From NCBI RefSeq assembly GCF_025685625.1, contig NZ_JAGSYI010000003.1, forward strand, positions 558,001-622,000: DNA of 64,000 bases, read 5' to 3'. Positions 1 through 64,000 of the stretch are shown here, piece after piece. The translations under genes were made by a program, and so were the position numbers. A model generated the notes under the pieces. The model was not told where the DNA came from. It did no database searches and saw only the letters and a list, made by a program, of their open reading frames with translations. Source of the DNA: Acidicapsa acidisoli (lineage in GTDB: Bacteria > Acidobacteriota > Terriglobia > Terriglobales > Acidobacteriaceae). Each line of letters starts with the position of its first letter. Position 1 is the first letter of the stretch.

Positions 1-23
1 AACTTCCCAGGTTCATGGATCAG

Positions 24-1130
24 CTATGGTTTTGCGCGGACAATCTGCACAAGACGATCTGCAATGCGCTCTGCTGCTCCAAGATGTGCCTGTGTGCGGG
101 CTTGCGCGGCCATCGAGTGCAGTCTTGCCGGGTCGCTTAGCAGGGTTCGAAGGGTCTCCGATAACAACTCAGGCTGAATGAGCTGACGCTCTTCGATCAT
201 GGCGGCTGCGCCTGCCCGCACCATCACTTCTGCGTTGCTGCGCTGGTGGTCGTCAGCGGCTGCGGCAAACGGGATCAGCAGAGAGGGTTTTCCGGCGGCG
301 GCGAGTTCGGCTACGGTGGAGGCGCCGCTGCGGGCCATTACGAGTTGCGCGGCCTGAAATCGCTCTGCCATGTTTTCCAGAAACGCCTCGACCCGCCATC
401 GCGTGGGGTCTGCGCCGGATGCCTTGTAGGCTGCATGGGTCGATTCCGCGTGGCGCGCACCGGCCTGATGCAGAATCGTCAGCCCCGGAATGGCTTCGAG
501 CAGAGCCGGAGCCAGTGGCGGCATCAGGGTATTGAAGATGCGCGCTCCCTGCGAGCCGCCAAAGATGAGCAGGTGTGGCGCGGCGTCGGCTGGCGGCGAA
601 ATCAGGGCGAAGAATTCCTGGCGTACCGGAATGCCTGTAACTTCGGCATTGCGAAACCATTTGGCCGCAGGAGGGAAATTGACTGCGGCGGCCTGGACCC
701 ATCTGCCCACCAGCCGATTGGCCATTCCGGGAACAGCGTTGGGCTCGAAGGCCATCGCCGGAACGCGACGCAGAATTGCGGCTCCCATGGCCGGACCGGA
801 TGCGTAGCCGCCTACACCGAAGACGGCATCGGCCCGGAAATCGCGGATGATGCGGGAGCAGGTGAGCAGACTCAGCGGCAGCTGCGCAAGCGTGCGGATT
901 CGTGTGGCTAGCGAAACCTGGTTGAGCGGACCGACTTCGATCAGTTCAAGCTCGAATCCAGCGGCGGGGACCATCCGCGACTCCATGCCGCGGGCTGTTC
1001 CGATAAAAAGGATCTCTGCGTTGTGGCTGGCGACAAGTTCCCGGGCGACAGCAAGCGCGGGAATGATGTGTCCGCCTGTGCCGCCGCCAGCGATGATGAT
1101 CCTTGGTGCTTTTAAGTTCGAGCCGGTCAA
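24..1130 (-). CDS. murG: UDP-GlcNAc:lipid I N-acetylglucosaminyltransferase MurG
   Basis: MurG adds GlcNAc to undecaprenyl-PP-MurNAc-pentapeptide (lipid I) to make lipid II on the inner face of the membrane. The 368-residue protein is of normal family length. It has the N-terminal glycine-rich loop GGGTGGHIIPAL near residue 15, and the C-terminal domain has FGGSQGA and the ARSGASTVAEL segment of GT28 enzymes. The reading frame begins with TTG one base after the ftsW stop codon. No ATG lies near the conserved start of the fold, so a rare TTG start under translational coupling is the best reading. It is the last complete gene of the dcw cluster in the window, and the cluster presumably continues to the left. 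Confidence 0.97.
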   Translation of the reverse strand: MTGSNLKAPRIIIAGGGTGGHIIPALAVARELVASHNAEILFIGTARGMESRMVPAAGFELELIEVGPLNQVSLATRIRTLAQLPLSLLTCSRIIRDFRADAVFGVGGYASGPAMGAAILRRVPAMAFEPNAVPGMANRLVGRWVQAAAVNFPPAAKWFRNAEVTGIPVRQEFFALISPPADAAPHLLIFGGSQGARIFNTLMPPLAPALLEAIPGLTILHQAGARHAESTHAAYKASGADPTRWRVEAFLENMAERFQAAQLVMARSGASTVAELAAAGKPSLLIPFAAAADDHQRSNAEVMVRAGAAAMIEERQLIQPELLSETLRTLLSDPARLHSMAAQARTQAHLGAAERIADRLVQIVRAKP

Positions 1131-1131
1131 G

Positions 1132-2226
1132 TCAGTCGATCTCGCGGGTCAGATTGAGCAGGATTCCGATGCTGGCCAGCATAATGCACAGCGAGGTTCC
1201 TCCCGAAGAGATGAACGGAAGCGGAATGCCCTTGGTGGGCAGAAGCGCAACTACCACGCTCATGTTGAAGAAGGCCTGGATGAGGATCGTCATGGTGATG
1301 CCGAAGGCGAGCAGGCGCGCAAAGGGGTCGCGCAGGAGGAAGACGGTGCGCAGTCCGCGAATGCCGAGCACGGCGAAGAGCAACAGGATGAAGATCGCGC
1401 CAAGGAAGCCGAGTTCTTCGGCGATGTTGGCGTAGATGAAGTCAGTGTGCGGCTCGGGCAGATAAAAGAGCTTTTGTACGCCCTCCATGTATCCGCGACC
1501 GGTCCAGCCGCCGGTGCCGACGGCGATCAGTGACTGATTGATGTGAAAGCCCGCGCCCTGCGGATCGGCCTCGGGATGTAGAAAGACCTTCATGCGGGCC
1601 AAACGCCAGGGAACGAAGATCAGCAGAGCAGCGACGATGGGACTGACCGCTGCAACGATGCCGAGCAGATAGCGCCATTCCATGCCTGCGAGCACAAGGG
1701 TGAGAACGGTCATGCCGAGCAGGACAAGCGAGGTGCCGAGATCGGGCTCTTTGACGATCAGCGCAAGGAAGATGAGCGCGGGGAGCACGGCTGGAAGCAG
1801 TGTGTGTTTCCAATCCCGCATGGCGTTGAGACGGGTGTGCAGGAACCACGCCAGATACATTGCAAGCATCGGCTTGGCGATCTCCGATGGCTGGAAGGTG
1901 AAGAACGGCCCGAAGCGAATCCAGCGATGCGTGGCGTGCGAGCCGGGCACGACAAAAACCGCCAGTAGGAGCAGCAGTGTAACGCCCAGCGCGGTGTAGA
2001 TGAAGAACTTCGAGTTGTAATGGCGGTAATCGACGCGCATCAGCACGACCATGGCGATGACACCGAGCAGCGCCCACAGAGCCTGACGGCCCAGAAATGT
2101 GTAGGGCGAGCCGAATCGAGCCTGGGCCATCACGGCGGAGGCGGAAAAGACCATTGCGAGTCCCACCACCACCAGCGAAAGCGTGGTGAAGAACAGCCAT
2201 TTGTCGACTCCCACGCGCTTTGCCAT
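1132..2226 (-). CDS. ftsW: Lipid II-polymerising SEDS protein FtsW
   Basis: FtsW is a SEDS-family peptidoglycan glycosyltransferase of the divisome and works with the class B PBP FtsI. The 364-residue protein is strongly hydrophobic with about ten membrane segments. Family signatures include FQPSEIAKP, KEPDLGTS, the loop LPEPHTDFIYANIAEELGF and the C-terminal PLPFISSGGTSL. The gene lies 6 bp after murD and 1 bp before murG, so it is translationally coupled in the cluster. FtsW rather than RodA is chosen from its position between murD and murG. Confidence 0.96.
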   Translation of the reverse strand: MAKRVGVDKWLFFTTLSLVVVGLAMVFSASAVMAQARFGSPYTFLGRQALWALLGVIAMVVLMRVDYRHYNSKFFIYTALGVTLLLLLAVFVVPGSHATHRWIRFGPFFTFQPSEIAKPMLAMYLAWFLHTRLNAMRDWKHTLLPAVLPALIFLALIVKEPDLGTSLVLLGMTVLTLVLAGMEWRYLLGIVAAVSPIVAALLIFVPWRLARMKVFLHPEADPQGAGFHINQSLIAVGTGGWTGRGYMEGVQKLFYLPEPHTDFIYANIAEELGFLGAIFILLLFAVLGIRGLRTVFLLRDPFARLLAFGITMTILIQAFFNMSVVVALLPTKGIPLPFISSGGTSLCIMLASIGILLNLTREID

Positions 2227-2232
2227 CGACTG

Positions 2233-3606
2233 CTACCTCACGCCTTTCGCGCCGACGTAGTCCAGAACTAGTTCCTTGAAGACCTGCCCGCGATGCTCGT
2301 AGTTCTCAAACTGGTCGAAGCTGGAGCAAGCCGGAGAGAGCAGCACGATGTCGCCGGGATGGGCTGCCTTTCTGGCTGCCGCTACGGCTTTATCGAGGGT
2401 TTCGCAGGGGACGATCGGCACCACTCCGCGAATCTGAGACTCGATCTTGGCTGCCGCCGAGCCGATTGTGTAGACCGCTTTCACGCGCTTGCGCAGCAGG
2501 TCGGAGAGATCGGCGTAGTTGGAGTTCTTGTCCTTGCCGCCGAGAATCAGATGGATGCAGCCCATGAAGGCCGCGATGGCCTTGGCCGCAGCATCGACGT
2601 TGGTGGCCTTGGAGTCGTTGTAGTACTCGACGCCGTTGTCGGTGGCCACGTATTCCAGACGATGCTCCACTGCGTGGAAGCCTTCGACGGCCGAGGCGAT
2701 CCCTTGAGCCGACGCGCCCGCGAGACGCGCGGCGCAGACGGCGGCGAGGACATTTTCGATGTTGTGCGAGCCTTTGAGCGGGATCTCATCGAGAGACATG
2801 ATCGGTTCGATGGGAGCGTCGCTTGCGGCTCGAAAAACAACCTGTTCGTCCTGCACCCAGGTTCCCTGCGCGACCGGGCCTTGCAGCGAAAACCAGTAGA
2901 CCCTGGAGTTGGCGCGGGCTGCTGCGGCGGCGGTACGGGGATTGTCCGCGTTGAGCACCAGTGCATCGTCGGAGGTTTGGGAGACGAAGATGCGCTCCTT
3001 GGTCAGGGCGTAGTTCTCGAATGTCCCATGGCGATCGAGATGGTCGGGAGTAATGTTCAGGATGACGGCGATGCTGGGATGGAAAAGTTCGGTGCTTTCC
3101 AGTTGAAAGCTCGAAACTTCGAGGACCGACCAGCCGGTTTCTGTGCTTTTTGAGATCAGATCGATCACGGGAACGCCGATGTTTCCGCCGACCTGCGTCT
3201 GGATTCCCGCGTGGGCGAGGATTTCGCCGGTGAGCGCGGTCGTTGTGGTCTTGCCATTCGAGCCGGTGATGGCGAGGATCTTGCCCTTTAGATGCTGCGC
3301 AGCAAGCTCCAGTTCGCCGATGACGGGAAGACCGAAGGCCTTTACCTGCACCAGTTCCGGGGTGTCCATGGGAACGCCGGGGCTGACGACAATCAGATCC
3401 TGGCGGCGAAAGGTGAGCAGACCGTGTCCGCCAGTTTCGACCATGATGCCGTGCTCAAGTAGGGCCGGAATCTCTTTGGCCAGGGCTGCGGCAGAGCGCA
3501 TATCGGAGACAGTCACCTGCGCACCGCGCTGGCGGAGAAACAGCGCGGCGGCCAGGCCGGACTTGCCTAACCCCACGACCAGAACTTTCTTGCCCTTCAA
3601 TTCCAT
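2233..3606 (-). CDS. murD: UDP-N-acetylmuramoyl-L-alanine:D-glutamate ligase MurD
   Basis: MurD adds D-glutamate to UDP-MurNAc-L-Ala using ATP in the cytoplasm. From the chosen start the protein is 457 residues, the usual length. It begins with the Rossmann-like VLVVGLGKSG, has the Mur ligase P-loop GSNGKTTTTAL, and the central signatures NITPDHLDRH and NDSKATN. The frame is open to 3672, but the extra 22 N-terminal residues precede the conserved fold. A GGGAG motif lies about 6 bases before the ATG at 3606, so that start is preferred. The gene sits between mraY and ftsW. Confidence 0.96.
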   Translation of the reverse strand: MELKGKKVLVVGLGKSGLAAALFLRQRGAQVTVSDMRSAAALAKEIPALLEHGIMVETGGHGLLTFRRQDLIVVSPGVPMDTPELVQVKAFGLPVIGELELAAQHLKGKILAITGSNGKTTTTALTGEILAHAGIQTQVGGNIGVPVIDLISKSTETGWSVLEVSSFQLESTELFHPSIAVILNITPDHLDRHGTFENYALTKERIFVSQTSDDALVLNADNPRTAAAAARANSRVYWFSLQGPVAQGTWVQDEQVVFRAASDAPIEPIMSLDEIPLKGSHNIENVLAAVCAARLAGASAQGIASAVEGFHAVEHRLEYVATDNGVEYYNDSKATNVDAAAKAIAAFMGCIHLILGGKDKNSNYADLSDLLRKRVKAVYTIGSAAAKIESQIRGVVPIVPCETLDKAVAAARKAAHPGDIVLLSPACSSFDQFENYEHRGQVFKELVLDYVGAKGVR

Positions 3607-3693
3607 CCAGACTCCCGCGCTGATTGGTCCCGATTGATTCGTAAATCCGCCAACTCCAATTGTGGCATTCAAATGCGCTCCGGTCGTCCTCCG

Positions 3694-4830
3694 TCAGCGG
3701 AGTTTGAGCGTGGTGAGTGCAAATAGTGCAAACACCAGCGCGGCGATCCAGAAACGCGCAATAACCTTCGATTCCTTCCAACCCAACAATTCAAAGTGAT
3801 GATGCAATGGAGCCATCTTGAAAATGCGCTTCTTGCGTAGCTTATAACTGCCCACCTGCAGCAGGACTGAGACTGCTTCCAGGAGGAAGATTCCGCCGAA
3901 GAACGGAAGCAGCAACTCCTGGCGAATTATGACCGCGACCGTCGCAATCGCTCCGCCGAGAGCCAGCGAGCCCACGTCGCCCATGAACACCTCGGCCGGA
4001 TGGGCGTTGTACCAGAGGAAGCCGATGGACGCGCCTACGATGGCCCCGCAGAAGACAGTCAACTCCTCCACCATCGGCATGCGCTGGAGTTCCAGGTAGT
4101 TGGAAAAGATGATGTGGCCGCTGACATAGGTGAGCACGGTCAAAGCGCCGGCGGCGATGATGGTGCAGCCGATCGCGAGGCCATCCAGGCCATCGGTCAG
4201 ATTCACTGCGTTGGACGAACCCACGAGGACAAAGATCACGAATGCGACGAAGGGCACGAAGGCGAAGAGCGACATGTGAGGCAGCATCGCCGGCCACAGG
4301 TGCCAGAGAAGATCAGGCCGGAACGACTTGAAGAACGGCACGGTAAGCTGCGTCGAAAACATGCGGAACTGTTGCAGCACCACGAGCGCAATGGCCACGA
4401 GCGCCGCGACGATCCCCTGCCAGGCCAATTTGGCCCGCGCGGTAAGGCCCAGATTGCGCCGCTTGACGACCTTGATGTAGTCGTCCGCAAAGCCTATGGC
4501 GCCGAAGGCCATCGTCGAAAAGACCACCAGCCAGACAAACGGATTCGCCGGATCGGACCACAGGATGGTGGGCAGCAGGATTGCGATCACGATCAGCACG
4601 CCGCCCATGGTTGGCGTCCCCGACTTTTTCTGGTGCGACTCCGGACCATCTTCGCGGATGTATTGGCTGATCTGGAACTGGCGCAGCTTTTCAATCACAA
4701 ATGGCCCGATCAGCAGAGCAATCAGCAGGGCCGTCAGCGAAGCGAATGCCGTGCGAAAGGTCACGTACCGGAAGATGCGGAAGGGATGGAAGTACGGAAA
4801 GAGCTTTTGATACAGCAGCCAATAAAGCAA
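3694..4830 (-). CDS. mraY: Phospho-N-acetylmuramoyl-pentapeptide transferase MraY
   Basis: MraY transfers phospho-MurNAc-pentapeptide to undecaprenyl phosphate, forming lipid I in the inner membrane. The 378-residue protein has about ten membrane helices and the catalytic signatures [18 protein letters not shown] and the histidine-rich [11 protein letters not shown] loop near the C-terminus. GTPTMGG, typical of the first cytoplasmic loop, is present. The gap to murF upstream is 109 bp, the widest inside this part of the cluster. Nothing recognisable was seen in that gap. Confidence 0.97.
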
Positions 4831-4939
4831 GTGGCCTCCGAAGCCTGATTACGACAAGGTTTTCTTCACTAGAGCTTGATTCTATCGCGGCGAGGTTTCG
4901 AATTCGTTGCCCGGAAGTTCGGACGCATTGCAGCGAACC

Positions 4940-6358
4940 TCACTTGGAACCCGACGCGGTATCTGGCCGGCGCACGGCTTCAATTGCACGCTCCAGGCGC
5001 ACGCCGCGCGAGCCTTTGACGAGGACTACGTCGCCGGGCTTCAGATTCTCCCGGAGCCAGAGACCGGCGGAGTCGGCGTCGGGAAGGAAAATCGCTGCTA
5101 CTCCGGTGACTCCGGCATCTGTCGCAGCCATTACCAGATGCTGCGCGTTGCCGCGAACGCCTACGACGATATCGATGCCGGCTTCGGCAGCGGCTTTCCC
5201 GCAAGATTCGTGGAGTGCCTGTGCGTGGCTGCCGAGTTCCAGCATCTCTCCGGCAATGAGAATCCTGCGCTGCGCCGGTCGCGCGGCCAGCGCATGGATC
5301 ATCGATTGCAGCGCCTCGGGGTTGGAGTTGTAGGAATCGTTGATGATCGTGGCTCCGGCGTGTGTGAAGACTTCGCCGCGCTTGTCTCCGGCGGTCAAAG
5401 TCTCCAGCGCTTTGATCGCGGCGGCGAGCGGCACGCCTGCTTCGCGCGCTACGGCCAGCGCAGCGACGGCGTTGCTGGCGTTGTGCCGTCCGAGCATTGG
5501 CAGATTGAGGGTCGCGTTTGCGCCTTCGGAAAGTACATCTATTTGAAGACGATCCTCTTCGCGGATGGCTGCAATCTGCGGATCGGCGCACGGGCCGGCG
5601 CCAAAGTAGACGACTTTTCCGGCGAAATCCCGGCCGAACTGGCCCACATACGGATCGCTGCAGTTCAGAAATGCCACGCCGGAGGCAGGCAGAGCTTCGA
5701 CGAGTTCATATTTGGCTCGGGCGATGCCGCCCTGTCCGTCGGGGAAGTTCTCGATGTGGGCAACGCCGACGTTGGTGATCACGCCCCAATCGGGAGCGGC
5801 GATGCGCGCCAGTTGCGCGATCTCACCGGCGTGGTTCATGCCCATTTCGAGGACGGCAAACTGATGTTCCGGCTCAAGACGGAGTAGTTGCAGCGGGAGG
5901 CCGAAGCCGTTGTTCAGATTTCCCAGGGACTTCAGCACGCGGAAGCGAGCGCTCAACGCCGTGGCAATCGCGTCTTTGGTGGATGTCTTTCCGGCGCTGC
6001 CGGTGACTGCGACCACCCGGCCGCCCCAATGACGGCGGACATGCGCGGCCAATGCCTGCAACGCCTGCAACGGGTCTTCGACGATCAGCAGAGGCGCGGC
6101 CAGCACGGCATCAGGCAATGCTGCAACGCGGGCCAGCGAAACGACTGCGCCGATTGCGCCCCGTTCCAGTGCTCCGGCAATGAAGTCGTGGCCATCAAGG
6201 CGTTCGCCGCGTACGGCAAAAAACAGCTCGCCCGCGCCGACGGTGCGCGAGTCGATGGAATAGCCCACGGCCAGGAGCGCACCGACTCCCACAGCGCTCG
6301 CTGGAGCTTCCAGCTTGGCGCCACAACCCAGAGCGGCTTCGGCTAACGTTAACTTCAT
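4940..6358 (-). CDS. murF: UDP-MurNAc-tripeptide:D-Ala-D-Ala ligase MurF
   Basis: MurF adds the D-Ala-D-Ala dipeptide to complete UDP-MurNAc-pentapeptide. The 472-residue product has the Mur ligase layout. An N-terminal substrate-binding domain carries SIDSRTVGAGELFFAVRGE. The P-loop is GSAGKTSTKDAI near residue 120. The central signatures are VLEMGMNHAGEI and the C-terminal INDSYNSNPEAL. Its ATG overlaps the murE TGA by four bases (ATGA), which indicates coupled translation. Confidence 0.96.
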   Translation of the reverse strand: MKLTLAEAALGCGAKLEAPASAVGVGALLAVGYSIDSRTVGAGELFFAVRGERLDGHDFIAGALERGAIGAVVSLARVAALPDAVLAAPLLIVEDPLQALQALAAHVRRHWGGRVVAVTGSAGKTSTKDAIATALSARFRVLKSLGNLNNGFGLPLQLLRLEPEHQFAVLEMGMNHAGEIAQLARIAAPDWGVITNVGVAHIENFPDGQGGIARAKYELVEALPASGVAFLNCSDPYVGQFGRDFAGKVVYFGAGPCADPQIAAIREEDRLQIDVLSEGANATLNLPMLGRHNASNAVAALAVAREAGVPLAAAIKALETLTAGDKRGEVFTHAGATIINDSYNSNPEALQSMIHALAARPAQRRILIAGEMLELGSHAQALHESCGKAAAEAGIDIVVGVRGNAQHLVMAATDAGVTGVAAIFLPDADSAGLWLRENLKPGDVVLVKGSRGVRLERAIEAVRRPDTASGSK

Positions 6359-7887
6359 CGCCCTCCACCATATCCGAGCGCGCGCAAAGCGGAAAGAGCA
6401 ACCTCGGCGTCATCGAAAAAAATTGTACCGCGGCGCAGGATTTGCTCCTTCTCGTGGCCTTTTCCGGCGAGGAGGACAACGTCTCCCGGCGTGGCCTCTG
6501 TCAATGCAAGTGCAATCGCCCTTGTGCGATCGGCTTCAACAATGTAGCGAGTTCCGGTTGCTGCGAGGCCCGGCAGAATCTCCGCGATGATGGCCTCGGG
6601 ATCTTCGGAACGGGGGTTATCGCTTGTCACGACGACAAAGTCGCTGCCTTCTCCGGCTGCCTGTCCCATCTTCGGACGCTTGGTGCGGTCGCGGTCGCCG
6701 CCGCAGCCGAAGAGGGTGATGACGCGGCCCTGAGTTCCCGCAATGAGTTGGTGGGCGAGTGCCGTGAGGTTCCTGAGCGCATCGTCGGTATGTGCGTAAT
6801 CGACGATCGCCGTAAATGGCTGGCCGGCATCGACTGGCTGAAATCGCCCCGGCACTGGCTTTAGCGTCGGAATGGCGTTTGCTAACTGATCGAATGGGAC
6901 GTCGCGCGCGTTTGCCGCTGCCAGAGCCGCAAGCAGATTCAGCACGTTCACTTCTCCTGCCAGGCCGGATTTGATTCTGGTTGAGCCAAATGGTGACGCG
7001 AGCGAGAATTCAGCGCCTGCGGGAGTAAGCCGCACGTCGTCTGCTCGCCAATCTGCATGGATGCCCACGCCGTATGTCACCACCTGAGAGCTGGCCTTCG
7101 CTGCCGCTTGCGCCAATGCCGGGAAATACGGATCGCCTGCGTTCAGGACTGCCACGCGAGGAAACGGATACTTGGTTCCATCAAATAAAAGACGTTTGGC
7201 GGCGAAATACTGCTCCATTGTGCCGTGATAGTCGAGGTGGTCGCGGGTGAGATTGGTGAAGACTGCCACATCGAAACCGATGCCAGTGACGCGCCCCTGA
7301 TCCAGTGCATGGCTTGAGACCTCCATGACCAACTCCGTTGCCCCGCGATTCGCTCCATCGGCCATCAATTCAAAGAGATCCCGCGATTCAGGCGTGGTAT
7401 GTGCCGAAGGCCGCACTTCCCCGGCGACGTGGTACTCGATGGTGCCGACAAGAATGGAGGAACGAGCTGCCGCGTTCAGCAGGGATTCGATCAGAAATGC
7501 TGTCGTCGTCTTGCCGTTGGTTCCGGTTACGCCGGTTGCGCGAAGCTTGCGTTCGGGATGTTCAAAGAAGGCCGATGCAAGCTGCGCCAGCGCTGGGCGG
7601 CCATGCTCGACCAGCAGGCGCGGCGTTTTAGGATCATCGGCGGCAAGCTGCGCAAAGGCTTCCGGCGAATCGGTAACGATTCCTGCTGCGCCTTGCCGAA
7701 TTGCTGTGTCGATGTAGAGATTACCGTCGGTCGTGCCGCCGCGCATGGCGACGAAGACTGATCTGGCTCCCACGCGACGTGAGTCGTATTCGATACCAGT
7801 GATTGTGATCTCAGAAATTGCGTTTTCAGCGGAGATTGGACCGCGTGAAATAGCAGTTACGTCGCGAATCAGTTCATTCCATTGCAT
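6355..7887 (-). CDS. murE: UDP-MurNAc-L-Ala-D-Glu:meso-diaminopimelate ligase MurE
   Basis: MurE adds the third stem-peptide residue. The 510-residue protein has the P-loop GTNGKTTTAFLIE and the SDNPRSEDPE segment. The DNPR motif is the known marker of meso-diaminopimelate specificity, so the cell wall is predicted to be of the DAP type. The frame is open up to 7953, which would overlap ftsI. The first 22 residues of that longer version do not resemble the family, and MQWNELI at 7887 begins the usual fold. No strong Shine-Dalgarno sequence separates the two choices. Confidence 0.95.
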   Translation of the reverse strand: MQWNELIRDVTAISRGPISAENAISEITITGIEYDSRRVGARSVFVAMRGGTTDGNLYIDTAIRQGAAGIVTDSPEAFAQLAADDPKTPRLLVEHGRPALAQLASAFFEHPERKLRATGVTGTNGKTTTAFLIESLLNAAARSSILVGTIEYHVAGEVRPSAHTTPESRDLFELMADGANRGATELVMEVSSHALDQGRVTGIGFDVAVFTNLTRDHLDYHGTMEQYFAAKRLLFDGTKYPFPRVAVLNAGDPYFPALAQAAAKASSQVVTYGVGIHADWRADDVRLTPAGAEFSLASPFGSTRIKSGLAGEVNVLNLLAALAAANARDVPFDQLANAIPTLKPVPGRFQPVDAGQPFTAIVDYAHTDDALRNLTALAHQLIAGTQGRVITLFGCGGDRDRTKRPKMGQAAGEGSDFVVVTSDNPRSEDPEAIIAEILPGLAATGTRYIVEADRTRAIALALTEATPGDVVLLAGKGHEKEQILRRGTIFFDDAEVALSALRALGYGGGR

Positions 7888-7930
7888 TCCGGATTCGATT
7901 CTATCGTCTGGGATTCGGTGAGTGCGCCGG

Positions 7931-10234
7931 TCAGCGCGCGCAGTGTACAACAATCTGCGCGCCGGGCTGCACCTGGCTGCCCGCAGCCGGTTCCTGTGAA
8001 CGCACCAGTCCGCGGCCCTCGACCTGCAGATTCAGCCCAGCCGTTGCTACTTGCTCCACCACCTGACGAACCGGCATTCCGATCAGCGAGGGTACTTTGA
8101 TCGTTTTGCCCGCAGGCAAGGAAACTGCGACGACAGTGGGTGTCGGCGATGGGTTTGCATTTGTGGCCGGTTGCGGTTCGGCGGATTTGGTCTTCGTTGA
8201 AACAACGATGCTTGCGGTCTTCTTGTCACTGTCCTTTGTGGTGGCGGGCGTGCGCGCGTTGCTCACTGCCTGGCGCAAAGGATCGTCCGCGGGCAGATCG
8301 TTGACCGCCGACAGCAGCGCGTTCACATCGCCCGTGTGCTCCTGCTCCGGCTCCGCATCATGAGCTGTGAGATTTTTAGCCGGTGCATGGTTCGGGCGCA
8401 CCTCGATGTCGTGCGGGACGCCCAGATATTCGAGCGTGTCCTGTGCGACCTGTGCGAAGACCGGAGCCGATGCCGCGCCGCCGTAATAGGAGATTCCTCC
8501 GCCCTTGGGATTATCCAGAACCACTGCAACCGCGATTACCGGCGAGTTGACCGGCGCGATGCCTGCAAAGGACGCGATATGCATGGTCTTCGAATAGGTG
8601 TGTGTCGCCGGGTCGATCTTCTGTGCCGTGCCCGTTTTGCCGCCGGAAGAGTATCCGTTCAACTGAGCCTGCTTGCCGGTGCCGTAAAGCACTACGCCTT
8701 CCATCATCTTGCGCATCTCGGCGGCGGACATTGTGCTGATGACGCGATGCGCCCCTTGCGGCAATGGATTGGGCAACTCCTCGCCTGCGTGGAAGGGTAG
8801 CGCGACGAGCTGCGTATTCTGCTGGCCCGCAGCATGGCCGCTGTTCTGCGAGTTTGGGTCTTGCGTGTTCAGCACCACATGCGGCGGAAGATAGACTCCC
8901 CCGTTGGCGATTGTGGAGACCATCGAGACGAGTTGCACGGGCGTTACGGCGACTTCCTGACCGATCGCAATGGAGCCTATCGACGTGGCTCCCCACCGCG
9001 CCGGGGGACGCAGCAGGCCGCGCGTCTCGCCGGGCAATTCCAGCCCGGTTTTTGAACCGAAGCCAAAGTTGCGGATGTAGTCGTAGAAGTGTTCCGGTCC
9101 CATCCGCAGCGCGAGTTTCACGGCGGCCACGTCGCTGGAGTGCTCCAGCGCTTCATGCACTGTGATCACGCCGTAATGATCGGATTTGTCGTCGTGGATG
9201 GTGCGTCCGTTGAAGGTGATCGCGCCTCCCTGGCAGTCGATCTTGTCGTCCGGCTTGACGATGCCCTGATCGATGGCGGAGGCATAGGTTACGAGCTTGA
9301 ATGTCGAGCCGGGCTCGTAGACATCGCTCACCGCGTGGTCGCGAAGCAACGCGGGCGTGGTGTGGCGAAAGTCATTTGGATTGAAGGTGGGGCGAATGGC
9401 GAGCGCAAGAATCTGCCCGGTGTGCACATCTTGAACCACTACCGTACCATTGTCAGCACGAGTGCGCTGCATCGCCGCATCGAGAGCTCTTTCGGCGATG
9501 AACTGGATGTTTTCGTCAATCGTCAGGACCAGATTCGCGCCCGGCTCGGGTTCGCGTTCCGTGGACCCCATTACATGGCGGCGCGCATCCATTGCCGCGT
9601 ACATGCGGCCGGGCTGGCCGTGCAGGCGGCTATCGAATTTCTGCTCCATGCCGCCGAGGCCGTTGTCGTCCACGCCCACATAACCAAGCACCTGCGCTGC
9701 GATTTCGCTGTCGGGATAGAAGCGCTGAAATTCTTTTTGGAAGTAGATGCCTTTGAGATTGAGAGCCTTCACTTTCGCAGCGGTTTCAGGGCTCAGGCGG
9801 CGGGCGATCCAGGCGAAGCCTCGCGAGGCGTTGACGCGTTCGGCGATCTGATCTTCGCTGGTCCATGTATCTTCGGCGCTCGTATGCACGATCTGCGCTA
9901 GTGCATGGACTGTGGCTTTCTTGTCTTCGATCTCAGAGGGCACCGCAAAGACGGAGTCGGCCTGCACGGTCATGGCCAGTTCGCGCAGATTGCGGTCATA
10001 GAGTACACCGCGACGCGGAGCTACTTCAAAGGTGTGCTGCTGTTGTTTCTGGGCCTTTTCAACGAATTCCTTGTGGCGAACGACCTGCAGCCAGAAGAGC
10101 TTCGCGACGATCAGCGAGACCCAGATCAGAAATCCCAGGCACACCAGCCAATAACGCAGTCGAAGCAGAGGCATCGCGGTTTGCGCGCCTCTGCTTCGAT
10201 TGGCTCTGGGATTGAGTGGGTTGAACTGGTTCAC
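7931..10234 (-). CDS. ftsI: Class B penicillin-binding protein FtsI with C-terminal PASTA domain
   Basis: This is the septal peptidoglycan transpeptidase. The 767-residue protein has a membrane anchor at about residues 27-52, the PBP dimerisation domain, then the transpeptidase domain with STFK at 310-313 (active Ser310), SSD at 366-368 and KTG at 533-535. A single PASTA-like domain occupies roughly residues 695-767. The SxN motif reads SSD instead of SxN. PBP2/FtsI enzymes with PASTA tails are best known from Gram-positives and some other phyla, so the tail is notable in a cell with outer-membrane proteins. It lies between ftsL and murE, which supports division rather than elongation. Confidence 0.94.
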   Translation of the reverse strand: MNQFNPLNPRANRSRGAQTAMPLLRLRYWLVCLGFLIWVSLIVAKLFWLQVVRHKEFVEKAQKQQQHTFEVAPRRGVLYDRNLRELAMTVQADSVFAVPSEIEDKKATVHALAQIVHTSAEDTWTSEDQIAERVNASRGFAWIARRLSPETAAKVKALNLKGIYFQKEFQRFYPDSEIAAQVLGYVGVDDNGLGGMEQKFDSRLHGQPGRMYAAMDARRHVMGSTEREPEPGANLVLTIDENIQFIAERALDAAMQRTRADNGTVVVQDVHTGQILALAIRPTFNPNDFRHTTPALLRDHAVSDVYEPGSTFKLVTYASAIDQGIVKPDDKIDCQGGAITFNGRTIHDDKSDHYGVITVHEALEHSSDVAAVKLALRMGPEHFYDYIRNFGFGSKTGLELPGETRGLLRPPARWGATSIGSIAIGQEVAVTPVQLVSMVSTIANGGVYLPPHVVLNTQDPNSQNSGHAAGQQNTQLVALPFHAGEELPNPLPQGAHRVISTMSAAEMRKMMEGVVLYGTGKQAQLNGYSSGGKTGTAQKIDPATHTYSKTMHIASFAGIAPVNSPVIAVAVVLDNPKGGGISYYGGAASAPVFAQVAQDTLEYLGVPHDIEVRPNHAPAKNLTAHDAEPEQEHTGDVNALLSAVNDLPADDPLRQAVSNARTPATTKDSDKKTASIVVSTKTKSAEPQPATNANPSPTPTVVAVSLPAGKTIKVPSLIGMPVRQVVEQVATAGLNLQVEGRGLVRSQEPAAGSQVQPGAQIVVHCAR

Positions 10235-10282
10235 GCAGGGTACTCCGAACAGCGGTCCCTAAGGTTGAGGCGCCGCGCAGCC

Positions 10283-10804
10283 TTATCGAGTTGCGCCCGA
10301 AAGCGGCAGAACTCCGGCGGAAGGAGAAACCTGCGCCAGAGCAGGAGTACCTGCATCGAAGCGATCGGTTACGCGCACCACCTGATTCGGCTGCAATTCG
10401 ACGAGGCCCATCTGCCGAGCCATGGCGTCGATGCGGCGGGGCTGCGAAAGCTGCGCTTCGGCCAGGCGAAGCTGCCGGTTCTGTTCGCGCAGAGCCTCAA
10501 CCTGCTGCTTCTTGGCTTCGACGTTGTAGCCAATTTCGATGGAGCTGAAATGCTGCAAACCGTAGAACATGATGAGCGAGAACAGGACCGTGACCGCTGC
10601 GGTGAAGATGCGCATCTCGCGAATCCGCACTGTGTCGGGAGCCTTCACGAGGCGCGAATTGTCGATTCGCTTGGGAAAGAAGACCTCGAGCGTGGCACCC
10701 CGGCGCAGACGCTGCTGCTCGGCAAAGAGACGCGCGTTGCGCTCCTCAATGCGCCGGGTGGAGCTTCGTCCACTGTCGAAATAGGTTGCTACATAGGCTG
10801 CCAT
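10283..10804 (-). CDS. ftsL: FtsL-like division protein
   Basis: This is a 173-residue bitopic protein. It has a basic cytoplasmic N-terminus of about 64 residues, one membrane helix at about 65-84, and a periplasmic coiled coil rich in Glu, Gln and Arg at about 92-125. FtsL forms a complex with FtsB and FtsQ and activates FtsWI. FtsL proteins are poorly conserved, so the assignment rests on topology and on the position between rsmH and ftsI. Its N-terminal tail is longer than in the E. coli protein. The gene begins 11 bp after the rsmH stop. Confidence 0.8.
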   Translation of the reverse strand: MAAYVATYFDSGRSSTRRIEERNARLFAEQQRLRRGATLEVFFPKRIDNSRLVKAPDTVRIREMRIFTAAVTVLFSLIMFYGLQHFSSIEIGYNVEAKKQQVEALREQNRQLRLAEAQLSQPRRIDAMARQMGLVELQPNQVVRVTDRFDAGTPALAQVSPSAGVLPLSGATR

Positions 10805-10815
10805 CGTCTCTCCCT

Positions 10816-11880
10816 TTACTTGCGCAGTCTCGGTTTCTTGCCCGGTCTCTGCGCGATTATCTTCTTCCCGGCTTTTTTCGTCGCTAACTGGGCAAATCCT
10901 GTCAATTGCCTTACCGAACCTGGGTCCTGATATTCCGTTCTTTCTTTCGGCCCAGCGCCTTCCGGTCCGTTCATCTCGGCGGCTCTGAGCTTGGCGCTGC
11001 GCGCTCTGGGATTGCGATCCGTCTCCGCTTCGTCTGCCACGACCGGCTTGCGCGTAAGCACTGTCCAGATGCCTTTTGCGCTTACTTCCCGTAAAACATC
11101 CTTGGCGATGCGGTCTTCGAGGGAATGAAAGCTGATGACTACGATTCGACCTGGGGACTTATGCGGTCCGCTCTTCAACAAGCCGGGCGCGGCCTCCAGC
11201 AACTGGCGAATCTCATCCAACTCACGATTTACGTGAATACGAAGCGCCTGAAAGGTTCTGGTCGCCGGGTGAATGCGCTCGGACTTCATGGTCGGGGCGC
11301 TGCCTGCAACGATGCGGGCTAACTGCCCCGTCGTCGTTACCGGCCGCGCCCTGACAATGGCTCTGGCGATTCTCCGCGACCTCCTCTCTTCTCCGTATTC
11401 GTAAATGAGATTGGCAAGATCGCTCTCGTCCATCTCATTTACCACTTGTGCGGCGGTTAGACTCTGGCGCGTATCCTGTCGCATGTCCAGCGGTCCGTCC
11501 GCCTGAAAACTAAATCCTCGCTCGGCCTCGTCAATCTGCATGCTGCTTACGCCGAAGTCGGCGAGCAAACCATCGAGACTTCCCGGCTCTACATGTTCGG
11601 CGACCTTGCTGAATGCCTCGCCGACCAGCGTCAGCTTCGGCATTCTTTCCCCCAGTTCTTCGGCAAGAGCCATCAATCTCTGCAATGCCAGCTCCAGCGC
11701 CTTGGGGTCCCGGTCGAAACCGATCAGATGACCGGTAGGCCCGATCAGCCGCGCAATCTGGCTGGCGTGGCCTGCAAAACCCAGCGTGCAGTCGAGGTAT
11801 ATACCACCCTCGCGTACATCGAGGTATCGGATCACATCCTGAGAAAGAACCGGCGTATGGCGTCGTTTATCTTGCGTCAT
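10816..11880 (-). CDS. rsmH: 16S rRNA m4C1402 methyltransferase RsmH (MraW)
   Basis: RsmH methylates N4 of C1402 in 16S rRNA with S-adenosylmethionine. The 354-residue protein opens with HTPVL, then DCTLGFAGHA (the SAM-binding loop of this family), GFDRDPKAL, and the signature LLADFGVSSMQIDEAERGFSF. Near the C-terminus RIVVISFHSLEDRI and TRKPVV are typical. The tail is Lys/Arg-rich. It is second in the dcw cluster, 35 bp after mraZ. Confidence 0.96.
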   Translation of the reverse strand: MTQDKRRHTPVLSQDVIRYLDVREGGIYLDCTLGFAGHASQIARLIGPTGHLIGFDRDPKALELALQRLMALAEELGERMPKLTLVGEAFSKVAEHVEPGSLDGLLADFGVSSMQIDEAERGFSFQADGPLDMRQDTRQSLTAAQVVNEMDESDLANLIYEYGEERRSRRIARAIVRARPVTTTGQLARIVAGSAPTMKSERIHPATRTFQALRIHVNRELDEIRQLLEAAPGLLKSGPHKSPGRIVVISFHSLEDRIAKDVLREVSAKGIWTVLTRKPVVADEAETDRNPRARSAKLRAAEMNGPEGAGPKERTEYQDPGSVRQLTGFAQLATKKAGKKIIAQRPGKKPRLRK

Positions 11881-11915
11881 ACGATCCCCCTCGGGGGTTG
11901 CGCGAATAGTGATCC

Positions 11916-12401
11916 CTAGAGATTCGGGGATTCCCTCTTCGCCAGAATCAGCCTTGCTTCCGCAATGCTCATCAGCTTCGCGGATTCATCTTTGGGAGCC
12001 AGCAGACCGGCGATCTCCTGATCGGCTTCCTGCTCCGTCTGTACCTTCAAAAACCTCTGCTGCCCGGTGACGACAACTTCCGCGTTCACCAAGCTGAACC
12101 GTTCCCGAACTTTCTTCGGCAGCATCAGCCGGTCCTGCTTGTCGATCTCTACAACCCCGCCGAAGTGGTTCACGATCCGCATCCACGTAATCTTGGCCGG
12201 GTCGTCTTCGGGCAGAACCGCTTTCTTTGCCTCTTCGATCTCCCACTCCTGCATGGGCCAGACTTCGGTTCCCTGGCCGTCCCTCGAAGTGATGAAGAAA
12301 GTGGGGCCGTAATTCTTCTCCGCTATCAGCTTCATGAAATCAGCCGGCAGCTTGAGCCTCCCTTTGTCATCGACCTTCGCTTCGTGGGTGCCGCGAAACA
12401 T
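11916..12401 (-). CDS. mraZ: Transcriptional regulator MraZ
   Basis: MraZ is a DNA-binding protein with two AbrB-like swapped-hairpin (SpoVT/MraZ) motifs and regulates the dcw cluster. The 161-residue protein opens with MFRGTHEAKVDDKGRLKLP, the typical first repeat. The second repeat reads VEIDKQDRLMLPKKVRE. It starts at the head of the cluster. An upstream triple repeat at 12491-12515 matches the known MraZ operator arrangement, which suggests autoregulation. Confidence 0.96.
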   Translation of the reverse strand: MFRGTHEAKVDDKGRLKLPADFMKLIAEKNYGPTFFITSRDGQGTEVWPMQEWEIEEAKKAVLPEDDPAKITWMRIVNHFGGVVEIDKQDRLMLPKKVRERFSLVNAEVVVTGQQRFLKVQTEQEADQEIAGLLAPKDESAKLMSIAEARLILAKRESPNL

Positions 12402-12490
12402 CTCGAACCTCGAATCTGCACCCGCTCCCTCGAAAAACCGCTCAGAAGGAATGGATCAGGACTAATAGTACCCGAGATTGCAAGAATTTG

Positions 12491-12515
12491 CTCCACTACA
12501 CTCCAAAAATCTCCA
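12491..12515 (-). promoter_or_regulatory. Putative MraZ operator: three TGGAG repeats, 10 bp apart
   Basis: Read on the minus strand, TGGAG occurs at 12515-12511, 12505-12501 and 12495-12491, each 10 bp from the next, about 90 bp upstream of the mraZ start. MraZ in E. coli and other bacteria binds direct TGGGN-type repeats separated by 5 bp, so spacing and position both fit. Downstream lies a weak -10-like TACTAT near 12465-12470, with no clear -35, so the repeats may overlap the promoter. The assignment is inferred from pattern and location. Confidence 0.65.
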
Positions 12516-12675
12516 CCAGAGTAGCCGACTTTTCCCTGCCTCCGCATCGGATTTTTGAAAAATTGCACTTGATTTCAGGCAGGTTGAGTCGCTACAGAAG
12601 AAGATCGGCAGATTCGCCCCTAGGGAGAGGCTTTCAGATCATACGAACACAATATCTGGTGTTTACTGAGTTGAG

Positions 12676-13176
12676 TCACAAAAGCTTGCCCGAAACGGTC
12701 CTGCGGCGAATTAAATGCCAAACGAGGTAGGCCAGCACCGCCAGATTTGCCACCAGAAAGCCGATGCGCACCGGGGTGACACGATGCATCAGCTCAAAAA
12801 TCTCTAGGGGAAGGAAAGAAGCGGTGATGATGGCCGTCAAATATTCTGCCCAAACCTTCTCCAGCATCAGGCCAAGGCCTTCGAGTAGCCCCAGCGCCGC
12901 ATAGCCGAACATGAACAGGCTGATCCGACGCAGCATGTGGTCGTCGACCAGCGCCGCTTTGTCGATCAGAAAGCTGACGAGGCGTCCTTCCGGATTTCGG
13001 TGCAGGGCCATGACCAGGTTGGTCAGCACATCCGCAACGTCTTTGTGCAGGAGCTTCAGCGCGCCCACACCGACGCTTACCAGCAATGCGGCCTGCAGCA
13101 GCTTGTAAACGGCAATCAGTTCCAGCCAGCGATTGCGCTTCTTTCGATTTCGAACCCGTGCCAAGGACAATTGCAA
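12676..13176 (-). CDS. DUF2127 family membrane protein
   Basis: The 166-residue protein has about four hydrophobic segments: residues 18-45, 84-105, 110-130 and 135-157. It resembles the DUF2127 family through LELIAVYKLLQAALLV near the N-terminus and the FELMHRVTPVRIGFLVANLAVVAYL-like C-terminal region. Function is unknown in this family. It sits upstream of the dcw cluster on the same strand, with 274 bp between them that contain the MraZ operator, so it is probably a separate unit. Confidence 0.75.
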   Translation of the reverse strand: MQLSLARVRNRKKRNRWLELIAVYKLLQAALLVSVGVGALKLLHKDVADVLTNLVMALHRNPEGRLVSFLIDKAALVDDHMLRRISLFMFGYAALGLLEGLGLMLEKVWAEYLTAIITASFLPLEIFELMHRVTPVRIGFLVANLAVLAYLVWHLIRRRTVSGKLL

Positions 13177-13455
13177 TTCGCTCCTGAAGTTCTATCCGCC
13201 GCCCGTTCATTTAGGACTTTCGCCGGCCGGCTGCCAAGGGGCCGAGCGGTCGAAAAATCGGAATGAGTGCTTTTACGTTAATTGACCAAGGGCAGTTCCT
13301 ACTAATCCCGGCAGCCGCGACACGATACTCATGCCGGGTGCGGAGCGGAAACTGGCTACACAATCGTGCCTTCAGGCTTATTGGCGGACCGTTGTCAGCA
13401 GATTCATTTCGCTGGGTTAGTCTGGAACCAAAGCAGCGGAGAAAATCTCTTCACC

Positions 13456-14010
13456 ATGCCAGAGACTTTGCGCACAAGCCATTGGACCGCCTTCCCTGTC
13501 GAGCTGGTCTTCGCTTTCTTCGCGAATCCAGGCAATCTTCCGCACCTGATGCCGAAGTGGCAGCAAGCCAAGATCGAGAGTTCCCGATTCCTTGCGCCTC
13601 CGCCGAGGCCGCTTGCGCCAGATCCTGCGCTGCGATACCAGAGTCCCGCAGCCGGGGAGGGTTCCGAGATGGTCCTCACCTTTCGCCCGATCCATCGTCT
13701 TCCATTCCGGATCAGCTGGCTGGCTCGCATTACCGAATTCGTCTGGAACAGCCACTTTTGCGACGAGCAGCTCACAGGCCCGTTCCGCTCCTGGAAACAC
13801 CGTCACGGAATTGTTGCCGAAACCCGGGATGGGGTAAATGGAACGCTGATTTCAGATAAGGTCGAATACAGCCTGCCGGGCGGTCCGCTGGGCTCGCTTG
13901 CCAATGCGCTCTTTGTCCGGAGGCAGATGGAAGCCGCGTTCGCTTACCGGCTGAGGCGGATTGAAGAGATCCTTCCGGTCGCCGCGAGACAGGCGACGCG
14001 GAGAAATTAG
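13456..14010 (+). CDS. SRPBCC (START-like) domain protein
   Basis: The 184-residue protein resembles the polyketide cyclase/START-like (SRPBCC) ligand-binding fold. It starts with an HWTAFPVELVFAFFANPGNLPHLMP segment, typical of the first strand and helix. The middle has an LPFRISWLARITEF strand and an FRSWKHRHGI segment, and a long C-terminal helix carries RRQMEAAFAYRLRRIEEIL. Ligand and role are unknown. The frame is open from 13366, but the conserved fold begins at the ATG at 13456. A hairpin just downstream may end transcription. Confidence 0.75.
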   Translation: MPETLRTSHWTAFPVELVFAFFANPGNLPHLMPKWQQAKIESSRFLAPPPRPLAPDPALRYQSPAAGEGSEMVLTFRPIHRLPFRISWLARITEFVWNSHFCDEQLTGPFRSWKHRHGIVAETRDGVNGTLISDKVEYSLPGGPLGSLANALFVRRQMEAAFAYRLRRIEEILPVAARQATRRN

Positions 14011-14026
14011 AGGCCACAAACGAAGA

Positions 14027-14051
14027 CGACCCCCGGCAATGCCGGAGGTCG
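14027..14051. terminator. Bidirectional hairpin between convergent genes
   Basis: The arms CGACC-C-CCGGC and GCCGG-A-GGTCG pair with one mismatch around the loop AAT. The hairpin lies between the convergent SRPBCC gene and the outer-membrane barrel gene. It is GC-rich without a clear T-run, so Rho-independent function is probable but not certain. Confidence 0.55.
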
Positions 14052-14076
14052 CTGGCCGAAACGGATTCTCGGTTTA

Positions 14077-14676
14077 TTAGAAGTGATACGCGACGCCAAT
14101 CACAGGATTGTTGATGTTGTAGAGACGATTGGTCGAGAGCGGGCTGTAGCCAAAGTTCGGGACTTTGGACAGGAATGCGCGGTATTCGGCCCGGATATCG
14201 AAGCTGGGGCTGATTTCATAAGCGATTCCGCCGCCGTAAAGTCCGACGATCGTGGTCTGGGACTTGACGTCCAGCGTGGTCGTGGCAAGATTCCGGATGT
14301 TGCCCCACAGCAGTGCGCCGCCGCCCGCTTCCACAAAGGGATTGAAATTATGGAAGTTGAAGTTGTAGACGTACGCAGCCGTTACCTCCTGCGTGCGCGC
14401 ATTCACCTGATAGTTGAACGAGGGAGCTACGTAATGCAGGCTGTTCTGCGAGTACGAGTAGTTTGCCTCGACCGCGCCGCGGGGCGTGAGCATAAAGCGG
14501 TAGCTAAACAACGCGCCCAAGCCACGCTTGGCAGCGACTTTGACGTCGGTGGAACTCGTGACATACGGCTCGAAAATACCCGATCCGCTGATGCTAACGT
14601 CCTGACGGCTTTCCTGGGCTCGACCTGCGACCGTACCGATGGTCAACAGGAGTGCAAGTAGGGCAATTTTCTTCAT
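14077..14676 (-). CDS. Outer-membrane beta-barrel protein (OmpA-N/OmpX-like)
   Basis: The protein of 199 residues has a signal peptide (MKKIALLALLLTIGTVAGRAQ). It then has alternating amphipathic strands such as FSYRFMLTPRGAVEANYSYS and ITPSFDIRAEYRAFL-like segments, and ends in VIGVAYHF with a terminal Phe, as expected for BAM-assembled barrels. Size suggests an eight-stranded porin-like barrel of unknown role. The frame is open ten codons further upstream, but the signal peptide defines the ATG at 14676. Confidence 0.8.
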   Translation of the reverse strand: MKKIALLALLLTIGTVAGRAQESRQDVSISGSGIFEPYVTSSTDVKVAAKRGLGALFSYRFMLTPRGAVEANYSYSQNSLHYVAPSFNYQVNARTQEVTAAYVYNFNFHNFNPFVEAGGGALLWGNIRNLATTTLDVKSQTTIVGLYGGGIAYEISPSFDIRAEYRAFLSKVPNFGYSPLSTNRLYNINNPVIGVAYHF

Positions 14677-15199
14677 TCGGTCGTGAACCTCTGGGACTGT
14701 CCGCACTGCCTCACGGCCAAACGGAGCATGTCAATCTTGTCGATCCTGTCGCTTTGAGCGCAATCTGCGCACTCTTACTCAATTCGTAGAACGAAAGAAA
14801 TCGGAGCTGGATGGACGTTCTGGTGAACAACGGCCACGCGAACCTCAGTTCCTGCCTCTACACCGTGAGTATCAATGCTGTAAACCTGCGCCGCTTCAAG
14901 AATTGTAAATGGCCGGAACGGTCCAAAAGGGTTACTGGAAGGCTCCGGAAGAGTTTGCGAGCGAATTTGACGGCTGTGGCAATAGACGCAGACGGCGCTG
15001 CAACGAAAGCCGAGGGGTAAAACGTCGGGGCGGGTCTTAGACAAATTGAGGCCGCATTTGCTTCTGTCGCCTCGTGACTTTCGCAAACCCGCTTAAATGT
15101 GGAGAATGCTGAGGTTAACCAAAACAGATCCGCATCCGTTCGCTCGCTCGTTGCGGACCGGCGCGCGAGACACCCGAAAAGCGGGACAAAGGGAGCTGA
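14677..15199. other. Intergenic stretch with no confident gene
   Basis: About 520 bp lie between the outer-membrane barrel gene and the aquaglyceroporin gene. A minus-strand frame at 14775-15086 could encode 103 residues. Its second half (TILEAAQVYSIDTHGVE and following) looks strand-rich, but the first half is Arg/Cys/Ser-rich and unlike a protein, and there is no good ribosome-binding site. It may be a decayed gene end. No RNA gene or repeat was recognised. Confidence 0.4.
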
Positions 15200-15949
15200 A
15201 TGCATCCAATTGCGCCTCACTCAGCCTTACTGGGCGAATTCATGGGAACGTTTATCCTCATTCTTCTGGGCAACGGCGTAAACGCCAGCGTGAACCTGCG
15301 CAAGACATATGCGGAGGGTTCCGGCTGGATGGTGGTCGTCACGGGCTGGGCGATTGCGGTACTTTGCGGGGTTCTTACCGCGCAAGCCTTTGGCAGCCCT
15401 GGCGCGCACCTGAATCCGGCAATTACTTTCTCGAACGCGGTCATGACGGGAGATTTCTCCCAGTTGGCAGTCTTCTGGCCGGCCCAGGTGCTTGGCGCGA
15501 TGGCCGGGGCCACGCTGACCTGGCTCTTCTTTTATCCACATTGGGCCGTAACGCCGGATCAAGGCGCCAAATTGGGGATATTCTGCACCGGACCGGCTAT
15601 TCCGCATCTGCCTGCGAACCTCTTAGGCGAAGTGACGGGAACATTTGTGCTTGTGCTGGTCGCTGGGGCCATCTTCTCGCACGGAGTTTCGGCAACCGGA
15701 CCGTCCGCGGGACTGGGTCCATGGCTGGTCGCCAGCCTGGTTTGGGGGATTGGGCTGTCGCTGGGATCGACGACCGGCTACGCCATCAACCCGGCGCGGG
15801 ATTTCGGACCGAGGCTGATGCACTTTCTGCTGCCCATCGCCGGCAAAGGCGGCTCCAACTGGGATTACGCATGGGTTCCGATTGTGGGGGACCTGACCGG
15901 CGCAGCGCTTGCCGGTCTGCTATTGAGGTGGGCGCACTTCCAGGGCTAG
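15200..15949 (+). CDS. glpF: MIP-family aquaglyceroporin (GlpF-like)
   Basis: This is an inner-membrane channel of the major intrinsic protein family, 249 residues with six helices and two half-helix NPA loops. The first loop reads GAHLNPAITFSNAV and the second GYAINPARDFGPRL. Asp after NPAR is the usual mark of glycerol facilitators rather than strict water channels, so passive glycerol or polyol uptake is likely. A GGGAG motif lies 5 bases before the ATG. No glycerol kinase gene is adjacent, so the physiological substrate stays open. Confidence 0.9.
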   Translation: MHPIAPHSALLGEFMGTFILILLGNGVNASVNLRKTYAEGSGWMVVVTGWAIAVLCGVLTAQAFGSPGAHLNPAITFSNAVMTGDFSQLAVFWPAQVLGAMAGATLTWLFFYPHWAVTPDQGAKLGIFCTGPAIPHLPANLLGEVTGTFVLVLVAGAIFSHGVSATGPSAGLGPWLVASLVWGIGLSLGSTTGYAINPARDFGPRLMHFLLPIAGKGGSNWDYAWVPIVGDLTGAALAGLLLRWAHFQG

Positions 15950-16179
15950 CGTCCGGAATCGGGCCGGGCGAATTCACATGGCGTCCTGATCCCATATGCG
16001 GTAGCTCTGGGCCGTAAGGACGCTAACTCTTCGCGAAGAGTCTGGTTTTGCCGAAGGAGATCGCAAACCAGCGCTTCGAGATCCGCAAGTCGAATCGAAC
16101 TCTCTGTTTGCGAGCCGGTTTCGTCATTCCGATTGAACGCGCGCACAATTGCCTCCATAGGTTCACGCAAAAGATGCAA
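15946..16179 (-). CDS. Small hypothetical coiled-coil protein
   Basis: The frame encodes 77 residues, or 70 from an internal ATG. A convincing heptad-like segment, LADLEALVCDLLRQNQTLRE, occupies the middle, and the tail is Arg/Pro-rich. It ends against the convergent aquaglyceroporin gene with a 4 bp overlap. It lies downstream of the DUF899 gene on the same strand, about 100 bp away, and could be the last gene of that operon. No family was recognised. The coiled coil is the only argument that it is real. Confidence 0.4.
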   Translation of the reverse strand: MHLLREPMEAIVRAFNRNDETGSQTESSIRLADLEALVCDLLRQNQTLREELASLRPRATAYGIRTPCEFARPDSGR

Positions 16180-16232
16180 CAGGCTAGGAATCGCTACCGG
16201 CGCAGTCAGCAGGCCTTTCTGCGCCGGTCAAA

Positions 16233-16257
16233 TTCGGCCAACTTCGGCCAACTTCGG
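16233..16257. repeat. Short tandem repeat TTCGGCCAAC, 2.5 copies
   Basis: The 10-bp unit TTCGGCCAAC occurs twice in full and once in half, between the DUF899 stop and the small coiled-coil gene. It has no obvious role. Confidence 0.7.
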
Positions 16258-16279
16258 TGAGGCTGCTTTCATCGATAGG

Positions 16280-17101
16280 TTACGAATCATGCTCGCCGGA
16301 GCAGCACTGCGAGCTGGAGCTCTTCTGCGCGACTTCGGGCTGCACGTAGGACCGGTTGGGATCGACAAAATAGCCCTTGTCATAACGATCATGGTGGCGA
16401 ACCCAGGCCATCGTGAAATTCAGGTCGTCTTCGTCGCGGCCTTTGGGGACAAGGTCGAGGAAGTTGTACGTGCCCACGAGGATGTCGAGCCCACGCGCGA
16501 ACGTGGAATAGGTGTGAAATATTTCCCCCGCAGCGTCTTTCGCAAAGACACTGACTCCGGGGCCTTCTTCACTGGGAAATTCAGTAAAGCCGTAGTTGTA
16601 GTAGACCTGGCCGCCGGTCCGCTCCTCAGACTTGAATGACACGTGATAGTCGTAGTTGAAATCGCTGCTGAAAGAAGAAACCCACTGGAACTTCCAGCCC
16701 ATGCGCTTCTTGAATGCTTCGATTTCAGGCATGGGGGCACGCGAAACGACTGCCAGCGTTGTATCGCGATTGGCCAGATGCACCGTTGCGCCGTCATAAT
16801 GATCGGACAGGTAGGAGCAGCTTGGGCAACCTTCCTTCCATCCGGGGCCGAGCATGAAGTGGTAGACGATCAATTGGCTGCGGCCGTCAAACAGGTCGGC
16901 CAGCGGGACCTTGCCGTTCGGCCCATCAAACACATATTGCTTCTCAACCCGTTCCCAGGGCAGATTGCGGCGCTGGCGGCTTAGCTCATCGCGCAGCCGG
17001 GTAAATTCCTTCTCTTTGACGAGGAGTTCCTTGCGAGCCTCAAGCCACTCGACGTGGGAGGCGACATTGAGATGCCCAACTTCAATCGTACTGTTAGCCA
17101 T
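16280..17101 (-). CDS. DUF899 family thioredoxin-like protein
   Basis: The 273-residue protein matches the DUF899 family, which has a thioredoxin-like fold. Visible features are an N-terminal ARKELLVKEKEFTRLRDEL helix, the WERVEKQYVF strand, then GPGWKEGCPSCSYLSDH with a CxxC pair, and a C-terminal LDLVPKGRDE segment followed by WVRHHDRY. Members are often called predicted dithiol-disulfide oxidoreductases, but the substrate is unknown. Its start overlaps the end of the CxxC miniprotein gene by 8 bp. It belongs to the operon ArsR-SRPBCC-DinB-CxxC protein-DUF899. Confidence 0.88.
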   Translation of the reverse strand: MANSTIEVGHLNVASHVEWLEARKELLVKEKEFTRLRDELSRQRRNLPWERVEKQYVFDGPNGKVPLADLFDGRSQLIVYHFMLGPGWKEGCPSCSYLSDHYDGATVHLANRDTTLAVVSRAPMPEIEAFKKRMGWKFQWVSSFSSDFNYDYHVSFKSEERTGGQVYYNYGFTEFPSEEGPGVSVFAKDAAGEIFHTYSTFARGLDILVGTYNFLDLVPKGRDEDDLNFTMAWVRHHDRYDKGYFVDPNRSYVQPEVAQKSSSSQCCSGEHDS

Positions 17102-17249
17102 GATGACTCTCCTTGGATGAGGTTTGTGCCGGATTGCTGGTTTCGACGTTCCTGACGCTGAACTTGCGAATTGCGATTGCCGCGAGTCCTCCCGACGTGG
17201 TCAGGCTGGCGGCAATCAATGCTGCTGCGGAGATGCACACTGGACACAT
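17094..17249 (-). CDS. 51-residue CxxC miniprotein in the ArsR operon
   Basis: The product starts MCPVCISAAALIAASLTTSG. It has a CxxC pair at the very N-terminus, a short hydrophobic segment at about 6-28 that could be a membrane helix, and a basic then polar tail. The start is preceded by GGAGG-like bases (GGGAGGAAACC before the ATG). The stop overlaps the DUF899 gene by 8 bp. It lies 26 bp after the DinB gene. Similar MCPVC-starting miniproteins occur beside DinB/SRPBCC/DUF899 genes in other bacteria, by recollection. It is too short for common gene-length cut-offs. Function is unknown. Confidence 0.7.
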   Translation of the reverse strand: MCPVCISAAALIAASLTTSGGLAAIAIRKFSVRNVETSNPAQTSSKESHHG

Positions 17250-17275
17250 GGTTTCCTCCCGCAAGAATCTGCTGC

Positions 17276-17809
17276 CTAAGACTTTTGCATAAACGGCGGC
17301 GGCTCGTCGGCGCTTGGTCCCCAGCTTGCCGGGACAGGCACGTTGAGAAGGCGCAGATACACGCAGAACTGGCCGCGATGCTGATACCAGTGGCTAAACA
17401 TGACGTCGCGAAGGAACTGGCTGCGCGCCTGAGCCAGGACTTCGCGGCCACCGGCTTCCATGCGCCAGGTTTCGGTCATAGCGTCGTCATCGAACTTTGG
17501 CAGCACTTCACGCACAGTTCTGATGCTTTCCTTCAGCGTATCCAAAATCTCCTGACGGCTCGCCGGTTGCGGGAAGTTGAATCCTGCCGGAGCCTGCGCC
17601 GGATTGTTTTCCGCGAAGCGAACGAGGCCGCCAGGAATGAACGCTAGGTGATACGCGAGCTGTCCGGCGGTCATGGACTTCTCGTGCGGCTTCCAGGTCA
17701 GTTTGTCTTCCGGGAGGCGCTCCAGAAACTTGCGCGTAATGGGTGCTTGAATCTCAAACTCGGCCAGCAATGACTCTGCGATGGATGTAGCGGATTGTGC
17801 TACGGGCAT
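17276..17809 (-). CDS. DinB family protein
   Basis: This is a four-helix-bundle protein of 177 residues from the DinB/YfiT-like superfamily. These proteins commonly bind a divalent metal with three histidines and include thiol transferases (bacillithiol or mycothiol S-transferases). Candidate ligands are His in AYHLAF and the pair in FSHWYQHRGQ. The segment GQLAYHLAFIPGGLVRF is typical of helix 2. Substrate is unknown. It sits between the SRPBCC gene and the CxxC miniprotein gene. Confidence 0.85.
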   Translation of the reverse strand: MPVAQSATSIAESLLAEFEIQAPITRKFLERLPEDKLTWKPHEKSMTAGQLAYHLAFIPGGLVRFAENNPAQAPAGFNFPQPASRQEILDTLKESIRTVREVLPKFDDDAMTETWRMEAGGREVLAQARSQFLRDVMFSHWYQHRGQFCVYLRLLNVPVPASWGPSADEPPPFMQKS

Positions 17810-17864
17810 ATCGATTCTCCTTCTGTTCGGAAATGAATATGAACGCGTGCAATAGCGGGGCCGA

Positions 17865-18317
17865 TCAGCGCAATCCCTCGGCGCGCTTGCGGATGCACTC
17901 GTGTATGAAAGTCCAGCCCCTGTTCATCCCTGCTTTGTGATCGTCCGATATGAATCCGAGCGCGGTGTGGCGGAAGGCGATCAATGTTCCACCATTCACT
18001 TCGGTGAGCCGGTATTGCACGTTGGAGACGAACGGGGATGAGGTCATCAGTGGCCCCACAAACTCAAGAAGCGTGGGCCGTTTGATGGCCTGAACATTAG
18101 CCCAGAAATGGCCGTTGCCGTCGCCCAGGTCGCGGTACCATCGACCGCCGGGCCATGGCTCGATCTTCATGCTGAGCGACCTGCCGTCGGGTGTTTCGTT
18201 GTACGGTCCAAGCTGATCGAGCAGCGAAGCAAAGGTTATATCCAGAGGAGCCTGGACGTGGATCTCCTGCGTAATCGTCAGGGTCAGATTTTCGAGGGTC
18301 TGGTCTGTGGCAATCAT
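17865..18317 (-). CDS. SRPBCC/AHSA1-like protein partnered with ArsR
   Basis: The 150-residue protein has the START-like fold. It shows an N-terminal ITQEIHVQAPLDITFASLLDQLG segment, the central WPGGRWYRDLG motif, and a VNGGTLIAFRHTALGF strand. The true start is the ATG at 18317, preceded by AAGGAGA at 5 bases. That ATG overlaps the TGA of the ArsR gene (ATGA), a typical two-gene arrangement of an ArsR repressor with an SRPBCC partner. A hydrophobic small-molecule ligand is likely but unidentified. Confidence 0.85.
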   Translation of the reverse strand: MIATDQTLENLTLTITQEIHVQAPLDITFASLLDQLGPYNETPDGRSLSMKIEPWPGGRWYRDLGDGNGHFWANVQAIKRPTLLEFVGPLMTSSPFVSNVQYRLTEVNGGTLIAFRHTALGFISDDHKAGMNRGWTFIHECIRKRAEGLR

Positions 18318-18691
18318 AGTTTCTCCTTGAAATTGTTTTCCGGTGATTTCAGATCTGCTGAGATTTCCTGAGCCTTGGCTTCGGCCCGTTCCTTGACCCG
18401 AAGCAACTGATGCTTCCAGTAGCGCTCGAAGGTGCCGGCCCACTCATGCAGTGGGCGGATCGCCTCGGCGTTGGTCCTGTAGAGCTTTTGCCGGCCCTGG
18501 CAGCGCATGTGGACGAGGCCTACATTCCGCAAAACGCGCAGGTGTTTTGAGACCGAGGGCTGTTCCAGACGAAGGGCGGCCACTATGTCTCCGACAGGGC
18601 GCTCGGCCGTCGCCAGGTAGCTCAGGATCTCCCGCCGGCGTGGTTCAGCGACCGCGTTGAAGGCATCCGAGGTGGTGCTTGCTCTAGCCAT
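18314..18691 (-). CDS. ArsR/SmtB family winged-helix repressor
   Basis: The 125-residue protein has a winged helix-turn-helix. AFNAVAEPRRREILSYLATA is helix 1, VGDIVAALRLEQPSVSKHLR is the HTH, and VHMRCQGRQKLYRTNAEAI is the wing. It lacks an ELxCVCD-type metal motif, so it is not an obvious metal sensor. It belongs to the group encoded beside SRPBCC proteins. The reading frame extends 12 codons upstream, but those codons run through the operator palindrome, so MARAST at 18691 is preferred. Confidence 0.88.
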   Translation of the reverse strand: MARASTTSDAFNAVAEPRRREILSYLATAERPVGDIVAALRLEQPSVSKHLRVLRNVGLVHMRCQGRQKLYRTNAEAIRPLHEWAGTFERYWKHQLLRVKERAEAKAQEISADLKSPENNFKEKL

Positions 18692-18704
18692 GATGAAATA
18701 TTGC

Positions 18705-18727
18705 ATTCCCATATAGGAATATGTCAA
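18705..18727 (-). promoter_or_regulatory. ArsR operon promoter with operator palindrome
   Basis: On the minus strand TTGACA (18727-18722) is followed by the near-perfect 16-bp inverted repeat ATTCCTATATGGGAAT (18720-18705). This sits where the -35/-10 spacer would be, and the ArsR ATG follows 13 bases later. A -10 would fall at about 18699-18704, giving a very short or absent leader. A palindrome inside the promoter fits autorepression by ArsR. Confidence 0.55.
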
Positions 18728-18784
18728 GCGTTAACTTACTATTTCCGCAAAATCCGGATTTAGGCCATCTGCGGGTGGTTTAGA

Positions 18785-21283
18785 TTAACGGCTGTCGGCG
18801 AAGATGCCGATTTGCACCGGGCCCAGCCGCCGAGGAGTTGCAGCCGGAGTTCCTGTAACAGGCGTATTCGGCGGCGAGATTTGTCCGACGGGCGCGAGTT
18901 GATAATGCAGCCCTGCCGTAGCCGCGAATTCCAGAATCGGGCCAGTGAGCTTTGTTGACGGATGCCCTCCAGCGATCACGTTCACCGCTGAGCCTCCCCA
19001 GGGATTACGGACCTTTAGCGGGCCCGTCGTTCCGGCCTCGATGATCACGCGCTGCGTGGCGCCCTCAGCTAGCTTGACGTCGACCTTTGTCTTGCCGCGA
19101 ACAAAAACCTGGCCCTCCGCGTCCCACTCTTTCGGGAAGGCGGGATTGACGCGGATGATGCCGTCGTAATCCTGCACCAGCGCCTCCTGCAATGCAGCAG
19201 CTACAACCCCCTGCTGCTCGACGTAGAATTCGCCGGCCTTGCCTCCCCAGTTAGCAAAGCCGTTCACGAAGGTCTGATACTTCTCTGTCAGTTGAATGAG
19301 CGTCGAGCGCACCTCGTCTCCCATTCCCAGCCGCGCTGCCTGAATCGGATCAAAACTCCAGTCCTGATTTATGGGATATGAGCGATGGAGATAGGTTCTC
19401 TTTGCCAGGTCAAAGAGCGGCGAAGTATCTCCCATGAGGTCGTAGGGCCAGACTGGCTCGAGGCCGATATTTTCGACGTTATGCTGCTCTGCTGCAGGCG
19501 TGTAGGAATCGGCAATCACGTCTTCGGCCGCTGCGTCGGCGCTCGGCGGGAGCAGCGTCTTTGGCTTGTCTACCTCGGTTCGCGGAAGCGGCGGAATTCT
19601 GTCCAGCTCAGTTTGCAATTGCTTGGTCAGAGCGGGTTCGCTGCGAAGCGTCTGCGCTGCTTCGATGGTCGCCTTGTAGAGAGCCATCCTGGCGGCGAGA
19701 TCGGTCGTCGGGTCCTGCATGTCCCACTGTGTTTCATGCGCATTAGACGGGCTTGTGTGCATCAGCCCATCTTTTCCTGGGGATTCATAGGCCAGCAGAA
19801 AGCGTGCCGACTCCGCCATCACTGGGAAGTTATGCGCGAGAAATGTTCGGTCGTTGGTTGCAAGATATTGTTGCCAGATCCACAGCGAAATCTCCGCTCC
19901 GGTGGAGATCGTTCGCGCATTGTAGTAGGGCTTGAACCCGGCATCACAGTTCAGGGCAACAATTGGAGCAGCAGGGTCCCAGGTCTCGTACTCGATGCCC
20001 TGACCGTTGAAGCGCATCGTTTCGGGCACGCAGATTCCGGGCAGTCCCTTCATATGCTTGCGCGTCCACTCCTGGATGTTGCCGAGGTTTTCGCGATAGA
20101 GATTGAAGTAGGGCGCGTTCAACTCCGGCACGCCCGCGGAGAGATTAGCCGCAACCTGCATGCGCAGATTCCAGTGCCAGAAAGCGCCTGGATCCCAGTT
20201 ATGCGTGGGCACCGAGCTGAACATATCCGCGACGCCCGCCTGCGAACCAGGGTACTCGCTGCCACTTTGCGCCGCCGCCGAATACAGGTACAAGGCGCGC
20301 AGATTCTCCATGTACTCGCCCGCTCCGTCTGGCGAGGTGATCTTCATGTAACCGGCGCGCTGCCAGAAGTTATGCCACCAGTTGCGATGCTCTGCGCTTG
20401 TGGCCTTTTCGTCTCGCGGGATATTGCTCAAAGTCTGTTTGGTGACCGCTACCGCCGGACCGGCGTTGGCATCGAAGTGGGGCGCAGCGACAACGATTCG
20501 AAAATGGCCATCCGGATATGGCCGGAACGAAAGAGCGACCGCGTTTTTGTCCGTCCCCTGGGCGGAAACATCCCGGCCTTCCGCGGTTACGGCGGCCAGT
20601 GAGCCAAAGTTTCGCCCGGAGGCTCCGGGCTGCTTATCGTCGGTCCATGTCTCGCTCAAAATTGCGATGTTGTCTGCTGTCTCCGCTTGAGGAACACGGG
20701 ATGGCGGAAGGCTGAGCTTTACCGTTTGTGTCTCGGAGGGATTCGCTCCCGTTACGTCGATCACCAGATTGTCGCTGGCCGCATCGACGAAGATCGTTGC
20801 GATGGTCCCTGCGCCGCGCTCATGAAACTCCGCGTTGTGCAGGTCAAGCCTGCCGGAGTAGTCTTTCGCCCCGGTGATCGAAACGAGACCCGGTACTTCG
20901 ACGCACGCCACGGGGACGCGATCCGGCAGGGTATCCACGCGATTCAATTGCGCCGTCAGTCCGTTCGCGGACCACACTGCAACACCGAGCCGGCCGTTGC
21001 CCAGTGGCATGGCCTGGCTTGGCTCGGAGTTGGGCCGCTCCAGCACAATATCCGAACGGCCAATCACTCCTGCATAATCCACGCGGATGGTACTGGCAGA
21101 CGCATTCGGTACTGGAGCCGCGTGCGGTTTTTCAGTTGACCCTGCTTGTCCGCTCAACGGAGGAATGCTTCCTGCCAACAACACACTCGCTGCGACCCAC
21201 ATCAACCACTTTCGCGACAAAATAATCCTCCGGATCAACTGGGTGCGACGACTCCCCACCCCCGGCAAGGATAACTCACGCAT
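18785..21283 (-). CDS. GH95-like glycoside hydrolase, secreted
   Basis: The 832-residue protein starts with a signal-like segment (KWLMWVAASVLLAGSIPPLSG at about 25-45). It then has an N-terminal beta domain with MPLGNGRLGVAVWSANG, an alpha/alpha barrel region (ALYLYSAAAQSGSEYPGSQ, GAEISLWIWQQYLATND), and a C-terminal domain with GIIRVNPAFPKEWDAEGQ. This resembles GH95-type enzymes acting on alpha-L-fucosides or alpha-L-galactosides. The family call is by pattern and the substrate is uncertain. It starts 18 bp after the stop of the histidine kinase gene on the same strand, so it is probably co-transcribed with the two-component system. The start is uncertain because there is no clear ribosome-binding site. 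Confidence 0.75.
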   Translation of the reverse strand: MRELSLPGVGSRRTQLIRRIILSRKWLMWVAASVLLAGSIPPLSGQAGSTEKPHAAPVPNASASTIRVDYAGVIGRSDIVLERPNSEPSQAMPLGNGRLGVAVWSANGLTAQLNRVDTLPDRVPVACVEVPGLVSITGAKDYSGRLDLHNAEFHERGAGTIATIFVDAASDNLVIDVTGANPSETQTVKLSLPPSRVPQAETADNIAILSETWTDDKQPGASGRNFGSLAAVTAEGRDVSAQGTDKNAVALSFRPYPDGHFRIVVAAPHFDANAGPAVAVTKQTLSNIPRDEKATSAEHRNWWHNFWQRAGYMKITSPDGAGEYMENLRALYLYSAAAQSGSEYPGSQAGVADMFSSVPTHNWDPGAFWHWNLRMQVAANLSAGVPELNAPYFNLYRENLGNIQEWTRKHMKGLPGICVPETMRFNGQGIEYETWDPAAPIVALNCDAGFKPYYNARTISTGAEISLWIWQQYLATNDRTFLAHNFPVMAESARFLLAYESPGKDGLMHTSPSNAHETQWDMQDPTTDLAARMALYKATIEAAQTLRSEPALTKQLQTELDRIPPLPRTEVDKPKTLLPPSADAAAEDVIADSYTPAAEQHNVENIGLEPVWPYDLMGDTSPLFDLAKRTYLHRSYPINQDWSFDPIQAARLGMGDEVRSTLIQLTEKYQTFVNGFANWGGKAGEFYVEQQGVVAAALQEALVQDYDGIIRVNPAFPKEWDAEGQVFVRGKTKVDVKLAEGATQRVIIEAGTTGPLKVRNPWGGSAVNVIAGGHPSTKLTGPILEFAATAGLHYQLAPVGQISPPNTPVTGTPAATPRRLGPVQIGIFADSR

Positions 21284-21301
21284 ATACAGGAATGAACGGG
21301 C

Positions 21302-22711
21302 TCAAGCGTTGAGGGGAAGACGCACAAAGAAGCGACTTCCGCCAGCCTCACCTTGTCTCACACCAATCGAGCCGGAATGGACTTCGACGGCCCACTTGGC
21401 AATTGATAGGCCAAGCCCTGTGCCGCCCTGTCCGCGCGAACGCCCCTGGTCTGTGCGGTAGAAGCGGTCAAAGATTCGCTTCTGCTCGTCGAGCGGGACG
21501 CCTGGCCCATGATCGGCGATCGATACCTCGACAAGCGCCTCCGATATCTTCCGAACCTCGATTAGAATCTCGCTTTCCGCCGGCGAGTACTTGATTGCGT
21601 TATCGACAAGATTGAGAATCGCCTGCCGCAAAATGCCTCGGTCTGCGCGGACCGCTATCTCCGGGTCGCCGATCATGCGAATGATCTGATGCTTGTCTTC
21701 CGCAAGGATACCGACCACGCCAACCACTTCCTCGATGAGATCCATGCATGCGAAGGATGAGAGATGGAGCGTCAGCTGGCCGCTGTCTGCGCGCGAAATC
21801 ACCAGCAGGCTATCGACCAGTTGAGTCAGCCGGCGCACCTCCTCGAGCATACTCGCGATCACATCCCGATAATCGTCGCTGGAGTGGCTCTTTTGCAGGC
21901 TAACCTCGCCGATACTGCGCAGAGAGGCGAGCGGCGTGCGCAGTTCATGCGAAGCGTCAGAGGTGAAACGCTTGAGTTGCAAGAAGGAGTCTTCAAGGCG
22001 CTCTAACAAGCCATTGAAGACTCGCGCCGCGTGCCCCAGATCGTCCGATGGATCATGCACCGGAAGCCGCTCGCTGAGCCGCTCCGCGGTGATCCGTTCC
22101 GCCCGACGCACCATGGTGCTGAGCGGCGAAAGCGCGGCGCTGGTGACGCGGTAGACAACCGCCACCGCAACCAGCACGGTGACGGGCGCAAGCAGTAGCA
22201 GCACGCTGAAAAACCGCATTACGGTTGCCCGCAACGGGGCTTCATCAAAGGCCAGGCGCATGATGATCGGACGGCCACTGAGCAGGTGGTAATGACTCAC
22301 GACCAGCACCGTGCGCCCGTCGCTCAACCTGAGCATGCGTTCGTTATATGAGCTTATTCCTTCCCTGGGAATCGGCGGGCCGCCGAGCTCCGTCCCATGC
22401 AGCTTGTTGTTGCGATAGAGAACCGTTCCATCGGGAGACAGCACTTCGAGAAGGCGATCCAGCCGAAAACGGATCTCAGGATGGTTGAAGTAATCCTCGT
22501 TCAATGAGACGCGGCCGTCGGAAGTCTGGTAGAGGAGACCCTCGACCGTTTCTGACTCTTCGTTTGCCGCATGAAAGGCCTGAGCGATCAGTTGCCGGTA
22601 ATGCACGTAAGTAGCGACGCCGATGTGTAAGAGCAGCAGAAGGGAAAATGCCATTCCGTACCACAAAGTCAGGCGCAAGCGAAGATTGCCGGAACGGAAG
22701 GAAAGCCGCAT
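21302..22711 (-). CDS. Sensor histidine kinase (CusS/heavy-metal type)
   Basis: This is a 469-residue inner-membrane kinase. It has a membrane helix at about 17-37, a periplasmic sensor region of about 125 residues, a second helix at about 168-188, and a HAMP linker. HisKA has SDASHELRTPL (His255), and HATPase_c has an N-box LNLVDNAIKYS, DHGPGVP and GGTGLGLSI. All catalytic boxes are intact. Its ATG shares one base with the stop of the response regulator gene (TAATG). The signal is unknown. The divergent RND efflux operon suggests a metal or toxic compound. Confidence 0.93.
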   Translation of the reverse strand: MRLSFRSGNLRLRLTLWYGMAFSLLLLLHIGVATYVHYRQLIAQAFHAANEESETVEGLLYQTSDGRVSLNEDYFNHPEIRFRLDRLLEVLSPDGTVLYRNNKLHGTELGGPPIPREGISSYNERMLRLSDGRTVLVVSHYHLLSGRPIIMRLAFDEAPLRATVMRFFSVLLLLAPVTVLVAVAVVYRVTSAALSPLSTMVRRAERITAERLSERLPVHDPSDDLGHAARVFNGLLERLEDSFLQLKRFTSDASHELRTPLASLRSIGEVSLQKSHSSDDYRDVIASMLEEVRRLTQLVDSLLVISRADSGQLTLHLSSFACMDLIEEVVGVVGILAEDKHQIIRMIGDPEIAVRADRGILRQAILNLVDNAIKYSPAESEILIEVRKISEALVEVSIADHGPGVPLDEQKRIFDRFYRTDQGRSRGQGGTGLGLSIAKWAVEVHSGSIGVRQGEAGGSRFFVRLPLNA

Positions 22712-23388
22712 TACTCCTCCCGGAGTACAAAGCCTACTCCACGCACGGTGTGCAGTAACTTGATGTCGAAGGGATCGTCAATTTTGCGGCGCAGTCGCGC
22801 AACCTGCACATCGATCACGTTGTCCAGGGAAGTGTAGCGCATGGTTTCTTTCCAGACATCGCGCGTGAGCATCTCACGAGAGACGACGCGGCCACGATTC
22901 AGCATGAGATATTCGAGAAGATCGAATTCCCTGCTTGTCAGCTCCAGCGCGACACCATCGCGGTCAGCTGTTCGTCCAGCCAGATTCATGTGAAGGTCGG
23001 CGAGATCCAGAGTAGTCTGCGGCGTGGTCGTGGTCCTGCGCATGAGGGCTCGAACGCGTGCCAGCAGTTCCGGAAAGGCAAATGGTTTGACGAGGTAGTC
23101 GTCTGCGCCAGCATCCAGCCCGAGCACCCGGTCCTCGACCGAGTCCAGCGCAGTCAGCAAAAGCACCGGCGTCCGGAATCCGTCCCGGCGGAACTCCCGG
23201 AGCACGCTGAGTCCATTACGTTTGGAGAGCATCACATCCAACAGCACCAAGTCCGGCGTGCTGCGCTCAAGCCAACGCAAGGCCTCCTCGCCAGACAGAA
23301 CGACTGTCGCGGAATAACCCTCCTCTTCCAGTCCCTGCTGGAGGGCGTAGGCCAGCTTGCTTTCGTCTTCGACAATTAATATCTGCAT
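22711..23388 (-). CDS. OmpR/PhoB-family response regulator
   Basis: The 225-residue protein has a receiver domain with EDE at 7-9, phospho-acceptor Asp51 in LVLLDVML, and Lys in LVKPFAF. The C-terminal winged helix has LTSREFDLLEYLMLNRGRVVSREML and VDVHVARLRRKID-like segments (here IDVQVARLRRKID). Family members bind direct repeats spaced 11 bp apart, and such repeats lie at 23471-23499 in the divergent control region. It probably controls the RND operon and its own operon. Confidence 0.94.
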   Translation of the reverse strand: MQILIVEDESKLAYALQQGLEEEGYSATVVLSGEEALRWLERSTPDLVLLDVMLSKRNGLSVLREFRRDGFRTPVLLLTALDSVEDRVLGLDAGADDYLVKPFAFPELLARVRALMRRTTTTPQTTLDLADLHMNLAGRTADRDGVALELTSREFDLLEYLMLNRGRVVSREMLTRDVWKETMRYTSLDNVIDVQVARLRRKIDDPFDIKLLHTVRGVGFVLREE

Positions 23389-23470
23389 CTTCCGCCTCGC
23401 ATTGCGGATACCCTGCTTCTCTATCCGACTTTACCGCAATCCCGGCGCTGCTAACCGTAATCCAATATCT

Positions 23471-23527
23471 TGTAACGAAAATGTCAGGCACCTGTCAGGC
23501 CGATTGATGATTTTCTAGGGATATTAA
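23471..23527 (+). promoter_or_regulatory. Direct repeats for the response regulator before the RND operon
   Basis: TGTCAGG occurs at 23482-23488 and 23493-23499, separated by 4 bp (11 bp period). A weaker TGTAACG at 23471 is in the same phase. This is the geometry of Pho-box-type sites bound by OmpR/PhoB regulators. A -10-like TATTAA lies at 23522-23527. The site sits between the regulator gene and the efflux operon and could serve both. Confidence 0.55.
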
Positions 23528-23547
23528 GAGGCTTGGGGTGCAAGGTT

Positions 23548-23664
23548 ATGCAAAAGAAGACTCTCAGTACGCGAATCACAATCGCTGGCGTCTGCCCGAT
23601 TGCGATGGATCATGCGCAGATAACTTCCGTATCGAATGGCACACTTACACTTTTGAGGGACTGA
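23548..23664 (+). CDS. Possible 38-residue leader ORF ahead of the RND operon
   Basis: A short frame begins with ATG at 23548, close behind a GCAAGG motif, and ends 7 bp before the efflux permease start. The product starts MQKKTLSTRITIAGVCPIA, with a basic N-terminus and no clear membrane helix. It matches no family known to me. Its position between the putative promoter and the first structural gene would suit a coupling or leader role. It may equally be chance. Confidence 0.25.
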   Translation: MQKKTLSTRITIAGVCPIAMDHAQITSVSNGTLTLLRD

Positions 23665-23671
23665 TTCAGCA

Positions 23672-26600
23672 ATGTGGATAGTCAAAATTGCGCTCGAACG
23701 GCCTTATACCTTCATCGTTCTGGCCCTGCTCATTCTGCTTCTGAGCCCAATTGTCATCATGCGTACTCCGGTGGATATGTTTCCCAGTATCAATATCCCC
23801 GTGGTTTCGCTGGCGTGGCAGTACACGGGACTTAATCCTGAAGAGCTTGAGGGCCGACTGACGACGCCCTTCGAGAAGGCTTTGCCAAACTTCGTCGACA
23901 ACGTCGAGCACGTCGAGTCGACGACCTATGACGGAATCGTAGTTATCCGCGTCTTTCTGCAGCCGGACGCCAATCTGGCTGCCGCCAGCGCGCAGGTCTC
24001 GTCCGCTTCGGAGTTCATGCTTCGTCAGCTCCCGCCGGGAATCCTGCCGCCGCAGATTGTGAACTACAGCGCATCGAGCGTACCGATCCTGCAGTTGGGA
24101 ATCTCCGGCGACGGCCTCAGTGAGCAGCAGCTCAACGATTACGCTACGAACACGATCCACTCCCAGCTCATCACGGTGCCGGGATCAGTCGTGCCGTCGC
24201 CCTATGGCGGCAAGCAGCGCCAGATCTCCGTGAACCTCGATCAGGCCGCAATGCAGTCGAGAGGCATTGCGCCCACTGACTTATTGACCGCGCTGGCTAC
24301 CGAAAACGTCGTGACGCCTTCGGGCACGATCAAGATCGGTTCGAAGGAATACGACGTGCGCCCAAATGGCGCGCCCCGAACCGTGGAAGAGCTGAGCCGT
24401 CTTCCGGTCAAGCAGCAGAACGGCGTTACGACCTATCTGCGCGATGTCGCGAACGTGAGCGACGGCTTCCAGATACAGACCAACATCGTGCGACGTGACG
24501 GCCGGCGCGGCGTGCTGATGTCCGTCCTCAAGAACGGCAAGGCTTCGACAGTCAGCGTGGTGAATGGCGTGCGCGGTCTGCTGCCGCGCATCGCCACCCT
24601 GGTGCCGCCGAATCTCAAGATAACTCCGATTGGCGATCAATCTGTCTTTGTCAAAGGCGCGGTCAACGGCGTGGTCCGCGAGGCTGTGCTGGCCGCGGCG
24701 CTGACGGGCCTGATGATTCTGCTCTTCCTCGGAAGCTGGCGCAGCACGGTGATCATCGCTGTCTCGATTCCGCTCTCGATCCTCACTTCCGTCATCATCC
24801 TCAGCTTCCTCGGTGAGACGATCAACACCATGACGCTGGGCGGTCTGGCGCTGGCTGTCGGCATCCTGGTCGATGACGCCACGGTGACCATCGAGAATAT
24901 CGAACGATTCCTCGAAGATGGTTTTCCGCTGCGCGAAGCGATTCTCGAAGGCGCGGCGCAGATTGCGGTGCCAGCGCTCGTTTCCACACTTTGTATCTGC
25001 ATCGTGTTCCTGCCCATGTTCTTCCTCTCCGGCGTGGCGCGATACCTGTTTGTTCCGCTCGCGGAAGCGGTTATCTTCGCCATGCTTGCCTCGTATGTGC
25101 TATCGCGCACGCTGGTGCCCACGCTCGCGGTTTACCTGCTGCGCATGAAGGATCATGGCGCGCATCCACGCAATATCTTCGCGCGATTCCAGCAGGGGTT
25201 TGAGCGCGGCTTCAATGCTCTTCGTTCGTCCTACGAGGGAGTGCTGGCGATTCTCGTGGAATGGCGCAAGCTCTTTGTGCCCGCATTCGTCGCGCTTTGT
25301 TTATCTGCTTTCGTGTTGCTGCCGTGGCTGGGTCAGGACTTCTTTCCAGCGGTCGACAGCGGTCAGTTTACGTTGCACGTGCGCGCTCCTACCGGCACGC
25401 GCATTGAAGAAACGGCGCGGCTCTGCGATCAGGTTGAAGCCGCCATCCGTCAGACTGTTCCATCGGGTGAAATGGACGGAATTCTCGATGACATCGGTAT
25501 GCCTTACAGCACCATGAACACGCAGTTCATGACCGATGGCACGGTGGGAGCAGCCGATGCGGACATTATGGTGAGCCTGAAGGAGAACCATCACCCGACG
25601 GCCGATTATGTGCGCGCCTTGCGGAATTCGCTGCCGCGCAACTTCCCGCAGGCTACTTTCTACTTCCTGCCAGCCGACATTACCGCCCAGATCCTCAACT
25701 TTGGCCTGCCAGCGCCTATCGATATTCGCTTTGAAGGCGATGACATCCAGGCCAGCCAGCAGCTTGCCACCAAGATGCTGCCACAACTGCGGAAGATCAG
25801 CGGCCTGACCGACATCCGCATTCAGCAGCTATTCGACTATCCAACGCTGGATGTTTCAGTGGAACGGACGAAGGCTTCGCAGGGCGGCTTCACTGAGAGC
25901 GATGTCTCCACGAGCGTGCTCAATTCGCTCAGCGGCAGCTTTCAGATTTCGCCTATGTTCTTCCTGAACTGGAAGAACCACAACATCTACAACATCGTTG
26001 TGCAGACCCCGCAGTACTCCCTGACTTCTCTCTCCGATCTTCAGAACACTCCGATCAACCGCGCTGCGAGCGGGCCACCGCCGAACGTCGACTACGGCAA
26101 TCAGGGCAGCGAGGCGGCTCGTCCCTCGGAAACATTGGGTGACTTAGCCAATGTTCATCGCAACACGGAGATGGCGGTGGTTTCCCACTTCAATACGCGC
26201 CGCGTCGTGGACATCTACGCGTCGGTGCAGGATCGCGGCCTGGGCGCTACCGCCGCGGATGTACAACGCATCCTCGATGCAACGCGCAAGAATCTGCCGC
26301 GCGGAACCTTTCTTACCCTGCGCGGACAGGTCGAAACAATGCGCTCGTCGTACATCGCGCTGGTGGCCGGGCTGGGCTTCTCGATTGTGCTCATCTACAT
26401 GCTCATCGTCGTGAACTTCCAGTCGTGGCTCGATCCGTTTGTCATCATCACCGCATTGCCGGCTGCGCTGGCGGGCATTGTCTTGTTCCTCTTTTTCACG
26501 CATACGCGGCTTAGCGTGCCGGCCATGATGGGCGCTATTCTGTGCATGGGCGTGGCTACGGCGAACAGCATCCTGGTGGTTTCCTTTGCCAAGACCGAAC

Positions 26601-26890
26601 TGGCGAAGCATGGCAATGCCGTGCGGGCTGCGCTGGAGGCCGGCAGGACGCGCTTCCGTCCGGTCCTGATGACCGCGCTGGCCATGATCATCGGCATGGT
26701 GCCCATGTCGCTGGGCCTCGGCGACGGTGGCGAGCAGAATGCGCCATTGGGACGCGCCGTGATCGGCGGCCTGCTGTGCGCGACAATCGCTACGCTCGTA
26801 TTCGTACCCTCGGTTTTTGCCCTTGTACATGGACGCAAGCAACAGCACGCATCCCAACTCAACGAAGAGCTGGATACTCAACTGGTTTGA
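23672..26890 (+). CDS. RND efflux transporter permease (AcrB/MexB-like)
   Basis: This is a proton-driven inner-membrane pump of 1072 residues, the usual length. It has an N-terminal helix followed by MRTPVDMFPSINIPVVS, a large periplasmic domain, helices from about residue 335, the TM4 motif GGLALAVGILVDDATVTIEN with the paired Asp needed for proton relay, and a second half beginning near residue 540. The substrate cannot be read from sequence. Unlike acrAB, the permease is first in the operon, followed by adaptor and outer-membrane factor. Confidence 0.94.
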   Translation: MWIVKIALERPYTFIVLALLILLLSPIVIMRTPVDMFPSINIPVVSLAWQYTGLNPEELEGRLTTPFEKALPNFVDNVEHVESTTYDGIVVIRVFLQPDANLAAASAQVSSASEFMLRQLPPGILPPQIVNYSASSVPILQLGISGDGLSEQQLNDYATNTIHSQLITVPGSVVPSPYGGKQRQISVNLDQAAMQSRGIAPTDLLTALATENVVTPSGTIKIGSKEYDVRPNGAPRTVEELSRLPVKQQNGVTTYLRDVANVSDGFQIQTNIVRRDGRRGVLMSVLKNGKASTVSVVNGVRGLLPRIATLVPPNLKITPIGDQSVFVKGAVNGVVREAVLAAALTGLMILLFLGSWRSTVIIAVSIPLSILTSVIILSFLGETINTMTLGGLALAVGILVDDATVTIENIERFLEDGFPLREAILEGAAQIAVPALVSTLCICIVFLPMFFLSGVARYLFVPLAEAVIFAMLASYVLSRTLVPTLAVYLLRMKDHGAHPRNIFARFQQGFERGFNALRSSYEGVLAILVEWRKLFVPAFVALCLSAFVLLPWLGQDFFPAVDSGQFTLHVRAPTGTRIEETARLCDQVEAAIRQTVPSGEMDGILDDIGMPYSTMNTQFMTDGTVGAADADIMVSLKENHHPTADYVRALRNSLPRNFPQATFYFLPADITAQILNFGLPAPIDIRFEGDDIQASQQLATKMLPQLRKISGLTDIRIQQLFDYPTLDVSVERTKASQGGFTESDVSTSVLNSLSGSFQISPMFFLNWKNHNIYNIVVQTPQYSLTSLSDLQNTPINRAASGPPPNVDYGNQGSEAARPSETLGDLANVHRNTEMAVVSHFNTRRVVDIYASVQDRGLGATAADVQRILDATRKNLPRGTFLTLRGQVETMRSSYIALVAGLGFSIVLIYMLIVVNFQSWLDPFVIITALPAALAGIVLFLFFTHTRLSVPAMMGAILCMGVATANSILVVSFAKTELAKHGNAVRAALEAGRTRFRPVLMTALAMIIGMVPMSLGLGDGGEQNAPLGRAVIGGLLCATIATLVFVPSVFALVHGRKQQHASQLNEELDTQLV

Positions 26891-26908
26891 TAAGGAAGCT
26901 TGAGAATT

Positions 26909-28171
26909 ATGGAGACTACTAAAGCACACGAAAGCGAGCACTTGCAGACGGCGAATCCGGCTCCAAATTCGGGGAACGGACCGGCTCATGGCGCCGCTCC
27001 GGCTGGCGCGTCCGCTCCAGCCGGCAAACCGAAGAGCAAGCTGGCGATCCTGGTCATCTGCGTCGTAGTGGCGCTGCTCGCAGTCGGAATTTACAGCGGG
27101 ATTCACTCCCGCATGACCGCCGATGCCGTTCTCGCCGACGTCGCGACCCAGTCCTCCGTTCCGTCCGTCCGCGTCACGTTTCCGCAGGCGGGCGAGCAGA
27201 TTCAGCAGGTCGATCTGCCGGGCAATGTCGAGGCCTTCATCGACACGCCGATTTACGCCCGCACCAACGGCTACCTGCGGCGCTGGTATGTCGATATCGG
27301 AGCGCATGTCCACCAGGGCGAGCTGATGGCGGAGATCGAAACACCCGAGCTCGACCAGCAACTGCAGCAGGCGCAAGCTGATGTAAAGACTGCGCAGGCC
27401 AACGTGGCAATCGCCGACATTACCAGCAAACGCTGGCAGAATCTGCTGGCGAAGGACGCCGTCTCCAAGCAGGAGACCGATCAGGCGATGAGCGATCTCG
27501 CGGCACGGCAATCGACGCTCTCCGCCGCCGAGGCCAATGTTCGCAGGCTGGAGCAGTTGCAGGGCTTCGAAAAGGTGATCGCGCCCTTTGACGGCGTCGT
27601 CACCGCGCGCAACATCGACATCGGCGCACTGGTCGAGGCTGGCGCCAACTCCGTACCCAAGGAACTCTTCCATGTCTCCGCCATCAACCGGCTGCGCGTG
27701 TATGTTGCGGTGCCCGAAGCATACGCCAATGCCGTCACCGACGGAGGCAAGGTGGACCTGACCGAAACCGATCGTCCGGATGAGACCTTTCAAGGCGTAA
27801 TGGTGCGCAACAGCAACGCCATCGATCCGGAATCGCGCACGCTTAACCTCGAAGTCGATGTCGACAACTCCAAAGGTCATCTGCTGCCCGGTGCTTACGT
27901 CTTTGTGCATCTGCGGCTGCCCGGCAATCCGCATTCCGTCACGTTGCCGTCGAACGCGCTTCTCTTCCGCGCCGAGGGGCTTCGCGCTGCCGTTGTGCGG
28001 CAGAATCGCGTTGTTCTAGCTCCAATTTCCATCAGCCACGACTACGGCGACAAGGTGGAAGTCACCTCAGGCCTGACCACGCAGGACGCCGTTGTCCTCG
28101 ACCCGCCCGACTCGCTCGCGGCCGGCGAGGAAGTCAAGGTTATCTCCACCGGAAAGCAGGGCCCGGCATGA
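26909..28171 (+). CDS. RND periplasmic adaptor (membrane fusion protein)
   Basis: The 420-residue adaptor has a cytoplasmic Pro/Ala-rich tail, a membrane anchor at about 48-68, a lipoyl domain (PIYARTNGYLRRWYVDIGAHV and VIAPFDGVVTARNIDIGALV), an alpha-hairpin, and beta-barrel regions. AAGGAAG stands about 10 bases before the ATG at 26909. It links the permease to the outer-membrane factor, and its stop overlaps the next start (ATGA). Confidence 0.93.
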   Translation: METTKAHESEHLQTANPAPNSGNGPAHGAAPAGASAPAGKPKSKLAILVICVVVALLAVGIYSGIHSRMTADAVLADVATQSSVPSVRVTFPQAGEQIQQVDLPGNVEAFIDTPIYARTNGYLRRWYVDIGAHVHQGELMAEIETPELDQQLQQAQADVKTAQANVAIADITSKRWQNLLAKDAVSKQETDQAMSDLAARQSTLSAAEANVRRLEQLQGFEKVIAPFDGVVTARNIDIGALVEAGANSVPKELFHVSAINRLRVYVAVPEAYANAVTDGGKVDLTETDRPDETFQGVMVRNSNAIDPESRTLNLEVDVDNSKGHLLPGAYVFVHLRLPGNPHSVTLPSNALLFRAEGLRAAVVRQNRVVLAPISISHDYGDKVEVTSGLTTQDAVVLDPPDSLAAGEEVKVISTGKQGPA

Positions 28172-29631
28172 CGTTGAAGACCGCGGCACCGCTTCTGCTG
28201 ATGGGCATTGGGATCGGGCTGGCCGGTTGCAAGGTAGGCCCGAACTACGTCAAGCCGCAGGCTTCCGCGCCGCCAGCGTATGAGGAATCTGCGCCCGATT
28301 CGACACAATCCGGCGACTGGAAGCCAGCGGCGCCATCGGACTCCGCTCTGGGAGGCTCATGGTGGCAGCTTTTTTCCGACCCGGAGCTGAACCAGCTTGA
28401 GCAGCAGGTCGCCACGGCCAACCAGAGCCTCAAGGCCTCCGAGGCTAACTTCCGGGCAGCACGTGGCTATGTGGCCATCAACCGATCCTATCTGGCTCCG
28501 ACAATTGGTACGGCGCCTGCGATCGGCACGGTTCGCGACTCCCTCCATCAGCCGTATTTCAACACGAACTATCTCAATAACGGAGAAGGCAGCTTCTCCC
28601 TGCCCTTCGATATCAATTACGAGATCGATTTGTGGGGCCGCATTCGCCGTGGCGTCACCGCCTCGCGCGCGCAGGCCCAGGCCAGCGCCGCCGACCTGGC
28701 GACCGCGCTTCTCAGCCTCCAGGCCGAGCTGGCAATGGACTACTTTGACCTTCGCGCCACCGATACCCAGTTACAGCTTCTCAACGACACGGTAAAGGCC
28801 TACCAGGAAGCGCTCAAGCTCACGGAAGACCGCCATGACGGCGGCGCAGCGCCGCTTTCCGATGTAACTCAGGCGCGCACCCAGTTGCAAGCTGCACAGG
28901 TGATCCAAACCGATCTCAACAACGAACGCGCAGCCGACCAGCACGCCATCGCCATCCTGATCGGCTTGCCTCCGGCGGAGTTCCACCTCGACGCATTGCC
29001 GCGAGGGGCGGATCACTCCGTGCTGCCGAAGGTTCCTTTGTCGTTGCCCTCCCAGTTACTGGAGCGCCGTCCGGACATCGCCTCGATGGAGCGCCAGATG
29101 GCCGCCGCCAATGAACAGATCGGCATCGCCAAGGCTGCCTATTACCCAACCCTGAGCCTTTCCGGATCGGCCGGCTTCATGGGCACCTCGGCGCTGAACT
29201 GGCTGACGTGGCCAAGCCGCTTTTGGGCGGTCGGTCCTACCCTCAGTGAAACACTCTTTGACGCCGGACGCCGCAAGGCCGGTGTCGCAATCGCGCAGGC
29301 CAATTACGACGCGACCGTGGCTAATTACCGCCAGACTGTACTCACCAGCTTCGGACAGGTCGAGGACAACCTCGCTGCTCTGCGCATCCTCGAAACCGAA
29401 GCCGATCAGCAGCACGCAGCCACCCACTCGGCCGAGCAGACCCTCGATCTCTTTACAACCCGCTACCAAGGCGGTGTGGACACTTACCTCCAGGTCATTA
29501 CTTCGCAGACCGCAGCCCTGATGAACGAGCGCAACGATATCGAGATACAGTTGCGCCGCCAGCAGGCCAGCGTATTGCTGATCAAAGCCCTCGGCGGCGG
29601 ATGGACCACGCAACAGCTTCCCAAGGTGTAG
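28168..29631 (+). CDS. Outer-membrane efflux lipoprotein (NodT/OprM family)
   Basis: This 487-residue TolC-like channel subunit has a lipoprotein signal ending GIGLAGC, so it is probably lipidated at Cys22. The two OEP repeats are visible. One has WWQLFSDPELNQLEQQVATANQSL and VNYEIDLWGRIR-like segments. The other has LLERRPDIASMERQMAAANEQIG and TYLQVITSQTAALMNERN. It is the third gene of the RND operon. Confidence 0.93.
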   Translation: MTLKTAAPLLLMGIGIGLAGCKVGPNYVKPQASAPPAYEESAPDSTQSGDWKPAAPSDSALGGSWWQLFSDPELNQLEQQVATANQSLKASEANFRAARGYVAINRSYLAPTIGTAPAIGTVRDSLHQPYFNTNYLNNGEGSFSLPFDINYEIDLWGRIRRGVTASRAQAQASAADLATALLSLQAELAMDYFDLRATDTQLQLLNDTVKAYQEALKLTEDRHDGGAAPLSDVTQARTQLQAAQVIQTDLNNERAADQHAIAILIGLPPAEFHLDALPRGADHSVLPKVPLSLPSQLLERRPDIASMERQMAAANEQIGIAKAAYYPTLSLSGSAGFMGTSALNWLTWPSRFWAVGPTLSETLFDAGRRKAGVAIAQANYDATVANYRQTVLTSFGQVEDNLAALRILETEADQQHAATHSAEQTLDLFTTRYQGGVDTYLQVITSQTAALMNERNDIEIQLRRQQASVLLIKALGGGWTTQQLPKV

Positions 29632-29640
29632 CTCGAACCG

Positions 29641-29681
29641 GGCCGGCGCGGCGCTCATAACTCAAGAGCGCTGGGCTGGCC
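29641..29681 (+). terminator. Hairpin after the RND operon
   Basis: GCGCTC (29651-29656) pairs with GAGCGC (29666-29671) around a 9-base loop, flanked by an outer GGCC pair at 29641 and 29678. There is no U-run, so it could be a Rho-independent terminator of weak type or a 3' stabilising stem. Confidence 0.45.
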
Positions 29682-29760
29682 TCAGAGTCCCTTATAGTCT
29701 CAGTTGCGCTCTTCCGCCTGCGTCGTGAATGATGGACATGCCTTTGGAAGGTGCAACGGC

Positions 29761-31452
29761 ATGGTTCGCACTCTGCGTAATTTCGCGCCATCCTTCCTGC
29801 CTGTTTCTATCGCAACAGGCCGCGTCGCATGGCTCTTTGACTCGCAAGCTGGTCTGGCGGATAAGTTTCTGCCTCGCTGGATTTTTCTGCGCGCTCTGGC
29901 CGCCATTTATTTCTCGGCATTCTTCTCACTGCTCTTTCAGATCGACGGCCTGATCGGACCGCAAGGCATTCTGCCTGCGCAACGCTACCTTGACGCCGTG
30001 CAGGGCGCAATGGGGCTGATGCGCTTCTGGTACGCGCCAACGCTCTTTTGGATATCCGCCGGATCTCACGCGATGATGGCCGTGACGTGGTTAGGCCTGA
30101 TCGCGTCCGTCGCGGCCTTCTGCAATCTCTGGCCCCGCCTCAGCTTTTTCGTCTGCTTCCTGTGCTTTCTTGCGTTTGTCACCGCGGCGCAGGATTTCTC
30201 CGGTTATCAGTCCGACGGCATGTTGCTCGAAGCGGGATTCATCGCCTTGTTCTTCGCACCGCGCGGACTCCGGCCAGGTTTGGGAATTGCAAGCCCGCCC
30301 TCGCGAGCCAGCCTCTTTCTGTTGCAGTGGGAGTGGTTCCGCATCTACTTCGAGTCGGGAATGGTGAAGCTGCTGAGCGGCGACCAGCAATGGCGCAATT
30401 TCACCGCCATGGACGAGTACTACCAGAATGGCCCGCTGCCCACCTGGATCGGCTGGTATGTCGAGCACCTGCCGCACTGGTTTCACGCCGCCACTGTTGT
30501 GGGAACATTGGCCATGGAGTTGGCCGTGGTCTTGCTGCTCTTCTTGCCCGGACGCGCACGACTTATCTGCTTCTTCATCGTCACGCCGTGGGAGATCGGC
30601 GTCATACTCACGGCCAACTACACCTTCCTGAACTATCTCGTGCTATCGCTCGGCTTTCTGCTACTGGATGACAGCAGCATTCGATGGCTGCTGCCGCAGC
30701 GCTTCCGCAATACGCTGCCGGAACCGCAGCAGCAGGAATCTGCGCCAACCAGCGAGCCTCCGCTATCGATTCTGGAGAATTCCGACGAGCCTAAGGCCGA
30801 AATTCCGCCCGCGCCACGCAGATTCGTCAGAGTTCTCGCAACGGCTCGTCTTTTTGTCGCTACCATGCTACTCTCGTGGATCGGATACGCGACCACGGCC
30901 GAAATGGTCCGAATGCTATGGTCGGACCTGCCGCTGCCAACTGCTCCCATTGTTGCGCTGGAACCGTTTCGCATCGCCAATCAATACGGACTCTTCGCCG
31001 TGATGACGCGCGGGCGATACGAGATCGAGTTTCAGGGGTCGGTCGACGGCCAGAACTGGACGCCGTATCTCTTCCGCTACAAGCCACAGGCGCTCAACGA
31101 AGCGCCGGGCATCTACGCGCCGTACCAGCCGCGATTTGAATGGAACCTGTGGTTCGCTTCCCTAGGCGACTGGCAACAGAGCAATTTTGTCGCGCTCACC
31201 GAAGAGCGGCTTCTCGAGAACGATCCGTCTGTACTTGGATTGTTCAAAGCAAATCCCTTCCCGCAAGCGCCGCCCCGCTTCGTGAAAGCAGTCCTGTGGC
31301 GGTACTGGTTCACTTCCATGGCAGAAAAGCGGCACACAGGCAACTGGTGGAAGCGCAATCTACTGGGCCTCTACGCTCCAGTCGTCACACGCCAGCAAGA
31401 TGGCAAGTTCAGCGCAGTGGAATGGCCTGAGCCTCTCGCGCCTCATGACTAA
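29761..31452 (+). CDS. Lipase maturation factor family membrane protein (LMF1-like)
   Basis: The 563-residue polytopic protein is related to vertebrate LMF1, an ER chaperone needed for lipase folding. Signatures are WIFLRALAAIYFSAFFSLLFQIDGLIG near residue 40, ILPAQRYL, WEWFRIYFESGMVKLLSGD, and the C-terminal non-membrane domain with RYEIEFQGSVDGQNWTPYLF and RFVKAVLWRYWFT. It has seven or more membrane segments. The frame is open from a TTG at 29704, but the ATG at 29761 is more likely. The bacterial client is unknown, and no lipase is adjacent. Confidence 0.88.
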   Translation: MVRTLRNFAPSFLPVSIATGRVAWLFDSQAGLADKFLPRWIFLRALAAIYFSAFFSLLFQIDGLIGPQGILPAQRYLDAVQGAMGLMRFWYAPTLFWISAGSHAMMAVTWLGLIASVAAFCNLWPRLSFFVCFLCFLAFVTAAQDFSGYQSDGMLLEAGFIALFFAPRGLRPGLGIASPPSRASLFLLQWEWFRIYFESGMVKLLSGDQQWRNFTAMDEYYQNGPLPTWIGWYVEHLPHWFHAATVVGTLAMELAVVLLLFLPGRARLICFFIVTPWEIGVILTANYTFLNYLVLSLGFLLLDDSSIRWLLPQRFRNTLPEPQQQESAPTSEPPLSILENSDEPKAEIPPAPRRFVRVLATARLFVATMLLSWIGYATTAEMVRMLWSDLPLPTAPIVALEPFRIANQYGLFAVMTRGRYEIEFQGSVDGQNWTPYLFRYKPQALNEAPGIYAPYQPRFEWNLWFASLGDWQQSNFVALTEERLLENDPSVLGLFKANPFPQAPPRFVKAVLWRYWFTSMAEKRHTGNWWKRNLLGLYAPVVTRQQDGKFSAVEWPEPLAPHD

Positions 31453-31617
31453 GGTTGTGGATCGAAGAAAAGATACGAGGGAAAATTGGCGAAGCTGCGA
31501 TCCTGCTCAAAAGCGCCGTTGAGTCGCAACAATTCCGTTCTCGTCGTCGCTCCACGTCAAGATCGGCGATGCAAACTCGCGGAGTTTCTACAGGTTTGTC
31601 CTCAGAGAGGTGTTCGC

Positions 31618-32577
31618 TCATGGCATTTTGACAGCTTCTCGCGGGTTCCAGGGTGCCACACATTCCTCATACTCCATTGGATCGCCGAAACCCTCGGTTT
31701 GAACGCCGAGTTGGCGTAGAGCGTCCAAGGCCATCAACCTGCGGTGTGCATTGAACGTCATGATATGGGCGAAGACGCCGCCGTAGGTGAAGGTCTCCGC
31801 TGGTTCGCATAGAGCGTCGACAAAAGTATCATCCCAACTGGAGCGGTTTCGGATGTCACTGAGGATATGATGCAGTTCAGCATCCGTCTTTTCCAGCCTT
31901 TGCAGCATCGCTTGCGGGGAACGCTGCGATTTGGGAGGGCCGTTCATATCCATCTCCGCCCCGGACAGCGCGGCGGTCCAGACTTCTTTAGTGAAGATGA
32001 TGTTTTCTAAAAGCTGCCTCAGAGTCTTGTTCGACTCTCGCCAGGGCAACAGCTCTACCACCGTGGGAAGCGGCCGATCTAATTGTTCCTCTGTCAAAGT
32101 ACCCGCGTATTCCAGCAAACGCCGAGTGTGCCAGGAGTCGTTGCCTGCAAAACGATCAAACAAATCCATGTCTTTCTCTCCTTTTGTTGATGAAGAAGGT
32201 GCAAAAAAGTGAATTTTATTGGAAGCCGGTAAATGAAAGTGCGGATCACGGACGCGGCGGTAGATGCTGGGAGAAATCCGAAAAGCCCTTCGGAAAGCGC
32301 GAGTGAACGCCTCCAGCGAATTGTAGTTGGCGTCCAGAGCAATGTCCGTAACCGACGTTCCGGTATGCCCCAGTTGGTATGCTGCTCTTTCCAACAGTAG
32401 CCGCCGTCGCATGGCGGCCGGAGTTTCATCGACCACGGTTCGGAACAACCGGTGGAACTGCGTACGGCTTTGATACGCTCGGCGCGCCAGATCTTGCGTT
32501 TTCGCCGGAGTGTCCAGGGAATTCGCGACAATTGCAAGGAGGCGGTCTGCCGTATCATGATCTTCCGCTTTATTCAT
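31618..32577 (-). CDS. AraC-type HTH fused to a DinB-like domain
   Basis: Residues 1-110 are an AraC/XylS double helix-turn-helix (TQDLARRAYQSRTQFHRLF, then SVTDIALDANYNSLEAFTRA and FRISPSIYRR). After a short linker, residues about 140-319 form a DinB-like four-helix domain with HTRRLLEYAGTLTEEQLDRP and a His-rich segment AHIMTFNAHRRLMAL. The DNA-binding domain is at the N-terminus, the reverse of classical AraC regulators, so the DinB half is likely the sensor or effector. Convergent with the lipase maturation factor gene. Confidence 0.82.
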   Translation of the reverse strand: MNKAEDHDTADRLLAIVANSLDTPAKTQDLARRAYQSRTQFHRLFRTVVDETPAAMRRRLLLERAAYQLGHTGTSVTDIALDANYNSLEAFTRAFRRAFRISPSIYRRVRDPHFHLPASNKIHFFAPSSSTKGEKDMDLFDRFAGNDSWHTRRLLEYAGTLTEEQLDRPLPTVVELLPWRESNKTLRQLLENIIFTKEVWTAALSGAEMDMNGPPKSQRSPQAMLQRLEKTDAELHHILSDIRNRSSWDDTFVDALCEPAETFTYGGVFAHIMTFNAHRRLMALDALRQLGVQTEGFGDPMEYEECVAPWNPREAVKMP

Positions 32578-33110
32578 GCGTTCGGTTCCCCATCTTGAAA
32601 TCTTGAACAGATCATAGACAAAAGATGACGCCTCCCGCCTGATAGTACGTACCGATCTTCTAGGTCGAAAGCCGGACCAAGACGAATTGACACATTGTGC
32701 TACGTTTGGTCACGGCGCTTCGGGAATAATTCTGTCGAATGGCACAGGGAAACGGCATGGTAGAGAACTTCAATGCCCTCACCGGAGAGGCGTTGCGAGA
32801 TCCTGCATACACCTGGACTTCAAGCGTCTATCTTATTTTTGCGAACCAGCTTTATTCCGATTCTCAACGCATCAGTCCTGGTAAGTGACTTGTATTGCTA
32901 ATTCCTACCGCGATTTGTCTTGGGCCCTCTGTGGGGTGACGAAATTGCGGCGTTGACATTGACCGAGTAGATCACGGCCAAGCCGGTCAGGAAGTACCAA
33001 GAGACGCCTTCGAGTGCAATCTGTCTGGAGAGTAGCCTATACTTTTGGGGAATAAAGTGCAGGGGTTTGTCCAGGTGGTTATGATGTTTTCGAATCTGGC
33101 GATTTCAAAG
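32578..33110. other. Intergenic stretch upstream of the PSCyt operon
   Basis: About 530 bp lie between the AraC-DinB start and the first PSCyt gene. Two TTGACA hexamers appear (near 32687 and 32954), but neither has a good -10 at normal spacing. No gene, RNA or repeat was recognised with confidence. Confidence 0.4.
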
Positions 33111-36100
33111 ATGACCGCTCGATCCAAGCTGACTCCTGTCGCTTCCATGCCATGGTTCTGTCTTCTCGGAATATTGCTCGGGCCGACATTCGGATGCCAT
33201 GGAAATCATGCTCACGTGAGCGCCGTTCGGACTACGCAGCAACTCGATTTCAACCAAGACGTGCAACCGATTCTGGCCAGCAATTGCTTTAGTTGCCACG
33301 GCCCTGACCCGGAGATGCGCAAAGGCGGTTTGCGCCTCGACTTAGAGGAATCGGCATTCCGGAAGAGGCCGGGACATCCCGACGCCATTGTTCCCGGTCA
33401 TCCTGAACAGAGCGAACTCATCAAACGAATCGAATCCACCGACTCCCACCACCTGATGCCGCAGTCGCCGCAGGGCGAGGCGAAACCGATGAAGCCGGAG
33501 GACATTGCGGTTTTGAAGGAGTGGGTGAAGGAGGGCGCGGTATATCGGCCACATTGGGCCTTTGACAAGCCTATTCGGCCCGCACTTCCCGCGGCCACTC
33601 AGAAGGCCGCCTGGGCGAAGACGCCGATCGACACGTTTATCCTGGCGCGGCTCCAGAAGGAAGGTTTGCATCCGTCGCCCGAAGCGAGCAAGGAAATATT
33701 GATTCGGCGAGTGACGCTCGATCTGACGGGCTTGCTGCCTGCTCCTGCCGAGGTGCGCGCGTTCCAGAAAGATAACTCGCCCAGTGCCTATGAACATCTG
33801 GTGGATGGATTGCTGGCCAAACCCAGCTATGGCGAGGAGCGCGCGCGCCACTGGCTGGATTATGCACGATACGCCGACACCTATGGAATTCATTTGGACA
33901 ACAGTCGCGATATCTGGCCATATCGCGATTACGTCATTCGGTCATTCAACAACAACAAACCATTCGATCAATTCGCAGTAGAGCAAATCGCCGGAGATCT
34001 TCTTCCCGCAAAGACCATCGATCCTCTGATCGCAAGCGGCTATGTTCGCCTGGGTGCAAGCAGCAACGAAGGCGGCGCAATTCCGGAAGAGCTGAGGGCG
34101 AACATCGCCCGGGAGCGGACTGAGGCGTACGGAGCTACATTTATGGGGCTGACCGTGGGTTGCGCGGTCTGCCACGATCACAAATACGATCCAACCTCGC
34201 AGAAGGATTTCTATGCGTTAACGGCGTTCTTCAACAACATTGACGAGAAGCCTTTCAATGGCGACCGGCCAGTCTGGACGCCGGTGGCGCGCATCCCCAA
34301 GCCTGTAAATCACGAAGCCTACAATCGAATTCTTGCAAATCGATCGGAGCTAGCCAGTCGACTCGCCTCTTTGCATTCGCAGGATCGCGTACTGATTCCG
34401 CGCTGGCTTGCATCGCGTCAACATCTGGCACAGCCTGTTTCCGCCGATAACCTTGTGCTTCGGCTTCGCCTGGATGAAGGCGGCGGCGACGTATTGAAAA
34501 ACAGTGCTCCTCATGCGCAGCAGGCTAGTTTTCCCATTGGGAAATTCAAGCCGCAATGGGGAGAGACTACCTGGCTCTGGCCTGATTTTCGCATGGACGC
34601 GAGCACACATGTCGCGCTAGGGCAAACCGGCGACTACGAAGGGAACCAGGCATTCTCTTCGGGCGGATGGTTCATGGTGCGCTCGGCACCGAACTACTCC
34701 CTGGACAACGCTACCGGCGCGCTTCTCTCTAAGATGGATACGGGCCAGCACAACCGCGGCTGGGATCTTTCCATCGAGAAAGGAATCGTCAACGTTCAGC
34801 TTGTCAACGAAGCACCGAAGAACCTGACGATTCCCAAGAGCGTGACGGTCAGGAAGCCGGTCGTAAAGAAAGAAGCGTTTGAGTATCCAACGCCGGTAGA
34901 TTTAACCCCCAAAGACCTGGCGCCGAATAAACCTGCGCCGAAAAAAGAAGCTTCCAAAAAGCCCGAAGACAAGAAGAAAACCGAAGAGCACAAGGACACA
35001 AAACCCAAGCCGGCGGAAGATGCTACGCCTTGGGTGGGGATCAAGGTTTCAGCGACTGAAGCTCTGCCCGTCGACGGCCACTGGAGACATATCTTCTTCA
35101 CCTATGACGGATCGGGCAAGGCGTCTGGCGTCAAAATCTATGTGGATGGAGCGCCGGTCGCTACGACGGTCGCGATGGACAAGCTGACCCAGAAGTCCAT
35201 TCGGACACAAGCTCCCATGCAACTTGGCTGGCGATATCCAGATACCGATCCAGCGCGCGAGACGCGCTATCAGGACATCCGCCTGTATGGGCGTGTGCTG
35301 ACGCCGGAGGAAGCGAAGCAGTTGCCCTTCGAGGACTACGTTGCGGAAGTGACGAGCAAGCCTGCCGACAAGTGGAGCGAGGATGAGCGACATGCAGTCA
35401 GCGAGTTCTACTTCAACCATGTCGAGCCAAACTCAATCGCTCTGCAGGAACAGATCCGGCAGTTGAATGCGCAGCTCGACAAGCTGTCAGAGGGCGGCGA
35501 TCTAACACTCGTTGCCTGGGAGAAGCCTTCCATTGCGTATGCCAATGTTTTGACGCGAGGCGTGTATTCGGCACGTGCCGATCGCGTGGAAGCGAATACA
35601 CCTCACTTTCTTCCCGCATTGCCCGCGGGCGAGCCGCATAACCGGCTGGCATTGGCCAAGTGGACCGTAAGTCCGGATAATCCGCTAACTGCGCGAGTGA
35701 CCGTGAACCGGATATGGAACGAAATCTTTGGGACCGGTCTCGTCGAAACAACCGAGGACTTTGGCATTATGGGACAGCGGCCATCGCATCCCGAGTTACT
35801 GGACTGGCTGGCTGTCGAGTTCCGCGAAAGCGGATGGGACGTCAAGCATATGTACAAGCTGATGGTCATGTCGGCGGCGTACCGGCAAAGTGCAAAATCG
35901 ACGCCGGAGCAGCTGACCAAAGACCCCAAGAATCTCCTGCTTGCGCGTGGGCCGCGCTTCCGCATGGATGCCGAGACTTTGCGCGACATTGCGCTTGAGT
36001 CAAGCGGGCTGCTGGTGAATAAGATTGGTGGCCCGAGCGTAAAGCCCTACCAGCCAGCGAATATCTGGGAACAGGGCCACAATGCGAGCGACACGCTGCA

Positions 36101-36584
36101 TTACACGCAGGACCATGGCGATGGCCTTTACCGGCGAAGCATGTACAGTTACTGGAAACGCATGGCCATGTTGCCCGACATGGATGCCTTCGACGCGACC
36201 ATGCGCGATGTGGTTTGCACCCGCAGACAGAGGACGGATACACCTCTGCAGGCCCTTGTAACTATGAACGATGTGCAATGGGTCGAGGCGGCGCGTGGAT
36301 TGGCTGAGCGGGTGATCAAAGAGGCAGGAACTAACTCACAACAGCGCATTCAGTTGATGGGCGAGCTTTTGCTTTCGCATGACCCGCCTGCGCCGATGGC
36401 CGCGGTGCTGGAGAACTCGCTGGAGCAGATGCAGAAGCACTATGCCGCCGATCCCAAAGCCGCGCAGGAACTCGTCGGCGTAGGCGAGAAGAAGAGGGAT
36501 GGATCGATTCCCGCAGCCGAACTCGCGGCATGGACGATGGTGGCAAGCGAAATGTTGAACCTGGATGAGACGGTGACGAAGTAG
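33111..36584 (+). CDS. PSCyt1/DUF1549/LamG/DUF1553 c-type cytochrome
   Basis: This is a large secreted protein (1157 residues) of the planctomycete-type cytochrome family. After a signal segment, a PSCyt1 domain has CFSCH at about 59-63. DUF1549 follows (DTFILARLQKEGLHPSPEA to about residue 385), with a second CAVCH at about 351-355. A LamG-like domain follows, then DUF1553 (LPAGEPHNRLALAKWTVSPD to TPLQALVTMNDVQWVEAARG). The function is unproven. The frame also allows a TTG at 33045, but MTARSKLT at 33111 gives the better signal. It is first of three tightly spaced genes. Confidence 0.9.
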   Translation: MTARSKLTPVASMPWFCLLGILLGPTFGCHGNHAHVSAVRTTQQLDFNQDVQPILASNCFSCHGPDPEMRKGGLRLDLEESAFRKRPGHPDAIVPGHPEQSELIKRIESTDSHHLMPQSPQGEAKPMKPEDIAVLKEWVKEGAVYRPHWAFDKPIRPALPAATQKAAWAKTPIDTFILARLQKEGLHPSPEASKEILIRRVTLDLTGLLPAPAEVRAFQKDNSPSAYEHLVDGLLAKPSYGEERARHWLDYARYADTYGIHLDNSRDIWPYRDYVIRSFNNNKPFDQFAVEQIAGDLLPAKTIDPLIASGYVRLGASSNEGGAIPEELRANIARERTEAYGATFMGLTVGCAVCHDHKYDPTSQKDFYALTAFFNNIDEKPFNGDRPVWTPVARIPKPVNHEAYNRILANRSELASRLASLHSQDRVLIPRWLASRQHLAQPVSADNLVLRLRLDEGGGDVLKNSAPHAQQASFPIGKFKPQWGETTWLWPDFRMDASTHVALGQTGDYEGNQAFSSGGWFMVRSAPNYSLDNATGALLSKMDTGQHNRGWDLSIEKGIVNVQLVNEAPKNLTIPKSVTVRKPVVKKEAFEYPTPVDLTPKDLAPNKPAPKKEASKKPEDKKKTEEHKDTKPKPAEDATPWVGIKVSATEALPVDGHWRHIFFTYDGSGKASGVKIYVDGAPVATTVAMDKLTQKSIRTQAPMQLGWRYPDTDPARETRYQDIRLYGRVLTPEEAKQLPFEDYVAEVTSKPADKWSEDERHAVSEFYFNHVEPNSIALQEQIRQLNAQLDKLSEGGDLTLVAWEKPSIAYANVLTRGVYSARADRVEANTPHFLPALPAGEPHNRLALAKWTVSPDNPLTARVTVNRIWNEIFGTGLVETTEDFGIMGQRPSHPELLDWLAVEFRESGWDVKHMYKLMVMSAAYRQSAKSTPEQLTKDPKNLLLARGPRFRMDAETLRDIALESSGLLVNKIGGPSVKPYQPANIWEQGHNASDTLHYTQDHGDGLYRRSMYSYWKRMAMLPDMDAFDATMRDVVCTRRQRTDTPLQALVTMNDVQWVEAARGLAERVIKEAGTNSQQRIQLMGELLLSHDPPAPMAAVLENSLEQMQKHYAADPKAAQELVGVGEKKRDGSIPAAELAAWTMVASEMLNLDETVTK

Positions 36585-36598
36585 CGGAGGGAAATCGA

Positions 36599-38152
36599 AT
36601 GAAGCAGCATCCTCTTTGTACCGATACCGAACGCGAACCCGACGTGATGCGTTTTGCCGTCTCTGCAGAAGTGAAGCAGGAGTGGGCAGCGCTGCAGACG
36701 CGACGCCACTTTCTGGGACGCACGGGAAAGGTATTGGGATGGGCTGCCATGGCGAGCCTGCTAGGAGATCACGCTCTTCGCGGAGATGCTCCGCAGCAGA
36801 ATGCAAAAGGCCGTTCGGATGCGCAGGCTGCAGAGCCGCTGAAACTACCGTATTTTGCTCCCAAAGCCAAGCGGGCCATCTATTTGTTCATGTCCGGCGG
36901 TCCACCGCAGATCGATCTGCTGGACTATAAGCCAAATCTCGCTGCGCTGTACGACAAGGACATTCCCGATTCCGTGCGCGGCGGGCAGCAATTGACAGGC
37001 ATGACGGCCGGTCAGGCACGGTTTCCCATCGCTCCCTCGCACTGGGCGTTCAAACGATATGGCGAGACAGGCACCTGGGTCAGCGATCTGCTGCCGAATA
37101 CGGCGAAGATCGTCGACGACCTGACCATCATCAAGTCCACGAATACGGAAGCCATCAATCACGAGCCGGCGATCATGCTCATGAATACAGGCAATATGAA
37201 TCCCGGCAAGCCATGCCTGGGGGCGTGGCTTGCGTACGGACTGGGCAGCATGAACGATAATCTGCCCACCTTCATGGTGCTGCAGAGCAAGTTGAATATG
37301 AAAGAGGACAATCAGCCCGTCTCTTCGCGGCTGTGGAGCAGTGGCTTTCTTTCTTCCGAGTACGCCGGTGTGGGATTGCGTTCGCAGGGCGATCCAGTGC
37401 TTTACATCAGCGACCCAAACGGAGTAAGTCATGAGGTGCGCCGCAAGATGCTGGACGCGGTGAACGCGATCAACCAGCAGACATTCGAGGAGCTTGGCGA
37501 TCCTGAGACCCATGCCCGCATTGCTCAGTACGAGATGGCCTATCGTATGCAAACCTCTGTGCCCGAGCTTGCCGATCTAAGCAAGGAGCCCAAGTCGACC
37601 TGGGACCTTTACGGCCCGGACGCAAAAGAGCCAGGAACCTTTGCCTATAACTGTCTGATGGCTCGCCGCATGGCTGAGCGCGGTGTGCGCTTTACGCAGG
37701 TCTACAAGCGCGGCTGGGATGTGCATGGCAACGTGACGGGGACACTGCCGATTCTTTGCCAGGAGACAGACCGAGCCTGCTATGCGCTGGTAACAGACCT
37801 CAAGCAGCGCGGCCTGCTGGACGACACGCTCGTCATCTGGGCGGGCGAGTTTGGCCGCACCGTTTATAGCCAGGGTGGACTCACGCCTGAGAATTACGGC
37901 CGGGATCACCATCCGCGTTGCTTCACCACATGGATGACGGGCGGAGGCGTGCGCACGGGCATCACCTTCGGCGAGACAGATGAGTACAGCTATAACGTCA
38001 TCAAGGATCCGGTCACGGTGCGGGACTTCAATGCGACTATCCTGCACTGCCTGGGCATCGACCACAACAAGCTGACGTATAAGTTTCAGGGCCTCGATCA
38101 GAAACTGACCGGGCCAACACCGGCAAGTGTGGTGCAGGGTCTGCTTGCGTGA
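36599..38152 (+). CDS. DUF1501 (sulfatase-like) Tat-exported protein
   Basis: The 517-residue protein has a twin-arginine-like motif (TRRHFLGRTGK at about 41-51). It then has FMSGGPPQIDLLDYKP, WKRGWDVHGN-like (YKRGWDVHGNVTGTLP), VIWAGEFGRTVYSQ, and GRDHHPRCFTTWMTGGGV. These are DUF1501 marks and resemble the alkaline phosphatase/sulfatase fold. GGAGGG precedes the ATG. Families DUF1553 and DUF1501 are usually encoded side by side, as here. The next gene starts inside its stop (GTGA). Confidence 0.92.
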   Translation: MKQHPLCTDTEREPDVMRFAVSAEVKQEWAALQTRRHFLGRTGKVLGWAAMASLLGDHALRGDAPQQNAKGRSDAQAAEPLKLPYFAPKAKRAIYLFMSGGPPQIDLLDYKPNLAALYDKDIPDSVRGGQQLTGMTAGQARFPIAPSHWAFKRYGETGTWVSDLLPNTAKIVDDLTIIKSTNTEAINHEPAIMLMNTGNMNPGKPCLGAWLAYGLGSMNDNLPTFMVLQSKLNMKEDNQPVSSRLWSSGFLSSEYAGVGLRSQGDPVLYISDPNGVSHEVRRKMLDAVNAINQQTFEELGDPETHARIAQYEMAYRMQTSVPELADLSKEPKSTWDLYGPDAKEPGTFAYNCLMARRMAERGVRFTQVYKRGWDVHGNVTGTLPILCQETDRACYALVTDLKQRGLLDDTLVIWAGEFGRTVYSQGGLTPENYGRDHHPRCFTTWMTGGGVRTGITFGETDEYSYNVIKDPVTVRDFNATILHCLGIDHNKLTYKFQGLDQKLTGPTPASVVQGLLA

Positions 38153-39591
38153 CCAATCGTGGAGGGCTCGCCGAATTAGCTGATCGGGTTCGTCCGAAAA
38201 GCAAGTCGACACAATGGATATGGATAGCGGCGCTGACGCTGAGCGCTGCGCTTGTATTGCTGCCATGGGTCGTCAAGCTCGATGGCAAGCCTCACGCCGA
38301 TTGGGAACAGTTCCTGGGCCGCTTTCATCCCCTCGCGGTGCATCTTCCTATCGGCTTACTGGTGCTGCTTCCGCTGCTTGAGATCGTCGGCAGATTCCGA
38401 CCGGCGCTGCGCGAAGCGGCAAGCTTTGTGCTTGGTTTCTCGTTCGCCAGTTGCCTGTTCGCACTGGTGCTTGGAGTTCTCCTCGCTTTTGGCAGCGGCG
38501 ACGCTGGCACAGGCGTGACACTGCATGAGAGTGGCGGAATCGTACTCACCATCGGCGTGCTTCTATGCCTGCTCGCGCGGCCATGGTGGTCGTCAGGCAA
38601 TGTGCCGTATGTCTATCCCGCGTTGCTGACCTGCACATTGCTGGCGCTGGTATGGACGGCCCACCAGGGCGGCTCGCTTACCCATGGAAGCAATTACCTC
38701 ACGCAATATATGCCCGCATCCCTGAAGCGCTGGACCACGTTTGGAACAACGCCGCCTGCAACCTCGTTCTACGCCAAGCGAATCAACCCTATTCTCGATG
38801 CAAACTGTGCTGGTTGTCATGGTACTGGAAAAGTGCAAGGCGGCCTACGCCTGGACTCCTACGAGTCGCTGATGAAGGGTGGCCAGGATGGTCCCGCGAT
38901 TGTTGCAGGCAAGCCTGAGGAGAGTCTGCTGCTTGTGCGAGTCACGCTTCCGCCAAGTCACAAGCAGTTCATGCCGGCCGAAGGCAAGCCGCCGCTCAAA
39001 GCGGAGCAGATTGCCTGGATCAAAGCATGGATTGAGCAGGGCGCTTCGCCGACAGCAGTCTCTCTGGCTGGAATCTCGATCCATGAAGATCGGCCGGAAC
39101 TGCCGCTGCAACCGGTGGGAGACTATAGCTCGTTAACGCCGGAGATCCGTCGAATGGCCCAGGGGCAGGGAGCGAAACTGATGCCAGTGTCGAAGAAGCC
39201 TGAGGATGGATTGATTTTGTATACGGTCGACGCCTCTGCCTCCTTCAACGACTCACAGCTTGCACAATTCCAAAAATTTGCGCCTTATATCGTGGAGGCG
39301 GAACTCGGACGTACGGCCGTGACCGACGCGAGCTTCGATACGTTGAAGCAGTTCACCCATCTGCGTGCTCTGCATCTGGAAGAAACGCAGGTGACCGGTG
39401 ACGGGATTTCAAAACTGGCTCCTCTCTCGCAGTTGACTTATCTGAATCTGAGTGGCACAAAGGTTACGGCAGCAGCTGTTGTATCGTTGAGCTCGATGAA
39501 GAATCTGCGTCAGATTTACCTTTACAACACGCCCGCTCAGCCCGCTCCCGCCTCAGAACCGAGAAATCCCCTTGCGGCGAATGCACCATGA
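38149..39591 (+). CDS. DUF2231-type membrane protein with cytochrome c (PSCyt1) domain
   Basis: The 480-residue protein has about five membrane helices between residues 24 and 165 (LGRFHPLAVHLPIGLLVLLP is typical of DUF2231). A periplasmic PSCyt1 heme domain follows (CAGCH near 223) with GGLRLDSYESLMKGGQDGPA. A C-terminal section contains leucine-rich-repeat-like strands (LRALHLEETQVTGDG and LTYLNLSGTKVT). It begins with GTG overlapping the previous stop. It may pass electrons from the membrane to the secreted PSCyt proteins, which is inference. Confidence 0.87.
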   Translation: MTNRGGLAELADRVRPKSKSTQWIWIAALTLSAALVLLPWVVKLDGKPHADWEQFLGRFHPLAVHLPIGLLVLLPLLEIVGRFRPALREAASFVLGFSFASCLFALVLGVLLAFGSGDAGTGVTLHESGGIVLTIGVLLCLLARPWWSSGNVPYVYPALLTCTLLALVWTAHQGGSLTHGSNYLTQYMPASLKRWTTFGTTPPATSFYAKRINPILDANCAGCHGTGKVQGGLRLDSYESLMKGGQDGPAIVAGKPEESLLLVRVTLPPSHKQFMPAEGKPPLKAEQIAWIKAWIEQGASPTAVSLAGISIHEDRPELPLQPVGDYSSLTPEIRRMAQGQGAKLMPVSKKPEDGLILYTVDASASFNDSQLAQFQKFAPYIVEAELGRTAVTDASFDTLKQFTHLRALHLEETQVTGDGISKLAPLSQLTYLNLSGTKVTAAAVVSLSSMKNLRQIYLYNTPAQPAPASEPRNPLAANAP

Positions 39592-39643
39592 ACGAGATCC
39601 GTCGCGTTAGAGTATCTTCCGTTTGGATGAGCGGGAATTTCGC

Positions 39644-41923
39644 TCAGGCTTCCCTGCGCAGATCGAGCCCGGCCTCTCCAGATCGAATGCGAAGCAACTC
39701 GCTCCCGTACCGCACATGATGCAGCTCTCCGCGGAATCCCCGCCGCACCGCGGCGTCCATCAACGCAGCTTTGCCTCCTGGCTTGGCGGCATAGCCAAAG
39801 AGCGTGCCGATAATGGTTTCCGCAAAAGCGCCGCCGCCGGAACACTCGCGCATACAGCCTTCCCTTTGAGCAATCCGTACCGGCGCATCATATTGGCTCC
39901 GTATCGGACCGTAAAATTCATGCGCCTGCGCGTAGACGCCTTCGTAGATCGCGGCCTGTGTTCGTCGCAGAAACGTAATCGCGTCCTCCCAGTAACCCAA
40001 TGCGCACATCGCATCCACCGTTACCGCCGGCCATGCATCGTATGCACCCATCGATCCATGATCGGGACGGTCAGAACTAGCTGCGGCTACGTCGAGCATT
40101 GACTGCGCACGCATCCACTTCTCGGCCAATAGCTCCCGCTTCACGAAGCCAACCATCTCCCCTCGCACATTGACTGGAAGATCGCCGGCCATGAAGCGGC
40201 CCACCGTCGCAAAGTCATAGCAGTGGCGCATCTCTACTCGGCTTCCGTCCCGGTGAAGGCTCGCCCAAACACCCGTTCCAGGAACGTACAAACTCATCAC
40301 CGCTTTTACCATTGCATCCGCTTCGGCGTGCATTTGGCGGGCCTCGTCGGAATTGCCAACCGCCTGCAGGATGCCGGCAAACTCGCGCATCATCCACACA
40401 TCTGCGGCATTGAACGACGGCACCTTGTGAATATAGGTCGGCACGCACTCCAGCAGGTTAGGGGCCTCGCCGTAATCGGCCAGAGTGTCTGTGGGCGCGC
40501 GCAGCAGCTTCTTCCAGTTCGTCGCCAGCACGCGTAGCCGTTCGAGCACCGTCTGATCGGCGATCTTCTCCCGCAGGAAATCCATATCCTGCGTAACGCA
40601 GAGATAGGACCACGCCAGCCGGAAGATCGATAGATCATTTGCCGCGTATCCGCGCAGGTCCCACCCCGCCGGCACCCGCAGTTTCTCCGGCGAAGGGGGC
40701 CGCTGATCTGTGAAGATGATTACCGCATTCGCATGGGGATCCTGCTCCAGGAACAACTTGAGCTGCTCCTTCATCTGCTTCGGCTCCAGCATGGCAAAGA
40801 GCGTCGAGAACAGCGATGTATCCCAATAAAACACGGTGCCCTTGGCCCGCTCGCCGCTGGTGATAAAGGTGCGATTGCTCCAGAGATTGGTGCGCAACAA
40901 CACAAGCAGCGTCAGCACGCTGCGATAGTAGATTTCGTGAATTGCGCCGTCGTCGGTCATCAAGACGGGTGCATTGCCGGAGAAGAACCCGTTGCCGGGC
41001 GTGAAGGCGGCGCTCCATCGCTCCTCCCAAACCCTCTTCGCGCGTTCCCACTGCGCCTCAAACCAGGCAACAGAGGTCGCTTGATCCGCTTCGGCGCTTT
41101 GCCTGCCGTTCACGTCGGCTGCACTCATCAAAAAGCGAATCTCACGGCTCTCTCCGGGCTGCAGGCGCATTGTCCATTGCGCCTCCGGCTCGACCGCTTT
41201 CGCCTCGGACCCATCCAGAAAACGGTAGATTGCGGTCATCTTCCGCTTCGCATTCCGCGCGCTGGCTGAGTCATGGCTTACAACGCGCAAACGAACACCT
41301 CCTCCTGCGAAATGATCGACGACCTCTTCCAACAGAGCCACCGCTTGTATCTCAAAGCCGGCAGCCGTATGGTGCAGCTCGCCGTTAGCGGCCACACCGA
41401 TATGAAAGCTCTTCTCCGCCGATCCAGTATTGGTGAGCCTGAGTCGCCAAAGAACGATCGTGTCCTCCATCACCAGCCGGTTGGTAGAAAGTACCTCCAG
41501 ATCGCCGGCTTTGACTCGCCGCTCCGCCTGATACGCACACCAGCGGCAGCTCGAACTTTCGTACTGCCTTCCGTCGATCAGCAGGCGGCAGAGCGGCAAT
41601 GCGTTGTAGATGTACCAGCGCGGACCGGAGTCCTGATAGAGCTGGCCGCCAGGGAGAAAATTCACACCCACCAGGTCGGGTGCGCAGGCGGCCATCTCAT
41701 GAAAATTATGCAGGGAGGGCATATGAGCCAACTGGCTGCAATCCAGCCACCCGGTCGCCAGTTCGTCGAGCGTGGGAACCCGACCGGCCTCCTGCTCGGC
41801 GCCAAGCTCAGCTCCACAGGCGAGTCCTCCTTTCGAGGCGATGCCGACCGAGAGCGCCGCGAGAGTTGAGCCCAAGAAGCTGCGCCGGCTGATGCTCCCC
41901 GGCGTAAATGGATCGTTCGTCAT
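39644..41923 (-). CDS. Tat-exported six-hairpin-type glycosidase, family uncertain
   Basis: The 759-residue protein begins with a clear Tat signal (SISRRSFLGSTLAALSVG). An N-terminal beta-sandwich is followed by an (alpha/alpha) barrel with KGTVFYWDTSLFSTLFAMLEP and VDAMCALGYWEDAI segments. This arrangement recalls clan GH-G enzymes (GH37/GH63) and MGH1-like proteins, but no family can be fixed by eye. GAGGGGAAAG directly precedes the ATG. It is divergent from the seven-heme cytochrome gene across a palindrome-rich region. Confidence 0.65.
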   Translation of the reverse strand: MTNDPFTPGSISRRSFLGSTLAALSVGIASKGGLACGAELGAEQEAGRVPTLDELATGWLDCSQLAHMPSLHNFHEMAACAPDLVGVNFLPGGQLYQDSGPRWYIYNALPLCRLLIDGRQYESSSCRWCAYQAERRVKAGDLEVLSTNRLVMEDTIVLWRLRLTNTGSAEKSFHIGVAANGELHHTAAGFEIQAVALLEEVVDHFAGGGVRLRVVSHDSASARNAKRKMTAIYRFLDGSEAKAVEPEAQWTMRLQPGESREIRFLMSAADVNGRQSAEADQATSVAWFEAQWERAKRVWEERWSAAFTPGNGFFSGNAPVLMTDDGAIHEIYYRSVLTLLVLLRTNLWSNRTFITSGERAKGTVFYWDTSLFSTLFAMLEPKQMKEQLKLFLEQDPHANAVIIFTDQRPPSPEKLRVPAGWDLRGYAANDLSIFRLAWSYLCVTQDMDFLREKIADQTVLERLRVLATNWKKLLRAPTDTLADYGEAPNLLECVPTYIHKVPSFNAADVWMMREFAGILQAVGNSDEARQMHAEADAMVKAVMSLYVPGTGVWASLHRDGSRVEMRHCYDFATVGRFMAGDLPVNVRGEMVGFVKRELLAEKWMRAQSMLDVAAASSDRPDHGSMGAYDAWPAVTVDAMCALGYWEDAITFLRRTQAAIYEGVYAQAHEFYGPIRSQYDAPVRIAQREGCMRECSGGGAFAETIIGTLFGYAAKPGGKAALMDAAVRRGFRGELHHVRYGSELLRIRSGEAGLDLRREA

Positions 41924-42176
41924 CTTTCCCCTCAGAGTAGCCTTTCATCGTTGGTTCAACTTGCTGTTACTGATAACCCGCGTTGGTATTTCGTTCAACT
42001 CCAAAATCCGCAGCTGTCGTAATGCCTGGGATAAGGAGAAAAGCTCCCTCTCCAAACAGCTCTACTTCGAGAGAGTTGAACCGTCCATTGCCAAGCGCTT
42101 GAAATAGAGATCTCTTTATCAAACAAGGCTCTCCCCATTTCCGCGTAATCCTAGCCGTACGCCTTGTGATATGTCA

Positions 42177-42223
42177 ATCATAATATATGATCTATTAATC
42201 TAATAACGATCATGTATTATGAT
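42177..42223. promoter_or_regulatory. Twin ATCAT-N5-ATGAT operators, 32 bp apart
   Basis: ATCATAATATATGAT (42177-42191) and ATCATGTATTATGAT (42209-42223) share perfect half-sites and sit 32 bp centre to centre, about three helical turns. This suits cooperative binding by a dimeric regulator on one DNA face. The regulator is unknown. Confidence 0.55.
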
Positions 42224-42290
42224 TTGTACCGCCTCGCAGCTTGAGCAGGACCTCGGCTACTAGAAGGTGAAGGGCCGACAAGATGTGAGT

Positions 42291-42322
42291 GCTAACGTTA
42301 GCTCCAAGAGGATCAGCTGATC
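42291..42322. promoter_or_regulatory. Two perfect 12-bp palindromes, one LacI-like
   Basis: GCTAACGTTAGC (42291-42302) has the central CG and spacing of LacI/PurR-family operators. GATCAGCTGATC (42311-42322) follows, 20 bp centre to centre. Both lie about 150 bp upstream of the cytochrome start. Confidence 0.5.
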
Positions 42323-42463
42323 GTTCTTGCGCGCTCAAGAACCGCGCATCCTCAGGAAATGTTGATTCGAGCTTGTGCATGCATTCCTTTTGCCGTATCG
42401 GGCGAGATGCTCGCCGCGCAGCGCGACCAGCGGGCAAGAACGTCAGCAGAATAGGACGGGACC

Positions 42464-44278
42464 TTGCGACAACACCGCTCTCAACAATACGAGTTGTCCG
42501 GTCATCGTCCCGCGCGCTGGGTTCTAACGCTCACAGTCCTTGCATTCACAGCATTTGGCCAGGCCGGGAGTGGGTTCCAGCTCGCAGCGTCGTCAACGAC
42601 TGCGAGCGACACGGTTCGAACCACAACGGTGAACGATGGATATGTCGGATCGCAGGCCTGTGGTGACTGTCACGTTGCGATATACAGGGAGTTCACTCAA
42701 ACAAGGATGGGCCGCTCCATATCTAGCGTCTCGCCTGCTCTCCTGCAAAAACTCCACCTGCCAGCCGTGTATTCCAATCAGCGACTTGACCGGCACTTCG
42801 ACGTGACCGTCCGGGACGGGAAATTGTACGAAAGTGAATTTGCGCTGGATGGAAGCGGCACGGAGATCTTCCGCGAGGAGCATCAGCTCGAATGGATCGT
42901 CGGCTCTGGAGCAAATGGAATCGGCGCCATCGTCCGACGGGGCGATTATCTCTTTGAGGCGCCACTCACCTTATACACCAGTACCAAGAGGTGGGAGATG
43001 TCGCCAGGGTATGAATCGACGGATGTCGGATTTAGCCGGCCCATTCTTACAGCATGCCTCAACTGTCACAGTGGCCGCTCGAATCCGATCCCTAGTAGCG
43101 ACGGGCGCTACGAAAACAACGTGTTCTCGGAGATGCCGATAGGTTGCGAAAATTGCCATGGTCCTGGAGCGGCCCACATAGATGCCGCGACGAGCGGCGC
43201 CATGGGCAAAGGGCGAAGCTTCGCGATTGTGAATCCTGCCCGCCTGACTCCAGACCTCGCGAACAATATCTGTATGAGATGCCACGAGATTGGGGATGAA
43301 CGAATTCTCAAGCCCGGCAAAGAATACAAGGACATTCGGCCCGGAGAGCCTCTCGACAATACACTGTCGATTTTCATGACGCCTCCCACACGCAAGGCGC
43401 CGCCGGACAAGGATCATCTGCAGCATTACTATGCCATGACTTTGAGTAAGTGCTATCGCGCCAGCGGCGGCCGTCTGAGTTGCATAACCTGTCATGATCC
43501 TCACGTGGAACCTGCGAACGAAGAGGTGCCGATTTTTTTCAACAAGAGATGCATGAGCTGCCACACAGACCAAAACTGTAAGCTGCCAAGTGAGGCGCGC
43601 CGGCAAAGTAGTCCGCCCGATAATTGCATCGGCTGCCATATGCCGAAGCGCGAAATAGGCTTCATCGCACATGCCAGCCTTACAAATCACCGCATTACCG
43701 CCCAAGCCAATGAGCCCTTTCCGGACTCCGCGTTTTCACAGACCACGGCGGCCCTACCCGATCTTATCCATCTCAATCCTGCGCCGGGAAAGCAGGACGT
43801 CGCTCCTCCGCTCCTTACGCTACTGCAAGTCTATGGAGAACTCGCCGCACAAAAACCAGAGTATGTCCCGCCTTACTATAGGGTTCTCGATCAGCTTCAA
43901 CAGAGGGAACCAAACAACGCCTTGGCGCAGGCGGCATTAGGGCGCCGATGCCTGCAAAGCGGAAACATGCAAGAAGCTATCGAGCACCTGAAGCAATCTT
44001 TGGCGATCGGAAAGCCTCAGTCAGCGGTCTACTCCGACCTCTCTGAGGCTCTGGATAAAACAGGTCAGCGAGAGCAAGGTCTCGCCATACTGCAGAAAGC
44101 GATTCAAGAGGACCCGTTCAATCCGCTGCTGCAAAGATCACTGGTCTTTCGCCTCATCGATCTCAAGCAATACACGAATGCACGAGCAGCTATGAGGCGT
44201 TACTCTGAAATCTTTCCACAAGACTTCTTTATGCGGCAGAAATTCGCCGTCGCCATGGAGGGCGCTCCTGAGCAATAA
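42464..44278 (+). CDS. Seven-heme c-type cytochrome with TPR tail
   Basis: The 604-residue exported protein has a signal peptide at about 17-42. Seven CxxCH heme motifs follow (CGDCH, CLNCH, CENCH, CMRCH, CITCH, CMSCH, CIGCH) over residues ~67-390. The C-terminal part (about 450-600) is made of TPR helices (NALAQAALGRRCLQSGNMQEA and following). Multiheme cytochromes of this kind move electrons in the periplasm, and the TPR part suggests a protein partner. The start is TTG with an AGGACGGGA motif just upstream. No ATG gives a complete signal peptide. Confidence 0.87.
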   Translation: MRQHRSQQYELSGHRPARWVLTLTVLAFTAFGQAGSGFQLAASSTTASDTVRTTTVNDGYVGSQACGDCHVAIYREFTQTRMGRSISSVSPALLQKLHLPAVYSNQRLDRHFDVTVRDGKLYESEFALDGSGTEIFREEHQLEWIVGSGANGIGAIVRRGDYLFEAPLTLYTSTKRWEMSPGYESTDVGFSRPILTACLNCHSGRSNPIPSSDGRYENNVFSEMPIGCENCHGPGAAHIDAATSGAMGKGRSFAIVNPARLTPDLANNICMRCHEIGDERILKPGKEYKDIRPGEPLDNTLSIFMTPPTRKAPPDKDHLQHYYAMTLSKCYRASGGRLSCITCHDPHVEPANEEVPIFFNKRCMSCHTDQNCKLPSEARRQSSPPDNCIGCHMPKREIGFIAHASLTNHRITAQANEPFPDSAFSQTTAALPDLIHLNPAPGKQDVAPPLLTLLQVYGELAAQKPEYVPPYYRVLDQLQQREPNNALAQAALGRRCLQSGNMQEAIEHLKQSLAIGKPQSAVYSDLSEALDKTGQREQGLAILQKAIQEDPFNPLLQRSLVFRLIDLKQYTNARAAMRRYSEIFPQDFFMRQKFAVAMEGAPEQ

Positions 44279-44537
44279 TATGCCTGGTTGCGACCCATAA
44301 AGCGATTGGAGTAAGTCGTCCGAGTTCGGTCCAACTGAACACGCGCCCGCAGCGAGCCGTCCTCCAAAGGAAGCAGTGGCCCTCTATCGAGTCGCTTCAA
44401 GACAGTCTTCTACACCAGCACACTTGTAAACGGGGCCGGTGTAATTGCAGGCAGCGAAACATCTATGCCATCCCCGTTTTTCCTTAAGTGCGCATAGGCA
44501 GATGGAGATGGTTCTCCAGATCCAGCTGTGGCGGTCT

Positions 44538-45716
44538 TCATTCACTTGATTTGTTCAGTGCACGAATCGCTTCCAGGGCTTTCGCGGCGTCCCGATCTTC
44601 GGGGTTGAGTGCGAGCGCCCTGCGTAGCTCCTCGGCGCCCCGTTCAATCTGGCCGTCCCGGCAGAGAGTCAAACCTAGATCACGGTGGAGCGTGCTCTCG
44701 ATCTCGCAATCTCCACAGGTTTCGAGCGCTTCACTGAAAAGGCGAACCGACTCGCGCCAGTCTTGCACCGTAAATGCGTGAAAAGCCTCATTAGCGCGCG
44801 CCTTGGCCTGATCGACGACAGAGTTCTGTGCCTTGAGCTGGTCGAACTGGGCGTGCAGCCTCTTTGATTCCTCGGGATCGGTGGTGTGAAGAGCGCGCGA
44901 GAGCTTATAGACGGCTTGCGCTGAATTGGGATCAACCGCCAGGGCCATGCGAAGCTCGGCTACAGCTTCGGCGGTCCGATTCTGATCGAGCAGATTATTT
45001 GCGAGCCTAATATGTGCGTTGACGTTGCCGGGTTCCAGCTTCACGACTTTCTGCAGCAACTCGGCTTCTTTGGCGAAATCTCCCCGCGCCCGCTCGGCAA
45101 ACGACCAGTAAAAGTAACAATCCGGATTGCCCGGAGCGAGCCGAGCCGCTGAAACGAACTCGTCGCCAGCCTCCCGATCCTGCTTCATGTCACTAAGAAT
45201 GCGCGCCCGATTCAAATGTGCGATCGCCAGACCGGGAGCAATAGAGATTGCGGTTGCCGTTTCCGCCAAGGCGCCGTCAAGGTCGCCAGAGTCAGCGAGA
45301 GCTATCGCAAGATCGACGTGCGCTTGGGCTGACTCCGGAGTTAGCCCAATCACGTGTTTGAGGAGGTCGACTGCGCCGGAGTACTCGCCCAGCCGGCCTT
45401 TGACCTTGGCATCCAGAGTCAGGATCACCGAATCAGACGGAGCTAGTTTCTCAGCGCGATCCAGGACTAATTCGGCTTCGGCAAGCTTTCCTGCCTTAAG
45501 TAGCTTTCTACCTTGTTCGAGGAGTTCCCTTGAAGTTGGACCTGTCCCTGCGGCAATTGCAAAGATCGAGCCGAAGTTAAGAACGAAGCATGCAACCATC
45601 ACTGCAAAAGCGCGCGACCGATTGTTCTTGCCAGGCCGCCGCCTTGTTCGAGGAATGAAGGGTGCACCGTTGCCTTGCAACACGTTGTTACGGTTTTTTC
45701 GGCGCAAGAATAGCAT
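44538..45716 (-). CDS. TPR-repeat protein, membrane-anchored or secreted
   Basis: The 392-residue protein has a basic N-terminus and one hydrophobic segment (AFAVMVACFVLNFGSIFAIAA). At least eight TPR-like helix pairs follow, for example GKLAEAELVLDRAEKLAPSD and GDLDGALAETATAISIAPGLA. GGAGG stands 5 bases before the ATG at 45716. It lies 84 bp downstream of the TonB receptor gene on the same strand and may be its partner in the same transcript. Confidence 0.85.
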   Translation of the reverse strand: MLFLRRKNRNNVLQGNGAPFIPRTRRRPGKNNRSRAFAVMVACFVLNFGSIFAIAAGTGPTSRELLEQGRKLLKAGKLAEAELVLDRAEKLAPSDSVILTLDAKVKGRLGEYSGAVDLLKHVIGLTPESAQAHVDLAIALADSGDLDGALAETATAISIAPGLAIAHLNRARILSDMKQDREAGDEFVSAARLAPGNPDCYFYWSFAERARGDFAKEAELLQKVVKLEPGNVNAHIRLANNLLDQNRTAEAVAELRMALAVDPNSAQAVYKLSRALHTTDPEESKRLHAQFDQLKAQNSVVDQAKARANEAFHAFTVQDWRESVRLFSEALETCGDCEIESTLHRDLGLTLCRDGQIERGAEELRRALALNPEDRDAAKALEAIRALNKSSE

Positions 45717-45800
45717 TCGTCCTCCGTACGGCATTCGAAACGAAACGCTACCCTCCAGAGGCCCTTCACCCGCGTGATCTCAAACCAACAACGCAGTCAT

Positions 45801-48800
45801 CTAAAAGATGAACTTCCCGGCTAGCTGGAGCTGTCGCGCTGTACTTGCGGTGCTGTTGATCGTACCAAAGGCTGATCCGCTATTGAGGTCGCTATTGGGC
45901 TGACCCAGGTCTACGTGGTTGAACAGATTGAATGCCTCGGCTCGAAACTCGAATCTTCGCCCTTCTCCCAATGGGAACTGGCGAAAGAGCGACATATCCA
46001 GATTCCAGAAGGCAGGGCCCGAGAGAGAATTGCGTCCCGCAGTGCCGAAGGTGTAAAGCGCCGGGGCGGCATAATTTGCGGTATTGAACCACTCCGCTGC
46101 GGACCTATGCGAAATGCCGGAGCTTTCCACCTTATTCAAATGTTCAGTAGTCAAAAACCCCTGTCCGATATTTGCGATATCGCTACTGATGGCGGGAGTA
46201 AAAGCAATGCCCGAATGTGTTTGGAACAGATCGTTAAGCTGCCAGTTCCCCAGGATGTAATCAAGCACGCCGTTCTTAGTGGAAAGCATTTTTCCCTTCC
46301 CAATAGGAACCTCGTAAAGCGTGTTCACAGTCAAAATGTGCCTTAAATCAAGTCCTGATACAGATCGATCATAAAGAGCCGGGTGATAGGGGTCCTGCGG
46401 AGCGCCGCCTTCAACACCGTAATATCCATCGCCTCCGACATCAATGGACTTTGACCAGGTGTAGGCCAATCCGTACGAGAAGCCGCTGGTGTACCTCCTC
46501 TCCAGCGAGACCTGTAGCCCGTTGTAATTGCCGCTGCCTACGCTGCGATCGTAGTACGTCGGGGCCATGTAGGGAAACAGAGCGCGTGACTGAGGGTCGC
46601 CAGGTCCTGGCGTAAGCGCAGTGTTATACATGCCGCCAACATCAAGCCGGTGCGACGACGAGCCAACATAATTCACTGTCAGTGTGGTCGAAGAGCTAAG
46701 AAGTTGCTGCACGCCAAAGTTCCATTGTTCCGAATAGGGATTCTTTAGATTCGGATCGTACATAAAGCCGACCTGAGCGAATGGAGTAGGCGCTGGAAAG
46801 AAGCTATTGCCTGCGCTTGCGAATGGATCCTGTGATGTAACTGTCGGTGTTGCAGAGCTTGTTTTCGGCACGTTCAAATTAACAGCTTGTTGCTGACCTG
46901 TGTCAGGCCAAAGTCCGGCGATATTCTGTGCATCTTGCAATACACCCGCCCAATTGTCATACACGATGCCGAAAGCTCCGCGAACGACTGTGCGATCCGT
47001 GAACTTGTAAGCAAAACCGAGGTGGGGGCCGACATTCGTGTCGGTGTTATGAAGTATTTTTTCGTTTGGAGACACGACGACGTTCGCAGGGAGCGTGCCA
47101 TCTCCGGGAATGCACGGCGCAGCGCCGCGGACACTGCAGAGAGGAGGAAGCTTCTGAATGATATAGGTGCCGTTTTCGAGATCATCATCACCTGTCTCTG
47201 GCCCGCCGTTTTGACCGATTTGCTTGCTGGTCCCATAGGGTGGATTAAATGTGAGATCGTATCGAAGCCCCAGATTAACCGTCAATTTCGAGTTAACTCT
47301 CCAGCTGTCCTGCACAAATTCGCTCATAACACCGCCAGGACGCGTTTCCGAGTTCTCGTTGCGCCGCTGAGCTGAGTCTGGAGCGTTGATGAGAAAGGAG
47401 GCGACCGGATCGCCGGTATTGACGGTGTCAAGAGGATTTGTGTCGGCGGTTTCTTGCGCAGCGTATGTGAGGTTTGAAAGGGCGATCGGAGCCAAAAATT
47501 TATTGCTGATGAACCCTCCGCCTATGTGAAACTCGTGGTTTCTCCATATCTTCGTCAAAGCGCCACTGTATTGGTTGGAGTTCGGAACGTCCGGGTGGTT
47601 CGATATGTTCTCGGTTGCGCTGGAATATCCATTGATCGCAAGTTGTGGAAGAAGGCTTCTCGAATTTCCTATAGCGGTGTAACCGCCGGCGAACGCCTGC
47701 GCGAACCCAACCTGACTAATGATCCCCGCCGATCCTTTTGTGAAGAAAGCTGAGGCATTGGCTCCGGCAAGCGTTCGGCCGAATTCAGCCTGAAGAATGA
47801 GACTGGGATTGAAGACATGTACGTAGCTGCCGCCATAGTTCCTATTCGGATTGGTGTTAACGTTTGGTATTCCTGGGAGGCCACCGGAACTACTTTCTAC
47901 ACTGGTGTCATAACTATAGCGAAACCACGCCGAGTCATTCCCGCCAACTTTTTGGTCAATCCGGGCAGTCCATTGGTTGATGGTCTGGGTTTCGGGAGTT
48001 GTGTCAAGCACATTGTCTCCGTTTGCATCAAATGCTGGCCCGGCCGCCGGGAAAACGAAGTTCGCGTAAGCTTGCATGGCGGGGCTGATGTCACCTGGAG
48101 CATTACCTACAGGAATCTGGTTCCCCTGATATGGCTGACGGATGTACTCGCCGGGATTGGCTGGATCCGGGATGGTGGTATACGGGTTGTATATCTGTGT
48201 CGGCCAACTGCTCTCATCTCCAGCGAGTTGGGCGACGGTCGGAACTTTTCGAGGAGCATTACTGGTCTGCGAGAAGCGGAATCCCTGATATGCCCCAAAG
48301 AAGAAGGTCTTGTTCTTGCCGTTGTACAGTTTCGGGAGCCAAACCGGACCTCCTACGGCACCGCCGAATTCGTTCTCTTTATAAGGCGTCCTGGGCGTAT
48401 CTGGCGGCAGGAAGTAGGCCTGAGCATCGAAGATATCATTGCGGTCATACTCCCACGCTGAACCGTGGAGACTGTTTGTGCCGGACTTAGTGACTACATT
48501 TATGACCCCGCCGGTTACCGACCCGTATTCCGCACTATCTGTGTGAGACACAACCTTGAATTCCTGAATTTCATCAATGATCGGCGGCACCGCATACACA
48601 CTGTGGAAGGCGCCGAAGTTGCTCAGGCCATCTGTGAAAAAGTAATCAGATCGGTTGCCCTGCCCATTAACGGAGGGAATTGTGGATGCCTGATTAAGTG
48701 GCTCCGGTGTTGCATATTGGCCTCCGCCGGGACCGCCCTGCCCGTTGTTTACCGGAGATATACCCGGACTCAGGATCAGAAGCTGAGTAAAGTCACGCCC

Positions 48801-49280
48801 GTTAAGCGGAAGATCGTTTACCTGTTGAGTCCCAATGACGGTACCCAGATTCGCACTTGACGTCTCCAGTTGCGGAGTAGCGCCCTGAACCGTAACGACG
48901 GTACTTTGCGAACCAACGGTCAGAGCAAAGTCAATCGTCGCGGCCTGTCCGACGGTAAGTGTGAACTCGGGAACCCGCTGCTCCGCGAAGTTCGGAGCTG
49001 ACGCCTGAACCGTATATCGCCCGGGAGTGATAGACAGGAAGAGATAGGCGCCCGCACCATTGGATGTGGTTGTGTTCTCGACGTCTGTGGCCACATTCCT
49101 TAGCACGATTTGAGCGCTCGGAACCACAGCGCCGCTGGGATCTCGGACAGCTCCGCTTAGCGAGGCCGTCGATAGCTGTGCCAACCCTGTGCCGGATAGC
49201 AGCAGGATGCCACTCAGTAAACACGCCTGCCACAGGGAAAATACTCTACAGGTCTTCCACCACTGAACTGAAAACTCCAT
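45801..49280 (-). CDS. Oar-type TonB-dependent receptor with carboxypeptidase-regulatory-like domain
   Basis: This is an outer-membrane transporter of 1159 residues. It has a signal peptide ending LLLSGTGLAQ, a CarboxypepD_reg-like domain (LSGAVRDPSGAVVPSAQI to about residue 125), a plug with LPLNGRDFTQLLILSPG and GGVINVVTKSGTNSLHG, and a long barrel ending LQLAGKFIF. Receptors of this type are abundant in acidobacteria and are thought to import glycan fragments, siderophores or peptides. The neighbours here suggest mannosides. GAGGAGG precedes the ATG at 49280. A promoter lies at 49430-49459. Confidence 0.93.
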   Translation of the reverse strand: MEFSVQWWKTCRVFSLWQACLLSGILLLSGTGLAQLSTASLSGAVRDPSGAVVPSAQIVLRNVATDVENTTTSNGAGAYLFLSITPGRYTVQASAPNFAEQRVPEFTLTVGQAATIDFALTVGSQSTVVTVQGATPQLETSSANLGTVIGTQQVNDLPLNGRDFTQLLILSPGISPVNNGQGGPGGGQYATPEPLNQASTIPSVNGQGNRSDYFFTDGLSNFGAFHSVYAVPPIIDEIQEFKVVSHTDSAEYGSVTGGVINVVTKSGTNSLHGSAWEYDRNDIFDAQAYFLPPDTPRTPYKENEFGGAVGGPVWLPKLYNGKNKTFFFGAYQGFRFSQTSNAPRKVPTVAQLAGDESSWPTQIYNPYTTIPDPANPGEYIRQPYQGNQIPVGNAPGDISPAMQAYANFVFPAAGPAFDANGDNVLDTTPETQTINQWTARIDQKVGGNDSAWFRYSYDTSVESSSGGLPGIPNVNTNPNRNYGGSYVHVFNPSLILQAEFGRTLAGANASAFFTKGSAGIISQVGFAQAFAGGYTAIGNSRSLLPQLAINGYSSATENISNHPDVPNSNQYSGALTKIWRNHEFHIGGGFISNKFLAPIALSNLTYAAQETADTNPLDTVNTGDPVASFLINAPDSAQRRNENSETRPGGVMSEFVQDSWRVNSKLTVNLGLRYDLTFNPPYGTSKQIGQNGGPETGDDDLENGTYIIQKLPPLCSVRGAAPCIPGDGTLPANVVVSPNEKILHNTDTNVGPHLGFAYKFTDRTVVRGAFGIVYDNWAGVLQDAQNIAGLWPDTGQQQAVNLNVPKTSSATPTVTSQDPFASAGNSFFPAPTPFAQVGFMYDPNLKNPYSEQWNFGVQQLLSSSTTLTVNYVGSSSHRLDVGGMYNTALTPGPGDPQSRALFPYMAPTYYDRSVGSGNYNGLQVSLERRYTSGFSYGLAYTWSKSIDVGGDGYYGVEGGAPQDPYHPALYDRSVSGLDLRHILTVNTLYEVPIGKGKMLSTKNGVLDYILGNWQLNDLFQTHSGIAFTPAISSDIANIGQGFLTTEHLNKVESSGISHRSAAEWFNTANYAAPALYTFGTAGRNSLSGPAFWNLDMSLFRQFPLGEGRRFEFRAEAFNLFNHVDLGQPNSDLNSGSAFGTINSTASTARQLQLAGKFIF

Positions 49281-49429
49281 CACATCCTCCTCAAATTGTC
49301 TTGCGGGCATACGAGATCGGTGTTTCCCAGTCGATGTACTTGTCGGGGTAGGCGTGATTGGTTGCCTCCAGCCATCTGGTTACGGCCTGATTGCGAGGTC
49401 ATAGGAACACCGATTTCTTGTTGTCGGTC

Positions 49430-49459
49430 ACAATAAGCGAGCGAAATCTGTGTTGTCAA
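49430..49459 (-). promoter_or_regulatory. Promoter of the TonB receptor gene
   Basis: On the minus strand TTGACA (49459-49454), an 18-bp spacer and TATTGT (49435-49430). The spacer holds ATTTCGCTCGC at the same register as in the histidine-kinase promoter at 58473-58502. Confidence 0.6.
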
Positions 49460-49815
49460 GCACAAATATTGTCATTATATGCGTATTTCACTCACCATAT
49501 GCGATTGTTGATCCATTACACGCCGTGAGTCTCCGGCCGGGAAACGAATGCCCTGAAGTTTTAACGTCGATAAAATCTAATGGTATATATCTGTATTTAA
49601 TACACTTAAATAAACTCACGCGTTTGAGAATTCCAGGGCCCCTGGAGTCGGGAAAAAGCCTGATTGAGACATCGCTTCTCGCTCATGAACAGAGATTGAA
49701 TGTCGGGAGTAACGAGGGAAGGTTTGAACCTTGCTTTCAAGGGTTGTAGATATAGAGCCGTGAAAAACCGAACACGGAATCGATTAAATCATATTTAATG
49801 CATTAAATGTCGATA

Positions 49816-49871
49816 ATCGATCATTACATGCGATTGTTTTATTGACATTCGACCATTGTTTCCTTTAGCAT
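49816..49871 (+). promoter_or_regulatory. Isomerase promoter with two DeoR-type sites
   Basis: TTGACA at 49842-49847, an 18-bp spacer and TAGCAT at 49866-49871. Two sites fit the inverse of WATGRTCGAW: ATCGATCATT at 49816-49825, and TTCGACCATT at 49848-49857 inside the -35/-10 spacer. They are 32 bp apart. A repressor bound there would block polymerase. Confidence 0.55.
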
Positions 49872-50198
49872 TCTCACTCGACGCGCACTCCAGCCGAACC
49901 GACGACACGATAGGCAGATCTCGTTCCTCCGCATCAGGTTCGGAAGTCAAGTCCTGCACTTCAGTAGCAACTGTTTCTTACCGTAGCGTGAACAAACCGA
50001 TTGCATGGCAGAGGGTTGCCCATTCGAAGGGCTGGTTGGCCATTTGTAGCAATACCGACACGATGCTGGGAATCAAATGATCTATCTCGGAGGCTTCAAT
50101 AGGAATTGAAATGTCCAAGAGGGTGACAGCGTCATATGCGGTCTTTCGATCATCATGAGATCGCTTTGGCCGGTTTTGATTTCGGTGAAATACGCTAA

Positions 50199-51965
50199 AT
50201 GGAGTTCTGTGAGCTGATGCGACGAGAGACGAATTACGATAGATTCCCCACATTTAGGGTAAGCGGGTGTGAATCGGAATGTTGGGAAGGTTGGCCCAGA
50301 ATCCTGGAACGGCTGAAGACATTCGGAGTGTCAGAGAAGTGCACGATTTCCTTCGAATGTTATCCGGGCGTATATGAGAGAGCACTGATCAGCGCTCTGG
50401 TGGAAAGCCTGCGCCCCTCGGGCCTGATCGTCACGTCGGACCTGTTGAAGAGTCCGTCCGAAATCGAGCAGATGGTATCGGATGTGCTGGGCGACGATCC
50501 TGTGTTTGGTCAAATGAACCCTCTTGAAATTGCGGATTTTTTTGATAGTGCGAAGCTCGCAAACGGGCGCGAAATGGCCAAAAACTGGAAGCATGGGCTC
50601 TTGGTCATTGTCGGCACGGGGGCGTCTCTAGTATCCGGAGAACCGAATCTGCTCGTATATGCAGATATGGCTCGTTGGGAGATCCAGCAACGTCAACGAC
50701 GGAATGAGGTCGGGAATCTGGGTACCGACAATCTCCAGGAAAGTCCGGGGCAGAAATACAAGCGGGCGTTTTTCGTCGATTGGCGCGCCGCCGACCATCT
50801 TAAGAAATCACTGTTGCAGAAGATCGATTTCTGGCTTGACACTAACGGAGATATTCCGAAACTCGTGACCGGCCGCGCTATGCGGGATGGACTACAACAG
50901 ATTTCCCGTCGCCCTTTTCGGGTAGTTCCCTATTTCGATCCAGGGCCGTGGGGTGGCCATTGGATGGAGAGGGTTTGTGGCCTCCCCACGGGGATGCCGA
51001 ATTATGCATGGTGTTTCGACGGCGTACCCGAGGAAAATAGTTTGCTGCTTTCTTTTGGAGGGACATGCGTCGAGATTCCAGCCATGAACCTCACCCTTCT
51101 TCATCCGCGCGAGTTACTGGGCGACGCGGTGTTATCCCGATTCGGAGCCGAGTTCCCGATTCGTTTCGATTTGCTCGACACGATGGGTGGTGGAAACCTT
51201 TCGCTACAGGTTCATCCAAGAACTCAATTCATCCGTGAGCACTTCGGCATGCAATACACGCAGGACGAGAGCTACTATTTGCTCGACGCCGGCGAGGATG
51301 GCGACGTATACCTCGGTCTTAGGAATCATATTGACCAAGAAGCCATGATTGGGGAGTTGAAAACGGCTCTAGGCGCCGATGTGTCGTTCAGGGCTGAGAC
51401 GTACGTAAACCGCTTCCCTGCCAGGAAGCACGACCATTTCCTGATTCCGGCGGGCACCATCCATTGCTCGGGCAAAAACTGCATGGTCCTTGAGATAAGC
51501 GCAACTCCGTATATTTTCACATTCAAGTTGTGGGATTGGGACCGGCTCGGTCTGGACGGCTTGCCTAGACCGATTCATCTCGAGCACGGCTTGGCAAACA
51601 TAGCTTGGAACCGCGACACGGATTGGGTTGAGAAAAACCTGATCAATCGGATTGATCCATTGGGCCAGGGCCACGGGTGGCGCGAGGAGCGCACAGGGCT
51701 CCACGAATTGGAGTTCATTGAAACGCGCAGGCATTGGTTTACGAGTTCGACGCCTCACGATACACTTCAGACGGTCAATGTTCTCAACCTCGTTGAAGGA
51801 GAGGAGGCTATCGTCGAAAGCCCGACGGAAGCCTTCGATCCGTTTGTCGTTCACTATGCTGAAACTTTCATTGTCCCGGCATCTGTGGGCCGATATTCAA
51901 TCTCACCTGCAGGACGATCCTTGGGAAAGAGCTGTGGAACGATAAAGGCGTTTGTCCGTTCCTAG
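50199..51965 (+). CDS. Class I mannose-6-phosphate isomerase with N-terminal extension
   Basis: The 588-residue protein is about twice the length of simple bacterial enzymes of this class. The C-terminal half carries the cupin metal-site signatures NLSLQVHPRTQ (Gln, His), DESYYLLDAG (Glu) and IPAGTIHCSG (His). The isomerase converts mannose 6-phosphate to fructose 6-phosphate. The N-terminal ~220 residues include FFVDWRAADHLKKSLLQKID and RPFRVVPYFDPGPWGG. I see no P-loop there, and its role is unknown. Long versions of this enzyme occur in mannan-utilisation loci of other phyla, by recollection. The ribosome-binding site is weak. Confidence 0.85.
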   Translation: MEFCELMRRETNYDRFPTFRVSGCESECWEGWPRILERLKTFGVSEKCTISFECYPGVYERALISALVESLRPSGLIVTSDLLKSPSEIEQMVSDVLGDDPVFGQMNPLEIADFFDSAKLANGREMAKNWKHGLLVIVGTGASLVSGEPNLLVYADMARWEIQQRQRRNEVGNLGTDNLQESPGQKYKRAFFVDWRAADHLKKSLLQKIDFWLDTNGDIPKLVTGRAMRDGLQQISRRPFRVVPYFDPGPWGGHWMERVCGLPTGMPNYAWCFDGVPEENSLLLSFGGTCVEIPAMNLTLLHPRELLGDAVLSRFGAEFPIRFDLLDTMGGGNLSLQVHPRTQFIREHFGMQYTQDESYYLLDAGEDGDVYLGLRNHIDQEAMIGELKTALGADVSFRAETYVNRFPARKHDHFLIPAGTIHCSGKNCMVLEISATPYIFTFKLWDWDRLGLDGLPRPIHLEHGLANIAWNRDTDWVEKNLINRIDPLGQGHGWREERTGLHELEFIETRRHWFTSSTPHDTLQTVNVLNLVEGEEAIVESPTEAFDPFVVHYAETFIVPASVGRYSISPAGRSLGKSCGTIKAFVRS

Positions 51966-52106
51966 CGGCCATTCAGATGATGATCGGCAAGATCAAAGGA
52001 AGTGGGAATTGCGGAGTTAACGGACTAATCATCATAAGCGATATTGCATCGCCAACTTACTGGCCAACGAGGTTAATCTTGGTCAAGTCCGGACTCGGAG
52101 GGAACT

Positions 52107-53912
52107 GTGAGAGATCTCTTCAAAGATTCGCATGTAAATGGCTCGAATGAGCGGTCGGTGACATTTTCTAATGGAAGGCGCGTCCTTTTGGGGGGCATGG
52201 CGGCGTTAGGGGCCGGATTGGTTGGTTCAGCCAGCGTCCCCAGTGACCTGACGGCGCTACCGTCAGTGGGAACGCCGTCCAAGTCCCAAGCTGCTGCAGT
52301 TCCCTGTGCGCGAAACAAGGCCATTCGTTCCGACTCCACTACTGTGGTAGAGACAAGCGCGGGCAAGATCCGTGGATTTGAGCGAAACGGAGTCTACATT
52401 TTCAAAGGCATACCATACGGCGCTTCGACCTCCGGCCCGAGGCGCTTCATGCCAGCATCCAAACCTGAACCATGGACAGGGATTCGCAACGCGCTGGCAT
52501 ACGGTCGAGTCTGTCCACAGCAGGATTCCGCACACTTCAATATGGACGGAAAGAACCTCGCGAATTCCGACGAGGATGCCTTTCTGCTTCATCGGGGGTC
52601 CGCCACCACAGTGCCAGGCGAAGACTGCCTGCGAGTGAATCTTTGGACGCCGGAGATCAACGGTTCGCATAAACGCCCCGTCATGGTCTTCATGCATGGA
52701 GGTGGTTTCTCCGGAGGGTCCGGGCATGACCTTCTTTCCTATGATGGCGAAAGTCTCGCTCGTAATCACGATGTGGTTGTAGTGAATCACAATCATCGAC
52801 TCAACGTTTTCGGCTATCTCAATCTGGAACCAATTGGTGGTGAAGAATTTGTAATGTCTGCCAATGTCGGAATGCTTGATATCGTCGCTGTTCTTGATTG
52901 GGTCCATACGCATATCGTGGCGTTCGGTGGCGATCCCGGGAACGTAACTATATTCGGTCAATCCGGAGGCGGAGGGAAGGTCGCCGCTTTGATGGCGATG
53001 CCGGCAGCTAAGGGGTTATTTCATCGCGCCATTATTCAAAGCGGCCCTTTTTTGAAAGCTCTCAATCCTGACTATTCTCTACGGATAACAGAACTGCTGA
53101 TTGCTGAACTTGGATTGTCAAAATCTCAAGTCAAGGAGTTGCAGAAGATTCCGGTGGACCGACTTTTGGGTGCTGCTGCGGAAGCTATGAAGAACATGCC
53201 AAAGAGTCGACCGTTTCAGCGCGACGGATATGGTTGGGAGACCGCTGTCGGCTGGGGGCCCACCGTGGATGGGCACATCCTACCCAATCATCCATTCGAC
53301 CCGGGCGCCCCCATGGTCTCGTCGGATGTGCCGCTGATCACAGGCACCAATCTCAACGAAAGTATCAATGGAGTCGACCGCCTCGACGCGGAATCCATGA
53401 CCACTGATGAAATGATTCAATTGGTTCATGACACATTTGGCAGTGATGGCACTGCGATTATTGCTGCTTATCGGGAGGAATATCCCCGGGCAGATCCGTT
53501 CGACCTCTGGGCTGCCATTGCCGCATCTCAATGGCGGATCCCTGCGATCGCGCAGGCCACAAGGAAAGCCAACTTAGGAACGGCGCCCGCGTACTCCTAC
53601 ATTTATTCCTGGCGCACGCCAATGTTGAACAAGCGTCCAGGAACATTCCACGCATGCGAAATCTCATTCGCTTTTGACAACGCGGAAATCTGTGATCACT
53701 ACAGCGCAGGCGATCCGGGTGCGTTCATCTTAAGTAAACAGTTGAGCAAGGCCTGGGTGAACTTCGCGCGAACAGGAAATCCCAATCACGATGGCCTGCC
53801 CAATTGGCCGACCTACACAGCCGAGTCCCGCGCAACCATGTTCTTCGATGCTCCGTGTGAAGTTCGTTACGATCCCGAAGGAAAGGGATTGAAAATCATC
53901 ACACAATCTTAA
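52107..53912 (+). CDS. Type-B carboxylesterase, Tat-type export signal
   Basis: This is a 601-residue alpha/beta-hydrolase. A Tat-like segment ([19 protein letters not shown] at about 22-40) comes first. The oxyanion loop HGGG is at 197-200, the nucleophile is Ser286 in FGQSGGGG, and the general acid is probably in the GTNLNES region. The final His lies in [10 protein letters not shown]. It could deacetylate acetylated mannosides or cleave other esters in the periplasm. The gene starts with GTG and is convergent with the symporter gene. Confidence 0.88.
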
Positions 53913-53940
53913 GTCGAAGACTTGAGTTACTGTAAGTAAC
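53911..53940. terminator. Two small hairpins between convergent genes
   Basis: AAGTC-GAA-GACTT (53911-53923) and GTTACT-GTA-AGTAAC (53926-53940) are both perfect inverted repeats at the meeting point of the esterase and symporter genes. They may act as a shared weak terminator. Confidence 0.4.
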
Positions 53941-54940
53941 GGCTTGAGCCTGCAAGAATAAAAATCGCCAGCACGAGCACGGTCACGCCCGCCCACTGGA
54001 CGCGAATGGGAAGTGGTCCGCAATCCTTCCATTCGCCGGTAAACATACCCAATATGGTCGCAGTAATCACGATCAACGACATGAACAACGGCCATCCAAG
54101 AATCGGACCCCAGGCACCCAGTTGGCCTGCTGCCAGTCCATAGAGCAGGGTACTTCCGAACCATAAGATGGCCATCATCGCCGCCAGAGCCCAGTATGAT
54201 CGCCCCACCCTGTATTTTTGTCCGGAGCGGTTCCGTTTCATCAACCAAGCACAATACAGGACATTCGGAACCGCACCGGCAAGCAGCAGTGGAAGCCAAA
54301 TCGCGTTAATCGCGTTGAGTCCGTTTGCGCCAAAAGAGCGAGCGACTTCGACCAACGGTGTTCCGAAAGCAACTCCGAAATTCATGAGGGATGCGGCGAG
54401 ACCGCAGATAATCGCAAGCAGCAATCCCTGCGAGGTATTTTTGGGGGAGGCGATAGACAGTCTGATCGGTCTGTCTCGCAGCCTTCCGGCAGCGGCACAG
54501 AGCATCACGCCCAAGAGGACGAATGCGACTGCACCAATGACCGCATATCCAGCCGCGCTGTTGAGATGTTCTCGGTGCAGAGACACCATGGGAATCAAGC
54601 TGCCCACGGCCGCGGATGTTCCTAGAACGATAGAAAATGCGAGTGTAATCCCGATCATATCCACCGCAATGCCAAAAAACACCTGCGCTACTCCCCAGCC
54701 CGCCCCAAAGCTTGCGACTTCGAGAATTACGCCCAGAGGGGCTGAGCGGTAAACCATAGACAGATTCGGGATGGTCACCAAGGCGGCCACAAAAGGCAGA
54801 ACAACGAGCGCGAATATCGTCCAGGCAAGCCAAGTGTTCTCCCATGCCCATTTTCGGGCATACTTCATGGGCATCGTGAAGCTGGCGTTCATTACGCCGG
54901 CGATGATGAGGGTTGCAATTCCGCTTGATGGGCTGGTCAT
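53927..54940 (-). CDS. RhaT-like sugar/proton symporter
   Basis: The 337-residue inner-membrane protein has about ten helices and matches the L-rhamnose-proton symporter family: NASFTMPMKYARKWAWENTW near the start, AFGAGWGVAQVFFGIAVDMIG-like second segment, and GWPLFMSLIVITATILGMFTGEW near the end. No rhamnose catabolic genes are nearby, and the neighbours act on mannosides. Import of mannose or a related hexose is therefore a reasonable inference. Confidence 0.88.
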   Translation of the reverse strand: MTSPSSGIATLIIAGVMNASFTMPMKYARKWAWENTWLAWTIFALVVLPFVAALVTIPNLSMVYRSAPLGVILEVASFGAGWGVAQVFFGIAVDMIGITLAFSIVLGTSAAVGSLIPMVSLHREHLNSAAGYAVIGAVAFVLLGVMLCAAAGRLRDRPIRLSIASPKNTSQGLLLAIICGLAASLMNFGVAFGTPLVEVARSFGANGLNAINAIWLPLLLAGAVPNVLYCAWLMKRNRSGQKYRVGRSYWALAAMMAILWFGSTLLYGLAAGQLGAWGPILGWPLFMSLIVITATILGMFTGEWKDCGPLPIRVQWAGVTVLVLAIFILAGSSRYLQ

Positions 54941-55195
54941 TGTCGACTTCCTTCCGCTTTGCTTATGACGCTAACAGCTTGAAGCCGGTGCTGTCGGTTA
55001 CGCCAGGTCAATGACTCGAGAGTCTCAAAATCTCATCTAAAAGGGCTTTTGCAGCAAACATCACCTGTGAGTATTCAAGATTGTCCGACCAAGAAGATCG
55101 ACAATTCGATTACCAATTCTGGCGCGTCTCTTTCTGCCATCGCGCCCTTCAAAAACTTTCGGTTTTCAGTGTCACCCAGCCTGCGGTCGATTGAA

Positions 55196-58090
55196 CTATG
55201 TGTTTAGTGCTTCGATGCGCAAGGTGACCAACTCCCAAGCGAGTACGTCCACATGCGTACCAAGCAGTTCAAGCGGTTGCTCGCCGAGGTTGCTACGCCA
55301 AACCTTGATTGGCCTACCATCTGTCCACGTTAAGTTGGCTCTACGGTTTTCTCCCGCGGCGCCGAACAGTCGTACAATCCACGCGGAGCCATCTCTACTT
55401 GGCTTGCACTCCTGCAGGAGTACATCTTCCTGATCTATCCGGAGCTTCAGGGACGTTCGAGATCGCTGCCCTTGGGCCGAAGCAATAAGGGGCTGTGACA
55501 TGCTAATCGCAAATCGGCTGGCAGCTGCAGGCTCGTAACCGCTGTGCGGGCGAAGCGCATACCGAAACTCGATGAGTCCATCCTGATACGCGCGGTAATT
55601 CGTTCCCCAATGATTGTTCATGACCCAGGAATAGAACTTTGACGTGGGCTCAATATGCTTACGCCAGATCTCAGGATGGGTTTGCGAGCCTAGCATGGTG
55701 GCCGAAATATAGCCGATTTCAACCAGAGGCGCATCGAGTGTCGCACAGGTGACGCCGTACTCTGCATTTGCTACATCAATCCACCGGCCCACAAGTAACC
55801 AGTTCTTGCAAGATCCCGGAAGTTGATCAATCTCAGGCCGCATTACTGCAAGAGGAACATCGATGTGAATTTGACCGTTCTCAATAGCAAACGGAAAGGC
55901 AAATTGCATGCTTTCTTTGGACCCATGTTGAGCAAATTCTACGGCAGGTCCATCTTTGCCAGGGTGCGGATTCAGGGGTGCGCGTTTCTTATTTATGGTG
56001 TTGGATAGTTCAATCCAATCCATGTTAGCCTTCAATCGCACGCGGCGAACAAGGTCCAAACATCCCGGCGCGGAAGACTCGATACGGATCGTAGCAACAA
56101 GGGGGCCGGGGTCCTCGATTGCGATGCGCACAGGCCCGCTCGTGCTCACTCTTGAAACGTCACTACCTTCAAGGAACAGATACTTGTTTACCGCCTCGTT
56201 TGAACTGGTGTCCACGAGGTTGTGCGTGTTCCTGCTCGACGTCAGCTCGACGACGTTGCCGTTCTTGCTGTCGACTTTCGCGCGCACAACACCGTTATCC
56301 AAGACTCCATCCAGCACCGTAACGCGTATTGACGGAGCATGCGACGCTCCTGCTGAAAGATGAAAACTCGCACTCCCCAGCGCCGGAACATTCTCTGCGA
56401 GGAAAGCCAATTCTTCGGTTGAAAGACGCTGCGATGGAACAGATATGCCGTGTTCGTTCTTCACATGATCTTTGCCCCGAGACCCCTCTTTCGAGATCAG
56501 GACCACTTCTGTCCTGGGCCAGGAAGAGGTGTTATGTACATCTACGGTTGAGTTGTCGCTCCCGCTTGAGTATGCGTCGAGCACCCCGTCCAGGAGCCTC
56601 TTTGATTCATTCTCGGCGTCAACCGCGAATTGGCGTTTAACTTGCCATTGTTGTGCGACAAAGGGATTCTCTGAATCCGAAACACTATTCCACGCTCCCC
56701 AGGTGTGCTCCGAATACAACAAGACATTTCTCCAGGCTGCGTCAAAATCGGTGTTCTTATATGCCTGCGGCGCGAGCATCGTAGAGAGTGTTGCTGCCTG
56801 AACCAAGCGCTCGGCTGCTCCGCGGTTCATGCGTGTCTCCAAAGCCGATGATCCCGCTCCATCCTCCCAATAGGGAGTCAAGTCGCCCTTTAATTCCGGC
56901 AGTTGGTGCCCATGCTGTTTCTCGAATGCCGCGAACGCATCGCTTGTCGTCGAAATAGAGAAGCGCGGCCATTCGTATTCTTCATTCCATTGCTTCACGA
57001 ACTCGCAAATGTCCGGATCAGGAGGCGCGTTGTCGCCTTGGCCCGACCACCGAATATAAGAGATCTGATAGGGGAAACCGATCTCATCCAGTCTCGCTTG
57101 ATACTTGTTGACCCACTTTGGGTTTAGCTTCATGATGTGCGACATCGCATACCCGGTCCACGGAACCCAGAAAAGTACTCTTTCATTGCCTGAAGGAGAG
57201 ACCCACCAGAATGGTTTATCCTGCCACTCAACCATAAAGCTCCCAATGCGGTCGAAGTAATTGGGAGCAGCCGAGAAGTAGCGTATACCTGCTTGGACCA
57301 TCGCTGAGACCGTCCCCCAGGTATACCCTGGCACATCGCTAATCATGGCTGAGTCAACGCGGACTCCGCATTGATTGCCTAACTCAATTGAGTAACGAAG
57401 CAATTGTAGAAGCTCTTCAGGCCGGCAAAGGCCAGTAAGCTCGTTCGCATACATCCCGTTGATCGCAACCCAGCCCTTCTTCACCGCGCTGATGAACTCC
57501 TCGCGCTCTGGCGCGGCCTTAGTTCTTATGAACAGATCTGCTCCCCACAGAACTTCGAGGTTCCAAATGAACCGGGCTCCTGGCGGGTAGTCGGCCGTGT
57601 TTCGCGCTAGCTCGATTCCCTTGGAGATATTTGCCATTTGTTTTGCTTCAACATTCTTCTGAAGATCGGTGTATCCAAGGTCATGGTGAGAGTGAGGCAA
57701 GATGAAGATCTGGAGTTTGCGTACTGGTTCTATGCGAACTTGGGCCGAATCCGACTTGCCCGCGATCTCATAGTCGATAAGCAGTTGCCTGGCTGTTTCA
57801 ACCGGATCAACAAAGACCGTAAACGTATGTGTCCCTGAAGTCAGAACGCGACGGTCGACTTCTTGGCGGTCGGCGCGTACGACCAATGTTGCGTCCGTTC
57901 CGGAGTGCGCAATCGTCAATTGGATCGGTTGGACTGGTCTTCCACCCTTATTCGCGATTCCGCGAATTGGCAGGGCGAAGCCCGGCTTTTCCATAAAGGT
58001 CTGATCTTGGCCAAGAGCCAAGCCCCGAGGTCGAGCACAAATGATCCCGGCTACACCCGCGATGCCTTTTATGACTTTACGTCTTTCCAT
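55196..58090 (-). CDS. GH38-type alpha-mannosidase, exported
   Basis: The 964-residue protein has a twin-arginine-like N-terminus (MERRKVIKGIAGVAGI). A short beta domain is followed by the GH38 catalytic domain with ILPHSHHDLGYTD (metal ligands His/Asp at about 133-137), the nucleophile Asp at about 252 in SAMISDVPGYTWG, and FWVSPSGNERVLFW-like strands. A C-terminal GH38-type beta region follows. GH38 enzymes are zinc-dependent retaining alpha-mannosidases. The frame extends to 58162, but the Tat-like signal defines 58090. Divergent from the histidine kinase gene. Confidence 0.85.
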   Translation of the reverse strand: MERRKVIKGIAGVAGIICARPRGLALGQDQTFMEKPGFALPIRGIANKGGRPVQPIQLTIAHSGTDATLVVRADRQEVDRRVLTSGTHTFTVFVDPVETARQLLIDYEIAGKSDSAQVRIEPVRKLQIFILPHSHHDLGYTDLQKNVEAKQMANISKGIELARNTADYPPGARFIWNLEVLWGADLFIRTKAAPEREEFISAVKKGWVAINGMYANELTGLCRPEELLQLLRYSIELGNQCGVRVDSAMISDVPGYTWGTVSAMVQAGIRYFSAAPNYFDRIGSFMVEWQDKPFWWVSPSGNERVLFWVPWTGYAMSHIMKLNPKWVNKYQARLDEIGFPYQISYIRWSGQGDNAPPDPDICEFVKQWNEEYEWPRFSISTTSDAFAAFEKQHGHQLPELKGDLTPYWEDGAGSSALETRMNRGAAERLVQAATLSTMLAPQAYKNTDFDAAWRNVLLYSEHTWGAWNSVSDSENPFVAQQWQVKRQFAVDAENESKRLLDGVLDAYSSGSDNSTVDVHNTSSWPRTEVVLISKEGSRGKDHVKNEHGISVPSQRLSTEELAFLAENVPALGSASFHLSAGASHAPSIRVTVLDGVLDNGVVRAKVDSKNGNVVELTSSRNTHNLVDTSSNEAVNKYLFLEGSDVSRVSTSGPVRIAIEDPGPLVATIRIESSAPGCLDLVRRVRLKANMDWIELSNTINKKRAPLNPHPGKDGPAVEFAQHGSKESMQFAFPFAIENGQIHIDVPLAVMRPEIDQLPGSCKNWLLVGRWIDVANAEYGVTCATLDAPLVEIGYISATMLGSQTHPEIWRKHIEPTSKFYSWVMNNHWGTNYRAYQDGLIEFRYALRPHSGYEPAAASRFAISMSQPLIASAQGQRSRTSLKLRIDQEDVLLQECKPSRDGSAWIVRLFGAAGENRRANLTWTDGRPIKVWRSNLGEQPLELLGTHVDVLAWELVTLRIEALNT

Positions 58091-58548
58091 ATTTGGCGAG
58101 AAATTCCCTTTCTGGCCAGCGTGGACGGACCTGAATGAATGACACGCACGCCAGTGATACATCCGCTCAACATCTCGAATTAGATAGGAGCGGAACCGGA
58201 GGACCTCAAATTTCGTCGGTTCGGCTGAAATGCGGTGCCGCGTGAGAACACCAGTTGAGGTAGTGATCGAATGTCAGCAAAACACACCCATATGACGAGC
58301 AATGGTCGATTTCACCTGCATTAACACCAATCGATTCACGGATATGCGCTCAGCTTTGATCGCCGCCGAAGTGTAATTCCCCCTTCCTGAATTCCCAACA
58401 ATTGTGACACATACTGAGATTAAAACATCATTTATCGCGATTTTATTTACTTGATACAATCATTTTTAATGGTTGACAAGCGCCATTTCGCTCGCCTACG
58501 ATCGCCGGTAATCAAGAAAGCACAGTCTCGGCGACGGGGTATGGAGGC
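58091..58548. other. Control region between GH38 and histidine kinase genes
   Basis: The region holds two DeoR-type sites (AGTGATCGAA at 58262-58271 and AATGGTCGAT at 58301-58310) and the kinase promoter at 58473-58502. In-frame TonB-receptor plug codons run from about 58519 into the kinase gene. AT-rich between 58400 and 58475. Confidence 0.55.
58473..58502 (+). promoter_or_regulatory. Histidine kinase promoter, copy of the receptor promoter
   Basis: TTGACA (58473-58478), an 18-bp spacer and TACGAT (58497-58502). The spacer contains ATTTCGCTCGC (58485-58495). This is 11 of 11 bases identical and in the same register as the TonB receptor promoter. Confidence 0.6.
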
Positions 58549-59766
58549 GTGTTGGGCGACGTGGTCAATGTGGTAAGTAAGTCAGGGACGAACACGGGGA
58601 CGAATTCGTCGGCCGACTTTCCATTCCACGAGTCGGCCAAATCAGAGCGCCGGGCGCATGAACTCTTCCGGAAAATCGCCGACGGTGTTCCCATCTGCAT
58701 CTGCATTATGGCTTCCGACGGAGGCATGGTTTACGCGAATAAAGTCGCGTCGACTGTTTTGGGAAAGCCGACCGAACAGATTCTTGGCAACCAGTGGATG
58801 CAGCACATTCATCCTGAACAATATGAAGAGGCGCACGAAAACTGGATGTGTTGTGTTGCAACCAGGACTCCCCTCGATACGAGATGGATGATGTTGCAAT
58901 CTGATGGGCTATATCGCTGGCAGCATATTCTTGCAGTTCCATCATTCAACGAGGAGGGCCAGTTGGCGAACTGGTGCTTGGTGATTGTTGATATCGATGA
59001 GCAGGTACGCACCGAAGTTCATCTCCGAGAAATGCGCGCGAAACTTAACAATGCCTCACGAATCGCGACGGTTGTTGCGCTCTCTGCTTCTATTGCACAC
59101 GAACTTAATCGACCATTGACGAATGTCGTCACGAGCGCTCAGGACGGAAAGCGATGGTTGGCTGCTGACCCGTCGAAGACTGGGGAAGCCGCCGCGTCAC
59201 TTGAGGAAATGCTTCGCGACGGACGGGCCGTCAATGAAAATATGCAACATATATGTGCTTTGTTCAAACAGGAGACATTCGACAAGAAGGAAGCAAGCGT
59301 TTCTGAAATGATCAAGGAAGCCATACGAATGATCCAGCAAGTCCCACGTTGGCGAGATATTTCGATTGAGTACAGCTTCGAGAGAGATCTCGCGAAGATT
59401 TTTGTCGATCCGATCCAGATTCAGGAAGTGTTGATCAATCTCTTCTCGAATGCACTTGAAGCAATGGAGATTACCTCCGCCAGCCCGCGACTCCAAATCT
59501 GCGTTGCGATCGTTAGCGACAAAGAGGTGCTTGTACAGGTAATTGTCAACGGACCGGGCGTCGACGATCTCGAGAATATCTTCAAGACCCTTGTAACAAC
59601 CGAGGAAAAGGGTATAGGCGTCGGTTTGGCTATCTCTCGCTCAATGGTCGAAACGCAGGAAGGACAACTTTGGGCGGAGAACAATCCCAAAGGCGGAACA
59701 CGGTTCAATTTGCGGTTCCCTATATCCCGCATATCAACAGCCGCTCCATCATCTCGGTGGAGATAG
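58549..59766 (+). CDS. PAS-domain histidine kinase with TonB-receptor-derived N-terminus
   Basis: The frame encodes 405 residues without membrane helices, so a cytosolic kinase. Residues 1-19 (LGDVVNVVSKSGTNTGTNSS) match a TonB-receptor plug. A PAS domain spans about 33-155. HisKA has SIAHELNRPLTNVV, the N-box is INLFSNALEAM, and a glycine box GIGVGLAIS follows. The conserved Asp of the G1 box is Val (residue 333, VNGPG instead of DxGPG), so ATP binding is doubtful. The start is GTG (or TTG one codon on) behind GGAGGC, and is uncertain. No response regulator gene is adjacent. Confidence 0.8.
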   Translation: MLGDVVNVVSKSGTNTGTNSSADFPFHESAKSERRAHELFRKIADGVPICICIMASDGGMVYANKVASTVLGKPTEQILGNQWMQHIHPEQYEEAHENWMCCVATRTPLDTRWMMLQSDGLYRWQHILAVPSFNEEGQLANWCLVIVDIDEQVRTEVHLREMRAKLNNASRIATVVALSASIAHELNRPLTNVVTSAQDGKRWLAADPSKTGEAAASLEEMLRDGRAVNENMQHICALFKQETFDKKEASVSEMIKEAIRMIQQVPRWRDISIEYSFERDLAKIFVDPIQIQEVLINLFSNALEAMEITSASPRLQICVAIVSDKEVLVQVIVNGPGVDDLENIFKTLVTTEEKGIGVGLAISRSMVETQEGQLWAENNPKGGTRFNLRFPISRISTAAPSSRWR

Positions 59767-59900
59767 GAGCCCCGAAGAGATCGTCTCCGGTTGGGATGAG
59801 TTACGACAACCTATTTCGGATCACGCCTTTAGTCCGGCGTTGAGTTCAACGACATTCTCCCCTAAGGCAGGTCCGTCTGAATCAAATCTGTGGATTGACT

Positions 59901-60692
59901 CTAGACCAGGGTGACATCTATACCGAGTTTTTTGAATGGCGCAATGGCTGAAGCGGATGCCCCCGTATCAGTAATTAACCTATCTATTTCCTTTGTTGGA
60001 CAGAGGAGATACTTGCTGACAGAACCGAGTTTGCTGTGATCGGCCACAACGACCTTCACTTTGGCATTGTGCACCAGTTTGCGCAGGACTTCGGCTTCGG
60101 AAGGATTCGTGCAGGTCAAGCCCTTCTTCGCATCGATGCCGTCGACGCCGATGAACATGATATCGGAGAAGAGCATCTCAGCACCGGCGGTAGCGAGCGG
60201 ACCCACGAGAGTAAACCAACTTCCGCGGAGGTGCCCTCCCGTCACAATCACCTCGATATCCTTCCTGCTACTCAATTCCATTGCCACATTTACGGTATTC
60301 GTAATGATCGAGATGCCGGTCAGCACTCTTAGGCATCGCACCACTTCGGTGGTCGTGGTACCTCCGCTCAACGCAACGGTTTGTCCCGTGCTGACGAGGC
60401 CAGATGCTGCCTGCGCAATCCGACGCTTTTCTTCGGCGAAGCTATTTATCTTGTCTTGAAAGGAATTGTCATGCCGAAACGGTTCGTAGAACAACGGCCC
60501 GATAGGTACCGCTCCGCCGCGTGTTCGCCTTAGAAGCGACCGGCTTTCAAGATCCTCGAGGTCGCGGCGGATCGTTGCTACCGATGCGCCAAGCGTGTTG
60601 CAAAGTTCGTCGACTTCGACTCCACCCGTCTCCTGCAGGCGGCGAAGAATGTATTCGTGACGTGCGACGAGATTATCAGTCTTGGGAGCCAT
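59901..60692 (-). CDS. DeoR/GlpR-family transcriptional repressor
   Basis: The 263-residue protein has an N-terminal winged helix (HEYILRRLQETGGVEVDELCNTLGASVATIRRDLEDLESRSLLRRTRGGAV). Its C-terminal sensor domain of the DeoRC type has VALSGGTTTTEVVRCL and FIGVDGIDAKKGLTCTNPSEAEVLRKL. Such regulators usually respond to a phosphorylated sugar. Two identical TATGATCGAA sites lie just upstream, and related sites precede the isomerase and GH38 genes. It is therefore the likely repressor of this mannoside locus. Confidence 0.93.
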   Translation of the reverse strand: MAPKTDNLVARHEYILRRLQETGGVEVDELCNTLGASVATIRRDLEDLESRSLLRRTRGGAVPIGPLFYEPFRHDNSFQDKINSFAEEKRRIAQAASGLVSTGQTVALSGGTTTTEVVRCLRVLTGISIITNTVNVAMELSSRKDIEVIVTGGHLRGSWFTLVGPLATAGAEMLFSDIMFIGVDGIDAKKGLTCTNPSEAEVLRKLVHNAKVKVVVADHSKLGSVSKYLLCPTKEIDRLITDTGASASAIAPFKKLGIDVTLV

Positions 60693-60746
60693 ATGGTTAA
60701 GCGTAACAAAGCCGACTCTTCGGCATCTTTTTCACTATATCTCATT

Positions 60747-60777
60747 TATGATCGAACAATCTTTATGTATGATCGAA
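60747..60777. promoter_or_regulatory. DeoR operator pair TATGATCGAA, 21 bp apart
   Basis: TATGATCGAA at 60747-60756 and 60768-60777 are exact copies two helical turns apart, between the divergent deoR-type and GH92 genes. On the minus strand the first lies just upstream of a -10-like TATAGT (60734-60739), so autorepression is likely. Confidence 0.65.
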
Positions 60778-60935
60778 ACGCCACATAGTACTCACAAGAA
60801 GAAAGGCAATGCTGCGGCACAGCGCGAAATGTCGTGAATCTCTCTGGACTTGTGTTCTAGTAGCGGCAACCGCTGTGGATTGATCGAAAGCTGCCTAGAC
60901 CGGCGCGCTTGTCGACTTTGGGAATCGAGGAACAG

Positions 60936-63368
60936 ATGAAGGGGGCTGATATTCGGGTGGGTAAGGTTTCACGTAGGTCCTTCGCAACAGGTTCAGCACT
61001 GTCACTCGCATCGATGTGGCTTCAGCCCAAGATGATTGCGAGTGAGTTGCGGCAGGCGGATCACCAGCCATGGCGTTTCATCAATCCGTTGATTGGAGCG
61101 AGCACCAACATAAAACTTGGCGAAGGAAAAACGTTCCCCGGGCCAGCAACACCGTTCGGCATGGTACAGCCTGGACCGGACACGATCACTGGAGGAGACC
61201 AGGGGCCTGGCTACTCGTATGAACATACAACAATTGAGGGCTTCAGCTTCCTACGCATGAGCGGGGTTGGCTGGTATGGAGACTTCGGCAACTTGCTCGT
61301 GATGCCGACGACTGGCCAGATGAAGCTTGATAGCGGACGAGTGGACCATCCGGGCGAGGGATGGAGATCGGCCTTTAGCCACTCGCGCGAGGTAGCAGAG
61401 GCGAACTACTATGCAGTCACCCTAGATGACTATGGTATCCGCGCAGAGGTGACGGCTGCTCCGAGATCCGGAATGCTGCGGTTTACTTTTCCTCGCACCG
61501 AAACAGCACGCATACAATTAGACCTTGCGCGGCGCATTGGTGGCACCTCGACTCGCCAATATGTGAAGGTCGCAGGTGAACGGGCGATTGAAGGCTGGAT
61601 GCGTTGTCCGGCGATCGGAGGCGGTTGGGGCAACGGTGAGGGGCAAGTTGGTTATACCGTACACTTCCATCTGGAATTCTCCGAGCCCCTCATCGAATAT
61701 GGCGTCTGGAAGATCAATGTTCCCGATGGGACCTTTCCTGTAGCAAAAGGACTGGTCACCGATTACTTCACCAGCGAGCCATATCGAGAGTTGGTCAAAC
61801 GTGCCGAAGTTCTCAATGGATGTAAGGAAATGGAAGCAAACCACATCGGATTCTTCGCGGAGTTTCCGCAGCACAATCCCGAAAAGCCCATCTTAGTAAA
61901 GGCAGGAATCAGCTTCGTCAGTGTGGAGGGAGCACGCCAGAACTTGGCCAGGGAGATTCGCGAATGGGATTTTGAGGAAGTACGCGATAGAGGGCGGGCC
62001 CTTTGGAACGATGCTCTGAATTCAATTCAGATTGAAGGCGCTTCTGACGTGGACCAGAGAATCTTTACGACTGCTCTTTACCATGTGATGATCGACCCGC
62101 GTGATATCTCTGATCTGAGTGGAGAGTATGTCGCTGCCGACAGTACAGTTCACAAGAGTGTCGGTTACACGCCAAGGACGATCTTTAGCGGTTGGGATGT
62201 CTTTCGAGGGGCATTTCCCCTTCTGACACTGACGAACGCGACCCTCATCAACGATGAGATTAATTCCCTCATTGCTTTGGCCGAAACGAGCGGCAAGGGC
62301 TATCTCGAACGATGGGAGATCATGAATGCATACAGTGGCTGTATGGACGGCGATCCCGCTACGTCCGTAATCCTCGATGCCTATACCAAAGGCATTCGTG
62401 GTTTTGATATCGAAAAAGCATATGCCTTTTGCCGACAAACCGCAGCCGGAGAAGATGGATCCACGAACCGCCTCCACAACAGCTTCTACATGAAGCACGG
62501 CTACGTTCCCGACCAAGTATCGTGGACTCTCGACAATTACTACTACGATTGGTGCGTCTCGAAGCTGGCAACGGCTCTCGGGAAAACAGAGGACGCCAAG
62601 GTGTTCGGTCAACGGTCAACACAGTTCAAATCCATCTATGATCCGCAGGTCGACAGTATGCGGGCGAAAGCTGCGAACGGTGACTGGATTCCATGGAAAG
62701 GAAAGACCGAATTCGGACAAGGGTGCACGGAGAGCAACCCTGGTCAGCAAACCTGGTTTGTTCCACACGATGTGCATGGGCTAATCGAACTCATGGGCGG
62801 CAAAGAAGTGTTCGCCAGGAAACTGGAAGACTTTTTTGAAAAGACGCCGGATTCCTTTGGGTGGAACTCCTATTACAACCATTCGAATGAACCGGTGCAC
62901 CACGTACCCTACCTATTCGTATATGCCGGAAAACCATGGCTTACCCAGAAGTGGGTACGGCGAATTCTCGCAAACGCCTATCACGATGACGTCAATGGCA
63001 TCTGCGGCAACGACGATGTGGGACAGATGTCGGCTTGGTACGTTCTGGGCGCACTCGGCTTTTACCCCGTATGCCCAGGCGATGGTATCTACGTCCTCAG
63101 TAGCCCACTCTTTCCAAAGGCTACCTTGAACCTTGACAAGCACTACTACAAAGGGGCGAAGTTTACGATCATAGCTCGTAACCATTCCTCCAAAAACAGT
63201 TATATCCAAAGTGCAAGATTGAATGGGAAGCCATTAAGCCGAGCGTGGATTCGCCATAGTGAAATTGCGGCTGGTGGGCAGCTTGAGTATGTGATGTCAT
63301 CTGAGCCCAACCTGAGTTGGGGTACTTCAGACCAAGACTTGCCGCCTCCATCATCCCACTCCGCATGA
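60936..63368 (+). CDS. GH92 alpha-mannosidase, Tat-exported
   Basis: The 810-residue protein has a Tat signal (VSRRSFATGSALSLASMWLQ). A beta-sandwich domain beginning INPLIGASTNIKLGEGKTFPG follows, then an (alpha/alpha)6 domain with NHSNEPVHHVPYLF (acid Glu) and GNDDVGQMSAWYVLGALGFYPV (catalytic base Asp). GH92 enzymes are calcium-dependent inverting exo-alpha-mannosidases acting on N-glycans and yeast mannan. GAGG before AACAG precedes the ATG at 60936, and a TTG at 60909 is also in frame. Divergent from the DeoR gene. Confidence 0.93.
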   Translation: MKGADIRVGKVSRRSFATGSALSLASMWLQPKMIASELRQADHQPWRFINPLIGASTNIKLGEGKTFPGPATPFGMVQPGPDTITGGDQGPGYSYEHTTIEGFSFLRMSGVGWYGDFGNLLVMPTTGQMKLDSGRVDHPGEGWRSAFSHSREVAEANYYAVTLDDYGIRAEVTAAPRSGMLRFTFPRTETARIQLDLARRIGGTSTRQYVKVAGERAIEGWMRCPAIGGGWGNGEGQVGYTVHFHLEFSEPLIEYGVWKINVPDGTFPVAKGLVTDYFTSEPYRELVKRAEVLNGCKEMEANHIGFFAEFPQHNPEKPILVKAGISFVSVEGARQNLAREIREWDFEEVRDRGRALWNDALNSIQIEGASDVDQRIFTTALYHVMIDPRDISDLSGEYVAADSTVHKSVGYTPRTIFSGWDVFRGAFPLLTLTNATLINDEINSLIALAETSGKGYLERWEIMNAYSGCMDGDPATSVILDAYTKGIRGFDIEKAYAFCRQTAAGEDGSTNRLHNSFYMKHGYVPDQVSWTLDNYYYDWCVSKLATALGKTEDAKVFGQRSTQFKSIYDPQVDSMRAKAANGDWIPWKGKTEFGQGCTESNPGQQTWFVPHDVHGLIELMGGKEVFARKLEDFFEKTPDSFGWNSYYNHSNEPVHHVPYLFVYAGKPWLTQKWVRRILANAYHDDVNGICGNDDVGQMSAWYVLGALGFYPVCPGDGIYVLSSPLFPKATLNLDKHYYKGAKFTIIARNHSSKNSYIQSARLNGKPLSRAWIRHSEIAAGGQLEYVMSSEPNLSWGTSDQDLPPPSSHSA

Positions 63369-63823
63369 ACTCCTATAACGGCGCCATGTTGCGAGTTAAA
63401 CTGACAGGTGATCGTACGCCTTACAATCAATTTCTCAATTTCACCCAGAGTCCCAGACTCGAAAGTCAGAGTTAGAGCGAAAACCCGGAGATAGAAGTCG
63501 GGATGTGATCTCCAGAGCAGAACAGTGGGCCGCAGCAGTCAGCGCCAGGATGCATCTTACTTTGTCGCTCCAGTCCTTTCGCCCAGCATTGGTTGGAGTT
63601 GTGCCGTTGGTAGTGTAGTAGATCGCCGCTCCGGAGGTTGCGCGGCAAGTTTCACGGATTGCGCGGCTGTGTAGGTGCTGCTACTGGCGATAAGGTGGTG
63701 TGGCTGCTGGATGCTGACACTCGTGCCTGGCTATGCCCTAAAGGAATTCTGGACGTCGTATCTGGATTGGTCGTGCTGACAATGATGCTGACCATGGCAC
63801 GCGGTCGGTCGGCATAGCTCTAG
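63369..63823. other. Intergenic stretch after GH92, no intact gene
   Basis: About 450 bp with no frame resembling a known protein. One plus-strand frame (about 63678-63820) reads ATGDKVVWLLDADTRAW and then a hydrophobic GLVVLTMMLTMARG before a stop. It may be decayed coding sequence related to the fragment that follows. Confidence 0.35.
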
Positions 63824-64000
63824 CCGTTGGCTCGGTCCAGAGTTGCTTGCCGTTCTGAGGATCGGTGGGTAAGTCGCCGATTTGAAACTTACAGGGACCA
63901 TCTGGCTCTGCGCATTCGTCCCGATGGCGAAGTCACACTCGCTAACTCCGGGCATCCCATCCCCCATCTCAACGGCGAACCCCTGGAAATGGAAGGCGCG
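63824..64000 (+). pseudogene. 5'-degenerate fragment of a SpoIIE/RsbU-type phosphatase
   Basis: From 63899 to the window edge the frame reads HLALRIRPDGEVTLANSGHP and continues into PHLNGEPLEMEGA. This is the hallmark of the central part of PP2C-like SpoIIE phosphatase domains (CLALRIxxDGxLTxANAGHxPPYLNG). Upstream the frame runs into TAG at 63821 without a start codon or the expected preceding motifs. The gene's 5' part therefore appears lost or frameshifted. The 3' end lies outside the window. Confidence 0.55.

Follow-up and report, generated by a model that had tools for sequence, protein, structure and literature searches.

In experimental evolution, promoters and gene fragments are known to become joined to signalling modules by deletion, so the kind of event that we consider here is not new (PMC4395868). 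In the wrinkly spreaders of Pseudomonas fluorescens, as described there, deletion places a signalling domain in frame behind an upstream gene, and the captured promoter can raise transcription. The gene analyzed here is like these fusions in that a signalling module follows, in frame, the promoter and 5′ part of another gene, but the wrinkly spreaders carry an active diguanylate cyclase and were selected in the laboratory (PMC4395868), whereas the present fusion arose in nature, has diverged, and has a kinase that is probably impaired.

In its domains the gene resembles FixL-like and multi-PAS kinases (Edaphobacter, Caballeronia, Paraburkholderia and others), with which it shares a PAS-HisKA-HATPase core (E = 3.9e-41 to the FixL chimera 4gcz); unlike it, these relatives are mostly longer, show no stub near any of 91 loci scanned, and have Asp in the G1 box where Val stands here. 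At its 5′ end it resembles receptors of the Carboxypeptidase-regulatory/OMP_b-brl_4 type, which we take to be “Oar-like”, sharing with them the plug motif NVV[ST]KSGTN and with the DeoR-locus receptors a promoter and leader. A TonB-dependent receptor consists of a plug and a beta-barrel, whereas this is a kinase gene with 19 plug residues, in which we found no barrel. There is also a likeness to a repurposed histidine kinase of Caulobacter, presumably DivL. That kinase is employed in cell-fate control (PMC4211667), and the gene under study likewise encodes a kinase-like protein whose usual catalytic role may be gone; the likeness is one of resemblance alone.

Our window is the whole 64,000-nucleotide stretch analyzed (G000:C3:558001-622000, from a genome of 7.1 Mb in 18 contigs). 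The reading that we prefer, with a probability of roughly 65%, is that it contains a chimeric gene founded on what deletion left of a receptor copy, expressed with the DeoR locus, and probably impaired in kinase activity.

A receptor-plug stub at the start of the kinase frame

58549..59766, plus strand: open reading frame of the proposed chimeric sensor kinase, 405 aa from GTG 58549
58537..58593, plus strand: TonB-receptor plug stub GYGGVLGDVVNVVSKSGTN, from matches to receptor plugs
58585..58604, plus strand: direct repeat GGGACGAA, two copies, at the border of plug and linker
58543..58547, plus strand: Shine-Dalgarno-like GGAGG, putative in function
58549..58572, plus strand: the complete set of in-frame ATG/GTG/TTG codons ahead of the PAS domain (GTG 58549, TTG 58552, GTG 58561, GTG 58570), all in the stub
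45801..49310, minus strand: TonB-dependent receptor (Pfam OMP_b-brl_4, CarboxypepD_reg)

The first-pass annotation had claimed that the frame at the kinase start matches a receptor plug, and our analysis bears this out. Against four receptor cores GYGGVLGDVVNVVSKSGTN scores 67-75 (BLOSUM62), while the background does not exceed 33 (25-27 for the best other 19-mers of the window in six frames, besides the window's receptor, and 22-33 for the best of five shuffles per core). When a profile built from 85 of the genome's plugs serves as the query, only the window's receptor ranks ahead of the kinase frame (E = 0.0028 for the frame; the next at 0.19). The counterpart originally named, the plug of the window's receptor, is a real match (13/19 identical), but alignment with the genome's receptors, as the annotation had suggested, located a closer one on contig C5 (L039, EFGGVLGGVVNVVTKSGTN; 15/19); receptors of genomes G211, G155 and G333 reach 14/19, all of these identities being taken among 13 plug segments retrieved by a strict motif. 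At the DNA level, the best match elsewhere in the genome again falls in a receptor plug, with 80% identity over 40 bp (E = 0.011), which is modest alone. No such stub is present near the 91 loci with kinase homologs, where the best score is 38, on the other strand, against 97 for the stub itself. A search of 58163-60692 with the window's receptor as the only query gave no further remnant. The direct repeat GGGACGAA is possibly a junction scar, to judge from its position.

It is conceivable in principle that there was never a receptor copy here, and that a plain regulon promoter stands before a peptide that came to look like a plug by convergence. The stub has only 19 residues, its DNA match is modest, and in genome G298 a non-receptor gene has the same promoter; the distance between the plug scores and their background nevertheless makes this explanation highly improbable.

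The kinase frame is open from TGA 58474 to 59766. The next in-frame ATG/GTG/TTG codon after the stub, ATG 58708, lies inside the PAS domain, and codons of the rare types ATC/ATT, at 58675-58705, are found at the PAS start or within it. An ordinary ATG/GTG/TTG start before the PAS domain but outside the stub was judged unlikely, as none exists, and the kinase, if made, therefore probably initiates within the stub. The GGAGG at 58543-58547 could be the ribosome-binding site for TTG 58552. In another frame, an 11-codon ORF (MEACWATWSMW) runs from ATG 58541 to TAA 58574-58576 and overlaps GTG 58570; it is possibly a leader for translational coupling.

The locus and its counterparts in relatives

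55196..58162, minus strand: GH38 glycosidase, divergent from the kinase (Pfam)
59901..60692, minus strand: DeoR-family regulator, kept in relatives (Pfam; relatives)
60909..63368, plus strand: GH92 glycosidase (Pfam)

Genes for GH38, GH92, DeoR, a receptor, a carboxylesterase and a RhaT-like transporter are clustered in the window. Among 14 DeoR stretches of relatives, drawn from the best DeoR matches and searched at E 1e-15, the receptor is found in 12, the 50199-51965 ORF in 11, GH38 and RhaT in 9 each, the carboxylesterase in 4 and GH92 in 2, and the kinase in none of the 14. The 50199-51965 ORF (588 aa) is a kept frame that matches no Pfam family at E 1e-4 and by eye has the look of a sugar isomerase. 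In genome G298, a receptor is directly divergent from GH38, which is the place that the stub occupies in the window, and in G001 a receptor is divergent from GH38 at a distance of 2.7 kb; their identities with the receptor of the window are only 29% and 27%, respectively. No intact precursor of the chimera was found.

A promoter element that goes with the DeoR locus

58473..58502, plus strand: kinase promoter, with TTGACA (58473-58478), an 18-bp spacer containing ATTTCGCTCGC (58485-58495), and TACGAT (58497-58502)
49430..49459, minus strand: promoter of the TonB receptor in the window, which has the same element and reads TTGACAACACAGATTTCGCTCGCTTATTGT
58503..58532, plus strand: leader, in gapless alignment with the leader of the G211 receptor from the -35 on (40/60 over 58473-58532)

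We confirmed the earlier claim that the kinase and receptor promoters share TTGACA, an 18-bp spacer and 11 bases (ATTTCGCTCGC), with 21 of 30 positions identical overall. When the 7.1-Mb genome was searched for TTGACAN7TTTCGCTNGC with up to two mismatches, the only two exact sites were those at the kinase and the window's receptor; no site had one mismatch and 21 had two, while the reversed control gave 14. Across 398 family genomes, TTGACAN6ATTTCGCTCGCNTA (up to one mismatch) occurs at five sites in four genomes, and its reversed control at none. Two of the five are those in the window; one lies upstream of a receptor adjoining a 91%-identical DeoR (G211), one upstream of a GH38 gene adjoining an 87%-identical DeoR (G298), and the fifth, within an ORF in G015, was dismissed as chance. 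We reject a chance origin of the shared element, given the two exact genome sites and the five family sites against none in the control.

Only one of 86 receptor upstream regions fetched in the genome, that of the window's receptor, contains the element; the next best has four mismatches, as do the best 2 of 86 shuffles. These 86 receptor or receptor-like loci represent 90 of 98 matches, four being second pieces of the same gene, with the 8 weakest others left aside. The 98 genome matches are to the N-terminal part of the window's receptor and reduce to 94 places after second pieces are merged. The element being present in 1 of 86 receptor upstreams and before GH38 in G298, we reject it as a general TonB-receptor promoter and conclude that it goes with the DeoR locus rather than with receptors as such. 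The “receptor-like expression” attributed to the kinase is unsupported as stated for the same reason, and “expression with the alpha-mannosidase/DeoR locus” is the wording that a promoter not specific to receptors calls for.

Alignment of promoter plus leader with that of the kinase gave scores of 20 for the G211 receptor, 17 for the G155 receptor, 17 for the G298 GH38 gene and 13 for the window's receptor, where the maxima of 300 shuffles each were 8, 7, 7 and 10, respectively. The divergent G298 receptor gave no promoter or leader match to the kinase (score 5; shuffle maximum 8). Since the kinase promoter and leader fit the G298 GH38 gene and not the receptor divergent from it, it is chiefly the plug stub that speaks for the promoter having come from a receptor. 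The gene has a promoter and 5′ part in frame with another gene, as in a promoter-capture fusion, with a promoter that also fits a GH38 origin. Of the proposal that a receptor copy was deleted internally and joined to a kinase, what stands is a plug remnant in frame with the kinase, preceded by a promoter and leader that resemble those found at receptors of the locus; what falls away is a promoter of general TonB-receptor type.

The kinase core and its relatives

58663..59010, plus strand: PAS domain (Pfam PAS families, residues 39-154)
59098..59100, plus strand: phospho-acceptor His codon, in the H-box motif HELNRPL
59407..59724, plus strand: HATPase_c (Pfam PF02518, E = 2.7e-17, residues 287-392)
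59545..59547, plus strand: GTC (Val333) in place of the family G1-box Asp, which is present in 86 of 87 aligned sequences

The predicted protein has PAS, HisKA and HATPase_c in the order seen in FixL-like kinases, the HisKA match being weak (E = 9.8e-4, under Pfam's cut-off score), and corresponds to the PAS-HisKA-HATPase end of multi-PAS kinases, most of which are longer. Matches at E 1e-70 occur in 7 of 398 family genomes, including its own, and all but the gene itself are 40-46% identical; no close ortholog was found in these 398 genomes. Most of these matches lie in frames of 892-2143 aa, the short ones being a 437-aa frame (G210) and the 572-aa frame of a paralog in the kinase's own genome. 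A search of genome contigs with the single kinase protein kept no relative, and an alignment used as the query gave at least 79 kinase-related loci at 28-47% identity, the best named relative among the matches listed being Edaphobacter modestus (47%); the loci were chosen by two conserved kinase peptides, a choice that favours well-conserved kinases.

Homology to the longer kinases begins some 12-18 residues past the stub in most matches. One BLAST alignment, at locus L069, goes against this boundary by extending into the end of the stub frame (query 17-404), though the scored match at the same locus starts from 43. Besides the kinase, the family has short members in relatives, among them a 437-aa frame (L071), one of 527 aa (L130) and one of about 520 aa (L126, the Edaphobacter modestus relative), so N-terminal loss may recur in this kinase family. 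Response-regulator partners downstream of nine relatives, inspected by eye, gave no consistent picture.

The H-box His, the N-box Asn and the glycine-rich GxGxGL are kept. The G1-box Asp holds adenine, and in this residue the protein departs from FixL-like kinases: Val is unique to it (1 of 87 rows), and the solved FixL-type structure 4gcz aligns Asp. The 87 rows are the 91 homologs minus L195 and L203 (too short), with identical rows collapsed and the kinase included. In addition, 47 positions do not vary among 30 near relatives, and the kinase deviates at 12 of them, more than any other of the 31 sequences; another relative, L137, comes close behind (10/45), and the next has 7/42. With the G1-box Asp missing and these other conserved positions changed, the protein probably has little or no autokinase activity.

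These changes could also be those of a dead relic, a decaying by-product of deletion or rearrangement in which the promoter persists and a useless kinase is on its way to being lost. Beyond the missing Asp and the altered invariant positions, the terminal branch of the kinase is the fourth-longest of 87 (0.96, against a median of 0.11), and the lack of a close ortholog in the family agrees with such a fate. The frame nevertheless runs for 405 stop-free codons with a coding-like GC content by codon position (0.56/0.40/0.57), and it retains the H-box His, N-box Asn and GxGxGL, and we regard a relic as unlikely, though a serious contender. The first-pass version, in which a captured promoter confers receptor-like expression on an active sensor kinase, draws on the receptor stub and the common promoter, and on HATPase and PAS matches above Pfam's cut-offs. 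The element's distribution, with one receptor upstream among those fetched and a GH38 gene in G298, speaks against it, and the absence of the G1-box Asp makes an active kinase with new expression doubtful; we hold this version to be improbable.

Operator-like palindromes

58457..58475, plus strand: operator-like palindrome CAATCAT-TTTTA-ATGGTTG, overlapping the kinase -35 hexamer, one mismatch to CRATCAT-N5-ATGATYG
60757..60775, no strand: operator-like palindrome in the deoR/GH92 intergenic region (pattern match)
42175-42193 and 42207-42225, no strand: two operator-like palindromes between divergent genes (pattern match)

The palindrome CRATCAT-N5-ATGATYG is common to several upstream regions of locus genes, and its right half runs into TTGACA. 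It is found at the kinase promoter, in the deoR/GH92 intergenic region, and at some of the deoR and receptor promoters of relatives; the window receptor's own promoter has none within two mismatches at its -35. With up to one mismatch, the window contains four sites (42175, 42207, 58457 and 60757) and 20 Markov copies of it contain none. Genome-wide there are six sites, four of them in the kinase locus, against two for the reversed control, and six relatives together have 22 sites, of which 7 fall at their DeoR loci (G211 2/7, G155 2/6, G298 1/1, G135 1/3, G338 1/2, and 0/3 in G001, which is of the same genus); the pattern was read by eye from some of the promoters later counted, so this enrichment is partly circular, the 42-kb sites being outside those read.

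Because the palindrome precedes deoR itself, we infer that the DeoR protein binds it, and the kinase is probably in the DeoR regulon. The paired palindromes at 42175-42225 suggest that this regulon extends as far as there. The intergenic region that holds them is bounded by a 759-aa ORF (39644-41923, minus strand) and by the gene of a protein (42464-44278) that has matches to cytochrome c and TPR.

Proposed origin and role

In our preferred reading, a TonB-receptor copy of the alpha-mannosidase/DeoR locus, divergent from GH38, would have lost its interior and end and retained its promoter, its leader and about 19 plug codons. This remnant would have been joined in frame to the last PAS domain and histidine-kinase core of a longer multi-PAS kinase. 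Too small for a plug role, the stub would provide the ribosome-binding site and start codon, and the neighbouring DeoR-type regulator would probably switch kinase transcription with the locus, presumably by repression, through the palindrome covering the -35. The product, without the G1-box Asp and with other conserved positions changed, would probably have weak or no autokinase activity. The sequence itself shows the promoter element, the stub, the restriction on start codons, the clustering of the palindromes and the loss of Asp; the deletion history, binding and repression by DeoR, the use of a start in the stub and the impaired catalysis are deduced from these. As for its function, one speculative idea, to which we give long odds, is that a kinase core probably without self-phosphorylation, made from a former plug codon solely while the mannosidase locus is active, serves as a phosphatase tuned to the locus, a decoy or the partner of another kinase.

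If the preferred reading is true, the gene is a natural case in which deletion supplied a signalling module with a start codon as well as a regulated promoter, and it illustrates how such a gene evolves afterwards. The locus also offers a testable candidate operator for the DeoR-type regulator of a GH38/GH92 locus, a subject on which our literature search found no paper for Acidobacteria. Adjoining the palindrome in the deoR/GH92 intergenic region, we also observe direct repeats of ATGATCGAA at 60740-60775.
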